A stretch of DNA of 64,000 nt, taken from assembly GCF_026151205.1 (NCBI RefSeq), contig NC_087073.1, positions 1,488,001 to 1,552,000 of the forward strand. Reading direction: 5' to 3'. This document shows, in pieces, positions 1 to 64,000 of this stretch. Position numbers and translations under genes: made by a program. Each line of letters starts with the position of its first letter. Position 1 is the first letter of the stretch. A model generated the notes under the pieces. The model had not been told where the DNA came from and did no database searches. It saw only the letters and a program-made list of their open reading frames with translations. The stretch comes from Bolinopsis microptera. Taxonomy: Eukaryota; Ctenophora; Tentaculata; Lobata; Bolinopsidae.

Positions 1-400
1 TTGGTCACACACAGACAGTCATCAAAATTTGTCTATATGGTGCCTGTGGAGGGCTGTACTCGCACAAGAGAAAGGTACTGCTAGCGATGTGAACCATTGA
101 ACTTCACAATAGGAGTAGAGTACACTTGTCGTGTCAGCAGGGATAGAGTGGTGTAGGAAGATTAGATACACAGCCTTGAGCACGTTTGTCTCGATCGCTC
201 TGATGGTACTGTAGCCAGGGATACCACGTCTCTGCTTCAACATGAGTATGGCTTCAGATGTGTCTCAGTCAGAATAAAGAAGGGAGTGTGAGTCGGACTG
301 GTGGCTAAATTCTCGTGGAGAGCTTTTAACTTCCATTGTGGTTCTTTTATCCCAGGATTCATTCCTTGTATGTTAAGAAGAAATGTTGCAGGAGATCGGG
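1..400 (-). pseudogene. LINE ORF2 apurinic-like endonuclease start, frameshifted
   Basis: From about 386 down to 250 the minus strand reads LLNIQGMNPG, then about 25 residues later FFILTETHLKP. These are the first two catalytic blocks of LINE APE endonucleases (Asn in LNIQG, Glu in ETHL). The frame then shifts near 245. Downstream frames continue with matching family text: a run ending SIPADTTS, then CEV, then VHIAS in one frame and YSPPQAPY in another, equivalent to the usual YRPP block. At least two frameshifts and one stop separate these pieces. No open frame longer than 80 codons survives, so it is a pseudogene of the element's ORF2. Confidence 0.75.
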
Positions 401-416
401 AGTATTGATTTGAGGT

Positions 417-866
417 CTACTTTCCCAGCAGCGGTGGTAGAGAGCAGGTCTGTTGCAGGTACTGTGCAGGGTATGCCTGGGGAGATGTGGGTCTTGGTTG
501 GTATGGGTTTGCAGATTCTGCAGTTGAGTACTGAACACCCGGACGAAGATATAGCTGGGGGTTCGGGCTTGTTTGCGGAGGTTGTTGAGGGCCATTCATT
601 GATTCGAGTGTTTTCTGAATCATGCAGACATCTCTTTCGACCAATACGCTTTCAAACTGGTTCCATATGCTCCAGTGAAAATCCTTGATTGCTAAAAATT
701 TCGAAGCATTTTTCTCATGAGGCGGCTTCAAAGTTGATGATATTGTCCTGCTGCGCTTGTGATTGTCTTGAGCAGGAGGGACACCCCTTTCTTTCGGTTG
801 GATCAGTTTAGTGGGTGGTTTGTCGTGCTGATGCGCTTTAAACCTCTTATATGAATGAGCTTGCAT
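417..866 (-). pseudogene. LINE ORF1/ORF2 junction region, Pro/Gln-rich, unassigned
   Basis: An open stretch of 149 codons on the minus strand lies just upstream of the endonuclease remnant. It is rich in Pro, Gln and Ser, especially in its last 50 residues, with no domain I recognise. It sits where the end of ORF1 or the leader of ORF2 is expected. I treat it as part of the decayed LINE, not as an independent gene. Confidence 0.35.
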
Positions 867-886
867 TCATTGTTTAGGGCACAATG

Positions 887-1500
887 TTAGAGACAAGACC
901 ATTTGGAAAGTTGGGTATGGAAGTAGCGGCAGCTATCTCCCACGAATGCAACCGCGGCGACGATCTTTGCCTCCGGGACCGTTCGCAGAAATCGCTTGCA
1001 CCACGTGGGGAAGGTAGTGTTGGCATTGCCATCAGTTAGTCCGTAATGCCTTGCGGGGCATTCTGTTTCATGAGTAAAGGACAAAATGGTATGTTGCGGA
1101 TAGTAAACTTCGTTGATTGGAGTCTTGATCTCTTTGTCCTCCGTGTTAGTTTTCGATCGTTGCAGTGGGTTTCTGTATTAATGGTAGATCAGAGTCAGCC
1201 TGCACATCGGACTTAAACAGATATTTGTTGCTTATCACATCTTTCTGGTCAGAAACAGGGGAGAATTTGCTTCGTTTGCTGTGGTGGGAATGGTTGACTT
1301 CCAGTGGAGAGACACTCGCCGCACAGAAATACAACTCCTATTTCCTCGTCAAATGCGTGTCAGTATAACAACCACGGTGACGGGTCTCTTACAACGACAG
1401 CATATTACTTCGTGGCGAGTTGTCAGAGGAGGAGGGGGTAAAGTCGGCCTTGCACTTCAGGAAAGCGAATTGCACGTGCGTCTTGGATAAAACTGCACAA
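887..1500 (-). pseudogene. LINE ORF1 remnant with PHD-like Cys pairs
   Basis: Minus-strand frames between about 1480 and 1280 give CCRCKRPV followed about 20 residues later by FLCGECLSTG. Two CxxC pairs bracket an acidic and hydrophobic stretch (FDEEIGVV). This recalls the PHD-like zinc finger in ORF1 proteins of CR1-type LINEs. The stretch at 887-1084 is open for 65 codons and has no clear family match. The pieces lie in different frames, so the protein cannot be made. Assignment as ORF1 comes from position between the 5' leader and the endonuclease. Confidence 0.45.
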
Positions 1501-1712
1501 TCGCGTAGCAGCTACCGCCTTGGTTAGGTGGTTCCCGCTCTTCTAGGGTAGAATTAGTTCGCAGAAACTGGATAGTCGCTTATCATAGCACTGGAAAGCT
1601 TTACCGCATTACGATAGGTGTTTTCTGAAGGATAGTCTAGAGTTACCTAGCAGGTCCAATTTTGCTAAGGGATTGTTGCTTTGGTATGCATCTATGAGGA
1701 CCTTAATCCTCA

Positions 1713-1966
1713 GTTCTGGAGTTAAAGCTTTAATCTTCCGATGAGCAGTTCATCGCTAGAGAAGGCGTGTACACTCGCATCGATCCAGTAATATGTATAA
1801 TCCTTCGAAAACAAACGGGTGGGCACACTTGTATACACACCGTGTATAACAGGTGTAACTAAGAAGGGTTACAGCTCGTTCACACGTGTACACGCCAAAT
1901 ATTGCTAATATTCGGTAGATATATCCTGAGCTATTAAAGCGTTGCAAAATGTAAACGTACTATAAG
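1713..1966 (-). repeat. LINE 5' leader and ORF1 start, inverted copy of 11253-11493
   Basis: The reverse complement of this segment matches 11253-11493 over about 240 bp with scattered substitutions and small indels. Both copies share TTACACCTGTTATACACGG, the ORF1 start region and the codons for DELLIGK/RxKALTPE. This copy carries extra bases after the ATG that put the start out of frame. Confidence 0.8.
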
Positions 1967-2042
1967 AAGTCAGGAGGAGGCCCAGAAGGAGGGACTAGGA
2001 GGAGGAGGAGGGAACTGAGGGATGACTTCAGGAGGAGGATGA

Positions 2043-2078
<36 letters not shown>

Positions 2079-2935
2079 TAGGATGAGGAGGACTGAGAAG
2101 GTTGGAGGACTGAGGAGGATGGCTGAGGAGGATGCTGAGGAGATGACTGAGAGAGGAGGAAGAGGATGAGGAGGGAGATGGAGGACCAGGAGAGGAGGCC
2201 AATGGAGGAGGAGGTGGACTGGGAAGGAGAAGAACTGTGGTGGATGATGAGGAGGACTGATGGGACGAGGAGGAAGAGTACGGAGGGGGGATGAGGAGGG
2301 AGGAGGAAGAGGATTGGGAGGTCAGGAGGAGGAGGAGGACTGAGGAGAACTGAGGGAAGAGGAGGGAGGAGGAACTGAATAGGAGGAGGAAAGGAGGGGG
2401 ACTGGGAGAGGGAACTGGGGTGGAGGAGGATTGGTGAGATGGATGAGGAGGAGGGTACCCAGGAGGTGGAGGACTGAGGACCGAGGAGGAAGAGGAGGGA
2501 GGATGAAGAGGAGGAGGTAGGACCAGGATGGGAGGGTCTGAGGAGGGGGACTGAGGAGGAATGAGGAGGATTGGCTGAGGGAGGTGGATGAGATTGGGAG
2601 GAGGAGGAGGACTGAATAGGAGGAGGGGGAGGGGGATTGGGGGGAGGACTGAGGAGAGGATGGAGGCTGAGGAGAAGGATGAGGAGGAGGGACTGAGGAG
2701 GACTGAGGACTGAGGAGAAAGAGGGAGGATGGAAGAGGAGGAGAGGACCCAGGAGGAGGACCAGGAGGAGAGGAGGACTGGGGACGGAGGAGGACTGTTG
2801 TGACTGATCGAGGAGGGACTGAGGACGAGGAGGAGGATGTAGGAGGAGGCTGAGGAGGGGAGGAGGAAGAGGACTGTGGAAGTCAGGAAGACCCAGGGGG
2901 AGGAGGAGGAGAGTAGGAGGAGGAAGCATCTTTAT
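1967..2935. repeat. Purine-rich (GGA/GAG) satellite with embedded poly-C tract
   Basis: Nearly every base on the plus strand is A or G, built from irregular repeats of GAGGAGGACTGAGGA-like units. A run of about 34 C lies at 2044-2077, and the flanks change strand asymmetry there. Long open frames through this region encode only Pro/Ser/Leu strings and are artefacts of the composition. Confidence 0.9.
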
Positions 2936-2937
2936 GT

Positions 2938-3205
2938 TATTTCCATTTTTGTCCGTTTTTGTCCATTTTTGTCCGTTTTTGTCCCGCTCTATTTTTTGTC
3001 CGTTTTGAAATATAGGGTACCGAACGGACAAAAAACATGTTCCCCTATCACAGCAACATTGAACATTTTATTTGCAATTTAGGTGTCATTAATGTCTCCC
3101 TATGGTCCGCCTATGCCCGTCTAATGGGGGGGGTGGTCGCCTATGTCCTGCTATGTCCGTCTATGTCGCCTAAGTCCGCCTATGTCCTGTTCCTTTTTGG
3201 ATTCT
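2938..3205. repeat. TTTTTGTCC and TATGTCCGCC short tandem repeats
   Basis: About six imperfect copies of TTTTTGTCCG/A lie at 2945-3010. A related degenerate run of CTATGTCCG/T units lies at 3100-3190. The two may be one array that has drifted. No coding signal. Confidence 0.6.
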
Positions 3206-3239
3206 ATGAGGACATTGGATCATAGAAGAGTGACACCAC

Positions 3240-3325
3240 CACCCCCCCATTCAAACGGACGATTTGGCGCCCCCTAAGACGGCGCCCCTGCACAGCGGGG
3301 CAGCGGGGCCCTCGTTACGCCACTG
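3240..3325 (-). mobile_element. hAT-type transposon terminus
   Basis: Read on the minus strand from 3325 the segment begins CAGTGGCGTAACGAGGGCC and continues into a GC-rich stretch with GCGCCCC and GGCGCC blocks. CAGTGGCGTA is a very common hAT terminal inverted repeat. A decayed copy of the inner part (GTCTTAGGGGGCGCCAAATCG) occurs in the opposite direction at 13850-13910. The partner end of this element was not found nearby. Confidence 0.5.
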
Positions 3326-4482
3326 TTCTCATCCATCAGTAAAAACGCCTGAAATCATTAAAATCCACTATGTAATACGATCTTCAGCCACTTCTTGATG
3401 GGGCAAATCTAAATGGAGCATTTTAGAATGATGCGTAGGATTGTGTATCTTTATTTAATAGTACACTACACTGTAGGTGTGTATTCTGTATAAAAATTAT
3501 CTTTATCCGGTTGTTGCGACAAGTAAAAATGTCTTATTGGGAAAAAAAAGGAATTTTACTCAGCGGTTCAATGTAACTACATGTATTTCATGATCTCAAA
3601 AAAAAAAAATTAATTTGTTATCATTCTAGTGTTGCACGTATAAAACTGTAGGTGTACTTGAGGGTTACAACCGAAAAAGGGATCTTTTAGTAGCGCTCTC
3701 TTTATTAAATTCAAATCATGATTTCCCGTGGTTGCCTCACATGAGATTGCCATCTACTCAATGAAGTCTTTAGCATACCGGTCCTTGGATTGGTGGCTTA
3801 AGCATTCAGAGGTTAAATCACCCATTTTACATCAGTTGCAATCATAAGAGAACAAGTAAAATTATTAATAATCAAAATCCTAGAAATTGTAAACAACTGA
3901 AAGTTGTTAATCGTTGTGTAATGATTGATTATGGACTGAGTAAGCACTCGTACATTGTATTTTGGCATCACTTTGCTTTAGAATAAAATTATATGCGTAT
4001 CATCCTTAGGTTGTACTCCAAACGTTAATGACGGTTGCAGTGGTGGTTGTGATTTATACAACTCATCGTTAACTGCATTTTGGGGATAAAATATTAAATA
4101 CTACAACATAAGTCTGTCGACTGAAACACATTAAATCATTGATTTTTCCACTACAAATCCCTTATGGGTCATAAAAACTTCTTAGGTTTAAGGAACCAAA
4201 ACGTAACGATTGAAATATGGTTTCAAGCTGATCGGAAAAAACGCAATTAGCAGAACAATATTGGAGAGATTCAGAACAAGTGATTCTGTCAAGACCGTCC
4301 ATCAGCACACAAAATATTTAAGTGCAATAAAAATATATCTAACGCAATTATAAATTAAATTGCCAACGGTTCAGGTCTCCAAAAAGTACGCTATCCGAAT
4401 TCCCTTCTTTTTGCAAGTTGAGGTGACCAATGTCTAACCAGAATGTTTATAGAAAACAAATCAAAGATACAGAATTTAGGCT
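3326..4482. other. AT-rich non-coding stretch, nothing recognised
   Basis: No open frame, splice-bounded coding stretch or tandem repeat stands out. Short A runs occur near 3542 and 3598. Confidence 0.6.
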
Positions 4483-5300
4483 AACGGAAAGATGCAAAAA
4501 GCATGGATATGTTATGACATAAGGGACTGCCCGAGGCAAAGGGGCAATCCTTACCCCAAAGCGCCGGCGACCTATTAATTAATTAATGTAATATTACTAA
4601 TCAATGTAATAGTAAACGGTCATAATTAAGAGTTTATCATAATTCTAATAAGTAATTAATTCATTTAATTATAAATGTGAGATTGCCAAATTGCCAAGAA
4701 AAATCTGTTAGGTAAGAAAATGATATTTATTAACATTGATGGCTTGAAGTTGTATTTGTTATAGTTATATAATATAGAGACTCCCAGAGACTGTTGGCAC
4801 TTAAGCTAATTCAACAGAAAAACTGAGCTGACAAATACCCATAAGGAAAGTACAAGTAGAGATTCAGTGGAGCTTGATTTAGTGAGGAGGAGGATCTTGG
4901 TTGTATCATGAAGACGTCTAATAAACATACTACGAACGAGCAGCTTACCGGCGCGGAGCCATGGGTGGTTGTCGATACGACCGCAAAAAAAGGGAGCGGG
5001 CCTCTCGGCAAGTCCGAATGGGCAAGATAGCCGCCAGCCGGACAGATAGTGCAGCTACAAACGTAGTACCGGTTGTTAGAGTAAGTTTAAATTTAAAGTC
5101 AATATTGAAGTAACGTAAAATTTAGGTTAATGGAATAATTAATTTCAGATGCAAAAAGCCTGGGCACATAATAAGTGACTGCCCGAGGCCGAGGGGCAAT
5201 CCTTACCCCAGAGCCCCGGCAACCCATTAATTAATTAATGTAATAGTACTAATTAATGTAATAGTAAACAGTCATAATTAAGAGTAAGTATTCTAATAAG
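4483..5300 (+). pseudogene. Zinc-knuckle protein C-terminal exon (5148-5230) and decayed copy (4483-4580)
   Basis: At 5148 an acceptor-like TTAATTTCAG is followed by codons for RCKKPGHIISDCPRPRG and, shortly after, a stop. CKKPGHIISDC is the second half of a CCHC zinc knuckle (C-x4-H-x4-C); the first Cys pair would lie on the upstream exon. A broken copy with the same downstream text lies at 4483-4580 and carries an in-frame stop. Between them, 4805-5075 repeats text from 5890-6000 and 6440-6560 with the middle deleted. So this is a rearranged second copy of the spliced unit that follows. The flanking TAATTAATTAATGTAATA block belongs to a repeat family seen again, inverted, at 40.2 and 41.6 kb. 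Confidence 0.5.
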
Positions 5301-5472
5301 TAATTAATTCATTTAAATAAATGTGAGGTGGCCAAATTGCCAAGAAACATCTGCTAGGTAAGAAAATGAAATTTATTAACATTGATAGCTTGAAGTTGTA
5401 TTTGTTATAGTTATATAATATAAAGACTGTTGGCACAAACAGTCATGGGAATCTCCACCTAATGAAATTAAG

Positions 5473-5940
5473 GTGACCGTTCACCTAAAGTCAGTTTCTG
5501 GTAAAAGTAAAGCCAGACCCAACACTCACCTACTCCTTCTACAGAGTGAATACCAGCTCCTCCATGAGTTATTGCAATTTCTCGAGACATTTAATCAGTA
5601 CACTCTGTCAATCCAGACGAACTATGCAAGCCTTTCAAACTCGATCATTATGCGTGACCACCTCTATGAAATCGTTACAAACTCAGCAGGTGACTGCAAA
5701 GCTATAAAAGAAGTAAAGAACATGATGCACGCTAATTGGGACACCCGTATACCGTCAATGGGACTGCATTATATTGCTGCTTTTTTAGATCCTAGTCTTA
5801 AAAATCTCCGATCACTTGTTGATTATATGGAAAGTCGAGAGGATACAATGTCTGAGTTCATTATCTCAATTATCACTGAAATGGGTATTACTATGAAGCA
5901 GCTGTGTCCTGACAAATACCAACAAGGAAAGTACAAGTAG
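5473..5940 (+). pseudogene. hAT-family transposase, C-terminal half, fragment
   Basis: The 155-codon frame lacks the N-terminal zinc finger and catalytic start. Its pattern fits the back half of hAT/ZBED-like transposases: a leucine-rich helix (LLHELLQFLETFNQYT), then a spacer with SLSNSIIM, AIKEVKNMM, and the conserved block HYIAAFLDPSLKNL near residues 97-110, equivalent to the usual A-x-x-LDPR-x-K motif. The frame ends at a stop after QQGKYK. The +1 frame then continues with an acidic run (DSVELDLVRRR) that may be the dimerisation region, so one frameshift is likely. It directly precedes the spliced coiled-coil unit at 6.1 kb. Residues cited are visible; the family call is from memory of hAT conservation. 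Confidence 0.6.
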
Positions 5941-6127
5941 AGATTCAGTGGAGCTTGATTTAGTGAGGAGGAGGATCTTGGTTGTATCATGAAGACGTAT
6001 AATAAACATTCTACGAACGAGCAGCTTGCCGGAGCCATGAGTGGATGTCGAACCATCACAGGAGATACATTTTTCTGTGGGGTGGTGACAACCACCCATG
6101 GCCTAGATCCGGCCCCCTTCAAGGACA

Positions 6128-6771
6128 ATGAGAGGAATGGAGAGGAGTATTTGGCGGTAAGTGAAGTAATTATGCTCACTGCATTTGGTCGATATATTTA
6201 TTGAGTCGTTCATATACAATATAACTATGTATATAATACTTTAGTACACAATTATATATTTCACAGGTGGCTACTGAGACAAATGACCCGTTACGGGCTT
6301 GAGCAGAGTAGAGAGAAGTCCCAACGGATCTCTACAATAGGTAGAATTCTGCCCCGGTACCTCAGGCTCGACAACGGCCGAGGCTTCTCCTGGCAGGAGC
6401 TGGAGGCAGTGGACCTGAGGTACCGGGTCAGATCATCTAACAGGCGATACGACCGCACAAAAAGGGAGCGGGCCTCTCGGCAAGTCCGAATGGGCAAGAT
6501 AGCCGGACAGATAGTGCAGCTACAAACGCAGTACCAACTGTTAGAGTAAGTTTAATTGAAGTAACATTACACATATTTGTTCAAGCAATCTAGTAGTAAT
6601 TCATACAAAATGACAAAAATTTAGAGTGTTATCTTATTCCTCAGAGAAGAGGCAGCCACGAACGAGCAGCAGAGGTTTATCTGGGACAACCTTGGTTGCA
6701 TACTTCAGAAGAACATTTCTGTCCTGAAAGAGAGTAGGAGCTTGTCAACTGAAATGTTCCCGAACAAAAAG
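6128..6771 (+). CDS. Spliced basic/coiled-coil protein, three exons, unknown family
   Basis: Three segments join in frame. Exon 1 starts at an ATG at 6128 and ends 6156 before GTAAGT. Exon 2 is 6267-6545, after TTTCACAG and before GTAAGT. Exon 3 is 6645-6771, after TTATTCCTCAG and before GTATCG. Joined phase is consistent (a split Arg codon, then a split Glu codon). Exon 2 encodes a strongly basic run rich in Arg/Lys (RRYDRTKRERASRQVRMGK) that leads into a Gln/Leu heptad stretch; exon 3 continues as an amphipathic helix (LGCILQKNISVLKES). This reads like a DNA-binding or coiled-coil segment of a transposon protein. Parts are repeated at 4965-5075 and 9449-9575, so it is multicopy. The true first exon may lie further upstream. 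Confidence 0.5.
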
Positions 6772-6944
6772 GTATCGTACATTGTAAAAAGTGTTATTTA
6801 GGACAATATAAGTCGGATTACATTGAGAAACTTTTAAAAGGTTAAATTTGTATGAAATAAAATACTTAATATTATTCATAACAATTATTTCTTCACTTGC
6901 ACATTGTGGTTAAGCTATTCATCGATTCAGACAGCTCACCTTCG

Positions 6945-7199
6945 ACAAAGATTGCTCTGAATATCATAAATCAGAGAAAGTGCAACGCTTGCCTGAAACA
7001 TGTACCCTTCGTTTACGCTGACTGCCCTGATACAGAAGACAACCTCTTTAGAATGATGGTCTGTGGTAACAACTACCTTGACAATGAGACATGGCGTATC
7101 TACAATTATCCAGTACAGATTCACTCCTGATGCCTTCTTGGGTAGACCTGTTGAGAGTTTTATTCCTTTGCCGTATTTTACCCGGGAGATGTTTAAGTA
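6945..7199 (+). CDS. Cys-rich exon following the coiled-coil unit, unknown family
   Basis: After an acceptor-like CGATTCAG the frame reads INQRKCNACLKHVPFVYADC and later MMVCGNNYLD, ending in a stop at 7128-7130. The pattern C-x2-C-x11-C-x13-C suggests a small zinc-binding module. A second frame across the same end reads YRFTPDAFLGRPVE and then FIPLPYFTREMFK to a stop at about 7199, which looks equally protein-like. One of the two may be entered by an alternative splice or a one-base shift. A nearly identical copy lies at 9575-9835. I do not recognise the family. Confidence 0.4.
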
Positions 7200-7245
7200 G
7201 TGCACGCTTTGTCGTGTCAGGTACTACTACGTCATGTAATTTTGT

Positions 7246-7615
7246 TACTAATTGCAACTTTGTCTGTAATTTTGTTATAATTGCAACTTTGTCTGTAATT
7301 TTGTTATAATTGCAACTTTGTCTGTAATTTTGTTATAATTGCAACTTTGTCTGTAATTTTGTTATAATTGCAACTTTGTCTGTAATTTTGTTATAATTGC
7401 AACTTTGTCTGTAATTTTGTTATAATTGCAACTTTGTCCGTAATTTTTGTATAATTGCAACTTTGTCTGTAATTTTGTTATAATTGCAACTTTGTCTGTA
7501 ATTTTGTTATAATTGCAACTTTGTCTGTAATTTTGTTACAATTGCAACTTTGTCTGTAATTTTGTTATTGATTGCAACTTTGTCTGTAATTATGTTATAA
7601 TTGCAACTTAATCTG
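7246..7615. repeat. 29-bp minisatellite, about 12.7 copies
   Basis: Unit TTGTCTGTAATTTTGTTAT plus AATTGCAACT, 29 bp, head to tail, with few substitutions. It follows the Cys-rich exon directly and ends 30 bp before the next CxxC exon, so it probably sits in an intron of the transposon-like gene. Confidence 0.9.
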
Positions 7616-7644
7616 TAACTCTTCATTAATACTTATACGGTTTC

Positions 7645-7752
7645 AGGATGAGCTACAGTCGTTATTTATGTAAAGAGACAAATGATGAAGAGGGACAGCA
7701 ACTGGATGAAGAGCTTTGCAGAAAATGTCAAGTAAATGAAATACACTTTTAA
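7645..7752 (+). CDS. Small CxxC exon (paralogue of 10713-10847)
   Basis: After GGTTTCAG the frame reads RMSYSRYLCKETNDEEG and then ELCRKCQVNE before a stop. It shares the framework K-E-x2-D-E-E-G-Q-x6-L-C-[KR]-[KR]-C-Q with the stretch at 10713-10847. The shared acidic run before LCxxC suggests a small zinc-binding module duplicated within the unit. The upstream RMSYSRYLC also resembles RISYRCYKF just before the KDZ-type transposase. Confidence 0.4.
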   Translation, partial: RMSYSRYLCKETNDEEGQQLDEELCRKCQVNEIHF

Positions 7753-7759
7753 TATTACA

Positions 7760-8485
7760 GCTTTATCTGTAATATTATTGATAATCCTTCCACAGTTTCA
7801 GGATAAGTTACCGATGCTATTATATTTGTACAGTTTCAATTGTGACAAAATCATGAGACCTGCTATTGTTAACATAATCTTCTAATAGGAGCTCAGTGAT
7901 ACTTACTTATAGGAAGGGATCAAGGTAAACAGTCTCTCAATCATATCTAATACAACTAACACAGCTTATCAGTTAGTTGAGCAGTGATATTTTGATATCT
8001 TTGTGCTGTTTCTGTTTTTCAACATTATTATTTTCTTTCCATTTGTTTTTTTGTTTCTAATTAACTTTTTTGTTTCTTTTTTTCTGTAAATGTCTCCTTT
8101 TCCTTTTCTTTTCAAATAACCTCATACTACAATATATATTTTAAGTATAATGGAAATTATTAAGCATTTAGTATCATTGTACAGTGTTCACTTGATCATA
8201 TAGTTTTTTTAAATAATAAAATGATGAAATGTTTCAGTTTTACTTTCGTTTCTTTGTTTCACTGTATGACAATGGTTGACCTTAGTCGTCATAGCACTAT
8301 TAATATAAACTATAAGAACCCTGGCTCGTAGTACTAACCCCCCTACAGGTAGTATACGGCTTAGGGTTAATGAAAGGAAATAAGCACCTCAGGCCATCCA
8401 AACACCGGGAGTGACCTAGCGAGCTTTGTATTGTATTGTATAAGAACCCAGATTTTCAGCTAGTTAAGTAATAATTTAACACACA
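7760..8485. other. Non-coding, AT-rich; intron or spacer
   Basis: The segment 7745-7830 (AATATTACAGCTTTATCTG onward) is repeated at 9845-10012, which marks both as parts of duplicated units. A short GC-richer stretch at 8330-8440 might be a degraded short interspersed element, but it has no clear promoter boxes. Nothing else recognised. Confidence 0.5.
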
Positions 8486-8490
8486 GGTTA

Positions 8491-9241
8491 ATGTTTAGCG
8501 AAATGGATCTTGATTTAGAAGTAGAACCACTTTTCTCATCCACCGGGGTACAAGAAACTGAAAGTGAGCACTGGACAATGGTTCCTTATACTCTCGCGGA
8601 CTGTATACCTGTCTTCTTTTGTGTTGGGAAGAACAAGTAAACCGTGCTTTTGCAACTATCAAAAGAAGATCTTTTAGCAACAGCGAGGAAGTTTGTCGTT
8701 GGAAATCCAGGGTTCAAAATCTCGCTCTGTGTGAGCTCAGTGGAGCTAAGAATTGACAATTGACATAGACGAGCCAGACGAGGTTACGTTAGAATACAGC
8801 CTGACAATGATAGAAGTTGGGTTGACCATTTTTATCTGTAGGCCGAAAAATATGAAAAGAAAGATTCGTGGCGCTGAGGCCGTTGGCCGTCTCATCAAAA
8901 GGGGCAGGTTTTCCACCCCTTTAAATGAAGTACCGGCGGATTCTGTTCCTAGAAACATTATGAAGAATCTACGAAAAGGGGAGACGCTGTTTGAAGAGCT
9001 TGGGCTTACGGGAGTTGTGTTCCTTATGGAACTAAAATGCCCGATATGTGAGAAAAGAATTAAGACAACAGATGTGGGGACATTCAAGTCCCACTTTGTC
9101 CCGCATCTGCGGCGACACATACTTGCTGGCAGTGCCAATGAAAAAGCAGTAACCCTGCTACGCTTCATCAAAGCTAAAGATGATACCAAACGGCAGCATG
9201 TCCCGGATGTATGCAGGCAATTATTTGGTGATAATATTTAA
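8491..9241 (+). pseudogene. C2H2-type zinc-finger protein broken by a stop and a frameshift
   Basis: After an acceptor-like ACACACAG an ATG at 8491 opens a frame (MFSEMDLDLEVEP) that stops at 8640. The same frame continues past the stop with plausible text (LLQLSKEDLLATARKF). A one-base shift near 8750 leads into the long frame 8753-9241. That frame ends in a finger CPICEKRI, then HFVPHLRRH: Cys96 and Cys99, His114 and His118, with a 14-residue loop. An Arg/Lys-rich segment precedes the finger. No family was recognised. The two lesions may be real (pseudogene) or sequencing errors; the coherent text on both sides argues that the protein was once intact. Confidence 0.5.
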
Positions 9242-9448
9242 TCACCAAATACTCGTGGAATTGGAGACTTAAAACGAAGTTAACCGAATTTCGTATTATT
9301 TAACTTAATTTCTTAAGGTACGAGCATATTATTTCGTAGCCTCATGGTACTGTTCATAATATTGTTATAAAATATGTTTCCCGAGAACGGCTTACTTGAT
9401 AGATAAAACTTTAATTAAGGTACGAGCCTTTCGTAGCCTCATGGTACA
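9242..9448. repeat. Direct repeat of GGTACGAGC...TAGCCTCATGGTAC
   Basis: The text TTAAGGTACGAGC, a short spacer and TTTCGTAGCCTCATGGTAC occur at 9315-9352 and 9415-9449. The second copy abuts the start of the duplicated coiled-coil exon at 9449. This may be the scar of the duplication or insertion. Confidence 0.5.
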
Positions 9449-9840
9449 GCCACGAACGAGCAGCAGAGGTTTATCTGGGCCAACCTTGGTTGTATACTTC
9501 AGAAGAACATTTCTGTCCTGAAAGAGAGTAGGAGCTTGTCAACTGAAAAGTTCCCGAACAAAAAAGTATCGTACATTTCTCTGAATATCATAAATCAGAG
9601 AAAGTGCAACGCTTGCCTGAAACATGTACCCTTCGTTTACGCTGACTGCCCTGATACAGAAGACAACCTCTTTAGAATGATGGTATGTGGTAACAACTAC
9701 CTTGACAATGAGACATGGCGTATCTATAATTATCCAGTACAGATTCGCTCCTGATGCCTTCTTGGGTAGACTTGTTGAGAGTTTTATTCCTTTGCCGTAT
9801 TTTACCCGGGAGATGTTTAAGTAGTGCACGCTTTGTCGTG
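9449..9840 (+). pseudogene. Second copy of coiled-coil and Cys-rich exons, fused without intron
   Basis: This repeats 6654-6771 and then 6957-7215 almost base for base, but the intervening 180 bp are absent. The frame runs straight from FPNKKVSYIS into LNIINQRKCNAC. The 5' limit lies 9 bases inside the exon of the first copy and is not at the splice site. The intron-less join could be a deletion, or the first copy could carry an insertion. Downstream text to about 9840 also matches. It then runs into the KDZ-like unit. Confidence 0.55.
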
Positions 9841-9925
9841 TCAGGTACGTCACTTTTAATATTACAGCTTTATCTGTAATATTATTGATAAACCTTCCAC
9901 AGGAATGTTTAATCATATTTAGCTA

Positions 9926-10714
9926 ACAGAATGCCTGGTGCAAGAAATCGGGCAGCTGCAGGAGGAGGTAGAAGAGGGGTAGGAAGAGGGGCAGGATAAG
10001 TTACCGATGCTATAAGTTTGTCCGCAGTCATAATATGCCTGCGGACAAACTTGCGCATTTGTTGACAGATAAAGTTGAAAAGTTGGATAATATGCTCCGT
10101 GAACTGGGCCTTCCTGTGAAAGGGAACAAAGATGAGAAGATTGAGTGCATCATTAAGTCTGGAAATTACGATAATTTCATTAAGGTGTTCCCAAAGGTAT
10201 ACGGGAAGAGTGGTGGATTGCTACGTCTATTTTGTAGGCATGGCATTGTGGTCTATATGAAATTTTTAGTGAGAGCTGAAAGTTCAGTTGATTACGCCGA
10301 AGCTTTAATAAACATGAAGTTTCCACCAACACTCTTTGTGTGTGACTTCATAAGGCAAGTTGTATACTCAACAAAAAAACGCGCTCCTGGGTTTTTCAAT
10401 CCTTTCAACGGTTGGTGGACTGATCCTACGAATAAAAACCTGATATCAGACCTAGAAAAAGGGAGAAAGATGTCTATACCATATCTCACTGATGGGTATG
10501 TTACTGACTTAATGCAGCGTGTCGAGGGCCAGCATCCAGTGAGTGGCGTGAGTGAGATCTATGGGGCAGACGGGCAGTAGATAGATTTCATTTCAAAAAT
10601 CATAAGGGAGAGATGAAAGTGTTATCTGACCCTGATTGTATTGTAGAATTGAAGAAATTAGCAACTGAATATGCTGAAAGTATGAACAGTGTTTTAAAAA
10701 TGATATATTTGTAA
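9926..10714 (+). pseudogene. KDZ/HMGXB3-type transposase with SAP-like start, one frameshift
   Basis: The main frame is 10035-10580 (181 residues). Residues 17-43 (LDNMLRELGLPVKGNKDEKI) look like a SAP-type DNA-binding helix pair. Residues 61-83 carry GLLRLFCRHGIVVYMKF and the RAES motif, residues 100-104 LFVCD, residues 120-130 FFNPFNGWWTD. The text then shifts frame near 10570 and continues DRFHFKNHKGEMKV and EYAESMNSVLK to a stop at 10714. The order R-A-E-S, D, PF-G, PVxG, DRFH and AExxNS is that of the catalytic region of KDZ-like transposases and the vertebrate protein HMGXB3. A Gly/Arg-rich ATG frame at 9931 may be the N-terminus. The usual N-terminal CxC-like domain is missing here. 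Confidence 0.6.
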
Positions 10715-10847
10715 AGAACTCCAGGATGAGGAGGGACAGCTGCTCCTGGAGGCACTGTGTAAAAGATGCCAGAAAGAGGTGAAGCCTATCACAGGGTTTC
10801 CCTATCATGTGTACGATCAGAATACTTTGCTAACCATGAACCATTGA
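10713..10847 (+). CDS. Small CxxC coding stretch after the KDZ-like frame
   Basis: The frame reads KELQDEEGQLLLEALCKRC followed by QKEVKPITGFPYHVY and stops at 10845. It is the paralogue of 7645-7752. It may be another zinc-binding exon of the same transposon. The frame overlaps the stop of the upstream KDZ-like frame by a few bases. Confidence 0.4.
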   Translation, partial: KELQDEEGQLLLEALCKRCQKEVKPITGFPYHVYDQNTLLTMNH

Positions 10848-10849
10848 GG

Positions 10850-11252
10850 CAGGAGAACTTTTATAGCAACAGGAATTTATGTAGGTTGTGCAGTATTATT
10901 TATGTTCTAAATGTAAAACAGTTTCATGAAGTCAATAAATTAGGTCATCAATATTAGTAACGATCACGAGTAGGGTGGATTTATGTCCCATTTTATTTTA
11001 TATAGCAGCAGTCACAGAGGACAGGTTTGAGAGTTGATACTGGTGTCAGTTGATACCAGCACCACCATTTAAGGGTGAACGTAGACTAATATTTAGTCAT
11101 TCTAGAGCACTGTAAAAATCTAATAGCTAAAAAGTATTACCAAAAACTGTCATTTTATTGTGATAAGCTGATGTAATTTACAGTATGGTTTGTATGCAAA
11201 AATACAATCTGTCATACAAAGACCAAGCATCATAGCTTGTCAAACACTTTTA
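10850..11252. other. Non-coding spacer
   Basis: No coding or repeat signal seen beyond short AT-rich runs. Confidence 0.5.
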
Positions 11253-11493
11253 GTAGTACGTTTACATTTTGCAACGATTTTAATAGCTCTGATAAATCTA
11301 CCGATATAAGCAATATTTGCGTGTAACGTGTGTAAGAGCTTAACCTTCTCATTACACCTGTTATACACGGTGTGTATACAAGTGTGCAACACAGTTGTTT
11401 TCGAAGGATTATACATATTACAGGATCGATGAGTGTAAACGACTTCCCTAGCGATGAACTGCTCATCGGGAAGATTAAAGCTTTAACTCCAGA
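11253..11493 (+). mobile_element. LINE 5'-end fragment (leader plus first ORF1 codons)
   Basis: This is the inverted counterpart of 1713-1966. It keeps an ATG at about 11429 followed by MSVNDFPSDELLIGKIKALT, so it preserves the ORF1 start better than the longer copy. Similarity stops after about 22 codons. Retaining the 5' end and losing everything downstream is the opposite of the usual 5' truncation by target-primed insertion, so the 3' part was probably removed by later deletion or rearrangement. Confidence 0.75.
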
Positions 11494-12119
11494 AACAATA
11501 CCCAATTGATTGAGTTTTTGTTTATTGTGTACTATGAGACCTGTAACCATAGGTTAATAGTTTTATAATTTGTTGCTAGTCCTTTTTAGATATTAAAGGG
11601 AAAAAAAGAAGTAAAGGGGAAAGAAGAGTGATAATGTATTATCATTATTGTATACTAATTGCTTAAGGGTTCCCTAGCAGAAACGAATGTATTACTGCGT
11701 CTAAGACACAATAGTTGGGATCAAAAGATACCAAGTACATTTAGGAGGATCACTTCGTTGAACAGATTGTGGGGTAAGTTCCAGTGGAACAAGCAGGGTG
11801 GGTGGAGTACACATGCTTTCTTTAACAGACACGAACACACGACATGAACCACTATCAAAACGACGAGGAATGAGTCGTGAAAGGTTAAATATAAGCAAGA
11901 TTATCAATACTAATCGTGGATGAGGTTATTTGCCCACACTGTGGAGGACGACGAATCGAAAGGATAGATTATATTATCTGACTATTATGATCTGAACATG
12001 TGACCTACAGTTAAGCTCGAATATAAATTGTTATTGTTGCCACAATTTATTTATATTTCATTTTTCCCGTATGATTTGATTTTATTTGATGATAAATATT
12101 CAATGCATCACACCCGCAG
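11494..12119. other. Upstream flank and intron of the MAP3K1-like gene
   Basis: No exon of the kinase N-lobe was found here. The intron ends in a pyrimidine-poor but acceptable acceptor CACACCCGCAG at 12109-12119. Confidence 0.5.
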
Positions 12120-12469
12120 GTCAGTTCAGAGGGGAGCTGCTGGGGACTGTAGCCTTCATGGCACCAGAGGTACTGAGAGGCGAGGACTATGGGAGACATT
12201 GTGATGTGTGGAGTGTGGGGTGCTGTATGCTGGAGATGGCGGAGGGGAAACCTCCTTGGAACGCGCGAGCTCTTACCAATCATCTGGCTCTGATCTACAA
12301 GATAGCGTCAGCTTCTGTCTCTCCACCCGTACCTGAACACCTGTCTGCAGCTACTAAGGACCTCATTAAACGGTGTTTGCACAGTGATCCTAAGGGAAGA
12401 GCTTCTGCTTCAGAGTTGTTAACTCATGCTGTGTTTACACGCCTGCCTCACCTTTCTCTCCCTGAATGA
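12120..12469 (+). CDS. MAP3K1 (MEKK1)-like kinase, last exon, C-lobe
   Basis: The exon begins in phase after CACCCGCAG and encodes the second half of a Ser/Thr protein kinase domain. Visible motifs are [13 protein letters not shown] (P+1 loop and APE), [13 protein letters not shown] (subdomain IX), [19 protein letters not shown], and the closing Arg of subdomain XI in [12 protein letters not shown]. The order and wording match animal MAP3K1, including a Gly-x-Gly-x-Phe stretch just before GTxAFMAPE. The DFG and HRD motifs must lie on upstream exons outside or not recognised in this window. The protein ends about 10 residues after the domain, as in MEKK1. MEKK1 acts in the cytoplasm upstream of MKK4/7-JNK and MEK-ERK. 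This is the most secure host gene in the window. Confidence 0.85.
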
Positions 12470-12555
12470 TAATTTATTTATGTAGTTAGTTTATTGTCAT
12501 TATTTGACTTCTCAATTGAGTGAAGCAGGCCAGAATTCAAAGTCAGTGATACAAC

Positions 12556-12574
12556 AATAAATATGTAGAATAAA
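12556..12574 (+). terminator. Polyadenylation signals of the kinase gene
   Basis: Two AATAAA hexamers at 12556-12561 and 12569-12574 lie about 90-105 bp after the stop codon. This is a normal distance for an animal mRNA 3' end. Confidence 0.6.
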
Positions 12575-12806
12575 GATATAAACTTTCGAAAGTATTTAAA
12601 CACGGGGATTTAATATTTCTATTTATAAGAAGTTGTTTTTATGTTTAGTTTTTAGCAGGATTTCCTGTATTTAATTTCAATATTTGTTTTAGACTGACAT
12701 AATTTTGTATCTTTTATTCCGAAACATTTTTATGGTGTCTTTGAAATTATGGCAGTAATATATTTTATACATTGTTTATAAATTGTTTATTACTTAAGTG
12801 ACTCTG

Positions 12807-12836
<30 letters not shown>
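12807..12836. repeat. A30 homopolymer
   Basis: Thirty A on the plus strand lie immediately beyond the last recognisable codons of the SAC3-like exon (minus strand). It could be an intronic T tract, a tail of an inserted retroelement, or a join point in the assembly. Confidence 0.7.
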
Positions 12837-12840
<4 letters not shown>

Positions 12841-12841
12841 G

Positions 12842-13721
12842 GTCTTGCTTCTAAACGTTTGCTGTATTCATGTACAGAGCACATGTGCACACAGGTACCA
12901 CGTTTTCTTTGAAATTTATTAGGATTGATGGTTTCAGACAGTTTGAAGTCTTTAAAGTCAGTTAGCAATTGCTGCCTGTTCAGGGTCTTATTCTTCAGAT
13001 TCCTTTTGCCATGCAAAGAGAAAACCTGATTTTCAGATGAAACAGCTGATTCTTCAATTGCTGCAGGAAATGAGGGTGGAAAAGGCATCGATGGTGGAAA
13101 GGGCAAAGAGGGTGGCAGGGGTAATGAGGGTGGCAAGGGCAATGAGGGTTGGAAGGGCATAGGAGTAAATTCTGGGACAACATCTTTAGCAAAGATATTA
13201 CTGTCTCTTTCATCTCTTGGCTTCATTTCAGTCATGAAGGGATTGTTAGATGGTGTTGAAATGATGGACTTAGCTGGCAAATCAGAATCCTGGCTTCTTA
13301 GATCTTGATCAGGCTGTTCACTGCATTCACCATCTCTGGTCCATTGAACGGATTATTTCTCCTGGCATTTGCTTGACGCTTGACCTTTGCTGAATCTGGC
13401 GAATGCTTGCTTTTCTTTTGCAGCCATATTTTTGCAAAATTCGCCAGACATGCTGAGGGGACATTACTCCAAATCGAAATTAACCTCAAAATGTATCTAA
13501 ATGGAAACTTAAGGATGATGATGAAATCTTTAAAATAACTGGGCTGGCAAATCAGAATCCTGGCTTCTTAGATCTTGATCAGGCTGTTCACTGCTTTCAC
13601 CATCTCTGGTCCAAGTGAACGGATTTCTCTGGGCATTTGCTTGACGCTTTGACCGCTGCTGAATCTGGCGAATTGCTTGCCTTTTCTTTTGCTGCCCATA
13701 TTTTGCAAAATTGCCAGACAT
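12842..13721 (-). CDS. SAC3/GANP (MCM3AP or LENG8)-like protein, N-terminal part
   Basis: A start ATG at 13721 follows an acceptor-like CCCCTTCCAG. The N-terminus is basic and Gln/Arg-rich (QQKKRQAIRQIQQRSKRQA), followed by an acidic linker, five Pro-rich LPLPPS/FPPS repeats, and then KFQRKRGTCVHMCSVHEYSK. RGTCxxMCxxxE is the signature at the start of the Sac3/GANP homology region (mRNA export, TREX-2 complex in the nucleus). The large helical Sac3 domain itself is not seen. A donor-like GTTTAG follows EYSK. The frame is continuous only if 13277-13541, an indel-bearing copy of 13542-13810, is skipped. It faces the kinase gene tail to tail, and no room for the rest of the gene is visible downstream before 12574, so it is partial or misassembled. 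Confidence 0.6.
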
Positions 13722-13810
13722 GCCTGGAAGGGGACAGTTACTCAAATCGAAATTAAACCATCAAAATGTATCTAAATGGAAACTTTAAGGATGATGATGA
13801 AAATCTTAAA
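13277..13810. repeat. Tandem near-duplicate of about 265 bp within the SAC3-like gene
   Basis: 13277-13541 and 13542-13810 are the same sequence. They differ by many one-base losses and gains, mostly in homopolymers, with few substitutions. The second copy keeps an open reading frame and the first is broken repeatedly. Confidence 0.85.
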
Positions 13811-13844
13811 ATAACTGGCTACAATGAGCAACTTTAAAGTAAAG

Positions 13845-13910
13845 TAAAGTGACCCCGCTGTGCGGGGGGGGGGGGGGGGGCGTCTTAGGGGGCGCCAAAT
13901 CGTGCTTGGA
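13845..13910 (+). mobile_element. Decayed hAT-type terminus with G17 tract
   Basis: Reads CCCCGCTGTGC, then 17 G (13864-13880), then GTCTTAGGGGGCGCCAAATCG, the inverted equivalent of 3262-3300. The outermost CAGTGGCGTA is lost. Confidence 0.45.
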
Positions 13911-15224
13911 ATGTGGGACAATTTCGAAAACTTAACTAAAGTACTAGCAATACTGCGCGTTTTGATCTAGATACACACTTTTTTAGAATAACTAAAAATG
14001 TTCATGTAACAAAATATTTGACTTCACCAGTCTCTTGACGTTTCAAAATGAAACTAAGGTGGAAGTGCAGTTACAACAGGACAATGGTTCTCAATGATTA
14101 CTGAAAAAAACTATTTCAAAATGTAAGTTCAAAACACTTCATAAATGCTTTGCTGCGAACTAAAGAGATCATATCGAATATAGAAAAACTATTCTCCTGA
14201 TATTACGTCGATATCTGAATTAATGGTGTTTCTTGTCAAGTAAACATAGTCCAATATCACTTTACTACACCTCAATATGTTTGTTCGTTCATACAAGTTG
14301 TACTATAAGTAGCATAATTAACAAAATATTTAATGCTATAATAAATCTCATTTTCTATGAATAAGAAACCTTCATCTTTTAAACAATAGTTCTCATTGTA
14401 GCAAGTTATTTTAAAAGATTTTCATCATCATCTGAACAACAATGTGATACATTTTTGATTGGTATTATCAGGACAGCAAGAGGGTGGTGTTTCTGAAACA
14501 AACATTATTATGACGAGAGAAGACAATACCTCGGTAAATTCACATTGTAGAGTACTGTAAACATACAGCGTAGCCTAGAGGTAATTGTCAGAACGCGACC
14601 CTTAAAGAACGTGAAAACTGGCCACGGGCCTAAATATTACACATCATTAACATTACCAATATTAAAAACTGTCCAAAATATCTAAGAAAGTATTCTCTAG
14701 CCAAAGGGCTCAATATTTAAATCTAAATCTTCAACCCTTAAAGAACTCACGTAATTTGTGTCGAATTGCACTAAAGTTTTTTTTATGGATATGGGGCCGC
14801 CTTAAATTTTCTGAAAATTTAATCATTATGATTAGATAGTCAACTCCCCGACATGCTTGGTACCGCATGATGATGAAGCTCATTGTTGCACGCTAGCTAC
14901 TAGCTTCTTATAAAATCACTGAACGAGTGAAAGTGGCTATTTCATTATGTTTCTCACTTAATTCGATACCAATTACCATACTGTATCGTGCTTTGATGAT
15001 TATGTTACCGAGATAAAGTTATTCATAATTGCCCGAAAAAGTTTGAAGAAAATTATCGTCGGCGAGCCCAGATCCTGCAGCCTACAGAGAATAGCGAACC
15101 AACTAGGATACGCGGTCATGTCCAGTAGTGTAATTATAAAATTCAATATAAAAACTCAATAAAATTCTTACAGTGCAACATAATAAGATGTTGCACTGTA
15201 AATATTTAGAATTGATGATATATT
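13911..15224. other. AT-rich non-coding stretch, nothing recognised
   Basis: No coding frame, splice-bounded exon or tandem repeat found. A short palindromic pair (CAGTGCAACAT/ATGTTGCACTG) lies at 15171-15200. Confidence 0.55.
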
Positions 15225-15725
15225 ATCTAGAAAATGTGTCAAACAGTATATATATACATTCAATTAAATCAAGTGATGCAATTGGCAGAGCACAATCAAA
15301 TTTTAAGTGTTGCAATTGGCAGAGCACAATTCATTGCTACCAATAATTTTTTCAAAAACATTTTAACAAAACACATGATCTACTCCATTATAGGGGCAGG
15401 GATGAGGTTGTATGAAACTTCTGATAGCTGAATCTCACGTTTGGTGTCCACCTTCTTTCCTCGGTACCCTCGTAGAGCAATAAGAGTTGTTCTCAACATT
15501 GCAAATCTTATCCTAGTTCTCACGTGTCTTACTACATCGCAGTACCTTTCCTTCCTTTTTCTTGCAATGAGGTCTGCTACTCTGTTGACGAACTGCTTAC
15601 ACTCTTTAGACATTCCTCCAGATGTGAGGAATACAGCCGGGGTGAAGGTAGCCTTCTCCACATTCAACACTCTCTCCAAGTACTCGTCCTTCTTCTCCTT
15701 CTCGTTCTCTTCGTATACTTCTTGA
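15225..15725 (-). mobile_element. LINE 3' end: C-terminal coding remnant and 3' UTR
   Basis: The minus-strand frame 15380-15679 encodes NVEKATFTPAVFLTSGGM followed by a Lys/Arg-rich helix and LRTTLIALRGYRGKK, ending SEVSYNLIPAP. The VEKAxFTPxVFxTxGGM block and the L-x-A-[LV]-R-G-x-R-G block also occur near the end of the large LINE protein at 21343-23172. This is therefore the C-terminus of the same family, 5' truncated. 15225-15380 is its 3' UTR, repeated at 15830-15965. Confidence 0.65.
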
Positions 15726-15829
15726 TTGATGATATATTATGATCTAATATAGTAAATTTTACAAAGTTGGCTTTGGATTTAGGTAAGACTATAATTTATT
15801 TTAAAACACGGATAGTTTGGAAAAAGTGT

Positions 15830-16065
15830 CAAACAGTATATATACAATAAAGTAATTCAAGAGTTGCAATTGACAGAGCACAATACAGAGGTAACGCGGA
15901 AATTGTCCACTGCTACCAATATTATATAATATGAAATATCAACAATCAGATATATACACATCTACTCCATCATAGGGCAGGGATGAGTTTATAAGAGACT
16001 TCTGATAGTAGTGTCTCATATTTGCTGTCCATTTTTTTCTCTCTGTACCCTCGTACACAAAAAAC
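15830..16065 (-). mobile_element. Second decayed 3' end of the same LINE family
   Basis: It repeats 15230-15475 with more substitutions: GTGTCAAACAGTATATA, the TTGCAATTGxCAGAGCACAA block, and CATCTACTCCAT. The coding part is reduced to a few codons. Two copies in the same orientation 600 bp apart indicate independent insertions or a tandem duplication. Confidence 0.6.
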
Positions 16066-16199
16066 GGATAGTTTTAAATTTATTTCTATTTGTCGTAAAA
16101 CTATAAACAAGTTAATCTTGTTTTCATGAATGCGCGGCTTTGGCGGCCAGTTATTGATTTATACATAAAATTGAATTTTAAATAGAAATGTGAATATAT

Positions 16200-16440
16200 T
16201 AAAATTGAATACTTGGAAAGAGCATTTTTCGATGTAAAAGTGTTTCACGCTCCTGCTCCAACCAATGCAGCTAAACCAATTTCTATGATGTATTTGGCTC
16301 ACGAGACTAAAAAGAAAAAAGCATAGAATGCCAGGGTCCTAGAAGTGGAAAAAGCTTCCTTTACACTTTTAGTTTTCTCCACAACAGGAGGCATGGGAGT
16401 CGAAGCGCAACGCTTGATTAAAAAGCTTGCACAAAAGATG
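16200..16440 (+). pseudogene. LINE C-terminal fragment, opposite strand
   Basis: The plus strand reads AFFDVKVFHAPAPTN, then MMYLAHETKKKKA, a stop, and then VEKASFTLLVFSTTGGMGVE. These blocks appear in the same order in the 21343-23172 protein (AFFDIRVLHPGA, KMYKKHEREKERK, IEKGTCSGLVFSTTGGMG). One in-frame stop lies between them. It is a fragment of a related but clearly different subfamily. Confidence 0.65.
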
Positions 16441-16499
16441 GAATCTCCAACGGGTCAGCGATATTAGAACTGTTCAAAATTGTCAGATTAGAATCTCCA

Positions 16500-16757
16500 A
16501 TCTCACTCCTATCTTTACTCCACAGATCACCATCACAAAGACGTTCAGACCAGTTCATCACCCCGAACCCATCCTCCTCTTTCATTTATCAATCAACAAA
16601 AATGTGGAACGACTGTCGAAAAATTGACAGTTTGATAAGCTTTACTAAGTCAACAAACCTAGTTAAAGTAACACTGAAGAGTGAGCTTCTCAAGATACAG
16701 TCCAGGTACGAAGAATCAGAATGGACAGAATTAAACTTCGATAAGAATGAGCTTGTG
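16500..16757 (+). pseudogene. C-terminal tail fragment of a Jockey/CR1-type LINE
   Basis: An open stretch reads SFIYQSTKMWNDCRKIDSLI and then VTLKSELLKIQSRYEESEW. The K-[LM]-W-N block followed by a short helix is the usual end of Jockey/CR1-type ORF2 proteins; the full copy that follows has AAKLWNTVHKKI near its own end. The tail runs directly into the next reverse transcriptase, so two LINE pieces are abutted head to tail. Confidence 0.5.
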
Positions 16758-18318
16758 TTTTTTTCCACTTTGTATACAAAGTGGAACATTCCCAAGTATT
16801 TTTAAAACTGGTAAAGTTATTCCTATTTACAAGAAAGACAATAAGGAATGTATTGAAAATTATCGGCCTGTATCAATATTACCTTTATTTGGAAAAATTT
16901 TCGAGAAGGTCATTTACAAACGGCTCTATAATTTCTTCACATCTAAAGGTGTACTAACAGACTCGCAGTTTGGATTTAGAAAAGGCCATTCTACCGCCCA
17001 TGCTCTACACAAATCTATAGACTCTGTTACAAAGTCCCTGGCTAGCAATAAACATGTCCTAGGCATATTCATTGACTTGAGCAAAGCCTTTGACACCCTT
17101 GATCACAATATTCTTCTAAGCAAGTTAAATTCCTATGGTATTAGGGGCACAGCACTAACTTTACTAAAAAGCTACTTGACTAACAGAAAGCAGTATGTGA
17201 TGTATAACGATGTACCATCAGAAACAATGGATGTGGAATTCGGGGTTCCTCAAGGGTCAATTCTAGGGCCATTACTCTTCCTACTGTATATGAACGATAT
17301 AGTAAACTGTTTTTCAGACAGTGAAGTGAAATTTGTACTTTATGCTGATGACACTAATATCTTCATATCAGGACCGTCTAGAGAAGCAACATACAAAAAA
17401 GCCAACTTAGTGCTTAAACATGTCTCGATTTATATGAAATGTAATCTACTTCATATCAACATGTCAAAATGCTGCTACATCCATTTTAAACCTGCCTCTG
17501 AATATGATGACACTTGTGCACGGACTAGACCATTTGCTACCCTGCTAGATGAATCTAGATCAATATTCATCAATGGTAAGGTTATCACTAAAGTCAAGGA
17601 TACCAAATTCTTAGGTGTTGTTATAGATAGTACGCTAAACTGGTCTGCCCACATGCACTACATCCGTAAAAAACTGAGGTCCATGACTGGTGCAATCTGT
17701 AGAATTCGGCAATCGATACCTGCTGAACTATATTTAAAAATATATAATGCTCTATTTGAATCACATCTAAGTTATGGTATAAGTGTTTGGGGAGTTGTCC
17801 TCAAAGAACGGTCCAATGATAGTCTTTTCATCACACAGAAGCACTGTATAAGAATCCTTTTTGGTGATCTCGACTCATATCTAGATAAACAATCAACATG
17901 TGCAAGAACTAGACCATATGGCATGCAAATACTAGGTCATAAACATTTTGAAAAGGAGCATACGAAACCCATTTTTAATAGGTTAAAAATTCTTACGGCT
18001 CAAAACTTGTACAAATATCACTGTATTTTAGAATTCTCTAAGATTATCAAGTACCACTGCCCATACTCCCTTTATGAGGCTATCAACATTTCAAACCGTG
18101 CAACGAGTCTAACAGTTATTCTTCTAAATAAATCAAATACCTTTTTGTTTAATGCAGCCAAGCTTTGGAACACTGTTCATAAAAAAATTTTAACTTCAAG
18201 CAATTGTCTAGAAACTTCCATTAACTTGATAAAATTGAGAACGAAAGCACTATTAATACAATCACAGGCTGCTGACTTAAAAGAGACTTGGACTCCAAAC
18301 AATTTTAAGTTACAGTAA
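16747..18318 (+). CDS. Jockey/CR1-type LINE reverse transcriptase, 5' truncated, open
   Basis: This is an open frame of 523 codons, starting inside the element; the endonuclease and the ORF2 start are missing. RT motifs in order: KTGKVIPIYKK (block 0), ENYRPVSILP (block 1, residues 37-46), QFGFRKGHST (74-83), FIDLSKAFDTLDH with the first catalytic Asp (108-120), GVPQGSILGPLLF (166-178), and YADD (199-202). The thumb and C-terminal region follow, with KFLGVVID and AAKLWNTV. No stop interrupts it, so the copy is young, or the interval is conserved. A shared insert CARTRPF/Y occurs twice (about residues 258 and 381), a curious internal repeat. It probably no longer moves because it lacks an endonuclease. 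Confidence 0.85.
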   Translation: MSLCFFPLCIQSGTFPSIFKTGKVIPIYKKDNKECIENYRPVSILPLFGKIFEKVIYKRLYNFFTSKGVLTDSQFGFRKGHSTAHALHKSIDSVTKSLASNKHVLGIFIDLSKAFDTLDHNILLSKLNSYGIRGTALTLLKSYLTNRKQYVMYNDVPSETMDVEFGVPQGSILGPLLFLLYMNDIVNCFSDSEVKFVLYADDTNIFISGPSREATYKKANLVLKHVSIYMKCNLLHINMSKCCYIHFKPASEYDDTCARTRPFATLLDESRSIFINGKVITKVKDTKFLGVVIDSTLNWSAHMHYIRKKLRSMTGAICRIRQSIPAELYLKIYNALFESHLSYGISVWGVVLKERSNDSLFITQKHCIRILFGDLDSYLDKQSTCARTRPYGMQILGHKHFEKEHTKPIFNRLKILTAQNLYKYHCILEFSKIIKYHCPYSLYEAINISNRATSLTVILLNKSNTFLFNAAKLWNTVHKKILTSSNCLETSINLIKLRTKALLIQSQAADLKETWTPNNFKLQ

Positions 18319-18570
18319 TTTAATCTAATTGCAGCAGCACATAACATAATTTAAACTATTGCTATCATTATTGTACTACAGACTGAAAATATCTCAGATC
18401 TATTTTGGGCGTTTTTAACAACTTGTAGTTGTAATTCTTAAATATTAGATATCCTAATTTATAACTTTTTAATCAGAGTGAATTAATAATTGATATTTGA
18501 TAATTTATTTATTTGATAGTTTAGTCTGATATTGATATTAATATTGATTATATTGATATTGTTATTATTG
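18319..18570 (+). mobile_element. 3' UTR of the Jockey/CR1-type LINE
   Basis: It is AT-rich and ends in irregular TTGATATTGATATTAATATT-like repeats at 18525-18570, typical of a LINE tail. No target-site duplication could be matched because the 5' flank is another LINE piece. Confidence 0.4.
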
Positions 18571-21342
18571 AATGAAGCTAATTCCAGACATAAATAATAC
18601 TACTTCTATTAACAAAGGGACTTGGAGTATAAACGACCAATTTTGCATAATTGTCTTTCCAACCACGAATTCAGGAGGCAAGGGTGGGTGCGTAAACTTT
18701 ATGGTCTGCACTCTCAGATCCTGTATCACCCTGGATTCATTTCGACGTATTTTTGGTAAAAGTATACATATACTTTCTGGTCACTCTCTTGCTACTCCAA
18801 GTCCCCTAAGATATATGGTCTAAAGTTTGCACTAGTTATATATATAAAATATGTTTTTGTCTGCTTTAACTGATACTAAATAAAATTGTTGTTTTCTTGA
18901 AATTGTTGTTTTCTTGAGTCCTTTGACTTGGTTATTTTAGAATTGAAGAATCTTTTGGCCACAACTCACTTCGTTCGCATTATAGATTCACATTCACTTT
19001 CACTTTCACCATCACGCACAGTACAGGGTCATACCTCAATACCAAATTATTATAGGGCACAAGAACAAATTTGTTTACAATTATCAAAATTTGTTGAGCC
19101 CAGCAGCTTTCTTTCCTCTCTTCCCCCGTCGTCTGGAGTGTGTGATTTTTGTCGATGTCCGAGCTCTTATATTTATCATTAGTTTATGGTTAACTTTCTG
19201 TGATTGGACTCGGTATTTTCGTCCCGGCCGAGTGGGACGATGCTTGCTCGCCAGTTAAGCTTACTGCAGTAGATAACACTAATTTCTACAAACTGTAGAA
19301 TATTAAATATAAAATGTGTCCAGTATGGCGCAAATGCATAATTTGATTATTTTTCGACGCTGTCGTCGGGGTGAGAGTTATCCGAAATAACTGCATGCCC
19401 CTACGATTGCGTCACCACTGGTGAGCAAGCATTTGTTTGTTGTTTAGTTGTGTTGAAAGGAACATCACTTGATTAATTCATCCATTCGGATTTAAATAAC
19501 GATGAGCTATGATATATATACCGTTCATCTAAGATTATTGGATCAATTTTATTATATGATAAGATTTTATAAACGAACTTGGCACACAAAAGATTATAAT
19601 GCGGAGGTTGGCTGGCTCTTTTATAATAAATACGACACTCCAATTTACAGAATGCTTGTTATAGAATAAAACAAATAAATATTATCAGACTATACATGCA
19701 GCATGAGTAACTGGTGGATAAGCCCTCGGTAAAAACGGATCCGGAAAAGTCATTGTGGCACTCGGGTCCTTGGTATTGTCGTCGGTATATTGTCCATTAC
19801 CTACGTTCTGCTTTCATAGTTTAAACAATAGTGAGTTCTAAACATAAATATAACAGCTTTAAACCGACTAAGTATGAATGAATGAAATACCTGACAATCT
19901 ACACTCCTATAAAAATTAAAAAAGCAAGCATGAGTAACTCGTAGTGATGTATGATTTCTAAAAACTTTAAATTAAATTTGGCGCTCACAGGTCCTCATGA
20001 TCATGTGATCGCCGCATGAGGTTCTGTAAATGCGCAGGGCACCTTCGAGCTTATATTATTCACCTTACTGAGGCAGTCAACCAACGCGACGCGCGGCTTT
20101 ATTTTTATGATATGATATGTTTTGATTGTTATTAATAAATACCAAAATTTAAATTTGTTTTCCTAAAAAAATTTGTTTTCCTATTCAGACTCAGTTACAT
20201 ATCTTAGAAAGTGCTTGCGCTCTGAGGTATTAAAGACAACAGTTATTTCGATAAGGGGGGACAAAGGGCCCAGGCCAAGTTGCGATATAAACCAGACAAT
20301 ATTGAAGATTTAGATTTAAATATTGATCCCTTTGGCTAGAGAATACTTTCTTAGATATTTTGTATGACCCGCACTCGTGCGCGGCTCCCCCTGTTGCCTG
20401 TACTGTTACCATTGTCCCCCTGTATCGTCCCCCTGTATCGTCACCATAATGAAAAGACCATGGGGGTCACGACTTGATACAAAGAGTAATCATCCGCATC
20501 CTAGCCTGAAAGTGGAAAGTGCTCTTTATAAATTAGATTTCATATCAAACAGTCAATTTTACGTGACCGACTAAAGTAAAAGAATTAAAAACTTAAGCTG
20601 AAAGTTAAAGATAATAACAATAAGGTGAAGCATGAGAAATTAATTTCACACAACTGGAAGCTAAATAGTAGTGTAAGAAACGTTCCAGGTGTTGTCCTGA
20701 AACGGTGCACTCTAGTTAAATTTAGTAAACACATTAGTCATTATCTCACTTTATCAGTGTGAACGTGTACACTTTACATTAAACGACTTGTGCTCATGTG
20801 TGATGAATGTGTTTAGTTGATACATCTGTATTGTATAACATAGGGCTAGTTAAAATTGATTGATGGGTAAAACTAGGTTAAAATAAAACAAAATTTTTAG
20901 TAAAACAAAATTTTATCTTATACCCATAATCAATTCATATTTAGTTCAAATATTTAAAGTCAAAATAACTTGCTTCTCCATTGCTCGATTTTCTCACAAA
21001 TATACAAAACACAAAAGGTGGATTCAAAAGTTTATGGTTTTTCAGTGAATTGAAGCACATCGAGTGAGTGCTTCACAGAAAAAAAAATGTATACAAACAC
21101 ACCGCACTATGGTACACATTTTCACGTAGATTTAAACATTCTTTCTGATTTCCTCATTATACAAACAACAAAAAATGTATATGCATGATGCAAAATAAAA
21201 AGTTTTTATTTATTCATATATATATCGGGAAAATTATTTTTTATATATCCTGTCATCACTCCTGGAGTAATGGATATTATATGTTTATTTCAATAAATAT
21301 GATAATCAATAAATTAGAATAGAATCTAGTCTTCTTTTCAGC
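18571..21342. other. Intergenic, no gene recognised
   Basis: Short open frames here (for example 18572-18823 and 18928-19182) have no family resemblance or coding-like codon pattern. A GC-richer patch occurs at 19200-19440, with GCTTGCTCGCCAG at 19247 and its near inverse CTGGTGAGCAAGC at 19420. 21200-21342 is probably the 3' UTR of the LINE that follows on the minus strand. Confidence 0.5.
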
Positions 21343-23185
21343 TCACTCTTCTGCAACCTCTTCCTCTACATTCTCAACCTCATCATCAACTTCCTCATCT
21401 TCATCATCAACATCATCACCCCTGTCTTCATCGCTGGTGGTGTGTGCGAGATTTAGGTCCAGTTCGTCAACAGGTATTGCTTTCTCATAATACCGTCCTC
21501 TGTGTCCTCTCACTGCAATCAAAACTGTTTTAAGTAGCTCAAATCGCAAACGACGTCTAAGATTTGCCATGATGAGGCTTTTGTCCTGGCTGGTCTTGGC
21601 TGCCAGAAGTGTTGTCACTCGTTTAAGGAACATGGTAGCCTGTGGGCCCATACCTCCGGTGGTCGAGAATACAAGGCCACTGCAGGTTCCTTTTTCGATC
21701 TGTACACAGCGGTCTCCATATTTCCTTTCTTTCTCTCTCTCATGCTTCTTGTACATCTTTGCTGGGGTGTTGTGGTTAGCGTTGGATTTGGCTCCGGGGT
21801 GTAAAACCCTGATATCAAAAAATGCCATCTCCATTGGTGACCACAGACCTCTAGCTGCAATGTCAAGCCTTGCCCCATCATCCAGAATGGTACCAGGGCG
21901 AAGGCTTTCTCCAGTGCATGGCTGGAGTGTGGGCTCTACAACAACCTCATTACAGATTTTTTCTAGAATGCTTGCAATGGTGTCTCTCAGTCGGTTGTGT
22001 CTGCTGTTGACAAAGCCTCCTTTCTTGCAAATGAGAATGTGGTTGTAGGTGTTATCTTTGCCACAAATGCATTTCTTGGCTATGTTTGCAATGGGTAGAG
22101 CATATCTCAGTGCTATAGCGTCTTTGAACCCTTGCTTGTTCAAGACGAATCCGTACTTCTCATAGGGTAGTCCGGTCAGCCAGCTTGATGCACCTTTTTC
22201 ACATGCATGTGGGATCTTCTCACTGATCAAAGGTGGTAGATCGTTCATCAGCTGGTTTTTGAGAGATTCACGTCTCTTTGCATTTGACAGGCTAATGGCA
22301 CTCTTGACCGCTTTCCCAGCCTCTCTGTTGGTATTGAGAGTGGTGTGTTGCTTCAGAATGTGTTCTGTAAGCTGCTGGTTAGCCATGAGTGAGTTCTTGT
22401 ACTCAGTATCAGCAATTTCTACTGGATTGATTATAGCTAGTCCACCTAACTTGGCTGGGAGGGAGAACAGACTTCGCTCAAGGTCGGACCGGATTGTGTG
22501 TCCTGTCATGTTGGGAATGAGCAGATTCCTGATCTTGTCCTCAATGGGCTGCAAGTTCACTGCTATGTCGGGGGTGGTCCTCATCAGGAAAGACCATCTG
22601 CGGGAGGAGCCGTAAACAAAGGCAGCGTAAGCAAGGTGTGGCTCGTGCCGTGCAATTGAAGCCAATCCCTTGATCTCTTCTATCCATTCAACACATTTGG
22701 CTTGGATGAAATTATTCTTTCCAGTCTCTGTACCTATAAAGGAACCCAGGTATCGACAACCTTCGGTGGTGATGTTAAGGTCGGGGAAGAGAGACTTGGC
22801 TTCCTCTTGGTACTCCTCTTTAACAATAAGCCAGGTCTTGGACGGTTTGGGTAAATAGCCGTAAACAGGGCCAGATGCCTGTAGGGAATCCCACCAAATC
22901 TTCAGGGCTTTAAGCCTTCCTGCTGCTCCAGAATCATCTGCAAACCATATGTGTTTAGCAGCTTTGTTGGAGGGCTTATTTACCTCCGGAGTCCTATCTG
23001 GAGTTGTATCTGGTGGTGTCTCAATCTTATTGTTCTCCTCTTCACAGACCACGGGAGAGATATCTGGTGGCTCTGTGGGGAGTTTGTCCATAAGGGGCAT
23101 CAGGCTACAGGAGTAAAATGCAGAAGCACAGTTATCCCCCTGAGTAGTACCTTCTTGGGATAAAATAAACAATCCCTTGGAGTTT
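21343..23185 (-). CDS. LINE protein, second half of RT, zinc knuckle and nuclease-like region
   Basis: Starts with LFILSQEGTTQGDNCASAFY (RT block with the QGD turn). IWFADDSGAAG near residue 75 is the catalytic pair. GYLPKPSKTWLIVK and CRYLGSFIGTE follow as the usual RT blocks. Near residue 365 a Cys/His cluster CICGKDNTYNHILIC is followed by RHNRLRD. Further on are DDGARLDIAARG, MEMAFFDIRVLHP and KMYKKHEREKERKYG, an order that recalls the restriction-like endonuclease of R2/RLE-type LINEs (Arg-x-x-Asp, then D-x-[RK], then a distal Lys). The last 30 residues are almost purely Asp/Glu, an odd acidic tail. Nuclease function is inference. Confidence 0.8.
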
Positions 23186-24289
23186 CACAGTGGGCTGTGA
23201 GTGGGGGTCATGCTAGCATAGGTTATTTTAGACCATCACACATGCCCCTAACATTGTTTCTAAGGTAATTTGGGTACAAAAATACGATTCCAATCATTTA
23301 CAGGGCCGAAAATGTCTCAGAAAAAATTTTTGGGCCGATTTTGAGCAATCTTGTAGTCCAAAAATAGGAGGCTGATCCCAGGAAAAGTTGTTTTTTAGAG
23401 GTTTAATCAATTTTAAAGCTCTTTTATGAACTGTAAACGAAGGACAGCTATCTTAGGAACTCGAATCTTTTTGAATTATGAAAAAATATTGATCAGAAGT
23501 TGTGCCCATTTATATGACCAAAATTTTCTGAAACACCAAAATTGTTCCTGTTATTTTAAAAAATTTCGTTTAAAATCACGATTTTTTGGATTTTTATCAA
23601 TTTTAACTATAATAATTGTGATATTTTGATTTTTCATCCATATGCATCTGGTCTAGGATGCAAAAAATGCCACAAACATGGAGAATAACTAAAATATGTC
23701 AATTTAATAGCAAAATTGAGCTCATAAATTATCTAAAAATGCAGCAAATTTTACCCAATTTTTGAGTTTCTTAATTTTGTAAACAGAGTTCCCCCAAAAG
23801 TGCCCAAAGTGATTCTTATTGCATCTGATAGGGAATTGTCTAAGCTTTCTGATGATACCATGCATTATACCGAACTATTGCAAACCAACAACGATTTCTG
23901 TCGTTAAATACCCCAAAAATTGCCTAAAATACACGCCATAAAAAAGGCGCGGTCAAAAATCAGGTGAAAATGTTAAAGTCACACAGTTTTTTTTAGATGT
24001 CTGAGTATTCTGAAGTACTATACTGTATTTCAATTATTAAAAACTGCCTTGATCAGGCATTTTAGCCCAAAATAATAAATATTAGGCAATTTTTGGCTAA
24101 AAAAGGCAAAATTTCTTGACAGTGAAAAATGCTATTTTTTCACGCGACGCCATTTTGGCATCTTGCAAAGTTTTTAATTACGGTTTTTTGCATGAAATCG
24201 GGCTAGCGTTTTACAATAAGGAAAGCTTATTTTCAAAGAAATTTAAGAAAGTCGATTTTAGGCCTATGCTAGCATGGTAGCCCACTGTG
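23186..24289. mobile_element. Transib/RAG-like non-autonomous DNA transposon, 1,104 bp, 5-bp TSD
   Basis: Ends: CACAGTGGGCT at 23186-23196 and its exact reverse complement AGCCCACTGTG at 24279-24289. Flanks: AGTTT at 23181-23185 and 24290-24294. Removal restores the host LINE frame, which proves the boundaries to the base. The 5-bp duplication and CACNRTG termini are diagnostic of Transib and RAG/ProtoRAG transposons; CACAGTG equals the consensus heptamer of V(D)J signals. A second conserved block, ATGCTAGCATAGG, lies inside both ends, 17 bp from the heptamer on the left and 7 bp on the right. The interior is AT-rich with no coding frame, so a transposase from elsewhere would be required. hAT (8-bp TSD) and CACTA (3-bp TSD) are excluded by the duplication length. 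Confidence 0.75.
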
Positions 24290-25490
24290 AGTTTGGTATG
24301 TACAGTTTTGCTGCTTTTCTGTAGGTATTAACAAGATATTTATACAGCTCGGGACACATCACACTTGTGTTGTGGAGGGCAACTCTCCGGTTTAAACGGT
24401 TGAAGGCATTATCTGCATCAACAAGAAGAATACCATGAGTGTCTTCATCTTCATACATATTTCTAAGAGCATGAATAGCAGCTTCTACTCCACCTTCTAG
24501 GCCTGCTGACGCTTGAAGTGGTGCAGTGGCTGCTAGGATCTCTGGTTTGAGCAGAGTAGTAACTGACTTGCCGATTATTCGGCGGAGGACTTCACCAATC
24601 CCTATTGGTCTAACGCCAGGTTTCTTGTCCAAAGGAATAAGGCGGCAAGATATGAACGTTGCTAGGGGATCAGGGTCAACTAATTCAGTGCAGAGTTTCC
24701 TGGTTAGTAGGGCAACTGATTCACATAGCTCAGCACCACATGTCTTGAATGACTTAGAGCAAAGGATACGTTGCCAACCATCAGAATCTAGGCCAGAGGG
24801 GCCGGCTGATCCATTGGTGTTCTTTGCTGCCTTTTGGATTGCTTCAATATCTATGTTCTCGAATATAACATTGTCTACTTTTTCCAAGCCAACCTTGCTG
24901 AGTAGACTGCTTACAAGGAAAGATTCTTCAGGCTGTGGGTCGGGATGTTTACTCTCTAGCAACTTGATAGTTTCTGGTGTCGATTCTAGGAGGCCCCCAG
25001 CTTTATTTGTCACCCATCTGAGTGCTGCTGACACCTTTCCTTGAAGCATAAGCTTGGAGAATACTTTGTGGGTATGTTGGGGAGTAAACTTGCTTGATGT
25101 TAAACGCTTCTGGATAGCTTTACTTTCTTTGATGAGGCCCTTGATGTCGCCTTTCTCCCAAAGTTTGAGGCGATCTTCAAGATATCTGACGTGGTCCTTT
25201 GTTTTGGATCGTTTGGAAGGTTTTTGGAGGAGCAGGGCTGGCATAACCATAAGTGCAGTCATGGCCACATTTTGAAGGGGGGAGTTGTTAACATAATAAT
25301 TGATGACTTTAGAGGTTGCTTTCACATAAGCTTTACCTTGAATACCAGAAGGAACCTTGAACAGGTTTCTCTTCCACTTGATTATTTCATCATAGGCATT
25401 GTCAAATGTCTCTTTAATAGCATGCCCCTTGAGCGAACCCCATGTTGCGGGAAAATTATTGTATTTTGATTTTAAATAACAAATGTGCAA
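24290..25490 (-). CDS. LINE protein, N-terminal part and first half of the RT domain
   Basis: About 400 codons. The start has a Trp-Gly block (ATWGSLKGHAIKET), a helical basic region with LLLQKPSKRSKTKDH and LEDRLKLWEKGDI, then the RT domain: VRPIGIGEVLRRIIGKSV (fingers), LQASAGLEGGVEAAIHAL, and LLVDADNAFNRLNR, which holds the first catalytic Asp near residue 358. The original frame breaks after IPNS, where the inserted element begins; a few vector-like codons from the insertion end the open frame. Confidence 0.8.
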
Positions 25491-27580
25491 CTGCTTTTAT
25501 TCCAAATTTTGCATTGAATTCAAAATACTTGGAAATAAATCTGCTATGCTTTATAAGAAATTAAAGGTGTGAAGGTCAAGTGCAAAGTTTGGCGATTTTG
25601 TTTTCCATGTCCCTGCTCCAGGTGACTCTCACAACTGCAAAAGAAATGTAATGGAGTTGTTAACATTTGAGTAAAATCTGGAGGGAACGATCAAATCGAA
25701 AAGTTTTGCTGAAGGATTGTGGGACATTACATACAATAGTTATTTTTGAGATTTCAAATATTAATTGTATCAATAGATCATTTCCGTTACCTGTGTATTT
25801 TGTTCTGCCAATTGGAACACTCGAATTGATTGTAAAAATTGAGAATGCTCTGTCTAAATAGGTTCTATTGGGTTTTTTCATTCGGAAAATCTTCACATCA
25901 GGCAGGAAACATGGCCTATTGAACCAGCTTTTGTCTAGTATAGGAATAAACGTTAGAGCCCAGATCAATTCAACATAAATCATAATTATGCATTAATGAG
26001 AATATGGTTGGTGGTCTATTTATTGCGGTCATTTGAAGAGACTGGCATGGAGTCTTAATTGGGACTGTGATAATGACTTATTTGTAATTTCTTTTGGTTC
26101 ACTCAGCCAAATGATCAAGAAATCCATGATTGAGTGTTAAACAAGGAGGGCCAAGGGAACCTACTTATAGATCTGGATTTGTCTACTGTAAACCGTAGTA
26201 CCTACTGCAGAAGATCTGAGCATATACCTTTTTATTTTTGTTTAATTCTGTTTAATTTTGTTTAATTAGTACTCAATAATCCAAGTGACCTAATCCTACG
26301 TACAGGACCTACATATTATAACTCTATGACATAGGTATCTAGTTACACTAGGAGTTTTGAATGTTAACCGATATTCCTTGCAGTGTAAATGTTTGGTTAA
26401 AAGAAGAGGAGCACCTACAAGACTTGGGCTGATTTACGATCAAAGGTGACTGATTGATGCAGGTAGGTGATATTTTAATCACTATGGCTCCTTAAAAATC
26501 GGCATCAGTTTGTCTAAAATTATTTATTTAATTACATTTACTGCACAATATGATTTAAAAACTAACGATTAAAATGTTGAAAAGGACCTCAATATTCTCC
26601 CTGTTAAATACGGTTAATGGGGAGGATAGTTACAAAAGTACCAAATAAAACTCTCTGGGACAAAAGTGTTAATAAATAAATTTAGTACAAGGTTAGATAA
26701 CTCTACTCTAGATATTCCAATAATCTCTCGCAGATGTTATTGGTTGATTAGTGAGTAGTGTATGATTATTGAGCTGAGTGAGTGTACACTGATCTATTTT
26801 CACATTTTTAACTATCCAAATCAATTAATATTCTCTATATTAATAATTTAACAGTGATTTGGGGAAAGTTCCTTGATCCACTCTTTACTAGTAGTAGCTC
26901 TCTCCCTGCTATACTGTCCCTCTTACTTGTGCTGTGCTGGTTACTGCTCTCTCAGAGCTCACTCAGGTCCACTCTTTACTATACTTGTCTGCTCTCTCAG
27001 AGCTCACTGTTCACTCAAACTAATCCTCAATCTAACTGCACTGCTACGCTAGCATCCACAAACAACCTGAGGTAATTAAGCACTTAAACCACTGTAAGGA
27101 ACATCCTCTCAGGAAGTTCACAATCACAGGAAAAACAACAACTAACACACAAACATTCACCGGCTTCAAGTCGGACACTCTTGTTGTTGTTCGTAGGTCC
27201 TAAGCCGTTTGTTGTTGTCTTCGTATTTACATCTGTATTTACAATTTACATGTTTATAGAAAGATTGGTAAATAATCGACACTCCCTTCCTTCTTTTCTC
27301 TGAGTCCGTCGTTTTTTCGAAATTCTTGTCGAAAAATCAAAATCAAGAATAATGATTGAAAATCACTACCTTTAAACATTCTTCCTAATTTCTTCATTAT
27401 CAGAATTGTCAGCGGTGCAATATGCTACAACCTATTTCTACCTAATCTAAAACACTAAGAATGGGGATGTTATTACAAAATAAAACACGGAATTATAATA
27501 ATAAAACTGAAATAACTTAACACTAGTTATATAATTCGCTCAAATAACCTCACTCGCTAACCTCCCTGCAACCTGTATCC
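25491..27580. other. Intergenic, no gene recognised
   Basis: Contains a short TTTGTTTAATT run at 26235-26270 and a duplicated CTCTCTCAGAGCTCACT at 26947 and 26992. The open frame 26854-27075 is Ser/Leu-rich and follows this repeat, so I do not call it a gene. Confidence 0.5.
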
Positions 27581-27586
27581 GTTTCC

Positions 27587-27632
27587 CAAGGATACAAGGA
27601 TACAAGGATACAAGGATACAAGGATACAAAAG
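27587..27632 (-). repeat. 8-bp tail repeat (TTGTATCC)n of the LINE
   Basis: Six copies of TTGTATCC on the minus strand, at the 3' side of the LINE ORF. Octamer tails of this kind are typical of CR1-like and related LINEs, where they form during target-primed reverse transcription. Confidence 0.7.
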
Positions 27633-27757
27633 TGATAATTATTTTATTGAATTCACAATAGTTATAATTCTGAAATAATTTAAGGTTACACAATTCTAGT
27701 TATTTACAAATGTGTAGGGATAAAATAGAAATGTTTTATATTACTATTTTTGAGGTC

Positions 27758-30646
27758 CTATAGCATTATGCATTGGCCAGTATTTGAGTGGAAATCTGGG
27801 CTCTTATAGTAGGCTGTAAAATTTTCGTTCACAGAGAGAATTGAATGGATTGCTCTTGCTGTGGCAGTAAATTTTGTAGGGTCTAGTGTTTTATCGGATA
27901 GCAAACCGGCTAGGTCAGTAATATTTTTGGGATGGAAGTTAAATTTTTCTCTAACTGAGGAGTAGAGTAAACAGTCAGTTAGAACATGAATTTCGTCCTC
28001 AATAGGCTTAAGCCCCTTGCTGAAAAAGCAAAAAGTGCACCATCGATGTTCTCTTGGTACTAGGGGGGTTTCGTAACGGCCCCTCTCAATGTAAAGATTG
28101 TGGCAGCTAATACGAAACCTTGTTAAGCTTTTCCGAGCATTGGGGATCTTAACCACTCCTAAGTATGTTTCTGGTTCAAAATCATGTTTAATTTGATTGT
28201 AGAATTCTAGTTTAGGTGAGGATGCCTTGGCAGATTTCCAGGTATCCACAAATTCTTCCCTCATGTTGTGACTGATTTGGGTAGAGAGCTTGGATTTTGA
28301 AGAGGATGAGTGGGGGAAGTTATATTTGGTGAGAAGATTAGAGATGTTGGTGTACCAAGGAAGGCCCAGCATAATCTGCTCGTGAAATGCAGCGGAGAGA
28401 AGTTCATTTTCAGTGCTTTCAAGACGACTATAGAAATCTATTGCAAGTTTGCAGGCTTCAAAGAAGAGGGGGTGGCGCCCACTTTCACCCCAGCAGCCTA
28501 TATTTGATGCTTTTGAATGGACAGACAAGGACCACTTGATAAACTTAAGGTGGAATCTTTCATAGTGGTCTTGTGAGATGTACCTGAGAGTATGCTGGGG
28601 GTTGGCTTTGCTATCTGTTTTGGAGAGGTATCTCATGGTTTTTGAGTGAGGACATAAGATTTGGCAGCCATAGAGCAGTATCGGTTTTATTAGAGAGTCA
28701 AATAGAATGTTTAGGGAACGGTGAGAGAGGGCATCTTTGACGATATTGCCTTTGAGGCCATAGAGAGCACGGAGAGCCTTGGCCCTCAGTTCAGTATTTG
28801 CTGCTGTAAAAGATCCATTTCTGTGGAATATAATGCCAAGATAGCAGTATTTTTCGGTGTGTTGGATGGGCTGGCCTCCCAAAATGAATGTTTCATAGGA
28901 TTGTTTTCTTTTAGGAGGGCAGAATATGAGAATCTTGGTTTTTTTAATGTTTACTTCAAGGCCCATAGAGTTACAGAAGTCGAATAGGATGTTTATATTG
29001 TCTTGCAAGGCCTTGGGACTTAGGGCAAGTAGGACAAGATCGTCAGCCCAGAGCAGATGTGATATTAGGACGTCAGCTAGAATAGGATAATCACCAACAG
29101 ATTTCAGGAGAGATGACAAGTCGTTGATATAGATTTTAAAAAGGTCCGGTGATAGGGGGTGTCCCTGCTCTGTTCCTTTTCCAATGTCAATATTAGGGGA
29201 CAAGAGTTTGGAGATTTTTATATGAGCTATTGAGTTTCTATACATATCACTTAGGCAATTGAAGAAGTTTCCAGTTATTCCAAGGCATGTGATTTTGTGC
29301 AGAAGGAGGTCCCTACATACAGTGTCAAAGGCCTTTCTTAGATCAACAAAGCATGCATAGAGGCGAGCTTTCTTAACCTTGGTATATTTGTCAATGACTG
29401 TCTTAAGGGTAAAAACGTGGTCATTTGTTTGAGCACCCTTCGAGAACCCTAGTTGTTCTTTTGGGTCAGGGCAGTAGAGCTTTTTGAAGTGCAGGAGACG
29501 CTCAAGTAAGATGCTAGAAAATAGTTTACCCATACAGCTACCAACAGCTATTGCTCTGTAGTTGTCCGGGCTGAAAGGGTTGCCAGACTTGTAAATAGGA
29601 GTAATGATGCTGGTGTGCCATGGATAGTAACCAGAGACCAGTGAGTGGTTGAAGTTTTTGAGGATGGCTTTGAGACAAAGCGGAGTTACGCTCTGAAGCA
29701 TCTCGTTGGATATCAAGTCGTTTGAGCAACTTTTACCTTTTTTGAGATTTTTGATGGCAGAGGTCACTTCAGATTCTGACATGAGCTTATTTAGGATATC
29801 CAGATCTGGTGGTTCAGGGTAATGTTTGTGATTGTGGTGAGTGAGATCTGGCTCCTGGTCTGGTTTTTTATAAAGGGATGCAAAGAAGTCATGGAAGCTA
29901 GCTAAATCAAATTTGTCAAGTAAGGGGCTAGTGTCATGTTCTTGTTTAAGCCGTTTAAATTTTTTCCAGTCGAGTATGTGACCTTCTTCTATAGCTTCAT
30001 TTAACTTCTTAAGGAAAGCTACTTTCTTACTGTTTACAAAATTGCTATGCTTGTTGCGTTGCTTAAAGTATTCTCGTCTGAGGATACTGTTACAGTGCTT
30101 ACTACCAAGCCGGTTTGCTAGCCTATTTAGGTTCCGCCGCGAGGAGTTGACTTGTGGGTCGAACCATTTCTTACGGGCAGAATTTTTGGGAGGCTTTTTC
30201 ACTTTTAAGGCTATATCAGCAGCACTGTGGAGACATTTTATGACTGCATCGTTCAGTTCGTGATTGCCCTCCAGAGTACTGCTAAATTCATTTGTCACAA
30301 TGCTTTCCAGATTGTTGATAATTTCGGGCGAGGTAAGGGCTTTTTTAAATAGTGAATGGGAGGTGTTGCTATCCCACTTATAGCCACAAGGAAAGTTAGA
30401 AAAGTCTGGGAGCTGGAAGTTTGCGACAAATGGTTCAAATGTAGTGAGTTTCAAGACTAATGGACAATGATCAGAGTATGATGTAAACTCTTTTACTTGG
30501 AGAGAGTTTACATGATCTCTTGCCCATGAGGTGATTACAAAATAGTCAACCACACTGCTTCCATTGTATTTGTGACAGGTCATTTTTCCAGTGGTGTCCC
30601 CAAGGGTACGACCATTAAGAATTTTGAGTTGGTTATTGATAACCAT
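27758..30646 (-). CDS. APE-type LINE ORF2: endonuclease end, RT, C-terminal CCHC-like knuckle
   Basis: 962 open codons. The N-terminus is the last third of an apurinic-type endonuclease: ILNGRTLGDTTGKMTCH, SSVVDYF, and SYSDHCPLVL (catalytic SDH at residues 58-60). The RT domain follows: TPIYKSGNPFSPDNYRAIAV, QLGFSKGAQTNDHV, CFVDLRKAFDTV (first Asp), GTEQGHPLSPDLF, and LLWADDLVLLA. Near the end lies CTFCFFSK, then IEDEIHVLTDC, the usual CxxC-x-H-x-C knuckle of such LINEs. The copy is 5' truncated at about 30670, missing the first endonuclease blocks, but has no stop or frameshift, so it is recent. The clade (Nimb, L1/Tx1 or I-like) is not settled from sequence alone. Confidence 0.85.
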   Translation of the reverse strand: MVINNQLKILNGRTLGDTTGKMTCHKYNGSSVVDYFVITSWARDHVNSLQVKEFTSYSDHCPLVLKLTTFEPFVANFQLPDFSNFPCGYKWDSNTSHSLFKKALTSPEIINNLESIVTNEFSSTLEGNHELNDAVIKCLHSAADIALKVKKPPKNSARKKWFDPQVNSSRRNLNRLANRLGSKHCNSILRREYFKQRNKHSNFVNSKKVAFLKKLNEAIEEGHILDWKKFKRLKQEHDTSPLLDKFDLASFHDFFASLYKKPDQEPDLTHHNHKHYPEPPDLDILNKLMSESEVTSAIKNLKKGKSCSNDLISNEMLQSVTPLCLKAILKNFNHSLVSGYYPWHTSIITPIYKSGNPFSPDNYRAIAVGSCMGKLFSSILLERLLHFKKLYCPDPKEQLGFSKGAQTNDHVFTLKTVIDKYTKVKKARLYACFVDLRKAFDTVCRDLLLHKITCLGITGNFFNCLSDMYRNSIAHIKISKLLSPNIDIGKGTEQGHPLSPDLFKIYINDLSSLLKSVGDYPILADVLISHLLWADDLVLLALSPKALQDNINILFDFCNSMGLEVNIKKTKILIFCPPKRKQSYETFILGGQPIQHTEKYCYLGIIFHRNGSFTAANTELRAKALRALYGLKGNIVKDALSHRSLNILFDSLIKPILLYGCQILCPHSKTMRYLSKTDSKANPQHTLRYISQDHYERFHLKFIKWSLSVHSKASNIGCWGESGRHPLFFEACKLAIDFYSRLESTENELLSAAFHEQIMLGLPWYTNISNLLTKYNFPHSSSSKSKLSTQISHNMREEFVDTWKSAKASSPKLEFYNQIKHDFEPETYLGVVKIPNARKSLTRFRISCHNLYIERGRYETPLVPREHRWCTFCFFSKGLKPIEDEIHVLTDCLLYSSVREKFNFHPKNITDLAGLLSDKTLDPTKFTATARAIHSILSVNENFTAYYKSPDFHSNTGQCIML

Positions 30647-30670
30647 GTCAAGAAAGTGTTGGCAGTGGGG

Positions 30671-31080
30671 TTCAATAACTATAAACTAAATACTAACTAA
30701 ATCTACTACACTAAAATATCACTGAATAGGGGAATACAAATTTTAGGGAATACAAATTTGAACCTGGAGGGGGATATTTAAAACATATAAAGATATGATA
30801 TGAAGATTTTATTAGCAGGAGCGTTCAAAATACTAACCTAGTGTGTAAATCGTCTTCAGAATTTAATTTTGATCTTTATTACAGATTATACATATCATAG
30901 ATCATGGATAACCATAAAAGCTGTGTGTCGGCTGATTTTCTCAACTTGGATTAATAATAATTTCAATTTGGCCCAGTGGTCCTAGTGAGCTGTACTCTAC
31001 TGCTAAACGGCACTCTACTGCTAAACGGCATGATGGTTTGTGTTTTAGTGCTTATTCATTTTTTTGTTGATTTTAGAAAA
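30671..31080. other. Flank of the LINE insertions, non-coding
   Basis: Short duplicated pieces (GGGAATACAAATTT twice near 30730, CTCTACTGCTAAACGGCA twice near 31000). No coding signal. Confidence 0.5.
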
Positions 31081-31101
31081 GTAAATATACAATAAATTAA
31101 G

Positions 31102-31345
31102 TCAGGGATGAGGTGCAGCAGAACCACTTTTTCCTTTCCTTACCATACAAATTATTTTCTTATTCGTATCTACTAACATGCCTGGCCTCATTTTTTGTCC
31201 ATGAATTGACTTGTGGCGCGCTGGATATGATGAAGGATACATTTTGTTACATATTTCACATGGTGATTTATTATCTGGTGCTGGGATGAGGTTGTAAGAG
31301 ACTTCTGACAAAGGTGTCTCGAATATTTTTTGTCAATATACTTAT
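31102..31345 (-). pseudogene. LINE-family C-terminus with added C2H2 finger
   Basis: The frame reads FETPLSEVSYNLIPAPDNKS and then CEICNKMYPSSYPARHKSIH. The first part is the end seen in the LINE fragment at 15380 (SEVSYNLIPAP). Here it does not stop but runs into a C-x2-C-x12-H-x3-H finger and a basic tail ending at 31102. So one subfamily has gained, or another has lost, a terminal finger. The reverse transcriptase is absent. Confidence 0.5.
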
Positions 31346-31473
31346 AACAGTAGATAAATTAAAAAACTGAATCATCAATGATATACATACTTCGGAAGAT
31401 ACAGAAGTCAGGTCTCCTTAAACTATAGAGTATAGATAGCAATGGAAACAAATCATGGAATATTAAAAAACTG

Positions 31474-31689
31474 TCAATAAAATATTAAACGTTTAAACAT
31501 TGTTTTTTGTTTTGTTGGAGAGCTATCTAAAAGCTCTTGCAGTTCTTTTATCGTTTCCTCCTCGTCAATAAGATCAATAATATCTCGTTTGGGTTTTGAG
31601 TACGGTGTGGTACTCTTTTCTCCAGTTCTAACAAGTATTGGAGTTGAACTTGTGCTTCTTAATCTTCTTACCCTGATTGAAATAATCAT
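31474..31689 (-). CDS. Short charged ORF, unknown
   Basis: 71 codons from ATG. Basic and Ser/Thr-rich start (RVRRLRSTSSTPILVR), then an acidic helix (LIDEEETIKELQELLDSS). The composition is protein-like, but no family, splice or promoter evidence supports it. Confidence 0.2.
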   Translation of the reverse strand: MIISIRVRRLRSTSSTPILVRTGEKSTTPYSKPKRDIIDLIDEEETIKELQELLDSSPTKQKTMFKRLIFY

Positions 31690-33580
31690 CGTTAGTTTAT
31701 GAGATTTAAGCCAATTCTTTCCAGTAATCTTTCCAATAATAATTATTAGTTATTATTATCATTACAATAAAACATTAGATTGTCAACTACAGTGCCCCTC
31801 TTAACAGCACCCGATCTGAACACTTTACCAATTGCAGTGCTTACTAAAATCACCCGACAAATCAGAGCATTCTAACAACTACAGTGTAACAGCACCTGAT
31901 TTTAAGAATAAGGTGGAAAATACTTAGCAATAAACAATAAAATTATATCGAAATTGGTCGAGTCAAACAGCAATAATGCCAATGGTATAAATCGTATCTA
32001 TTTTTGAAATCGTTCACCCGAGGATTTCCAGAAAATAATAAGGGAAATAAATAAGAGCCATGCATGAGGAATCACCATTTATTGACATTGTAAGCGTTGT
32101 AATAAATGCTTTTTAGTCACATTTTTATCAGTGAGATTAATTCAACACAGATTTATAAATAATGTCGAACTCTAAAATTGAGTTGTTGTGGGCTAAAAAA
32201 TATATCAATTTGGCCGTCTCAACTGTTTCATTACTGAGTAGTCAGTACATACAGGGTGTTTCAACTACAGTCGCCTTTACAGTCACATTGGGACCAGCAA
32301 ACTGTACACTTACATCAGTTACAAGAGCTGCTGACCCTATCAGAACAAGAACGCATCAATTTCTTAAACTCGTCAGTTTCTTTAGTGTATATCCTATAAA
32401 ACATTAAAAAATGCTTTTACTTATATTGATATCATTTCTGATCTTCAGATTATATAATATATTGTTAAGTCGAAAATAACAATTTAATTTTGTGAATCCC
32501 GTACCAGTATAAGTATCTAGGTTTAATACTGCGGGAATCATCGTGCGCCTCAGGACAAGTGCAGCAAGTTTAAGGGGTATTTCAACAGTTTTCTTGTCCT
32601 TTCGTTTCCTATCTCTGTCCTACCAGTCTCTCATCTTACTCTTGACATGTTATGCTAAAACATACATTATATATATGACAAATTATAAATATCGACTTTA
32701 TCAATGATAAATGAATGATAAAGTGAAAATGAATCTAGGACGAAGATCGCTACGTAGTTTTTGACTTCCTCTTGTACCTTAACTTCATATCGCTGCTTAT
32801 TATTCCTTCGCCGAAATGGGTCATCAGCAGGTAGCCTTGAATGGAGGCATCATCTGTCAAAAAAAACTCTCTCCCATTTACTATGTCAGTCTTGTGACTT
32901 TTAGATATAGCATTGTTGCGTTGAAGGGTAAGTACGTATTTTTTGCGTTTTTATTTTTCCGAGAATGGTTTTGGACTCTCACGACAGTCCCAGTAGCCCC
33001 ATGAATCTCTTCAGCCATTCTGATTATGAATGAACAAGGTGACGTGATTGTACAATGAATAATGATAATGATAATTTTATGATTCAAAGCATAACATCGG
33101 GGCCCCCATTATACAGTCCTACCTGTAAAGATATGATCTATAAAGAAAATGTAAAAATGTAATATCTATGTATATTTGAATAGTTATTTCCTTGATCATA
33201 CCAACGATAACATATTTTTGTTGCCCCTTTCTCTTCAGGTAAATCCCTACCCTAAATCCCTTTATAATCTCCATATTTTGCCACACCTTTTGTATTCATT
33301 CCTACAAGTACTGATTTAGAATTTATGGTGAAGCGATTTTGCTTGTTTTTACTAGGAATATTTTGTGAGTTTAAGCATTTTTTCTAGTTCCAGCATATTT
33401 TGGTATCTTAGGTTCCCGGTTGTCTCAGCATTTTTGCTGTCTTAGTTTTCCTTAATTTTTGTCTCAGCTTTTTTTGCAGTCTTAGCTTTTCTAAGCAGTT
33501 TGTCTAAATTGAAATTTTGCAAATCCAATCCTAAGATCCGAGGCTGGGGGAGGCCTTCTCACTTAATCCTAAAATGATTG
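31690..33580. other. Mostly non-coding; possible 12-codon first exon at 32983-33018 (-)
   Basis: A minus-strand ATG at 33018 opens MAEEIHGATGTV, ending exactly at a GTGAGA donor. That is suggestive but too short to trust. 32403-32480 (AACATTAAAAAATGCTTTTA onward) recurs at 34320-34410 in the same orientation, so these are copies of one interspersed sequence. Confidence 0.35.
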
Positions 33581-33584
33581 TAAA

Positions 33585-33880
33585 TTTATTGAAACTTACA
33601 AAATCTCCCCAGAGTTCTCTTTTGCAGCTATCTGTCAAATAACGTTTAGTTACCCCTAGTTACCCCTAGTTACCACCTAGTTACCACCTAGTTACCCCTA
33701 GTTACCTAATCTCCCCAGAGTTCTCTTTTGCAGCTATCTGTCAAATAACGTTTTCCCCTTTCTAATTATTTTTCGCTTTCTACAAGTTTTCGGACGAATT
33801 CAGCTCTTTTCTATTTATTTTCGTCACAGTGCAGTGGGCACTTTGATAATTCGGATCTAAAAAAGTATATCGTAAAATAA
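33585..33880 (-). pseudogene. Decayed duplicate of the 34715-34858 exon
   Basis: The minus strand reads DPNYQ, then scattered matches to the intact exon (for example KLVESEK and LERGKRY in broken frames) with several stops. A TTACCCCTAG/TTACCACCTAG run of five to six units at 33648-33708 is wedged in it, with CTCCCCAGAGTTCTCTTTT repeated on both sides, so the array grew inside a small duplication. Confidence 0.5.
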
Positions 33881-34714
33881 AGGTACTCCCTAGAGCTTGA
33901 GGGTATAAAAGTAAAAGCCTGTCACGTTTAAAGCACAATAATAAAAATCGTGCCTCTTTTCCCTTGCTACTGGGCGTAGTTCCACTGTCACTCTTGGTTA
34001 ATGGGGTCACCTGAGTTTGGTTTGTGAAGAAAAAGGGCATATCTCTTAATGGAATTCTTAAATTACTATAAAATAAGGGTATATTGACACATTCTGACAT
34101 AGCTCAAATTGGTCATTTAATTGGAAAATGCTGCGAATCTGTCACTGAAAAACTTGAAAACCTGCATTGCTAAACGCTCCTCCCGAGATCTACCGTCAAC
34201 AAAATTATTTGCGGGTGTGAAGTCCTTCATCCAGAGAAGCTCATTAGGGGGCCAATCATTTAGGTGCCCAACCATATATCTCATATTCGGGTTTAATTCC
34301 CCCTAAAATGAGAAATAAAACATTAAAAAATGCTTTTACTTTTATACCATTTCAATTCTGATCTTCAGATTATATATAATATGTTAAGACGAAAATCACC
34401 ATTTAATTTAGAGATGTAAGAAAACCGCCTCAGGGATGATTGGAATCAAATTCACAGAAAAGAAATTTACCTGAGTCTCTCTTTTATCAGACAATGTGAT
34501 CATATTCTTTTTGATCAGGCCGATCTTATGTTCTACGTGCCACCCTGGATAAATTTGTAATTTTTTAAATATTTCGACATTTTTTGTTTAAAAGTAGTGC
34601 AGTGTGCCGGAAACTTGGCCTTGCAAGCGCCTGGTTCGTGGATCATGCAGACCCTTACTTGATTCAATTTATATAGAGGGCTCCTAATATGATAGTAAAT
34701 TTATTGAATCTTAC

Positions 34715-34858
34715 CAAATCTCCTCTTAGTTTTCTTTTCCAGCCGTGTCCAATACCGTTTTCCCCTCTCTAAACCTTTTTCGCTTTCGACGAGTTTCTGG
34801 AGGAATTCGGCTTGTGCCTTTTTGTGTTCATCACAGTCCTTGCGGTGATAATTGGGAT
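34715..34858 (-). CDS. Internal exon, Lys/Glu-rich helix, unknown family
   Basis: The exon is bounded by TTTTTCAG and GTAAGA and is open in one phase for 47 full codons: PNYHRKDCDEHKKAQ, then a long amphipathic helix with FLQKLVESEKGLERGKRYW and a basic end. It has no ATG and so is missed by a start-to-stop search. The nearby decayed copy, in which the acceptor is now TAG and stops have appeared, shows that this one is the conserved copy. It may belong to the same transcription unit as the exons at 36.3-38.6 kb. Confidence 0.45.
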
Positions 34859-35689
34859 CTGAAAAAGTATATATACGATATATCGTAAAGGGTCAAAGAG
34901 TCAGTACAGAAACGTTGACCTCTGTCTCATAAAATAGCCATCTATCATAATATGAGACTTTTGTACATTGCATAATATGCATATCATGGCACACTGCAAC
35001 TGCTGAAGATTCTGACACAAAAACACAAATATCTTTTTAGAGGCAAGACAACTTATATTATCTGCATTAATTAATAATTATTAATCCTTTGTTAATGTAA
35101 AACTCTGTACTACAAATTGAACTGTGATCTGGCAATACTACTTAATTTGCTTCTAGGTTCTCATTACTTTTAATAATTCAATTGCATGTGCATAACAATT
35201 GTACACTAGGAACTGTAGAGGTGAATCGAATTAAGGACTTGGACCAAACAAAATATATTTTACTGACCTCTCTTATTCCAGATTATCGGAAAACTCTTGA
35301 GTAACCTCATCGCTCTTCTGCTGTCAGCGACTGCTGCATTTTCTCTATTTGTTGGTGGCATGCTTTAAGATATTTAAATTTATAATATTTCCTATAGTAA
35401 TTAATGTTATTAAGAGAAGTCAAAAGACAATTAAAAATAAACAAAATCGTCATTCGAACATGGGACAATTTTGGAAAGCTTTTTGGGTATTGATCTCTAC
35501 AGGTATGGTCTATTATCGATAATATAGTTATCGATAATAGAGTGACAAGTAAAAGGTAGTAGAGTTTGGTTTGTGAAGATAAAACAGCATATTATCTCTT
35601 AATGGAATTCTTAAATAACTCAGTATCTACCTATTGTAAGCCGTAATTACTTCTTTTAAGTAATATTAATACGTATTAATAATCAACCC

Positions 35690-36195
35690 CTTTTGCCTGT
35701 AAAATGAGAGTTCAGGACTTAAATCTTTAAATAAACATTATATTTTGTACCATAGTAAATATCTTTGATGTTGTCGGGATTAAGTTTGATCCTTGCTGGA
35801 TAACTTATGGCAGTTGACAAAAAGTATTTATTTGTAAATGCGACAGTCCCATAGAGTTTTAGGAGGCCCTAAAAGTCACTAAGCTTCAAGATTAACAGTT
35901 ATATTTCAAAACATCCTGATATAAATAGAATCATAAAACTAATTATGTACATATTATGTATTATTCTCCAGCCCTTATAATTTACCAGCTGTTGTTTGTA
36001 AGAGCCGCAAATCTCTTTTAATAACTTATTTTAATAGTAAACCCTTTTTACCTGAAAAATGACAGTTCAGGAGTTAAATCGACATTATATACCATTTAAT
36101 ATAGCGAGTAAATATCCTTGATGTTGTCGGGATTAAGTTTGATCCTTGCTGGATAACTTTTGGCAGCTGATGAAAAAGGGTTTATTTGTTATATA
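35690..36195 (-). pseudogene. Duplicated short exon, both copies damaged
   Basis: Two copies, about 35690-35830 and 36045-36190, read SYPARIKLNPDNIKDIY followed by YNV and a Pro-Glu-Leu-Ser run (LTPELSFF in one, broken in the other). They are about 360 bp apart, in the same orientation. Each has one stop or frameshift in a different place. A coding origin is supported by conservation of the protein text over the DNA text. Confidence 0.4.
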
Positions 36196-36331
36196 TAATA
36201 TCGCAAGTTTCATAGCCACATAGACGGTTTGTCAGCTCTAATAACGGGCCGTTACACACATACGTAAAACAGGTCGGGCTCTGTGGCTTTTGAAAAAGCT
36301 GAATAATTGATATCTCAATCAAGTTACTTAC

Positions 36332-36412
36332 TTAGCTTGGGTTACTTGGGTTGGGTTTAATCGTCCTGATTCTTTTTTAATTTTCTCGTCCAGATTCTCA
36401 TCAGTTCCTCTC
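36332..36412 (-). CDS. Short internal exon (81 bp)
   Basis: Lies between ATGTATAG and GTAAGTAAC. Reads RGTDENLDEKIKKESGRLNP and then TQVTQA in one phase. Highly charged. It probably joins the hAT-like exon upstream on this strand. Confidence 0.35.
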
Positions 36413-36635
36413 CTATACATTTAATGACTTAGTCCACTTAGTCCACTTCCACTTTTAACAATATGAATGAGTTTAACCCTTCAACTGGAAATCCCTCACC
36501 AAAAGAGCTCGAATATAATTTACAACAAATGTCCTACTTCAAGAAATGAAATAAAACACACGTAGTCACGTACCTGATTCTTCACTTGGACGCAGGATAA
36601 TAAAAGAATGAACTAAATTTTAACGTGAGAATAAA

Positions 36636-37118
36636 TTACTGATTGCTATCTACCGTAGCAATCAGCACCTCCAGCATTTTGAGCACATTCTCAAATTGAT
36701 TCAAGCCATGTCCACAGAACTTGAGATCTTTCAGCACACTCAGCTGTGCCGGCCTGAGATTCTTTGCCGCTGCCTTTTCCAAGTAGGTCTCCTGCCAAGT
36801 ACCAGCCACCAGCACTACCAGACTCTCCACGTTCTCCTTCAGTGTTTCATAAACCTCCACATCCCCGAGAGCGTACTTCCATAATTTTTCAACAGCATGT
36901 GGTTGGTCCCAACATTCAATGACTGGCTTTATACCAACCAAGGTCTCGAAGTGGTGACATACATGGTTTTTGATGTACTGGCCATCTCCACAAACACCAG
37001 CACACTCCTTGAGGTATTGCAGGTTGAGGTTTAACTTGGTCTTCAGCTCATTTATTATTAGTTCAGCCAGGCCCAAACCAGTTACATCAGTCGCAGAGGG
37101 GTGTGACACGAAATACCT
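36636..37118 (-). CDS. hAT-like transposase core exon
   Basis: The exon begins at 37118 after GGTTAATTCAG and is open to 36636; a donor-like GTAGATAG at 36653 may end it earlier. It reads RYFVSHPSATDVTGLGLAE, then helices, then CAGVCGDGQYIKNHVC (second catalytic Asp region of hAT-like RNase H folds, usually D-G-[AQ]), then IECWDQPHAVEKLW, matching the C-x-x-H/W-D-x-x-H motif of the same fold. The rest is helical. No first catalytic Asp is in view; it would be on an upstream exon. With the N-terminal block at 38.3-38.6 kb it suggests one decayed or domesticated hAT/ZMYM-like gene on this strand. Confidence 0.45.
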   Translation of the reverse strand, partial: RYFVSHPSATDVTGLGLAELIINELKTKLNLNLQYLKECAGVCGDGQYIKNHVCHHFETLVGIKPVIECWDQPHAVEKLWKYALGDVEVYETLKENVESLVVLVAGTWQETYLEKAAAKNLRPAQLSVLKDLKFCGHGLNQFENVLKMLEVLIATVDSNQ

Positions 37119-37129
37119 CTGAATTAACC

Positions 37130-37880
37130 TGGCTCGTCCCCCCTTTCTCTCCCACGACTATAGGTTTTAAATGTAGTATTAATAACTATAATCCTTTTAT
37201 AATATATAACAAATAATTAGGGAATATGAATGTGGTTGCTTGTGTGTACTTGAAGTTGTGAATAACTATGATGTCTTGGACTTTGTCCTCGGACTTTGAA
37301 TTGTCGTTGATTCAGATTATCTTTCTCTCTCTTTCTCTCCCACGACTAGGTTTTAAAATCAGATTCTCTTTCTCTCCCTCTTTCTCTCCCACGACTATAG
37401 GTTTTAAATGTAGTATTAATAACTATAATCCTTTTATAATATATAACAAATAATTAGAGAATATGAATGTGGTTGCTTGTGTATATTCGAAGTTGTGAAT
37501 AACTATAATGATGTCTCGGACTTTGTCCTCGGACTTTGAATTGTCGTTGATTCAGATTATCTTTCTCTCCCTTTCTCTCCCACGACTAGATTTTAAATTC
37601 AGATTCTCTTTCTCTCCCTCTTTCTCTTTCTCTTTCTCTCCCACGACCATAGGTTTTAAATGTAGTATTAATAACTATAACCCTTTTATAATATATAACA
37701 AATAATTAGGGAATATGAATGTGGTTGCTTGTGTATATTCGAAGTTGTGAATAACTATGATGTCTTGGACTTTGTCCTCGGACTTTGAATTGTCGTTGAT
37801 TCAGATTATCTTTCTCTCCCACGACTATAGGTTTTAGTGTAGTATTAATAACTATAATCATTTTATATTATATAAACCAT
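37130..37880. repeat. Tandem array of about 240-bp units (three full, one short)
   Basis: The unit carries CCCACGACTATAGGTTTTAA, TAATCCTTTTATAATATA and a CTTTCTCTC run of variable length. Starts near 37150, 37388, 37640 and 37818, so spacings are about 238, 252 and 178 bp. Length changes fall mostly in the CT run. The open frames 37268-37453 and 37508-37705 are copies of this unit. Confidence 0.85.
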
Positions 37881-37984
37881 TGGTGTGGTTGATGACTGTT
37901 CTGATGTTGATGTTGCTGATGATGTATCATCAGCAACAACAACATCAGAAAAGTCATCAACAACACCAACAAATGATGATGTAC

Positions 37985-38123
37985 CTGCCACTCTCGTGGT
38001 TTTAAGGGTGTTATTATACCGAGCATGATCTAGAAGCATGGCTTCTAGATCCGCTAACTTAAATTCCTTTGTCTTCTTGGGGGGTTGTTGTTGCTGTTGT
38101 TGTGCAACATGTTGCTGCTGCTG
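37985..38123 (-). CDS. PolyQ-containing exon
   Basis: Bounded by TTAAATACAG and GTACAT. Encodes QQQQHVAQQQQQQPPKKTKE, then FKLADLEAMLLDHARYNN and TTRVA. The glutamines mix CAG and CAA codons, which indicates selection on protein and not only a CAG microsatellite. A shortened copy of the 3' part (MLLDNAAYNSTLKTTRVA) lies at 38645-38700 with the same donor, so the exon was duplicated. Function unknown; polyQ and a Lys-rich patch suit a nuclear protein. Confidence 0.5.
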
Positions 38124-38319
38124 CTGTATTTAATGTAGTTATTGAGGAGTCTTAATATAATACATTATTAATTAGTACTTTTACATTGATCATTTTTACA
38201 CTCTTTCTGATTACCTTCGTATCTATCATTTTACACTCTTTCTGAACATCTTTTTAAAGATTTGCAGATGAACGAAGAGAGGTATCTCTCCGTGTTCTTC
38301 GGACTGTTGATGATCTCCT

Positions 38320-38633
38320 TCAAGAGCGGATCTTACTTCGACATGAGCTTGATAATAGAGAGAAAATTCCCTCCCTCGCATTTACCCTCTCCAACTTTCT
38401 CATTTCAGAACATGTTAGAAGAACATCAACCACTCTCCCAACAATCGCAGCACACTTGTTCTCTTCTTCTTGGATAGCCTGCTGTATTGTCCCATCAATT
38501 GGCGAGTTCAGAAAATGAGACCGGGAACGTTGAGCGTCCTTGTGGTTCTGTGACTTCTCGTGTTCTTCAATCCTCCGAGACCACCCCTCCCGTTTATTAG
38601 GAGCAACGCCGCTGGACCAGTTATTAGCAGCCC
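38320..38633 (-). CDS. hAT-like transposase N-terminal region (TTF-type zinc finger side)
   Basis: About 104 codons, no ATG. Reads GWSRRIEEHEKSQNHKDAQ, then TIQQAIQEEENKCAAIVGR, VVDVLLTCSEM and ends in a stop at 38320. The order W-x-x-R-I-x-E-H-E-x-S-x-x-H followed by a helix with I-x-x-E-x-x is the typical start of TTF-finger hAT proteins, just before the catalytic domain. The expected next block (LAFRG) is absent, so it is truncated. The plus strand here also has an open frame, but it lacks family resemblance. Confidence 0.5.
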
Positions 38634-38915
38634 GATGATGTACCTGCCACTCTCGTGGTTTTTAAAGTGCTGTTATAAGCAGCATTATCTAGAAGCATCA
38701 CTACTATAACTATAATTATATTGATTACCTTGTATCTATCATTTTACACTCTTTCTGAACATCTTTTTAAAGATTTGCAGATAAACGAAGAATGGTCCTC
38801 TTCCCTTGGCCTTGCCCCGTGGCTGTGTCATGTTGTTTAGTAAATGATATGATGAAATTATGAAAATAACAGAGTGTTGACTGTTGAGCCGTGAGTAATT
38901 TAATGAAGTTCAATC

Positions 38916-39082
38916 TTACCCTTCTGGTTCTAACTGTGAAACTCTTTTTACTTGACTACAGTTTATAGGTCCATGTTTATAGTTGTCCTCAGTGCATATT
39001 ACATGATAGTACCCGGATTTCAGTACTTTGTCGATCAGAGCAGGCACATATTGTCCTCCCCATGCTGCTAGTACCTTTTCTT
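38916..39082 (-). CDS. Tudor-like domain exon, C-terminal
   Basis: The exon starts after CTTTACATAG at 39082 and ends in a stop at 38916. It encodes EEKVLAAWGGQYVPALIDKV, LKSGYYHVICTEDNY and SQVKRVSQLEPEG. The pattern V-L-A-x-W-x-x-x-Y-x-P-A-x-I-x-x-V, G-x-Y-x-V and a final S-x-V-[KR]-x-V is that of Tudor/agenet domains, which bind methylated Lys or Arg in histones or piRNA-pathway proteins. The aromatic residues Trp, Tyr and Tyr-Tyr are in place. I infer the domain by pattern only. Confidence 0.5.
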
Positions 39083-39221
39083 CTATGTAAAGTGATATTA
39101 AATGCAAGATTTAGGCTGGAAAACTCATGCGTACAGTAACTGATTTCTTGGGCTTGTGAAAGGTGATGTCAAACCCTTTCTATATGTTCTTGTAGGATGT
39201 GTAACTTATACTACATTCAGG

Positions 39222-39300
39222 TTATTTTTTTCTAAAATCGTCAAACACCTTCTTTGGTGTCAGTGTATCCTCAAAGTACCGCTTTTTGGAATACTTGCGC
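39222..39300 (-). CDS. Short basic C-terminal exon
   Basis: After ATCACACTACAG the frame reads RKYSKKRYFEDTLTPKKVF and DDFRKK to a stop at 39222. Upstream, AAAGTAAGGGAG at about 39355 is a possible donor. Which exon it follows is unclear. Confidence 0.35.
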
Positions 39301-39343
39301 CTGTAGTGTGATGGTGGGATATTTAGAAAGGTTCTCCCTTACT

Positions 39344-39703
39344 TTAACAGCCATTTTCGGTTGGCACTGTTGGCTTTGGACAGAAATGATCTCTCACTAA
39401 CTGTTTCAGTTCTGTGTAGGGAATTTGCACTAACTGACGCGGATAGACAACGTTCAAGTTAATGTCGGCAAAGACAGATGGCTCCAACGCTGTCAAAAAC
39501 TGTTTGCGTTTCTTCAGTTCACATGCATTATACAAACTTGTCTGAGCATTAAACAGTTCGACAGTTGCAAAGTTGTCCCTGACAGGTAGCACCTCAATGT
39601 GACGTTCTTGCAGACTAACTCATAGCTCGAACTGTTCCGAAAACTCGTCAAAATCTGACCCACCATTATAGGTTCTTTCACTTCTTTTATAGCTCGTCGC
39701 CAT
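39344..39703 (-). pseudogene. Gypsy-type LTR retrotransposon gag fragment, one stop
   Basis: An ATG at 39703 opens MATSYKRSERTYNGGSDFD, with EFSEQFEL next, then an in-frame TGA at 39620-39622, and the same frame goes on to 39344. Blocks ELKKRKQFLTAL, PYTELKQLV and DHFCPKP are characteristic of invertebrate Ty3/gypsy gag (L-K-K-R-x-x-F-L-T-A-L and H-F-x-P-K-P). The following CCHC knuckle, protease and polymerase are not recognised next to it. It is a non-functional fragment. Confidence 0.65.
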
Positions 39704-39878
39704 TTTAGTATTTGATAGCTTAGAAGTGGAACCACGCTTACTGTAGTATGAACTATGGTCATAGGAGGCGCATAGGATATACATTAGTAAATAAGTTACA
39801 TAATAAATAAATTACCATATATAACAGTTCTCCCTTAATTTAGCAGCCACTTCCTAGCTTAGAAGTGGAACCACACTT

Positions 39879-40186
39879 CCATGATTTGAATTCTTCCCTT
39901 TAAGACCATGTTCTAATGTCTTTGCATCATATTTCTTAAGAAATATGACTGTCACTTCTTTATTGGATATTCCTAACGTTTTCATGAACATTGTCTTGCA
40001 GACACGCACAAGATCATGATCGCTATCCTTTGTAGGTAGAAAATAACTGCAAGAATATTTTCTTGTCTTCTTCCTGTCGGAATCATCAACTGTGGACCAC
40101 TTCTTTGACTTTCTAGTGACCAGTTTAGATAGAAATAAGTTCCCATCACCATAATTATCTTGGGTCCAATAATGTTTCTTGGCCGG
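39879..40186 (-). CDS. N-terminal exon of a transposase-like 'VCK-x-x-F-x-x-TLGIS' protein
   Basis: An open stretch of about 100 codons without ATG: KHYWTQDNYGDGNLFLSKLV, then KYSCSYFLPTKDSD, RVCKTMFMKTLGISNKEV, and LKGKNSNHG. The combination Y-F-L-P, R-V-C-K-x-x-F-x-x-T-L-x-I-S and G-K-x-x-x-H is well known to me from a large family of uncharacterised TE-derived proteins in insects and cnidarians, where a DDE-like domain follows. The text is free of stops. It is on the same strand as the exon at 39222 and the Tudor-like exon. Confidence 0.45.
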
Positions 40187-40194
40187 GTAATTTC

Positions 40195-40400
40195 AGCCGA
40201 GGGTTGAGCAAGATGCGGTAATTACTGTGGTAATTAAGATGACATACTCTTAATTATGACTGTTTACTATTACATTGATTAGTACTATTACATTAATTAA
40301 TAATTTTACATTGATCACTACTATAATATATTACTAATATAATTATATTGATTACCTTCGTATCTATCATTTTACACTCTTTCTCACATATTTTTTGTGG
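40195..40400. repeat. Interspersed repeat, also at 38140-38265, 38715-38790 and 41575-41765; inverted at 4560-4640 and 5215-5300
   Basis: Shared text: TTAATTATGACTGTTTACTA, TACATTGATCACTACTATAA, and GATTACCTTCGTATCTATCA with TTTTACACTCTTTCTGAACA. The copies at 4.6 and 5.2 kb follow the zinc-knuckle exon, so this is probably the 3' non-coding part of that element. Six copies in 64 kb make it one of the more abundant local repeats. Confidence 0.65.
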
Positions 40401-40522
40401 ATCTACTAAACTACACCATAGGGTCTGTGACATGAATGAAACTCCACTTTATTGTAATCTGGTATTAAATGACATACCTATAAATATGAATCATTATAAT
40501 AAATAATCCCCAGGCCGGCTTT

Positions 40523-40642
40523 CTAGGGAGGTGCCGTCCTGTTTTGATCCACCACACTGCGTAGTCGTATCAGACTAAAGGCTCTTGTCATGAAGGGTAT
40601 CTTTAACAGCCTGTCATACTCCTCATCAAGTGGCAAAAACCG
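40523..40642 (-). CDS. Candidate exon, unknown
   Basis: Reads RFLPLDEEYDRLLKIPFMTR and AFSLIRLRSVVDQNR before a stop at 40523. The text is protein-like, but no acceptor is clear and no family was recognised. Confidence 0.3.
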   Translation of the reverse strand, partial: RFLPLDEEYDRLLKIPFMTRAFSLIRLRSVVDQNRTAPP

Positions 40643-40718
40643 GTGAATTAAAATATTAAAATATAAAATTAGAGCATAGCAACACTATGGATCTACTAAA
40701 GTACACCATACTCCCCAG

Positions 40719-40879
40719 GCTAATTTGATCGATTTGATCCGCGCCTACAACAGCCGCAAAGTGAGCGTTATTGACTCGAAACGGGGAGGGCAGGCAGCCT
40801 GGCGTCATAAGCCTATAAGCCTTGGAGTCAGGCTGATCTCAGAGCTCCAGAGGCTTGAACTGGTTACAGGTGTGGGCCA
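40719..40879 (+). CDS. Candidate exon bounded by CCCCAG and GTGAGT, unknown
   Basis: Reads ANLIDLIRAYNSRKVSVIDS, then RRGGQAAW-like basic text and GVRLISELQRLELVTGVG. Open in this phase throughout, with good splice signals on both sides. The minus strand across it is also partly open (ATG at 40980, Pro/Ser-rich), so the strand is not certain. It may be a piece of the coiled-coil transposon protein family. Confidence 0.3.
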
Positions 40880-41908
40880 GTGAGTGGTCCAACGGGACCG
40901 TCCTGCTGGCAGTGGTGGAAGAGGGCAGCGAAGGTGGAGGCTCACTGTTATTGCCCCCATTCTCTAAGAAAGAATTCATGTCTAGATGAATAGGTGTGTT
41001 AGTATAACGAACTCTTAAATAGAGGAAGTGCTAAGATGTGAGACTACAGTTCTGTATAGATTGATTATTTGTAGAAAGGTAGGAAGACAGATGGGGGGCT
41101 AAAGGTTGAGGTGCGTGCATCTGAGCAACCCCGGATTTGCATCTAGGATGAAAAATTGGAGAGACATTCTGGTTGAACAGTGAAACGACTAATTATTATA
41201 ATGATTATAATGAAAAAAGAACCATGTTATCAACCTGAACAATTTTAAATGATATGGTCTGTCAAGTCATAAGTGATTTTAAAAGTGTATACTGCAGTAC
41301 GTCTATTATAGCCTATAGGTATTTCTGTGAAGATGGCTACCGATGAGTTGTGACAGGACAGGGAGCGCAGGCATTGAGGCATGAGCAAGCTTTTCTTATC
41401 GCCATCATTTCAGCTTGGAAAACGGTGTACAATGTTGCGTTTGTCTTTACCGATTTCATGATTTGAGATGGACTGGACGAGGAAGATTTTGCTGCTGAGC
41501 TTGGGTATATTTCTTTTGTCTCTGCATCTATAAAGTCAGCTTCGTGGTTGTGTGGGATTGCAGGTGGCTCAAACCTGAGGGTAAAGCAAGATGTGGTAAT
41601 TACTTGTTAGATGACTTACTCTTAATTATGACTGTTTACTATTACATTGATTAGTACTATTACATTAATTACTACTTTTACATTGATCACTACTATAATT
41701 ATATTGATTACCTTCGTATCTATCATTTTACACTCTTTCTGAACATCTTTTTAAAGATTAAATGCAGACAGAGTAAAAACGAAACTTACTTAACCAGTTC
41801 ACATCAAATACGTGGAACTACATAAATATGAATGTCGCATGTTGCACCAAATAGCCCTGCAAGCTTATTGTGTCCGTCTAGCGAATATAGATAATTCAGA
41901 CCTCTCAC

Positions 41909-42050
41909 CGAAAAATCGCCTTCCCGTATGTTTTTCAGTCATGTCTCTCAACATTTTCTGGTCTCGGAGGACTTCCTCAACGGCTTTTTCTGACACCGGA
42001 ATATCATATTTATTGCTGAAAGGATGTTTTAGTTCGTAATTATCCTCCAT
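41909..42050 (-). CDS. Candidate first exon, unknown protein
   Basis: An ATG at 42050 opens MEDNYELKHPFSNKYDIPVS, then EKAVEEVLRDQKMLRDMTEK and GRRFFG, ending at GTGAGAGG. The helix is charged and the donor strong. There is no family match. It lies upstream, on the same strand, of the transposon-like exons at 38.9-40.2 kb and might be their 5' end. Confidence 0.35.
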
Positions 42051-42059
42051 TTAGTTACC

Positions 42060-45000
42060 CAGAAATATTTGAAGGGAAGACCATGGAGTTGTTACTGTTA
42101 TTATTCCAGGTTGTGTTAAAGATTTGCTTGCGCAAGTAAACAATAATTGTCTAATAGTTTTCAACCTTAGCTTAGTATGGATGCAACAGCTCTGTAGCCA
42201 AGGGAACCAGTGCTTTCCGTCAATATCAGCTTTATGTATCCTCTAAGGTTCACTTTGTCCGTTTATCTGGTCTTTCTGATTCCGAAATTTTTGAGCATCC
42301 GGTTAACATCTGCTAGGCGAGAAGCCAAGTTGGCGAAGACCGTGAAACTCAAGTGCTGGGCAATAGTAAATTACTCCCATCTGTAGTACAATCACGCCTC
42401 AACTCGAACTGCTCCTCATTGTACAGTACATCAACTGTGTTACTAGACATCAGCTGGCACTGATTGAAGCTGAGGTCTTGTTTGTAGCTGATTGAATGGA
42501 AGTCTCCCCGTATTGATATTAAATAAATTTATTTTGAAAAGGTTATTAATTCTAACAAGTGGAAATCCAAAGTATAACCTGATTGTTCGTTAATCTTGTA
42601 GTACTTGATCGAGAGCTGGTCTTTTGTCAATTCCTGCCGGTACGCTGACGTCTCCAACCTTCACCTTGGAAGCGCACTATGTTGTCTTGGATTGACCTGG
42701 AAACTGGAGATGCTCGGAGGGACACGGTGCTGTGTGCTGTTAAACAAACTGCTGTGTCAACTTCGTTTACCATTAAACTGTTGAAAAAACTCCTATTGTG
42801 TACAAAAGTTCCTGCCCTTTTTCGTTAAACTGATACACTTTAATTCCAGATCAGCTGCACTCTCACGTTGCACTTATACCTAATCTGTTTTCTTCGTTAA
42901 ATCAGTACCGTATAGGTGATGTCTCTGTTTTAGATGTGGTGCGATCATGGCAGGCGTTTGCCCCATGAGTTTCTAATTGTAACTTTGAAGTAATGGGTGG
43001 CTAGAAGAGAGCTACAGGAGCAAGAGGATGGCAGAGTTCTGCAATCTTCCGACTGTGAGTATTCGCTGAATCCGTGGACCGTTTCTGAACAACATATCTG
43101 TAACTGACTTGGTAATTCTCGTCAGATTGAAGATTTGTTAACCCTAGCAACGTTCCTTTTTCAGTCAGTACTTGTTTGGATTTGTGTTTGTGGACATTAG
43201 GCTTGCCAGCGTATAATTCAATTCCTGTGACATCATCTTACTTTGTTAGTCATTCTTCCATGTGAGTCAATCCCTTCAGAAGGTGTCCTCTTCCACAAGC
43301 AAACACGCTTGGGGTGGTTTTGCGGTATACTGGATAGTCCTTGGGTTATTCTTGCCATTCCATATAAATACTATGATAACTTTTGTTCATTGGTTAGTGT
43401 ACCAACTTAGCATGTAGCTCCTATTATGGCACTCCGTGGTCCTTCACATTTGCCACCTCAACATACGGTAGGTTTCGTATTCGGTTCCTTGCTTGTCCGA
43501 TCTTTATAAAACTGGACTTGTTCTCTAGAACCATTGCTGTTGGCTCTGTCCTTGTATCTTTCGTAGTACAATTTATTTTGGGCAACTTCCACTTCTGGTA
43601 GGGGATTTAATCTCAAAGTTGGTAGCCATAGTCCGGTTGTAAACATCATTGGTTGTCTTGGTGGCCTCTGGATCAGACAAATGCATGTCTGGAGTTTCTT
43701 CTGGGCTCCTTGGGACATTATTTAGGATTGGTATCACGATTTTCCACGGATTTCTGTAAGTGAGGAAATCATCCAGAACGTGACTTAACGGAACGCAGAG
43801 TCTTCAATATCAGTATGGAATTTTTCTTAACGCACGCTCATCGCCCATGCTTGCTTTTATAAGCGGAAGCAAGTTTGCTACTCCTGGATGCTTACTCGCA
43901 TAGGAAAGCCTCGATTCCCATTTTTTGAGACAAGTAGTGCTCCCTGATTGCAGAGTATCTGAATGGATGGATCTGTTCCTAGCAAGTAGTTAGCTTCTCT
44001 TGTTGTCAGTCAGGATCCATCAAGGTATTTTTATAGTCTTGGATCATAATCCTCCGTTATACCTGGATCCAATGCTGCAGTTCATCTCACACACTTCATT
44101 TGAGGGGAGTCTATGAGTTTTTGATTGGACTTACTATACGCAGGATCTTTGGTCCTTCTTACCTTTTGTTCAAGATACGTATTTAATGTGTCATGGCCTG
44201 AAAACCTAGTTCTAGGTTTTTTCTTGGATGGCTTCACAGTAGAACTTAACCCTCATTTTGTCAGTAATTATGGTACTCTGGTCATGCTGACTATCGCCAC
44301 ACTCGCACTTAATGGGAATGGTCCGGAATCAACTCAATTGGGCTTCTAATGAACCTTTAAGTTCATCCAAATTTTCACCAAAGCTGCATCCTTTTTCCGA
44401 AAACCATGTAAGATCTTAGTCCTTAGATTAGTCTTGACCTAAATGAGTGGGTCCAGTGTTTCGGACGATAAGATTGCAGTAGTTCAGAGTTATAGATGCA
44501 CCATCCTTATCTATACTCCAAAAACGTCACAGTTCGATCTCTTTCTTCAGGACTACTCGTGCTATTTGGAGAACTTTTGATTTCGTCACCTTCATGTACT
44601 CAAGCGCTGCCCTTAACAATGATCTGACCGGACATATAGTGCCAGTTCCAATTATGCCCCGAGCCCAAAACTTGGCTCTGGGAACTCCTGGTGTTTGGCC
44701 ACTGCATCCTATTTCTTGAATCTTCCCACAGAGATCCTCTATCTTGCTCAACGTATTCGCTCCTCTGTGTCTCCTGGCCTGTAAAGTTCGTAACCTCTGG
44801 TACATTGGGGCTGGTCCTCTGGCATGTCAGTGCTGTCCCTATCTTTATCGCCTGTCCAGAGATACTGGTCATAGATTGGCTGTACAGTCAATTTGTCTCT
44901 TTTCAGCAGATTTTGTAGTTGCACGTGACTTCCTTTATTTCGTCGATCATGCCATCCTCCAACAGGTTACGAGCTCTGCGGATTTATCCCCGCTACTGCA

Positions 45001-45115
45001 GTTGTAGTTTTGGTGCTCTGACGGTCCTGCAAATTCCCGCACTCCCTGAGGACATCGCTCTGTGCTTGTTGCAGAATATCCACACCACATCCAGATACAC
45101 CAGTCCTTAACAATC
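42060..45115 (-). pseudogene. GC-richer, coding-like but frame-broken region, unassigned
   Basis: Base composition changes here from about 30-35 percent to an estimated 40-45 percent GC. Minus-strand frames give runs that read like protein, such as NVPRSPEETPDMHLSDPEAT, KLYYERYKDRANSNGSREQV (43458-43718) and KRDKLTVQPIYDQYLWTGDK (about 44870), but they hop between frames every 50-100 codons. KLYYERYKDR is faintly like the segment after the integrase of gypsy elements. I can say only that this looks like an old or error-laden coding sequence. Confidence 0.3.
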
Positions 45116-45683
45116 TAAGCATTCCTTTTCGTTTTAAGGATCTTTACTTGGCAAAAATAATAAAGCAAAAATTGTATGGATTGTTTTGAATAATGAAAAA
45201 TTACCCGTAGGACCGGGAGAGAGAATCTTATGTGTTACAGTACATTATTTGAAGATTTGCAATATTGTTTTATTCAAGAACAAATTCGGATTTTTCTGTA
45301 TAGACTCAGTGATTGGTCAATGATCTAAGGACGAAACATTGTCATCACCTGAGTCTATTCCCAGAAAATATCAGAAATCTTCTTGATAGAATAATCATAA
45401 TGAGACTCCAAGAGACATCTTCACGATTAATCAGTTTATAGATTTAAGTTCAGAAGTTAACAACTGACAGTAGAAAGATTTAGATTACTGTGCTGAGTGG
45501 CAAAGAATATATATCACGTCAGGTGCTTATGTACAGTAGCAAATGAATTCCTAGCCTTCTCTTTATACCTTTATTCAGCAACGGTTTGAAAGGAAAAATA
45601 CTGAGCGGGAGATTCGTAGGTGCGCATATAAAAAACTTGTCTAATAGTGCGGACGCATAAATTTATAAAATATGTTACAATGC
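45116..45683. other. AT-rich spacer, nothing recognised
   Basis: No coding, repeat or structural signal. Confidence 0.5.
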
Positions 45684-45845
45684 ACACTGCACACTGCACA
45701 CTGCACATGCCACACTGGCACATACACCACTGCACACTGCAACACTGCACACTGGCACATGCACACTGCACAACTGCACACTGCTACACTGCACATGCAC
45801 CACTTGCTCACTGCACACTGCAACGGCACCCTGCAAACTGCACAG
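45684..45845. repeat. CACTGCACA-type short tandem repeat
   Basis: Irregular mixture of CACTGCACA, CACTGGCACA and CACTGCAACA units. Open frames on both strands here encode Cys/His strings and are artefacts. Confidence 0.85.
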
Positions 45846-45899
45846 CCCACTAGTTGAAATTGAATAGTGGGGGGGGGGGGATCAGTCACCTCCCTGATA

Positions 45900-47990
45900 A
45901 ATCTCCTGGAACAAAGAGTAAGGGCATAATCACAAATATAGCGTCAGTCTTCGGTCCGGGTGCGAAACCAGAAATAAGTTAAAGCTAGAAAAAGAGGAAT
46001 ACTTGTGAATTGACCGAGATTGTTTGTTGCTTTTAAATACAATAAGAGAGATGAATTTGCATAGAAGAGTTAGATAAAGTAGATGACACGAATGTCTCTC
46101 TTTGCTCCGCACAATCCTCTATTCTTTGTTTATCACTTGAGACGATCCTGTTTGTGATCTGTCAGAATTTCCTCACCTTTTTGTAACATCCCTTTTGTCC
46201 TTATTCTAGCCAAAGGAGTCCAGGTAGGCACCACCTGGCGTTTTGTTTTTCTCGCTTTGACGTGTATAACCTCCTCAGGCGCTGTTTCAAGTGTTACTAA
46301 TTTTGTCAAGATTTGTTCGATCCGAGTTGAACCCTCAGTAAACCGATGGTAGTTATTATATGTGTACAGTATGAATAGTGAAAAACTGAAATAAGTGAAA
46401 CTATGGTAATCATAAATATAATTTTTTTCTATATATATCGAGATTCAAGTAATGCTGATATATATATTAGTTAATAATTTTGTAAAGGTTAAAGTATGAT
46501 TAGTTGGATTTTAATACCATACATTGAAACAGTGTCACAACTGCCAAGTGGCACAAGTCAATTGTATAAGCTACCCATCAGGCCATTTTGATCTAACATG
46601 TATTTTCTGCACTTATTAACTGCTTTATTTATTTGCTATACAATTTCTGATTTTTTTATGGGAAGGGAGACGGGGCTAGACCATGTTTAATCTTATTAGA
46701 TGTTTTTAGAAAAGACTTGATAGCGAGAAATCTTTATTTAAGACGTAAGAATTTGACCTGGCTTCGATGACCTTAATTTTTAGCTTTTGTTTGGGAGGGT
46801 GATAGAAGTAGAGATGGATTCATGTTTAGGCTTTCTTTTTTATGCGTTTGGATATCTATAAGGTGCCTAGGATGCTCTTTTAAAGTAGTTATTTCGTACT
46901 TTGAAAGATTTAACTTATATACTACTATGAACGCTTTACTCAAATTTTAAAACTTTCTAAATGCTGCTTTAGTTGATACATGTCAAGTTTCAGAGTGATG
47001 TAACATTGTTGCTAATAAATCTGGGAATGAAGTTGACTAGAATTAGTATTCCCGTGAAATTACGTTTGATTTCCATTCTCTTTTATAAAACACTCATATA
47101 ATAGCGATTTCATGATCGACGATTATCATTGTTATATTGTATCGGACCCAGATATGGAACAACAGGAACAACCCCCACGCATCTCATAAAAGATTATTTT
47201 ATCCCCTTTTTATTATAAAAACGACGACGATGAGATGAAATGCTTCCATCAAGATTTCACCCTTTTTCTTCCTGATGCACCTACTGTTAGACTCTTTCAA
47301 TTACTGATGTGAATTTTTTTTTCTACTGTTATAGGTTTCCACGTTAGGTTATTTTATATTTATTTGGTAACCGATAACTTTATGTTTATGATGTTTCAGA
47401 GTGGATATTTTATATATTATATTGTTAGATTCTACTGCTACCGGATCCAGCAGTTCCTTACCAGTTTCATTTTAGATCGAAATAATTTGATTTTTACAAA
47501 GAACAATATTTTTTATAAAATTTCCATAAAATATTTTATTTATATAAGGGGATCATTAGAACTTTACCCAAGAGAAACATTCGACCTTGCGAATCATAAA
47601 ATATATCTTCCAATTGGATTTTACATTTTAGTACAACAAGATAATTTTGTTTAAACCATGAGACCACCATTAGTCCATAAATTGATACAAATTATTTAAT
47701 CAGATAAATATAATTTTTATAAATTAGAATTTAATCATAATTTTCAAAACAATTTGGGCCAAGTTTCTAGTTTCTTATCTCTTATCGTAAAGAAATATTC
47801 TCTATAATTGATTAAAACTCAAGACATTAAAGTATGAACCCACCTCAGTTTAAAGTCCTGTTAATAGAGGTTAGTTTTACGGTAACATCTGTTTTAAATC
47901 ATAAGATTGCGTTGTCACACAGTATGAGCTCTCTGCGCTGTCTGCCATTAAAAGGGCTCGTGAATTCCAGCTGTCATTTCTCATATAAGG
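45900..47990. other. AT-rich non-coding stretch
   Basis: The frame 47364-47654 is rich in Phe, Ile and Tyr as expected of AT-rich DNA and has no family match. Nothing else seen. Confidence 0.5.
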
Positions 47991-47999
47991 GTAACCGGT

Positions 48000-50060
48000 T
48001 TGTCAGGTTCTGCTTTGCTTGAGCTGTATTGTGAAGGTTTCCGAAATGACTTGAGATGTTCTGGATTGTTTATGCATCCCACCATAGGCCCGTATGTAGA
48101 TTGTTAGCCTGTCCCACTTGCTACCTCTCGCCAGCTGCTCGTCTGTACGAGGCAGGTGGGTTGCTCTGGACCGTCTGCTGGATTGAAGTAAGCTCATTGT
48201 AGCTGAACAGGGATTTTACACATCTTCGTCCATCCTACCATTTCTTCATGACAGGATCATCCATATCCATTCAAGTCCCCAGGTGTTCCTTGCTCCGCTC
48301 CTGTAACCTTGAAGACGGGAAGTAGGCCTCCCGATATTCCGTCAGGATGATTTCAGGTCGAGTCAGTAACGGTCAAAGTTGGCACGCAAGAATGATTCTC
48401 TCCTCAAATCCGCATTCACCTGATGACTCGGGACTTTCTTGGAACTTCGGACTTCGGTAGGTTCCGCATATCTCTTGCAGGGCCTTTGGTTTTAGGATCT
48501 TTCGGAAATTTTCCCGGAGCGTCAGAGGTTAATTCCAAGATCGTTCGGGGAGCTTCCTTCAATGTATTGGGTGGGCATTACAAAACTCGTTGTATCCGGG
48601 TCTTTTGTCTGGCATTCCTGGTAGACCTCAGCTTCTTCCCAGAGTTGTTCGGTCTTCCTCAATCGTTGGTTAGGAATGTTCCGAATGTGCTCCACCAAGG
48701 TTGAGAAGTGCGTCTGTCATGCAAACTCTATGACTTCATTAGGACTCTTGACATGAGCTGAAAATATAGTGGGTTAAATTAATAAGGTTCAATCAATTTG
48801 AATAATAATGTTTCATTTCTCAAATTCCAATTGATCTAGATGCAGTAAATGTTTAATTGTACATCTTTTAGTAGATGTGAGGCAATATAAACTATTATTA
48901 TTTTGGTATTATAGTAAACTGAGTGTTCACAATAAATCAGACCTGGTTTATAAATGCTGCAAGTGATGAGAAAATAGAATTCAACAAGATGTACAAGTAC
49001 ATCAATCACAAAAAAATTAAATAATTTATACCACTCCTCGTCTAGAAAGGTAATCATTATATTTTTTTCGACTTGAAGTATTAAGAAGTATGTTAAAAAC
49101 GTACCCCAATTCAAAGCGAAATAATTTGCATTTGAATGAAATGTCACCGTTAAATATATATTTGATCATTCAAATTTTAATCTCAAGTTTCACGTTGTCC
49201 GTTAGCAGCTTATGGAGTCGTTGTCAACCAGCAATGCTTCTAGACGCTGTCTGCCGTATCTTTTGTAGGTGTACCCAAACCCAATCTTCATGTGTGTGGA
49301 TATGGACGATGTTCTGTTTGTTCCAGTGCTAACTTGAGAAGGTCGAACTGCTGTTGTGTCGTTGGTATTTGCATCATCCCTGTTCACACCTTATGCTCGA
49401 CATAAACCTTCATCTCATCCCATTCCTATTCATACCTGTCGTATGTTGATGCTGGTGGGTTGCTCTGGTATTCTGATGGATGGCCATTCCAATCTCTGCT
49501 CGTCGACTTGTCCAAATACTCGTCCAGGTAGTATTTCTTCAAGACTGGAAGACGAGTCTCTTAAGTGCCATGATCGTTGCTGTGTCCGACTTTCAGCGAT
49601 AGATGCGCTTCGTAGGCTTCTACTAAAGCCATTTCGGGAAAGGTGATGTCTTGCAACCATCCCAGTAGGCTCTTGGTAGATCCTCGTTGAAATCCACATA
49701 CGGGTGAGACCATTTCTTCAAGCGTTCCAGGCATTCGTAACTTTGCAGATATCTGCCAATGGGCTTGTGGCTTGTGGCGGTTGAGAAGATGATGGAATCC
49801 CTTGGCAGCGTTTGCGTTCCGTCCCCTTCCACGTAGTTTTCATTGTAAAGTGGGTATTGAGGAAATCGTTCGCATTCTTATAGCGTCACGCTTCTAGGCC
49901 TGTGTCAGGGTCATACGTCAAATGTCAGATGCAAAAACTATGTTGTTTGTACTCCGTCCCTTGTACCTTGTGTGCCTCCGTAAAGAGGTTTGAGTACGAC
50001 TGTAAACAGTCCATAAAGGTCGAATAGTCTGGAACTTAGCTGCAACTGTGGACGTGAGGT
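48000..50060 (-). pseudogene. Second GC-richer, frame-broken coding-like region, unassigned
   Basis: Minus-strand text includes VEHIRNIPNQRLRKTEQLWE and MPTQYIEGSSPNDLGIN (about 48700-48540), GRYLQSYECLERLKKWSHPY and VDFNEDLPRAYWDGCK (49623-49832), and QFDLLKLALEQTEHRPY (about 49340). The pieces are in different frames and separated by stops. Composition matches 42-45 kb, so both may come from one large element split by the AT-rich block between them. No conserved domain was recognised. Confidence 0.3.
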
Positions 50061-50147
50061 TAGGACATATCTTTTAAAAGATGAAAGTTAAAATTGATTT
50101 ACTGTGAATCGATTGATTTTTAGACATAAATGTCAAGATTATGGAAT

Positions 50148-50470
50148 AGGGGACAGAGGGTACAGAGGGACAGAGGGACAGAGGGGACAGAGGGAAGAGG
50201 GACAGAGGACAGAGGGACAGAGGGACAGAGGGACAGAGGGACAGAGGGACAGAGGGACAGAGGGACAGCGGGACAGTGGGGACAGAGGGAAGAGGGACAG
50301 AGGGACAGAAGGGACAGAGGGCCCAGAGGGACAGAGGGTCAGAGGGAACTGAGGGACAGAGGGAAGGGCACAGAGGCACCGACGCACAGAGGAACAGAGG
50401 GCACAGAGGCACAGAGCAACTCGGGACTCTGAACTCAGGGACAGTGGGACAGAGGGGACAGAGGGAGGGA
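50148..50470. repeat. GGGACAGA octamer array
   Basis: About 35 units of GGGACAGA with drift toward the right end. All six frames stay partly open because the unit has no stop, which gives several false ORFs. Confidence 0.9.
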
Positions 50471-50479
50471 TACAATAAC

Positions 50480-51890
50480 AAGTTGAATGGACAACTAGCT
50501 CTTTAATGCTCTTGCCACCGGTTGATCGATGTTTTTGAGTCAAACTGAAATTATATTACGTGAATTGGGACCGCGTTACAAAAAAATTTGAAAGCAAAAG
50601 TAAGGTAACTAAGGAATCAGCGGAAATGGTCTCATTTCCTTATTCGAAGGCAAATTCAATTTTGAACCAATATGTTTTTATTTCTCCGAGTTGAGTTATA
50701 AAACTGTGTCGGCAGCACAATTGTTCAGACCTCATGATTGTGATATGTTCTTCTATTGCATTTATTTTTTCATACCCCATTAATATGATTAGTTCTAATA
50801 TTTTATCAGAATTTACTAGGAAGTATATCCTGAACGGATGGTGTTGGCAATGTTCATCCAAAATTATTAATGGCAAATTACACGGTCACTTTTTATCTGT
50901 TTGTGGTTGACTCTATTCCCTATCACGTTATTTAACACACTTTAGCTGATAACAGCTGCAGACAAATTATCATGCTCATGGACGGGAAATTAACAGAAAA
51001 CGATATTAAGTTATAATATTAATTCATTCAAATTCTCGGTATGTTTTTATAACTTATTTCAATTCTGCTCGATAAGATACTACGGAAAATTAGCCCCATA
51101 ATCACGTTTTAATAATACAACAGACATTAGGTTATGACCAAGAGAGATTGATGTACCGCCAGAAGCGAGTAAATTAAAATGTGGACGATTCAACTTGTCA
51201 TCCCACTCGTCTGTGGAGAGAACATACCCTCCCACATGGATCTCTGAGGATTTTCAAGCTAGATAACTTACCCGCCATCTCTTTCTTGAACTTACCAGAC
51301 TAACTTATGCAGGTATTTTGCTTTTTATCTAGCCCCGCCCTCTTATTCCTGTTACAATATCTCTTGAGTCTGTATTGTAGAGTTTTAATGCAGTGCAGCG
51401 TTATACTAATATGTTTATTCGTTTTGCAGCTGTAAGTGGAAAATGAATTCTGACAAGTGGCATATTTAATATGTTTTCGAACAAGGTAATATTATGACTG
51501 GTAATAACTATATATTAATAATTATTGCACATCGTATTTCAGTAGTAGAGAAACTTGACGACGCTGATAATAAAGTCCACCGCCGTCTGATCGACATGCT
51601 TATGTCATCTCTAAAATTGCTTTATTTCAAGGATTTTAAGGAATTACTCGGAGGACAGCTGCTACTCACCGGGCTACTCTCCTCATTTGAGAAGATGACG
51701 AAGCTCTAGTCCCAAGAAATTACAACTCGCTTCCTGGGATTGTGGTTAACTATAGTGTTATTGTAAACTTTTTTCGTAACTTTAACCAGCAGATACTCGG
51801 ATGTAATTCGATCTGATTTTTTAAATGTATTATAATTAAATGCTTGGTGACAGCAGCTAAATTATTCCAGTTACCTAGCTATAATAATAC
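50480..51890. other. AT-rich spacer, no gene recognised
   Basis: Small frames at 50640-50876 and 51494-51709 are AT-driven or too short to judge. Confidence 0.5.
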
Positions 51891-51892
51891 AA

Positions 51893-52230
51893 TCATAAAG
51901 TATGTGTATATTTCTAGTGAATATCTCATAAAGTATGTGTATATTTCTAGTGAATATCTCATAAAGTATGTGTATATTTCTAGTGAATATCTCATAAAGT
52001 ATGTGTATATTCCTAGTGAATATCTCAGAATGTCCCTAGTCATTAATCAAGTTGTCTCAAAAATCTACAACAGCTGATACTTAATTAAATAAATAATAGA
52101 TCATTAATCAAATCAAGGATACGAGGTCGCCGGGGGATGACCTGTCATTATGAGATGTTGTGGAATAATTACATGGAACATTTATGAGATGTTGGGTAAA
52201 ACTGAGTGAATTTCAAGAAACTAAGACTAG
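51893..52230. repeat. 33-bp repeat (four units) and duplicated flank; second copy at 53545-53825
   Basis: The unit CATAAAGTATGTGTATATTT plus CTAGTGAATATCT occurs four times here and twice at 53545-53610. The following about 200 bp (CAGAATGTCCCTAGTCATTA onward) is also present at both places with about 90 percent identity. This is a local duplication of at least 330 bp that brackets the first Cys-rich exon. Confidence 0.85.
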
Positions 52231-52836
52231 AAGTACACAACCAGAACACGGTGAGGCCTCTCAGCTTCCCTAGTTGAGTGTGTTTAATAATAATATTAAA
52301 AAAGAACACTGTTAATATTAGACAACGCCCTGGGAGGAGAGTGTAAAAATAGATAGAATGCCGCAAGAGTCTATCTGCTGAGAGGTTTTTAGTGTCTAGT
52401 ACGTTTTCAATACGTGTTTTGATATATTAATAATAATATCAAGAAAAGAAGCGTGTACTCTAAGAGTGAAGCGTGTATTATTAGCGTGTACTAAGAGTAG
52501 GACTGGCGTTCATTGACATTTATCACTACCTTTCTAAAACAAAATATGTTTTGCAAACGAAATAGCTTTTGGCGGCCTTTTGGCGGCCTCTCTGTGGCCT
52601 TTTGATCGCTCAAAGAATAACACCATTTAGCATAGCTACTTCAGTAGTGAGTGGTTATTACGACTTTGAGCCGTAGTAACCACTCACTACTGAAGTCTTT
52701 CTTACTTTTTTAGACTTCTTATTATTTTGATTCTCGTTTCAACATCCTGTTAGTTATTTTAGTTTTAGTGTCCACAAAGTCATATCAATTGAAGGCGGCT
52801 TCTTTCAAGTAGCTTAACAATATATGTCACCATAAA

Positions 52837-53076
52837 ATGTTCTTAGTTCTTGTGGTAATGATGACATTGGTTGTCATGTCAGCACGTTTAAATTTAAAAT
52901 CTTTTAAAAAGTATTTTTGCGTAAAGCCGGTGGTTGATTCAGTAGTGAGTGGTTATAGTGGCACGTGTTGGAGGGTGACAGTGACACCAGCAGCATGTCC
53001 AGACACCACACGACTGCTCGACTGCAAACAACGTTCCTCACCGCTGATAACAAATAGACAATACAACTGTGAATAG
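52837..53076 (+). CDS. Small secreted Cys-rich protein, copy 1
   Basis: 79 residues. The first 16 (MFLVLVVMMTLVVMSA) form a clear signal peptide with a likely cleavage after MSA. The rest has five Cys: one in KKYFCV, then GTCW, AACPD, LLDCK and YNCE at the end. The block GYSGTCWRVTV and TTRLLDCKQRSSPLITNRQ is repeated at 53890-54010. The protein ends six residues after that shared block, so compared with copy 2 it lacks the C-terminal Cys. It could be a secreted ligand, defence peptide or structural protein; no known fold matched. An odd Cys number suggests truncation or a wrong end. Confidence 0.45.
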   Translation: MFLVLVVMMTLVVMSARLNLKSFKKYFCVKPVVDSVVSGYSGTCWRVTVTPAACPDTTRLLDCKQRSSPLITNRQYNCE

Positions 53077-53774
53077 TATTATAACTTTAATTATCCCATT
53101 AGAGACAATCCTCTCACGAGGGGCTTTCAATCAATCAATAGTATATTACGAAACAGAAACGAAGCAGGAATTGCAATTCCCCTTTTATCAAATTATATTA
53201 CGATCAAATTGAACATTTGGCTCATTTCAAAAAGTGAAAAGAGAACTTACATTATAGGAACGAACACTGGTCTATCTTTTAGATAATTACTTTATAATAA
53301 CTTTTTTAATTACTTTGGATAATTGCTATTTACCACTACTACTAGAAGTAGTGGTAATAGTAAATAGTACTATTTAAATTTAACTTATCTGAGGTGATAT
53401 CTCCCTACAGATCGCTACCAAATATCTTGAGAATTGTAATAATGACATGGGTAACCATGGTAACAATGACGAGCAACGCCTACTTTACACCAATCTCACG
53501 GTTATACAGCAAGCAGACTAATTATTCAGTCCTAGCTAATATCTCATAAAGTATGTGTATATTTCTAGTGAATATCTCATAAAGTATGTGTATATTTCTA
53601 GTGAATATCTCAGAATGTCCCTAGTCATTAATCAAGTTGTCTCAAAAATCTACAACAGCTGATACTTAATTAAATAAATAATAGATCATTAATCAAAATG
53701 AGGATACGAGGCCGCCGGGAGGATAAACTGTGGACATATTATGAGGTGTTTTGGAATAATTACATGGGACAATT

Positions 53775-54158
53775 ATGAGGTATTGGGTAAAACTAAGTGA
53801 ATTTCAAGAAACTAAGACTAGAGGTGAAAAGTCATGTGTTAAACTAAACAACACAACCAGAACACGGTTAATATTAGACAATATTAATCGTGGTTATAGT
53901 GGCACGTGTTGGATGGTGACAGTGACAGCAGAAGCAGCAGCATGTCCAGACACCACACGACTGCTCGACTGCAAACAACGTTCCTCACCGCTGATAACAA
54001 ATAGACAATGCGAGACATTCAGAATTCAAACAACAAATATTTCTGTTTATGTCAAACTTGAAGTTGAAGCACAAAATGTATGTCGCCAATGTTGTTTGAT
54101 GAAATTGGCTTTTGAGTACAATGCGAATCAACTGAAAGCAAATCACAGCTGCACATGA
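53775..54158 (+). CDS. Small Cys-rich protein, copy 2, without signal peptide
   Basis: 127 open codons. The shared block starts at about 53891 (GYSGTCWMVTV, then AAACPDTTRLLDC). It continues beyond copy 1 with ITNRQCETFRIQTTNIS, VEAQNVCRQCCLMK and ends HSCT: seven Cys from GTCW on, plus one in ITNRQC, including a Cys-Cys pair. The N-terminal 37 residues are translation of the duplicated non-coding flank and contain no signal peptide, so the real start is probably an exon junction near 53885. The two copies thus hold complementary ends. Confidence 0.45.
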   Translation: MRYWVKLSEFQETKTRGEKSCVKLNNTTRTRLILDNINRGYSGTCWMVTVTAEAAACPDTTRLLDCKQRSSPLITNRQCETFRIQTTNISVYVKLEVEAQNVCRQCCLMKLAFEYNANQLKANHSCT

Positions 54159-54566
54159 AATATGAAAACAAAACACTCAAAGTAATAGTATAGTAAGACT
54201 AAAAGCTGTTCTGTAAAAATGTTTTGTAAAAATGTAACATGTTATAATATGGTAGTGTTACTATGGTAACATGTATGTATGAAAATGTTACTGACCTTTA
54301 AAACAGAGGGAACGTCGTCCCCGGCGTTGAAAAACCCCCTACCCTCTAGGTTAAACAATCTGGATCTGAGTGACACGTGACTCTCCTGAAGAGAAAACTA
54401 GGATTAAACAGGAATTAAACAGGAACTAAAGAAGAATTAAACACAGCATATTGTTTGAGACTTGGATCAGTAACTATGCTCACATAGTTTGATGGTCGTC
54501 TCATTTGCTTTCTCAATATTGACTATGTTGAAATATTTAGAAAGTGGAATTAAACATTAACTTTTT

Positions 54567-55150
54567 TAGCTATACAGAAAATAAACTTTAAATTTAAATC
54601 TAACCTTGAGTGAGATAAGAAACAGAAAATAAACGTTAAATTTAAATCTAACCTTGAGTGAGATAAGAAACAGAAAATAAACTTTAAATTTAAATCTAAC
54701 CTTGAGTGAGATAAGAAACAGAAAATAAACTTTAAATTTAAATCTAACCTTGAGTGAGATAAGAAACAGAAAATAAACTTTAAATTTAAATCTAACCTTG
54801 AGTGAAATAAGTTAAACAGAAAATAAACTTTAAATTTAAATCTAACCTTGAGTGAGATAAGAAACAGAAAATAAACTTTAAATTTAAATCTAACCTTGAG
54901 TGAGATAAGAAACAGAAAATAAACTTTAAATTTAAATCTAACCTTGAGTGAGATAAGAAACAGAAAATAAACTTTAAATTTAAATCTAACCTTGAGTGAG
55001 ATAAGAAACAGAAAATAAACTTTAAATTTAAATCTAACCTTGAGTGAGATAAGAAACAGAAAATAAACTTTAAATTTAAATCTAACCTTGAGTGAGATAA
55101 GAAACAGAAAATAAACTTTAAATTTAAATCTAACCTTGAGTGAGATAAGA
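54567..55150. repeat. 48-bp minisatellite, about 12 copies
   Basis: The unit begins AACAGAAAATAAACTTTAAA and ends TTGAGTGAGATAAG. Eleven units are 48 bp and one is 51 bp, so the array stays in frame on the minus strand and yields 12 copies of a 16-residue hydrophobic/basic repeat. It starts within a few bases of the end of the following exon. Confidence 0.95.
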
Positions 55151-55152
55151 CC

Positions 55153-55248
55153 CTGCAGAACAATGACCTGGAACTCAGCAGCGGACAGTTCACCCTCCTT
55201 AGCTGAAGCCAAGGCATCCGACAGTGCTTCAATATGATTCAGCGACAT
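55153..55248 (-). CDS. First coding exon of an unknown gene
   Basis: ATG at 55248 opens MSLNHIEALSDALASAKEGE and LSAAEFQVIVLQG. Codon use and the amphipathic helix look real. The frame then enters the 48-bp minisatellite. CAGG|GTCTTA near 55152 is a possible donor, so the minisatellite is probably at the start of intron 1. Later exons were not found to the left. Confidence 0.45.
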
Positions 55249-55317
55249 CGAGCTCTAGGTTGTGTGTTGACATTACCTTATATAAGAAAACAACAATTTT
55301 TCAAGAAAACAACATAT

Positions 55318-55600
55318 ACATTACCCTAGTAGTGTTACCATAGTTACACTAGTAGTGTTACCATAGTTACACTAGTATTGTACCATAGTTACACTAGTAG
55401 TGTTACCATAGTTACAATAGTAGTGTTACCATAGTTACACTAGTAGTGTTACTATAGTTACACTAGTAGTGTACCATAGTTACACTAGTAGTGTTACCAT
55501 ATTTACACTAGTAGTGTACCATAGTTACACTAGTAGTGTTACCATAGTTACACTAGTAGTGTTGCCATAGTTACACTAGTATTGTTACCATAGTAACACT
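55318..55600. repeat. 23-bp minisatellite (TTACCATAGTTACACTAGTAGTG)-like
   Basis: About 12 units of a 23-bp period containing TTACCATAGTTACACTAG, with deletions of one or two bases. It ends in GTTACCATAGTAAC, a perfect match to the RFX X-box pattern. Confidence 0.9.
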
Positions 55601-56367
55601 ACACTCTGTTGGAGACAAGTAAGTAGTTAGTAAGTAGACACTGTACTAGTACTACAACAAACAATGAGCCAACTGCTTCAAATAAACTGAACAATCTCAT
55701 ACTCTAGTAGCAGGGAGGAGTTTATGACATTGCAACGCAGATAACGACACACCACGTGACACAAACGTGCTCCTTCAGTCAGTGTAACTATGGTAACATT
55801 AATACTATTTCAGAATATGAGTATGACGTAGAAATGTCGATACGTTATTCAGCTATTTATTTCCAGAATCTGTCTTCACTGAGTCTATTTAGAAACAATC
55901 AGAAATTTGAATAAAAGAACTATCAAATCATGAGACTCAATAACACTACACGAATCCACCAGGTAACACTACCATATAAGGTTATATTACGTTCTCCTTC
56001 TATTCAGTCGACAGTCCGTCATGTGCTGATCAATCAGCCAATGATAATAGAGTAATATGTATAGTAGATATGGCCTAAGATAGATTCGCAACAATCTCAA
56101 GCGTGTGTTAAACCGCAACATAACGCGATATAGAATAGAATAGCTGTGAGCTGATACGAGAAATAACCGAAGAATATGTCAAATAAGTGTCATTTGTAAC
56201 TGCAAATTTCAGGATATGAATGATTTAAGAAATGGTAGATTTTAGAAACTTGAACTTTATTTATATTAAAAGAAAAATATTTTTTACCGAATGAATGGAA
56301 GTAAAGCTTTACTCCTCTATACAGCTTATTTTCTACTGTGATTATTCTTACGTAATTCACACAATTT

Positions 56368-56935
56368 TGGTAGCGTTACCATGTAACTATGGTAGCGCTA
56401 CCATGTAACTATGGTAACGCTACCATGTAACTATGGTAGCGCTACCATGTAACTATGGTAACGCTACCATGTAACTATGGTAGCGCTACCATGTAACTAT
56501 GGTAACGCTACCATGTAACTATGGTAACGCTACCATGTAACTATGGTAACGCTACCATGTAACTATGGTAACGCTACCATGTAACTATGGTAACGCTACC
56601 ATGTAACTATGGTAACGCTACCATGTAACTATGGTAACGCTACCATGTAACTATGGTAACGCTACCATGTAACTATGGTAACGCTACCATGTAACTATGG
56701 TAACGCTACCATGTAACTATGGTAACGCTACCATGTAACTATGGTAACGCTACCATGTAACTATGGTAACGCTACCATGTAACTATGGTAACGCTACCAT
56801 GTAACTATGGTAACGCTACCATGTAACTATGGTAACGCTACCATGTAACTATGGTAACGCTACCATGTAACTATGGTAACGCTACCATGTAACTATGGTA
56901 ACGCTACCATGTAACTATGGTAACGCTACCATGTA
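56368..56935. repeat. 22-bp minisatellite, about 26 copies; four more at 60193-60268
   Basis: The unit combines TACCATGTAACTATGGTAA with CGC. The first few alternate GCGC and ACGC, the rest are nearly identical. The same unit reappears at 60193-60268, and half a unit at 60354-60370 runs into poly-C. Confidence 0.95.
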
Positions 56936-57648
56936 AACTGTAAAGTCACACCCAATCAACTCTACCGAGAGGAACATAGTGGAACAAACCACTGAGGAGC
57001 AAAAACCACGAGTATTGCTTTACACCTCTAGATCGGCGATATTTGGACAACACATCTGTTCATCCATCATCGCCACAACATCACCACCAATATGTTCATC
57101 CTACATAGTAGTGGTAGTAGTATAAACATCACCACCAATAGGGTCATCCATCATCAAGCCTCGCGGACTGTTAGTCCTACCGGGTGATTGGTAGTGCAAA
57201 CACTGGAAAAAACAATTGAACAAAATTACCTTATATGGTAGTGTTACCATAGTTACGCTACAAATTAAAGGTTTTCAATGCACAAACTCCACCAGGCGCC
57301 GCGGACGTCCAGTAAATTTATATGTCCCTACAACAAGGACGAGCAATCTAGATCTACCTTAGAAAATTAGAAATATGATTATTTAGTTCCTGAGGTATTC
57401 CAAGACAATGTTATTGTTGATCTGGGTGCACAAACGCTAGTAACTGTATAGTACAGATAAAGCTTTAGCTAGTATAGATCAATCTAGAACAATCATCACA
57501 AATATATACCTATACAATGCTTTTGGACACGAAGGAAACACACAACGTCAGGCTTGAAATCTTTGTAAAACTATATCATTAGAGCCTGTAAAAACAAATA
57601 TATACCTACTGGTGTCATCTACTTAGTGGACTTTTTGGTCAACTTTAG

Positions 57649-57715
57649 AATGTTGTTATCTAGTAAATAATATTAGAATGTTGTTATCTAGTAAATAACA
57701 TTAGAATGTTGTTAA
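57649..57715. repeat. 28-bp triplicate
   Basis: TTAGAATGTTGTTATCTAGT plus AAATAATA, two full and one partial copy. Confidence 0.75.
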
Positions 57716-58355
57716 TGAATAAAATACATATGTCTGATAACATAGCGTTAGTTGTAGTAACTTTATACAAATATTTCGAATGTGTCAAAAGTTCCGAGTG
57801 AATAATTATCACATAACGATCCGTTGTAAGTTTAAATCAAAAGCAAAACCCCATTACAAAAGCACACAGTTTTATTCAAACGTACCAGATGAAAAGTGTG
57901 CCTTGGTAATTATAGTGGAGAATGGAGATGAACAATGACAACATCTCATTATGGATAACACATAACACGATGATGTGAAATATAAACCATTACGGGTAGC
58001 GTAACGTTGTGTATTATTTAAAGAAAAGTGGTTAAAACTAGCCGTGCACCAGATGGGTCTAAAAGTAGAAGTTGATGAAACAATGGTATCACACTAGCCT
58101 GGAGAGGGATTATTTAAAACATATAAGTGAAACGAAAAGTTATATCACACTACTCTATATCACACTATTCTATATCAAACTTTTCTATATCACCTTTCAT
58201 TACACTATTCTGAATTCCGTACTCTTTTAGATCATAAAGATTATCCGACGCTTTGTTCAGTAATATGGGGGGTTCTCTACATTTAATATAGTCAAAAAGT
58301 CGGTAAAACCCCTAAAACTAATTTGTTGACAATGGTGTCTATTTCAAAGCTCAGA

Positions 58356-58880
58356 GAGAATGTTCTAGTTTCACTTCTGTTACCATAGTAACTCAGAGAG
58401 AATGTTTAGAGAGAATGTTCTAGTTTCACTTCTGTTACCATAGTAACTCAGAGAGAATGTTTAGAGAGAATGTTCTAGTTTCACTTCTGTTACCATAGTA
58501 ACTCAGAGAGAATGTTTAGAGAGAATGTTCTAGTTTCACTTCTGTTACCATAGTAACTCAGAGAGAATGTTTAGAGAGAATGTTCTAGTTTCACTTCTGT
58601 TACCATAGTAACTCAGAGAGAATGTTTAGAGAGAATGTTCTAGTTTCACTTCTGTTACCATAGTAACTCAGAGAGAATGTTTAGAGAGAATGTTCTAGTT
58701 TCACTTCTGTTACCATAGTAACTCAGAGAGAATGTTTAGAGAGAATGTTCTAGTTACACTTCTGTTACCATAGTAACTCAGAGAGAATGTTTAGAGAGAA
58801 TGTTCTAGTTACACTTCTTTTACCATAGTAACTCAGAGAGAATGTTTAGAGAGAATGTTCTAGTTACACTTCTGTTAAAT
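58356..58880. repeat. 55-bp minisatellite with embedded X-box, about 9.5 copies
   Basis: Each unit contains GAGAGAATGTTCTAG, a TTTCACTTCT or TTACACTTCT step, GTTACCATAGTAAC and CTCAGAGAGAATGTTTA. Units are almost identical, with the last three carrying the TTACACTT variant, a sign of directional spread. Confidence 0.95.
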
Positions 58881-58889
58881 GAAGCTAGT

Positions 58890-60190
58890 AATAGACAAAG
58901 ACAGGCTGATCCTTAACCTCATTTCCTTGGTAACCTTGGTAACCTCATTTAATTTCCACTTCCTCGAAAGTCTGAACAGGAAATATAAACTATTTGGTAT
59001 GGCTGGTGTAGTAGTGGGAATCAGTTTTGTAGAAAGACTAATGAACACTTTTGTGTAATGTAAAGATTGCCTGCATTGTACAATGTTAGCGTGGTATTCG
59101 TTGTAAAGATTGCCTGCATGCAGATTGCAGCAGCAGCAACAACAGCATCAGCAGCAACTGCAGCAGCAGCAGCAACTACAGACACCACGGTAAACACCTG
59201 TTGATTAATGCGCTGGTTAATTTGTACTATTCAACTAAGGATCAACCAATGCCATCACTACTGACATTCTAAAATAAAAATGAATACCACGCAGTAAATG
59301 TGGGTGATCAGTACTAGTATCTCGGTGAGCCATTCAACTGGACGGTACCCCTAATTAAATATTGTGCGAGAGAGCGTGTATCTATCATAATATTACAACT
59401 AAATAAGCGCTCGGCCGCTATAAACCTGTAACCACTGTGTAGTGGACAGTGGTAGTCATTAACGGGTGATACTCGTAAAATATTTGAGTCCAACTCGGTG
59501 CGCGTCCTGGTAGTGGTAGGTTATAAACCTACAATGGTAGTCATTGGAAACAATCTAAATCTACTTAAAAACATCTGAAACGAGTACAACTGGCAAACTG
59601 AACTGAACCAAAGGTTTGTAGATAGTAAAATGAGTAACTTGAAAATGAGTTCTCTTCTGGAATCTCGTTATAGATTTTCCTTATTCTAAACGCACTGTAA
59701 ACGTGAACATTAGCATCAGGTGACTGTATTTCTGTTTCTTACACGGGTATGATATTACTGACTCCCCTCCTCCCACAAACGTAATCAGGTGACGGTATCC
59801 CTGTTTCTATCTACTCACAGAAATGTTTCACATAGCAAGCACTGTGATATCCTCCGCTGTACAATCTCTACACTGTCTGTGAGCTATATCAACAACCCGC
59901 AGTACAATATGTAGTACACTGTCTGATGAACCATTGAATACTACTCAATACTGAATACTGATCCTCTGATCATTACCATTGTTCTAATATATAAGAATCA
60001 TGAATAGAATAATACAAGAGTAACAACTGTAAATACGTTGAACTGTGCGGTCAGCTCACTCTGTCAGGTACCCGCACCCCCGTACCCATACTACTGCGGT
60101 AATTTCCTAATTTGCGGGCCCATATTACCAATGTTACTCTAGAATTAACCTGTTAATAGATGAAGTTCGAGTAGTTACTGCTCGAGATGT
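58890..60190 (+). other. Non-coding; possible polyQ exon at 59125-59190
   Basis: After GCCTGCATGCAG a frame reads LQQQQQQHQQQLQQQQQ and ends at a donor-like CACGGTAAAC. The mix of CAG, CAA, CAT and CTG codons would suit a polyQ exon, but the flanks give no more coding text. The rest of the interval is non-coding. Confidence 0.3.
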
Positions 60191-60367
60191 CGCATGTAAC
60201 TATGGTAACGCTACCATGTAACTATGGTAACGCTACCATGTAACTATGGTAACGCTACCATGTAACTATGCACGATTAGTTTGGATTCCGACTCGAAGTC
60301 AAAGTCAAATGCTGAACTTGTGATCAGATATAATGAGAGATATGTTGTAGACCCCATGTAACTATGG

Positions 60368-60370
<3 letters not shown>

Positions 60371-60402
<32 letters not shown>
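60371..60402. repeat. Poly-C tract (C32)
   Basis: A run of 32 C directly after a half unit of the 22-bp repeat. Such runs are common assembly gaps or collapse points. Confidence 0.9.
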
Positions 60403-60900
60403 ATATTTGCGAGTGTAGCCCCCTATTTGCGAGTGGTTTCTGCAGAGATGAGAGTCTAACCCACGCCATGTGGCCCGTCAAAACATGGCGTTGTATGGGC
60501 AGACATTCGTGGAATAGAGGCGTAGTGTGGGCAGATCCTAACAGAGTGTAGCAGTAGTGACAGTTTAACTACACGAACAATGATAGTATTCAGTAACGAA
60601 CATTATCGCAGACTGAATTTGATTGGGTTTCCGTTGCTGCATATCTAACATTGGGGCCGACATAATATGATCAGCAGATTCAACTTGCACATTTATACTC
60701 GTTGATTGTAATAAAATGGTGTACATGCTACATATTATGCAGGGTGGTTTATAGAAGTTTAAAATTCAACAAATACAATCGTCTTCTGTTGATAAAACAA
60801 TACACCTTTTTTGTTAGTTGGCCTTATGTTAGCCACACGAACCGTTATTTATAACAAACAGTTTCAAAACGGATTCGCTATGTTCTACATGTAAGTGTAA
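60403..60900. other. Non-coding spacer between satellites
   Basis: CCCTATTTGCGAGTG occurs twice at 60400-60435. No coding signal. Confidence 0.5.
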
Positions 60901-60901
60901 C

Positions 60902-61918
60902 AGTACGCGGTAACAGTGCGACTAACTGTGTTACAGTGTGACTAACTGTGTTACAGTGCGACTAACTGTGTGACAGTGCGACTAACTGTGTAACAGTGCG
61001 ACTAACTGTGTTACAGTGCGACTAACTGTGTGACAGTGCGACCAACTGTGTAACAGTGCGACTAACTGTGTAACAGTGCGACTAACTGTGTAACAGTGCG
61101 ACTAACTGTGTAACAGTGCGACTAACTGTGTAACAGTGCGACTAACTGTGTAACAGTGCGACTAACTGTGTAACAGTGCGACTAACTGTGTAACAGTGCG
61201 ACTAACTGTGTAACAGTGCGACTAACTGTGTAACAGTGCGACTAACTGTGTAACAGTGCGACTAACTGTGTAACAGTGCGACTAACTGTGTAACAGTGCG
61301 ACTAACTGTGTAACAGTGCGACTAACTGTGTTACAGTGCGACTAACTGTGTAACAGTGCGACTAACTGTGTAACAGTGCGACTAACTGTGTAACAGTGCG
61401 ACTAACTGTGTTACAGTGTGACTAACTGTGTAACAGTGCGACTAACTGTGTTACAGTGTGACTAACTGTGTAACAGTGCGACTAACTGTGTAACAGTGCG
61501 ACTAACTGTGTTACAGTGCGACTAACTGTGTAACAGTGCGACTAACTGTGTAACAGTGCGACTAACTGTGTAACAGTGCGACTAACTGTGTAACAGTGCG
61601 ACTAACTGTGTAACAGTGCGACTAACTGTGTAACAGTGCGACTAACTGTGTAACAGTGCGACTAACTGGGTAACAGTGCGACTAACTGTGTAACAGTGCG
61701 ACTAACTGTGTAACAGTGCGACTAACTGTGTAGCAGTGCGACTAACTGTGTTACAGTGCGACTAACTGTGTAACAGTGCGACTAACTGTGTAACAGTGCG
61801 ACTAACTGTGTAACAGTGCGACTAACTGTGAACTGTGTAACAGTGCGACTAACTGTGTAACAGTGCGACTAACTGTGGTACAGTGCGACTAACTGTGTAA
61901 CAGTGCGACTGACTGTGA
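60902..61918. repeat. 20-bp satellite, about 50 copies; remnant at 63413-63447
   Basis: The unit ACTAACTGTGTAACAGTGCG repeats in perfect 20-bp register for about 900 bp. Variants with TTACAG or TGACAG are scattered and cluster at the left end. One unit near 61830 is shortened. Two units reappear at 63413-63447. Confidence 0.95.
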
Positions 61919-62265
61919 AATAGCCCGGTTCATAAAACAAAAATATTATCCAATAATTGCGGTAATAGGCTTATTTGTTGTTCCTTAGGCCAAATAACTA
62001 TTTAAAAAATTTTAAAGCTTCAACTCCAACCGGAACGGACTAGAAACAAAGGAAGATCTTAAGAAGCTTTATTAGATTTTATGTGTAAATGTTGTTTGAT
62101 ATTGATTTTATTTTATTCTCAAACATAAACTGTCGTATTCAATATATAAATATTAGCAAACCAAATATATACGTTGTCTTGACGTATCAGTAAGAGTCTA
62201 AGTAAACTATAGGTAAAAATATAATATTAATCATAAGCTAAAATGTACTAATCTTTGTATTCTAA

Positions 62266-62475
62266 ATGGGGAAAAAGAAGAAACATTGTCAGTCAGTCGA
62301 GAAAATTGTCAGTCAGGCTATATGGCAGCTTTGTAGATGTTGTGACTATGCTAGTAGTGGTCCCAGGCTTGCGACTGGAATTGCGGTGTTAAATCGATTT
62401 AATGGTACCAACGATCCACCTCCCACTTGTTGTTTGGTACTTAGCATTAATAGTGTTAGCTGTAGCCATTTATAG
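62266..62475 (+). CDS. Short Cys-containing ORF, unknown
   Basis: 69 codons: MGKKKKHCQSVEKI start, then LCRCCDYASS and a Cys-rich end. GTCAGTCAG repeats in the DNA. No family or splice support. Confidence 0.15.
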   Translation: MGKKKKHCQSVEKIVSQAIWQLCRCCDYASSGPRLATGIAVLNRFNGTNDPPPTCCLVLSINSVSCSHL

Positions 62476-62762
62476 CAAGAATCTTAAAACATAAGGGGAT
62501 GACAAGGAAAAGAGGAAGGAAAAAGAATAACGGGACAAACAATTAATTAAAGTATTTATAGGAGCATTAGATATTGTAATTACAAGCTTCAATAATAAAT
62601 CACTGACTAAAACTTCTAATTAAAATGACACTTGGTACGCTCGCCCATTTTCACTGGTCAGTCTGAACTTCGGTTTAGCACGTTGTACACTTATTCACCT
62701 AAGTTTCAGAATTTGTTCAGTTTAGCAGAGTTAGTACCCGTGTTTCAATAAATCAAAAGATA

Positions 62763-63120
62763 TCAGGGGAGTTCTTTAATAATGTTACGGTCATCTAGAA
62801 TACCGAACTTCCTGAAAACGTTATCGTATTTCCTCAGACAACGTTTAATGCCTTTAATCAGTCTATCACGGCTATATCCTCTATCAATTAGAATTTTGAA
62901 TATTTTGTGAAGATGGGAGGTAAAGATATCCAATCTAGTGCAAACATTACCATATCTAAGAACTTGACTTGAAAAAACGTTGTAGCCAACCTCGGTTGGG
63001 ATGTTACTGTGAGGAAATGTAAGGGATACAACATGAAAATTAAAATCATCAGTTTTGTTATACACTGATATTTCTAGTCCTTCTGTGGAAATATTAATAT
63101 TTAAATCAAGGTAGATTACT
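62763..63120 (-). pseudogene. Reverse transcriptase C-terminal (thumb) fragment, Penelope-like or related
   Basis: The minus strand reads VIYLDLNINISTEGLEISVY, then KTDDFNFHVVSL, NIPTEVGYNVFSSQVLRYG, VCTRLDIF, and ILIDRGYSRDRLIKGI. The series F-L-D-L, Y-x-K-x-D-D-F, I-P-x-x-x-x-Y-x-V-x-x-S-Q-x-x-R, C and R-G-Y is that of the end of a reverse transcriptase common in cnidarians and molluscs, similar to Penelope-like elements. The catalytic palm is missing, so the piece is truncated at both ends. Confidence 0.6.
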
Positions 63121-64000
63121 GGACCTCGTTAGTCACATAGAAATCATCAGACTTTATTAAAAGTGATCGGTGACCCTGTCAGTGACGAGCTATGAAGGAA
63201 TTATTGGACCTCATCGATGCTGATCCTATCAGTGACGAGTTATGAAGAAATAAGAACCTCATTTAAATCCTAGTTTGACGAAAATATTCCTCTGGCAACG
63301 AAGATTAGACAGCTTGCTTGTGAAGGCATGGCGATCGGAAAACCACGGTACCTAGATCATAACCTGCTGACTTCTTTAAACTTTAAAGGATTTTAAAGGA
63401 TCAGTTCCACGAAAGTGCGACTAACTGTGTTACAGTGCGACTTACTGAAAACTGTGTCAAAAGTAGAATTTTACCTTCTTAATTACGTGATGATATAATT
63501 TGATATTTTGTTTTATTTGAGAAAAATCAATACAAATAATCCCAAATTTGTGTCTGTCTGTCTGTCTGTGGGTAATTTCCCAACGGCTTAATCAAGAAAA
63601 CGGTAATAGTAACGGGGCTGGTTTTTTTCGGTATAGTGCCGACAAAACTCAAGCCAGATTTTTCAAAATCGGTCGGTGGTAATGGTTTAATTGATGGTTT
63701 TGTACTTCAAATGTGATATTAAAGTAACTCACTTTTTGTCCCACTCTCTCTCTCAGACTCTCTCTCCATATTTACAGCTCCCCTAATTACTGCTTTGTAC
63801 ATAATTAGGTAATTTGGCATAGGAGCCTATTAAATATTAATTTTGGATACGTATAATACGTGATGGGCGCTCAGAATTAAATTTACTCTAATGCGGTCGG
63901 TTTCAACTGAGCGAGTTTATACTTTTGCACAATTTTAACTTTTGCACTGTTTGTACTTTTGCAATTCAACTGCGATAGTGAAGTCCCGGCCGTAGGCACG
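63121..64000. other. Repeat-derived flank
   Basis: A direct repeat around TCAGTGACGAGCTATGAAG at 63170-63245, two satellite units at 63413-63447, a short TCTG run at 63549-63567, and a CTCTCTCT run at 63742-63770. No gene recognised. Confidence 0.5.

Follow-up and report, generated by a model that had tools for sequence, protein, structure and literature searches.

Transib transposases are cousins of the enzyme from which the antibody-gene recombinase of vertebrates later arose, and ctenophores, the hosts of the elements considered here, are often placed at the root of the animal tree. The closest solved structure by sequence is that of HzTransib from Helicoverpa zea (PDB 6pqn series), whose D/D/E positions are conserved in the ctenophore protein. 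By contrast, the terminal inverted repeats (TIRs) of HzTransib are described as symmetric (PMC8289069), while those reported here are asymmetric and the ctenophore protein has a C-terminal CCGHC tail. The ProtoRAG/RAGL transposons of amphioxus, molluscs and Aureococcus share with the present family a RAG1 core, a CCGHC tail, 5-bp target-site duplications (TSDs) and bipartite asymmetric TIRs, with spacings of 27/31 in ProtoRAG and 4/13 in AanRAGL (PMC8289069, PMC9435367), but differ from it in inner block and spacing, and no RAG2-like ORF was found here.

Asymmetric TIRs have already been published in kind for Transib Subgroup I by Tao et al. 2022 (PMC9435367). Like the present system, this group has a single Transib transposase, a C-terminal CCGHC tail (CTT1) and an asymmetric TIR pair, and ctenophore hosts are reported in that paper, with the Transibs of Mnemiopsis leidyi and Pleurobrachia bachei named in the legends. 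Both the asymmetric TIRs and the CTT1 tail (Cx2Cx3GHx4C at residues 707-720) are present in the family described here, from Bolinopsis microptera, and on these two sequence features it is a candidate member of the subgroup. The host is probably a different species from those of that report and, set against its main text, the spacing is measured here, being 17/7 in 42 family-A elements and seven elements of families B and C (one of them 16/7), and 19/10 in family D. Of three glutamate-receptor ORFs compared with PDB chains, one had its best match in a ctenophore. The family is a clean new addition to the Transibs with asymmetric ends, and extends the known group to another species. The window, the whole stretch of 64,000 nucleotides that was analysed, very probably contains a young non-autonomous Transib element (MITE) with bipartite ends, mobilized in trans by the enzyme that a full Transib element of the same genome encodes.

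Boundaries and insertion site

The element (family A, 1,104 bp) lies at 23186-24289 on the forward strand between two copies of the TSD AGTTT, at 23181-23185 and 24290-24294; the interval first noted, 23181-24294, comprises the element and both duplications. Its perfect 11-bp inverted ends, CACAGTGGGCT at 23186-23196 and AGCCCACTGTG at 24279-24289, had been recognized in the preliminary description together with the direct AGTTT duplication, and both were confirmed in the sequence. The outer part of each end is the heptamer CACAGTG (left, 23186-23192, forward strand; right, 24283-24289, reverse strand). With at most one mismatch, CACAGTGGGCT is present in the window only at the two ends of the element, a count that on its own is not significant (at least two occurrences in 17 of 100 shuffles); the significance of the ends comes instead from the copies elsewhere in the genome.

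The insertion interrupts a host ORF on the reverse strand, with the N-terminal part at 24295-25490 and the C-terminal part at 21343-23172. Joining the flanks without the element gives a single open frame (...YIPNSKGLFILSQEGTTQGD...), and a gapless empty site was found in all three of the host-ORF paralogs examined, drawn from 33 paralogous host matches in the genome (200/200 joined positions; 99.5, 97.5 and 96.5% identity). The earlier claim that removal of the element and one AGTTT rejoins the ORF halves is borne out by the joined frame and by these three paralogs. From motifs read by eye, the host ORF appears to be reverse-transcriptase-like and to belong to a retroelement; Pfam RVT_1 scored below its cut-off against an element-free paralog (14.7 bits, cut-off 29.6), the two host ORFs in the window matched no Pfam family at E 0.01, and the paralog gave no match to PDB chains at E 0.1.

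Genomic copies and target-site duplications

Searches of the genome with the ends gave 40 scored matches for the left end (47 candidates) and 40 for the right (50 candidates). In each list 28 of the 40 (rows counted by eye) end precisely on the outermost base of CACAGTG; the remaining matches, the window copy itself excepted, extend at most 4 bases past it. The family-A survey covered 47 places, 42 with both ends and five with one. Exact 5-bp duplications flank 40 of the 42 two-ended elements, the autonomous one included; the other two, one with a damaged right end and one with a repeat shifted by 2 bp, we read as decay. One member (L012) sits in GAG repeats, where a 5-bp or an 8-bp duplication fits equally. 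The heptamer CACAGTG is retained at the left end in 41/42 and at the right end in 40/42, and 35 near-full-length copies have a median identity of 99.2% to their own majority consensus, among them a subfamily of five at about 78%. No ORF of at least 120 aa lies wholly inside the 1,104 bp of the window element, which is short, non-coding, multi-copy and homogeneous and has its ends in common with an autonomous element, as expected of a MITE. In the sister families B and C, 5-bp TSDs were seen by eye in 4/4 and 3/3 elements, respectively, and in the distant family D in 1/1, a candidate chosen by a script demanding a 5-bp match.

CAC termini are found in several transposon superfamilies, and the ends might be those of a hAT, CACTA or Chapaev element whose likeness to a recombination signal sequence (RSS) is fortuitous. 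The probability of this is negligible, since TSDs are 8 bp in hAT, 2-3 bp in CACTA and 4 bp in Chapaev, against 5 bp in 40/42 elements here, and a RAG1-core transposase lies between ends of the same kind; all three superfamilies were rejected on TSD length. Inspection of the flanks of other copies, as had been proposed, gave common termini and 5-bp duplications, and nothing found was judged to amount to the grounds that had been named for abandoning the initial reading, namely another duplication length, termini beyond CACAGTG, or only hAT/CACTA transposases.

In the 40 family-A TSDs, GC content is 45.5% and C occupies position 1 in 18; positions 1 and 5 are complementary in 10, and positions 2 and 4 in 11.

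The autonomous relative and its transposase

The search yielded a single complete autonomous copy (C3, L011:264-4190; 3,927 bp, TSD AGATA). Its last 497 bp are 99.4% identical to positions 23793-24289 of the window (forward strand), and its first 37 bp are 92% identical to the start of the window element. With only 37 bp in common at the left end, the MITE did not arise from this autonomous copy by internal deletion alone.

The transposase has 740 aa and is encoded by a frame that is open except for one putative 136-bp GT-AG intron, its splice sites being predicted from the sequence. It scores 46.7 bits against Pfam RAG1 (cut-off 25) and matches the HzTransib chain 6pqn with E=8.4e-23. The candidate catalytic residues D290, D392 and E658 align with the HzTransib positions equated with D126, D225 and E436 (numbering of PMC6941560), on an inferred offset of 17 in the chain numbering and with D392 in a poorly aligned position where its stretch ends. 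Zinc C2/H2 motifs were recognized at the level of motif and alignment (C407xxC410 and H631x4H636), and the C-terminal CCGHC tail reads CxxCx3GHx4C at residues 707-720. The preliminary description had predicted a source enzyme elsewhere in the genome; a RAG1-core/Transib transposase was found within an element that shares the ends of the window MITE, and the genome likely encodes the source enzyme of that MITE in an intact-looking gene.

The CxxCx3GHx4C tail and asymmetric TIRs are also common to RAG1L (PMC7204232, PMC9435367), which would suit a RAG1L-RAG2L (ProtoRAG-type) family with a RAG2-like gene acting from elsewhere. We regard this as highly improbable: the transposase matches amphioxus RAG1L more weakly (E=3.9e-12) than HzTransib, and the 3,927-bp element contains no ORF of at least 100 aa beyond the two transposase exons (a short-exon gene would escape such a search). 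A RAGL transposon was rejected on the lack of a RAG2-like ORF in the source element. RAG2_PHD gave no match genome-wide, a result that is uninformative because control genomes were silent too.

Other transposase fragments are present in the genome, which has at least 37 transposase matches. Three further transposase loci were searched for ends of the form CAC[AT]NTG; one (L058) has an end pair with matching 5-bp flanks, and no such pair was found at L056 or L057.

Heptamers, nonamers and end asymmetry

The heptamer is identical to the consensus heptamer of the vertebrate 12/23 RSS, and in both systems the spacings of the two signals differ by about one helical turn; the spacing, however, is 23/12 in vertebrates and 17/7 here, and families A-C lack a consensus nonamer at the vertebrate distances of 12 and 23 bp. 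There, the nonamer ACAAAAACC was matched at no more than 4/9 positions in four elements tested from A-C, and GAAAGAATC, at 12 bp in the right end of family D, matches it at 5/9. The best matches to ACAAAAACC lying 0-42 bp from the heptamer were no better than in shuffles for 10 ends (shuffle frequency 0.25-1.0), and the A-rich stretches seen at about 20-21 bp in right ends are therefore not claimed as nonamers. A canonical 12/23 RSS was rejected for want of a nonamer at either of its two distances. Of the initial label 'Transib/RAG-like', the first half stands, on ends, TSDs and transposase, and the second is dropped because neither a RAG2-like ORF in the source element nor an RSS nonamer at 12/23 bp was found. 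We do not regard the window element as a RAG1-RAG2 transposon, or its ends as 12/23 RSSs.

What the preliminary description overlooked is the asymmetry of the ends. A G-rich 17-bp spacer (23193-23209) separates the left heptamer from the inner block ATGCTAGCATAGG (23210-23222), both on the forward strand; on the right the same block (24263-24275) stands 7 bp (24276-24282) from its heptamer, on the reverse strand. In 42/42 family-A elements, one of them with a substituted base in its left block, 17 bp separate the 13-bp block from the left heptamer and 7 bp from the right one. Among seven elements of families B and C the spacing is 17/7 in six and 16/7 in the seventh, a B element; in family D it is 19/10, although only a single copy of D has a complete left end, and two other right ends of this family have a common flank and may be one duplicated insertion. 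The left-right offset is 9-10 bp throughout, about one helical turn. In the mechanism that we propose, each end would act as a bipartite signal of CACAGTG and inner block, the two being 17 bp apart on the left and 7 bp on the right; a transposase dimer would bind heptamer and block, pair one 7-type with one 17-type end, cleave through hairpins as reported for HzTransib and for RAG, and insert the ends into target DNA at positions staggered by 5 bp.

The element may instead be a Transib MITE whose 17/7 asymmetry is merely inherited, the transposase reading the outer ~11-17 bp and ignoring inner block and spacing, a reading to which we give a substantial minority share of the probability. Invertebrate RAGL proteins are described as relying on the outer 15-17 bp and as fairly insensitive to TIR asymmetry (PMC7204232), and the 16/7 element indicates that the spacing can vary slightly. 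A, B and C are related families, so that their spacing does not represent three independent events and could be common by descent. Against this, the 37 bp of left-end homology between MITE and autonomous element correspond exactly to heptamer, 17 bp and block, with all three mismatches in the spacer; the blocks vary among A, B and C, yet 11-12 of 12 bases agree between the ends of each element; and the distant family D has the same kind of offset (9 bp). A palindrome in ATGCTAGCATAGG was rejected as a family feature, since neither B nor C has a palindromic block.

In this ctenophore an intact-looking source transposase accompanies a young and homogeneous family of Transib MITEs, whose end layout parallels the 12/23 signals, which opens a bench test of whether end asymmetry is owed to the transposase alone or needs RAG2. 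Tentatively, and with some doubt, we suggest that ctenophore Transib transposases might obey a 'one helical turn' end-pairing rule without RAG2 (7/17 in A-C, 10/19 in D), the inner block and the transposase of each family evolving in step. In that case the 12/23 principle behind V(D)J recombination would be older than RAG2, possibly older than animals, and could be tested in a simple one-protein system. With the Transib-like nonamer GAAARAATC as the block, the spacing of family D becomes 12/21.

The insertion and its host reading frame

The insertion lies at 23186-24289 of the window and is flanked on both sides by AGTTT; its outermost 11 bases, CACAGTGGGCT, form a perfect inverted repeat at the two ends, and no ORF of 120 aa or longer is found inside it. 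A minus-strand host ORF (window 21343-25490), part of a repeated retroelement, is split by the element, and joining the flanks by script returns a single open frame. In the empty-site test, three of the 33 paralogous matches to the right flank were fetched, and the empty site was gapless in each, with identities of 99.5, 97.5 and 96.5% over 200 joined bases. The inverted ends, AGTTT duplication and frame restoration given in the preliminary description are thus borne out by the sequence, by flank joining and by all three empty-site paralogs, and the original observation is confirmed. Judging from the motifs LLVDADNAFNRLNR, EGTTQGD and FADDSG, recognized by eye, the host ORF resembles a reverse transcriptase. 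A paralog lacking the element scores 14.7 bits against Pfam RVT_1, below the cut-off of 29.6, and no PDB chain matching this paralog was found; the enzyme may represent a diverged lineage scoring below the Pfam cut-off.

Copies of family A

The genome was searched with both 80-bp ends of the element, taking the best 40 of 47 candidates and the best 40 of 50 candidates, respectively. Merging the two match lists leaves 47 distinct places. Each was inspected; the autonomous element is among them, and two places that appeared twice were counted once. Family A thus occupies at least 47 places, a lower bound because a genome scan for element ends (see below) shows more family-A ends beyond those fetched. 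Both ends are present in 42 of the 47 and a single end in the other 5, and 3 of the two-ended elements are interrupted by later insertions. The other copies and their flanks again display the expected 5-bp duplication: an exact target-site duplication (TSD) of varied sequence accompanies 40 of the 42 two-ended elements, including one within GAG repeats (L012) where an 8-bp repeat fits equally well. Of the remaining two, L016 is damaged at its right end and lacks a repeat, and L046 has a repeat displaced by 2 bp. The 35 near-full-length copies are, at the median, 99.2% identical to their own majority consensus; five of them form a diverged subfamily at ~78%. The main family A is young.

Nested insertions were also observed. 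At L012:1742-2648, a 907-bp MITE of the sister family B, with TSD TATAT, lies inside a family-A MITE copy. At locus L013 (G000:C6:16641400-16645400), a MITE copy is broken near position 515 by an insertion carrying a 514-aa ORF, which by eye resembles a reverse transcriptase of the Penelope type with GIY-YIG at its end.

A likely source element encoding a RAG1-like transposase

Pfam RAG1 (PF12940) matches two places in the genome, one of which, C3:4783511-4784548, is enclosed by a 3,927-bp autonomous element (L011:264-4190) with the same ends as the window element and AGATA on both sides. Its last 497 bp are 99.4% identical to the window element, and its first 37 bp 92%. The predicted transposase is 740 aa long, with one putative 136-bp GT-AG intron, placed from the frame and from an uninterrupted homologous ORF in locus L015. 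It scores 46.7 bits against Pfam RAG1 (cut-off 25), and its PDB matches include HzTransib (E=8.4e-23), amphioxus RAG1L (3.9e-12) and vertebrate RAG1 (3jbw, 2e-8). C407/C410 and H631/H636 fit the zinc pattern. Residues D290, D392 and E658 align with positions 109, 208 and 419 of chain 6pqn, counted in the printed alignment, and would correspond to the catalytic triad D126, D225 and E436 given for HzTransib in PMC6941560, assuming an inferred numbering offset of 17. Residues 707-720, CKHCDMRGHSRRWC, conform to Cx2Cx3GHx4C, described in PMC7204232 as a motif of the RAG1L tail. No further ORF of 100 aa or longer is found in the 3,927-bp element. A source enzyme had been predicted elsewhere in the genome, and a gene for a RAG1-core transposase does lie within an element with matching ends; judged by sequence, it is the likely source enzyme of the window element, and the Transib interpretation is supported.

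At 19.699-19.705 Mb of chromosome C2 (L015, L059), two Transib pieces in opposite orientation apparently adjoin. On the minus strand is an element of sister family C that carries a long transposase ORF; on the plus strand, the tail of a transposase precedes an end with the 7-bp spacing.

Uneven ends and the inner block

Past the first 11-12 bases, the two ends of the window element align only in shifted register. A 13-bp inner block, ATGCTAGCATAGG, is separated from the heptamer by 17 bp at the left end and by 7 bp at the right end. This 17/7 spacing is kept in all 42 two-ended family-A elements, one of which has one altered base in its left block. A genome scan for CACAGTGGGCY followed by TAGG after any gap of 3-30 gave 151 matches (71 + 80, including ends that match twice or via an inner TAGG), versus 0 + 13 for the reversed pattern. 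Among the matches listed, sister families B and C came to light, and three places belong to none of the families. Family B has the block AGGCTATATTAGG and variants (four elements, three among the listed matches and one nested in L012), and family C has ATGATAGTTTAGG (three elements, all the complete pairs among the matches listed). The left-right offset in B and C is 10 bp in 6/7 elements and 9 bp in L063; by eye, all four B and all three C elements carry a 5-bp TSD. A 12-base inner match arises by chance in 0-2 of 300 shuffles per element.

The block sequence differs among families A-C, but each family repeats its own block at both ends, at 11-12 of 12 bases. At the left end, homology between the MITE and the autonomous element extends over precisely heptamer, spacer and block. 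Its three mismatches all lie in the spacer, a natural experiment that points to function. A counter-view that may also hold, based on PMC7204232, is that invertebrate RAGL enzymes mainly read the outer 15-17 bp.

PMC9435367 divides Transibs into two subgroups, with all Subgroup I members having asymmetric TIRs and a CTT1 tail, and counts six ctenophore Transib-like proteins, its legends naming Mnemiopsis and Pleurobrachia; PMC8355894 lists Transibs of Drosophila and Anopheles that are asymmetric in a 12/23-like way. Uneven ends in this subgroup are therefore already published in kind. A literature search for asymmetric Transib TIRs in Mnemiopsis found PMC9435367 alone, and one on Transib, MITE, 5-bp and CACAGTG found no paper about ctenophores by title. 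On the host side, three glutamate-receptor ORFs were compared with PDB chains: one has as its best hits the chains named ML032222a, whose prefix denotes Mnemiopsis, and the other two first match kainate receptors from elsewhere. The chief interest here is the conserved one-turn offset within a single-protein system.

A distant family, D, is represented by a 4,348-bp Transib-like element (L058:608-4955, G000:C6:5380107-5384454) with CACAGTG ends, TSD TGGTG and a transposase 30% identical to that of family A. In this element, TGGAAARAATCAAG lies 19 and 10 bp behind the heptamers; taking the A-rich nonamer-like GAAARAATC as the block, the spacing is 21/12, and family D matches the vertebrate nonamer no better than shuffles do. 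The left end is complete in a single copy, with two more left matches lacking the terminal heptamer. The right end recurs unchanged at L071 and L072; having a common outer flank, these two may stem from a single insertion that was duplicated. It is altered in L073 and carries two mismatches at C6:6214704.

Other features of the window

A 962-aa ORF lies on the minus strand at 27758-30646. Regular long tandem arrays occupy 54574-55150 (48-bp unit), 56368-56936 (22 bp), 58353-58877 (55 bp) and 60910-61917 (20 bp).
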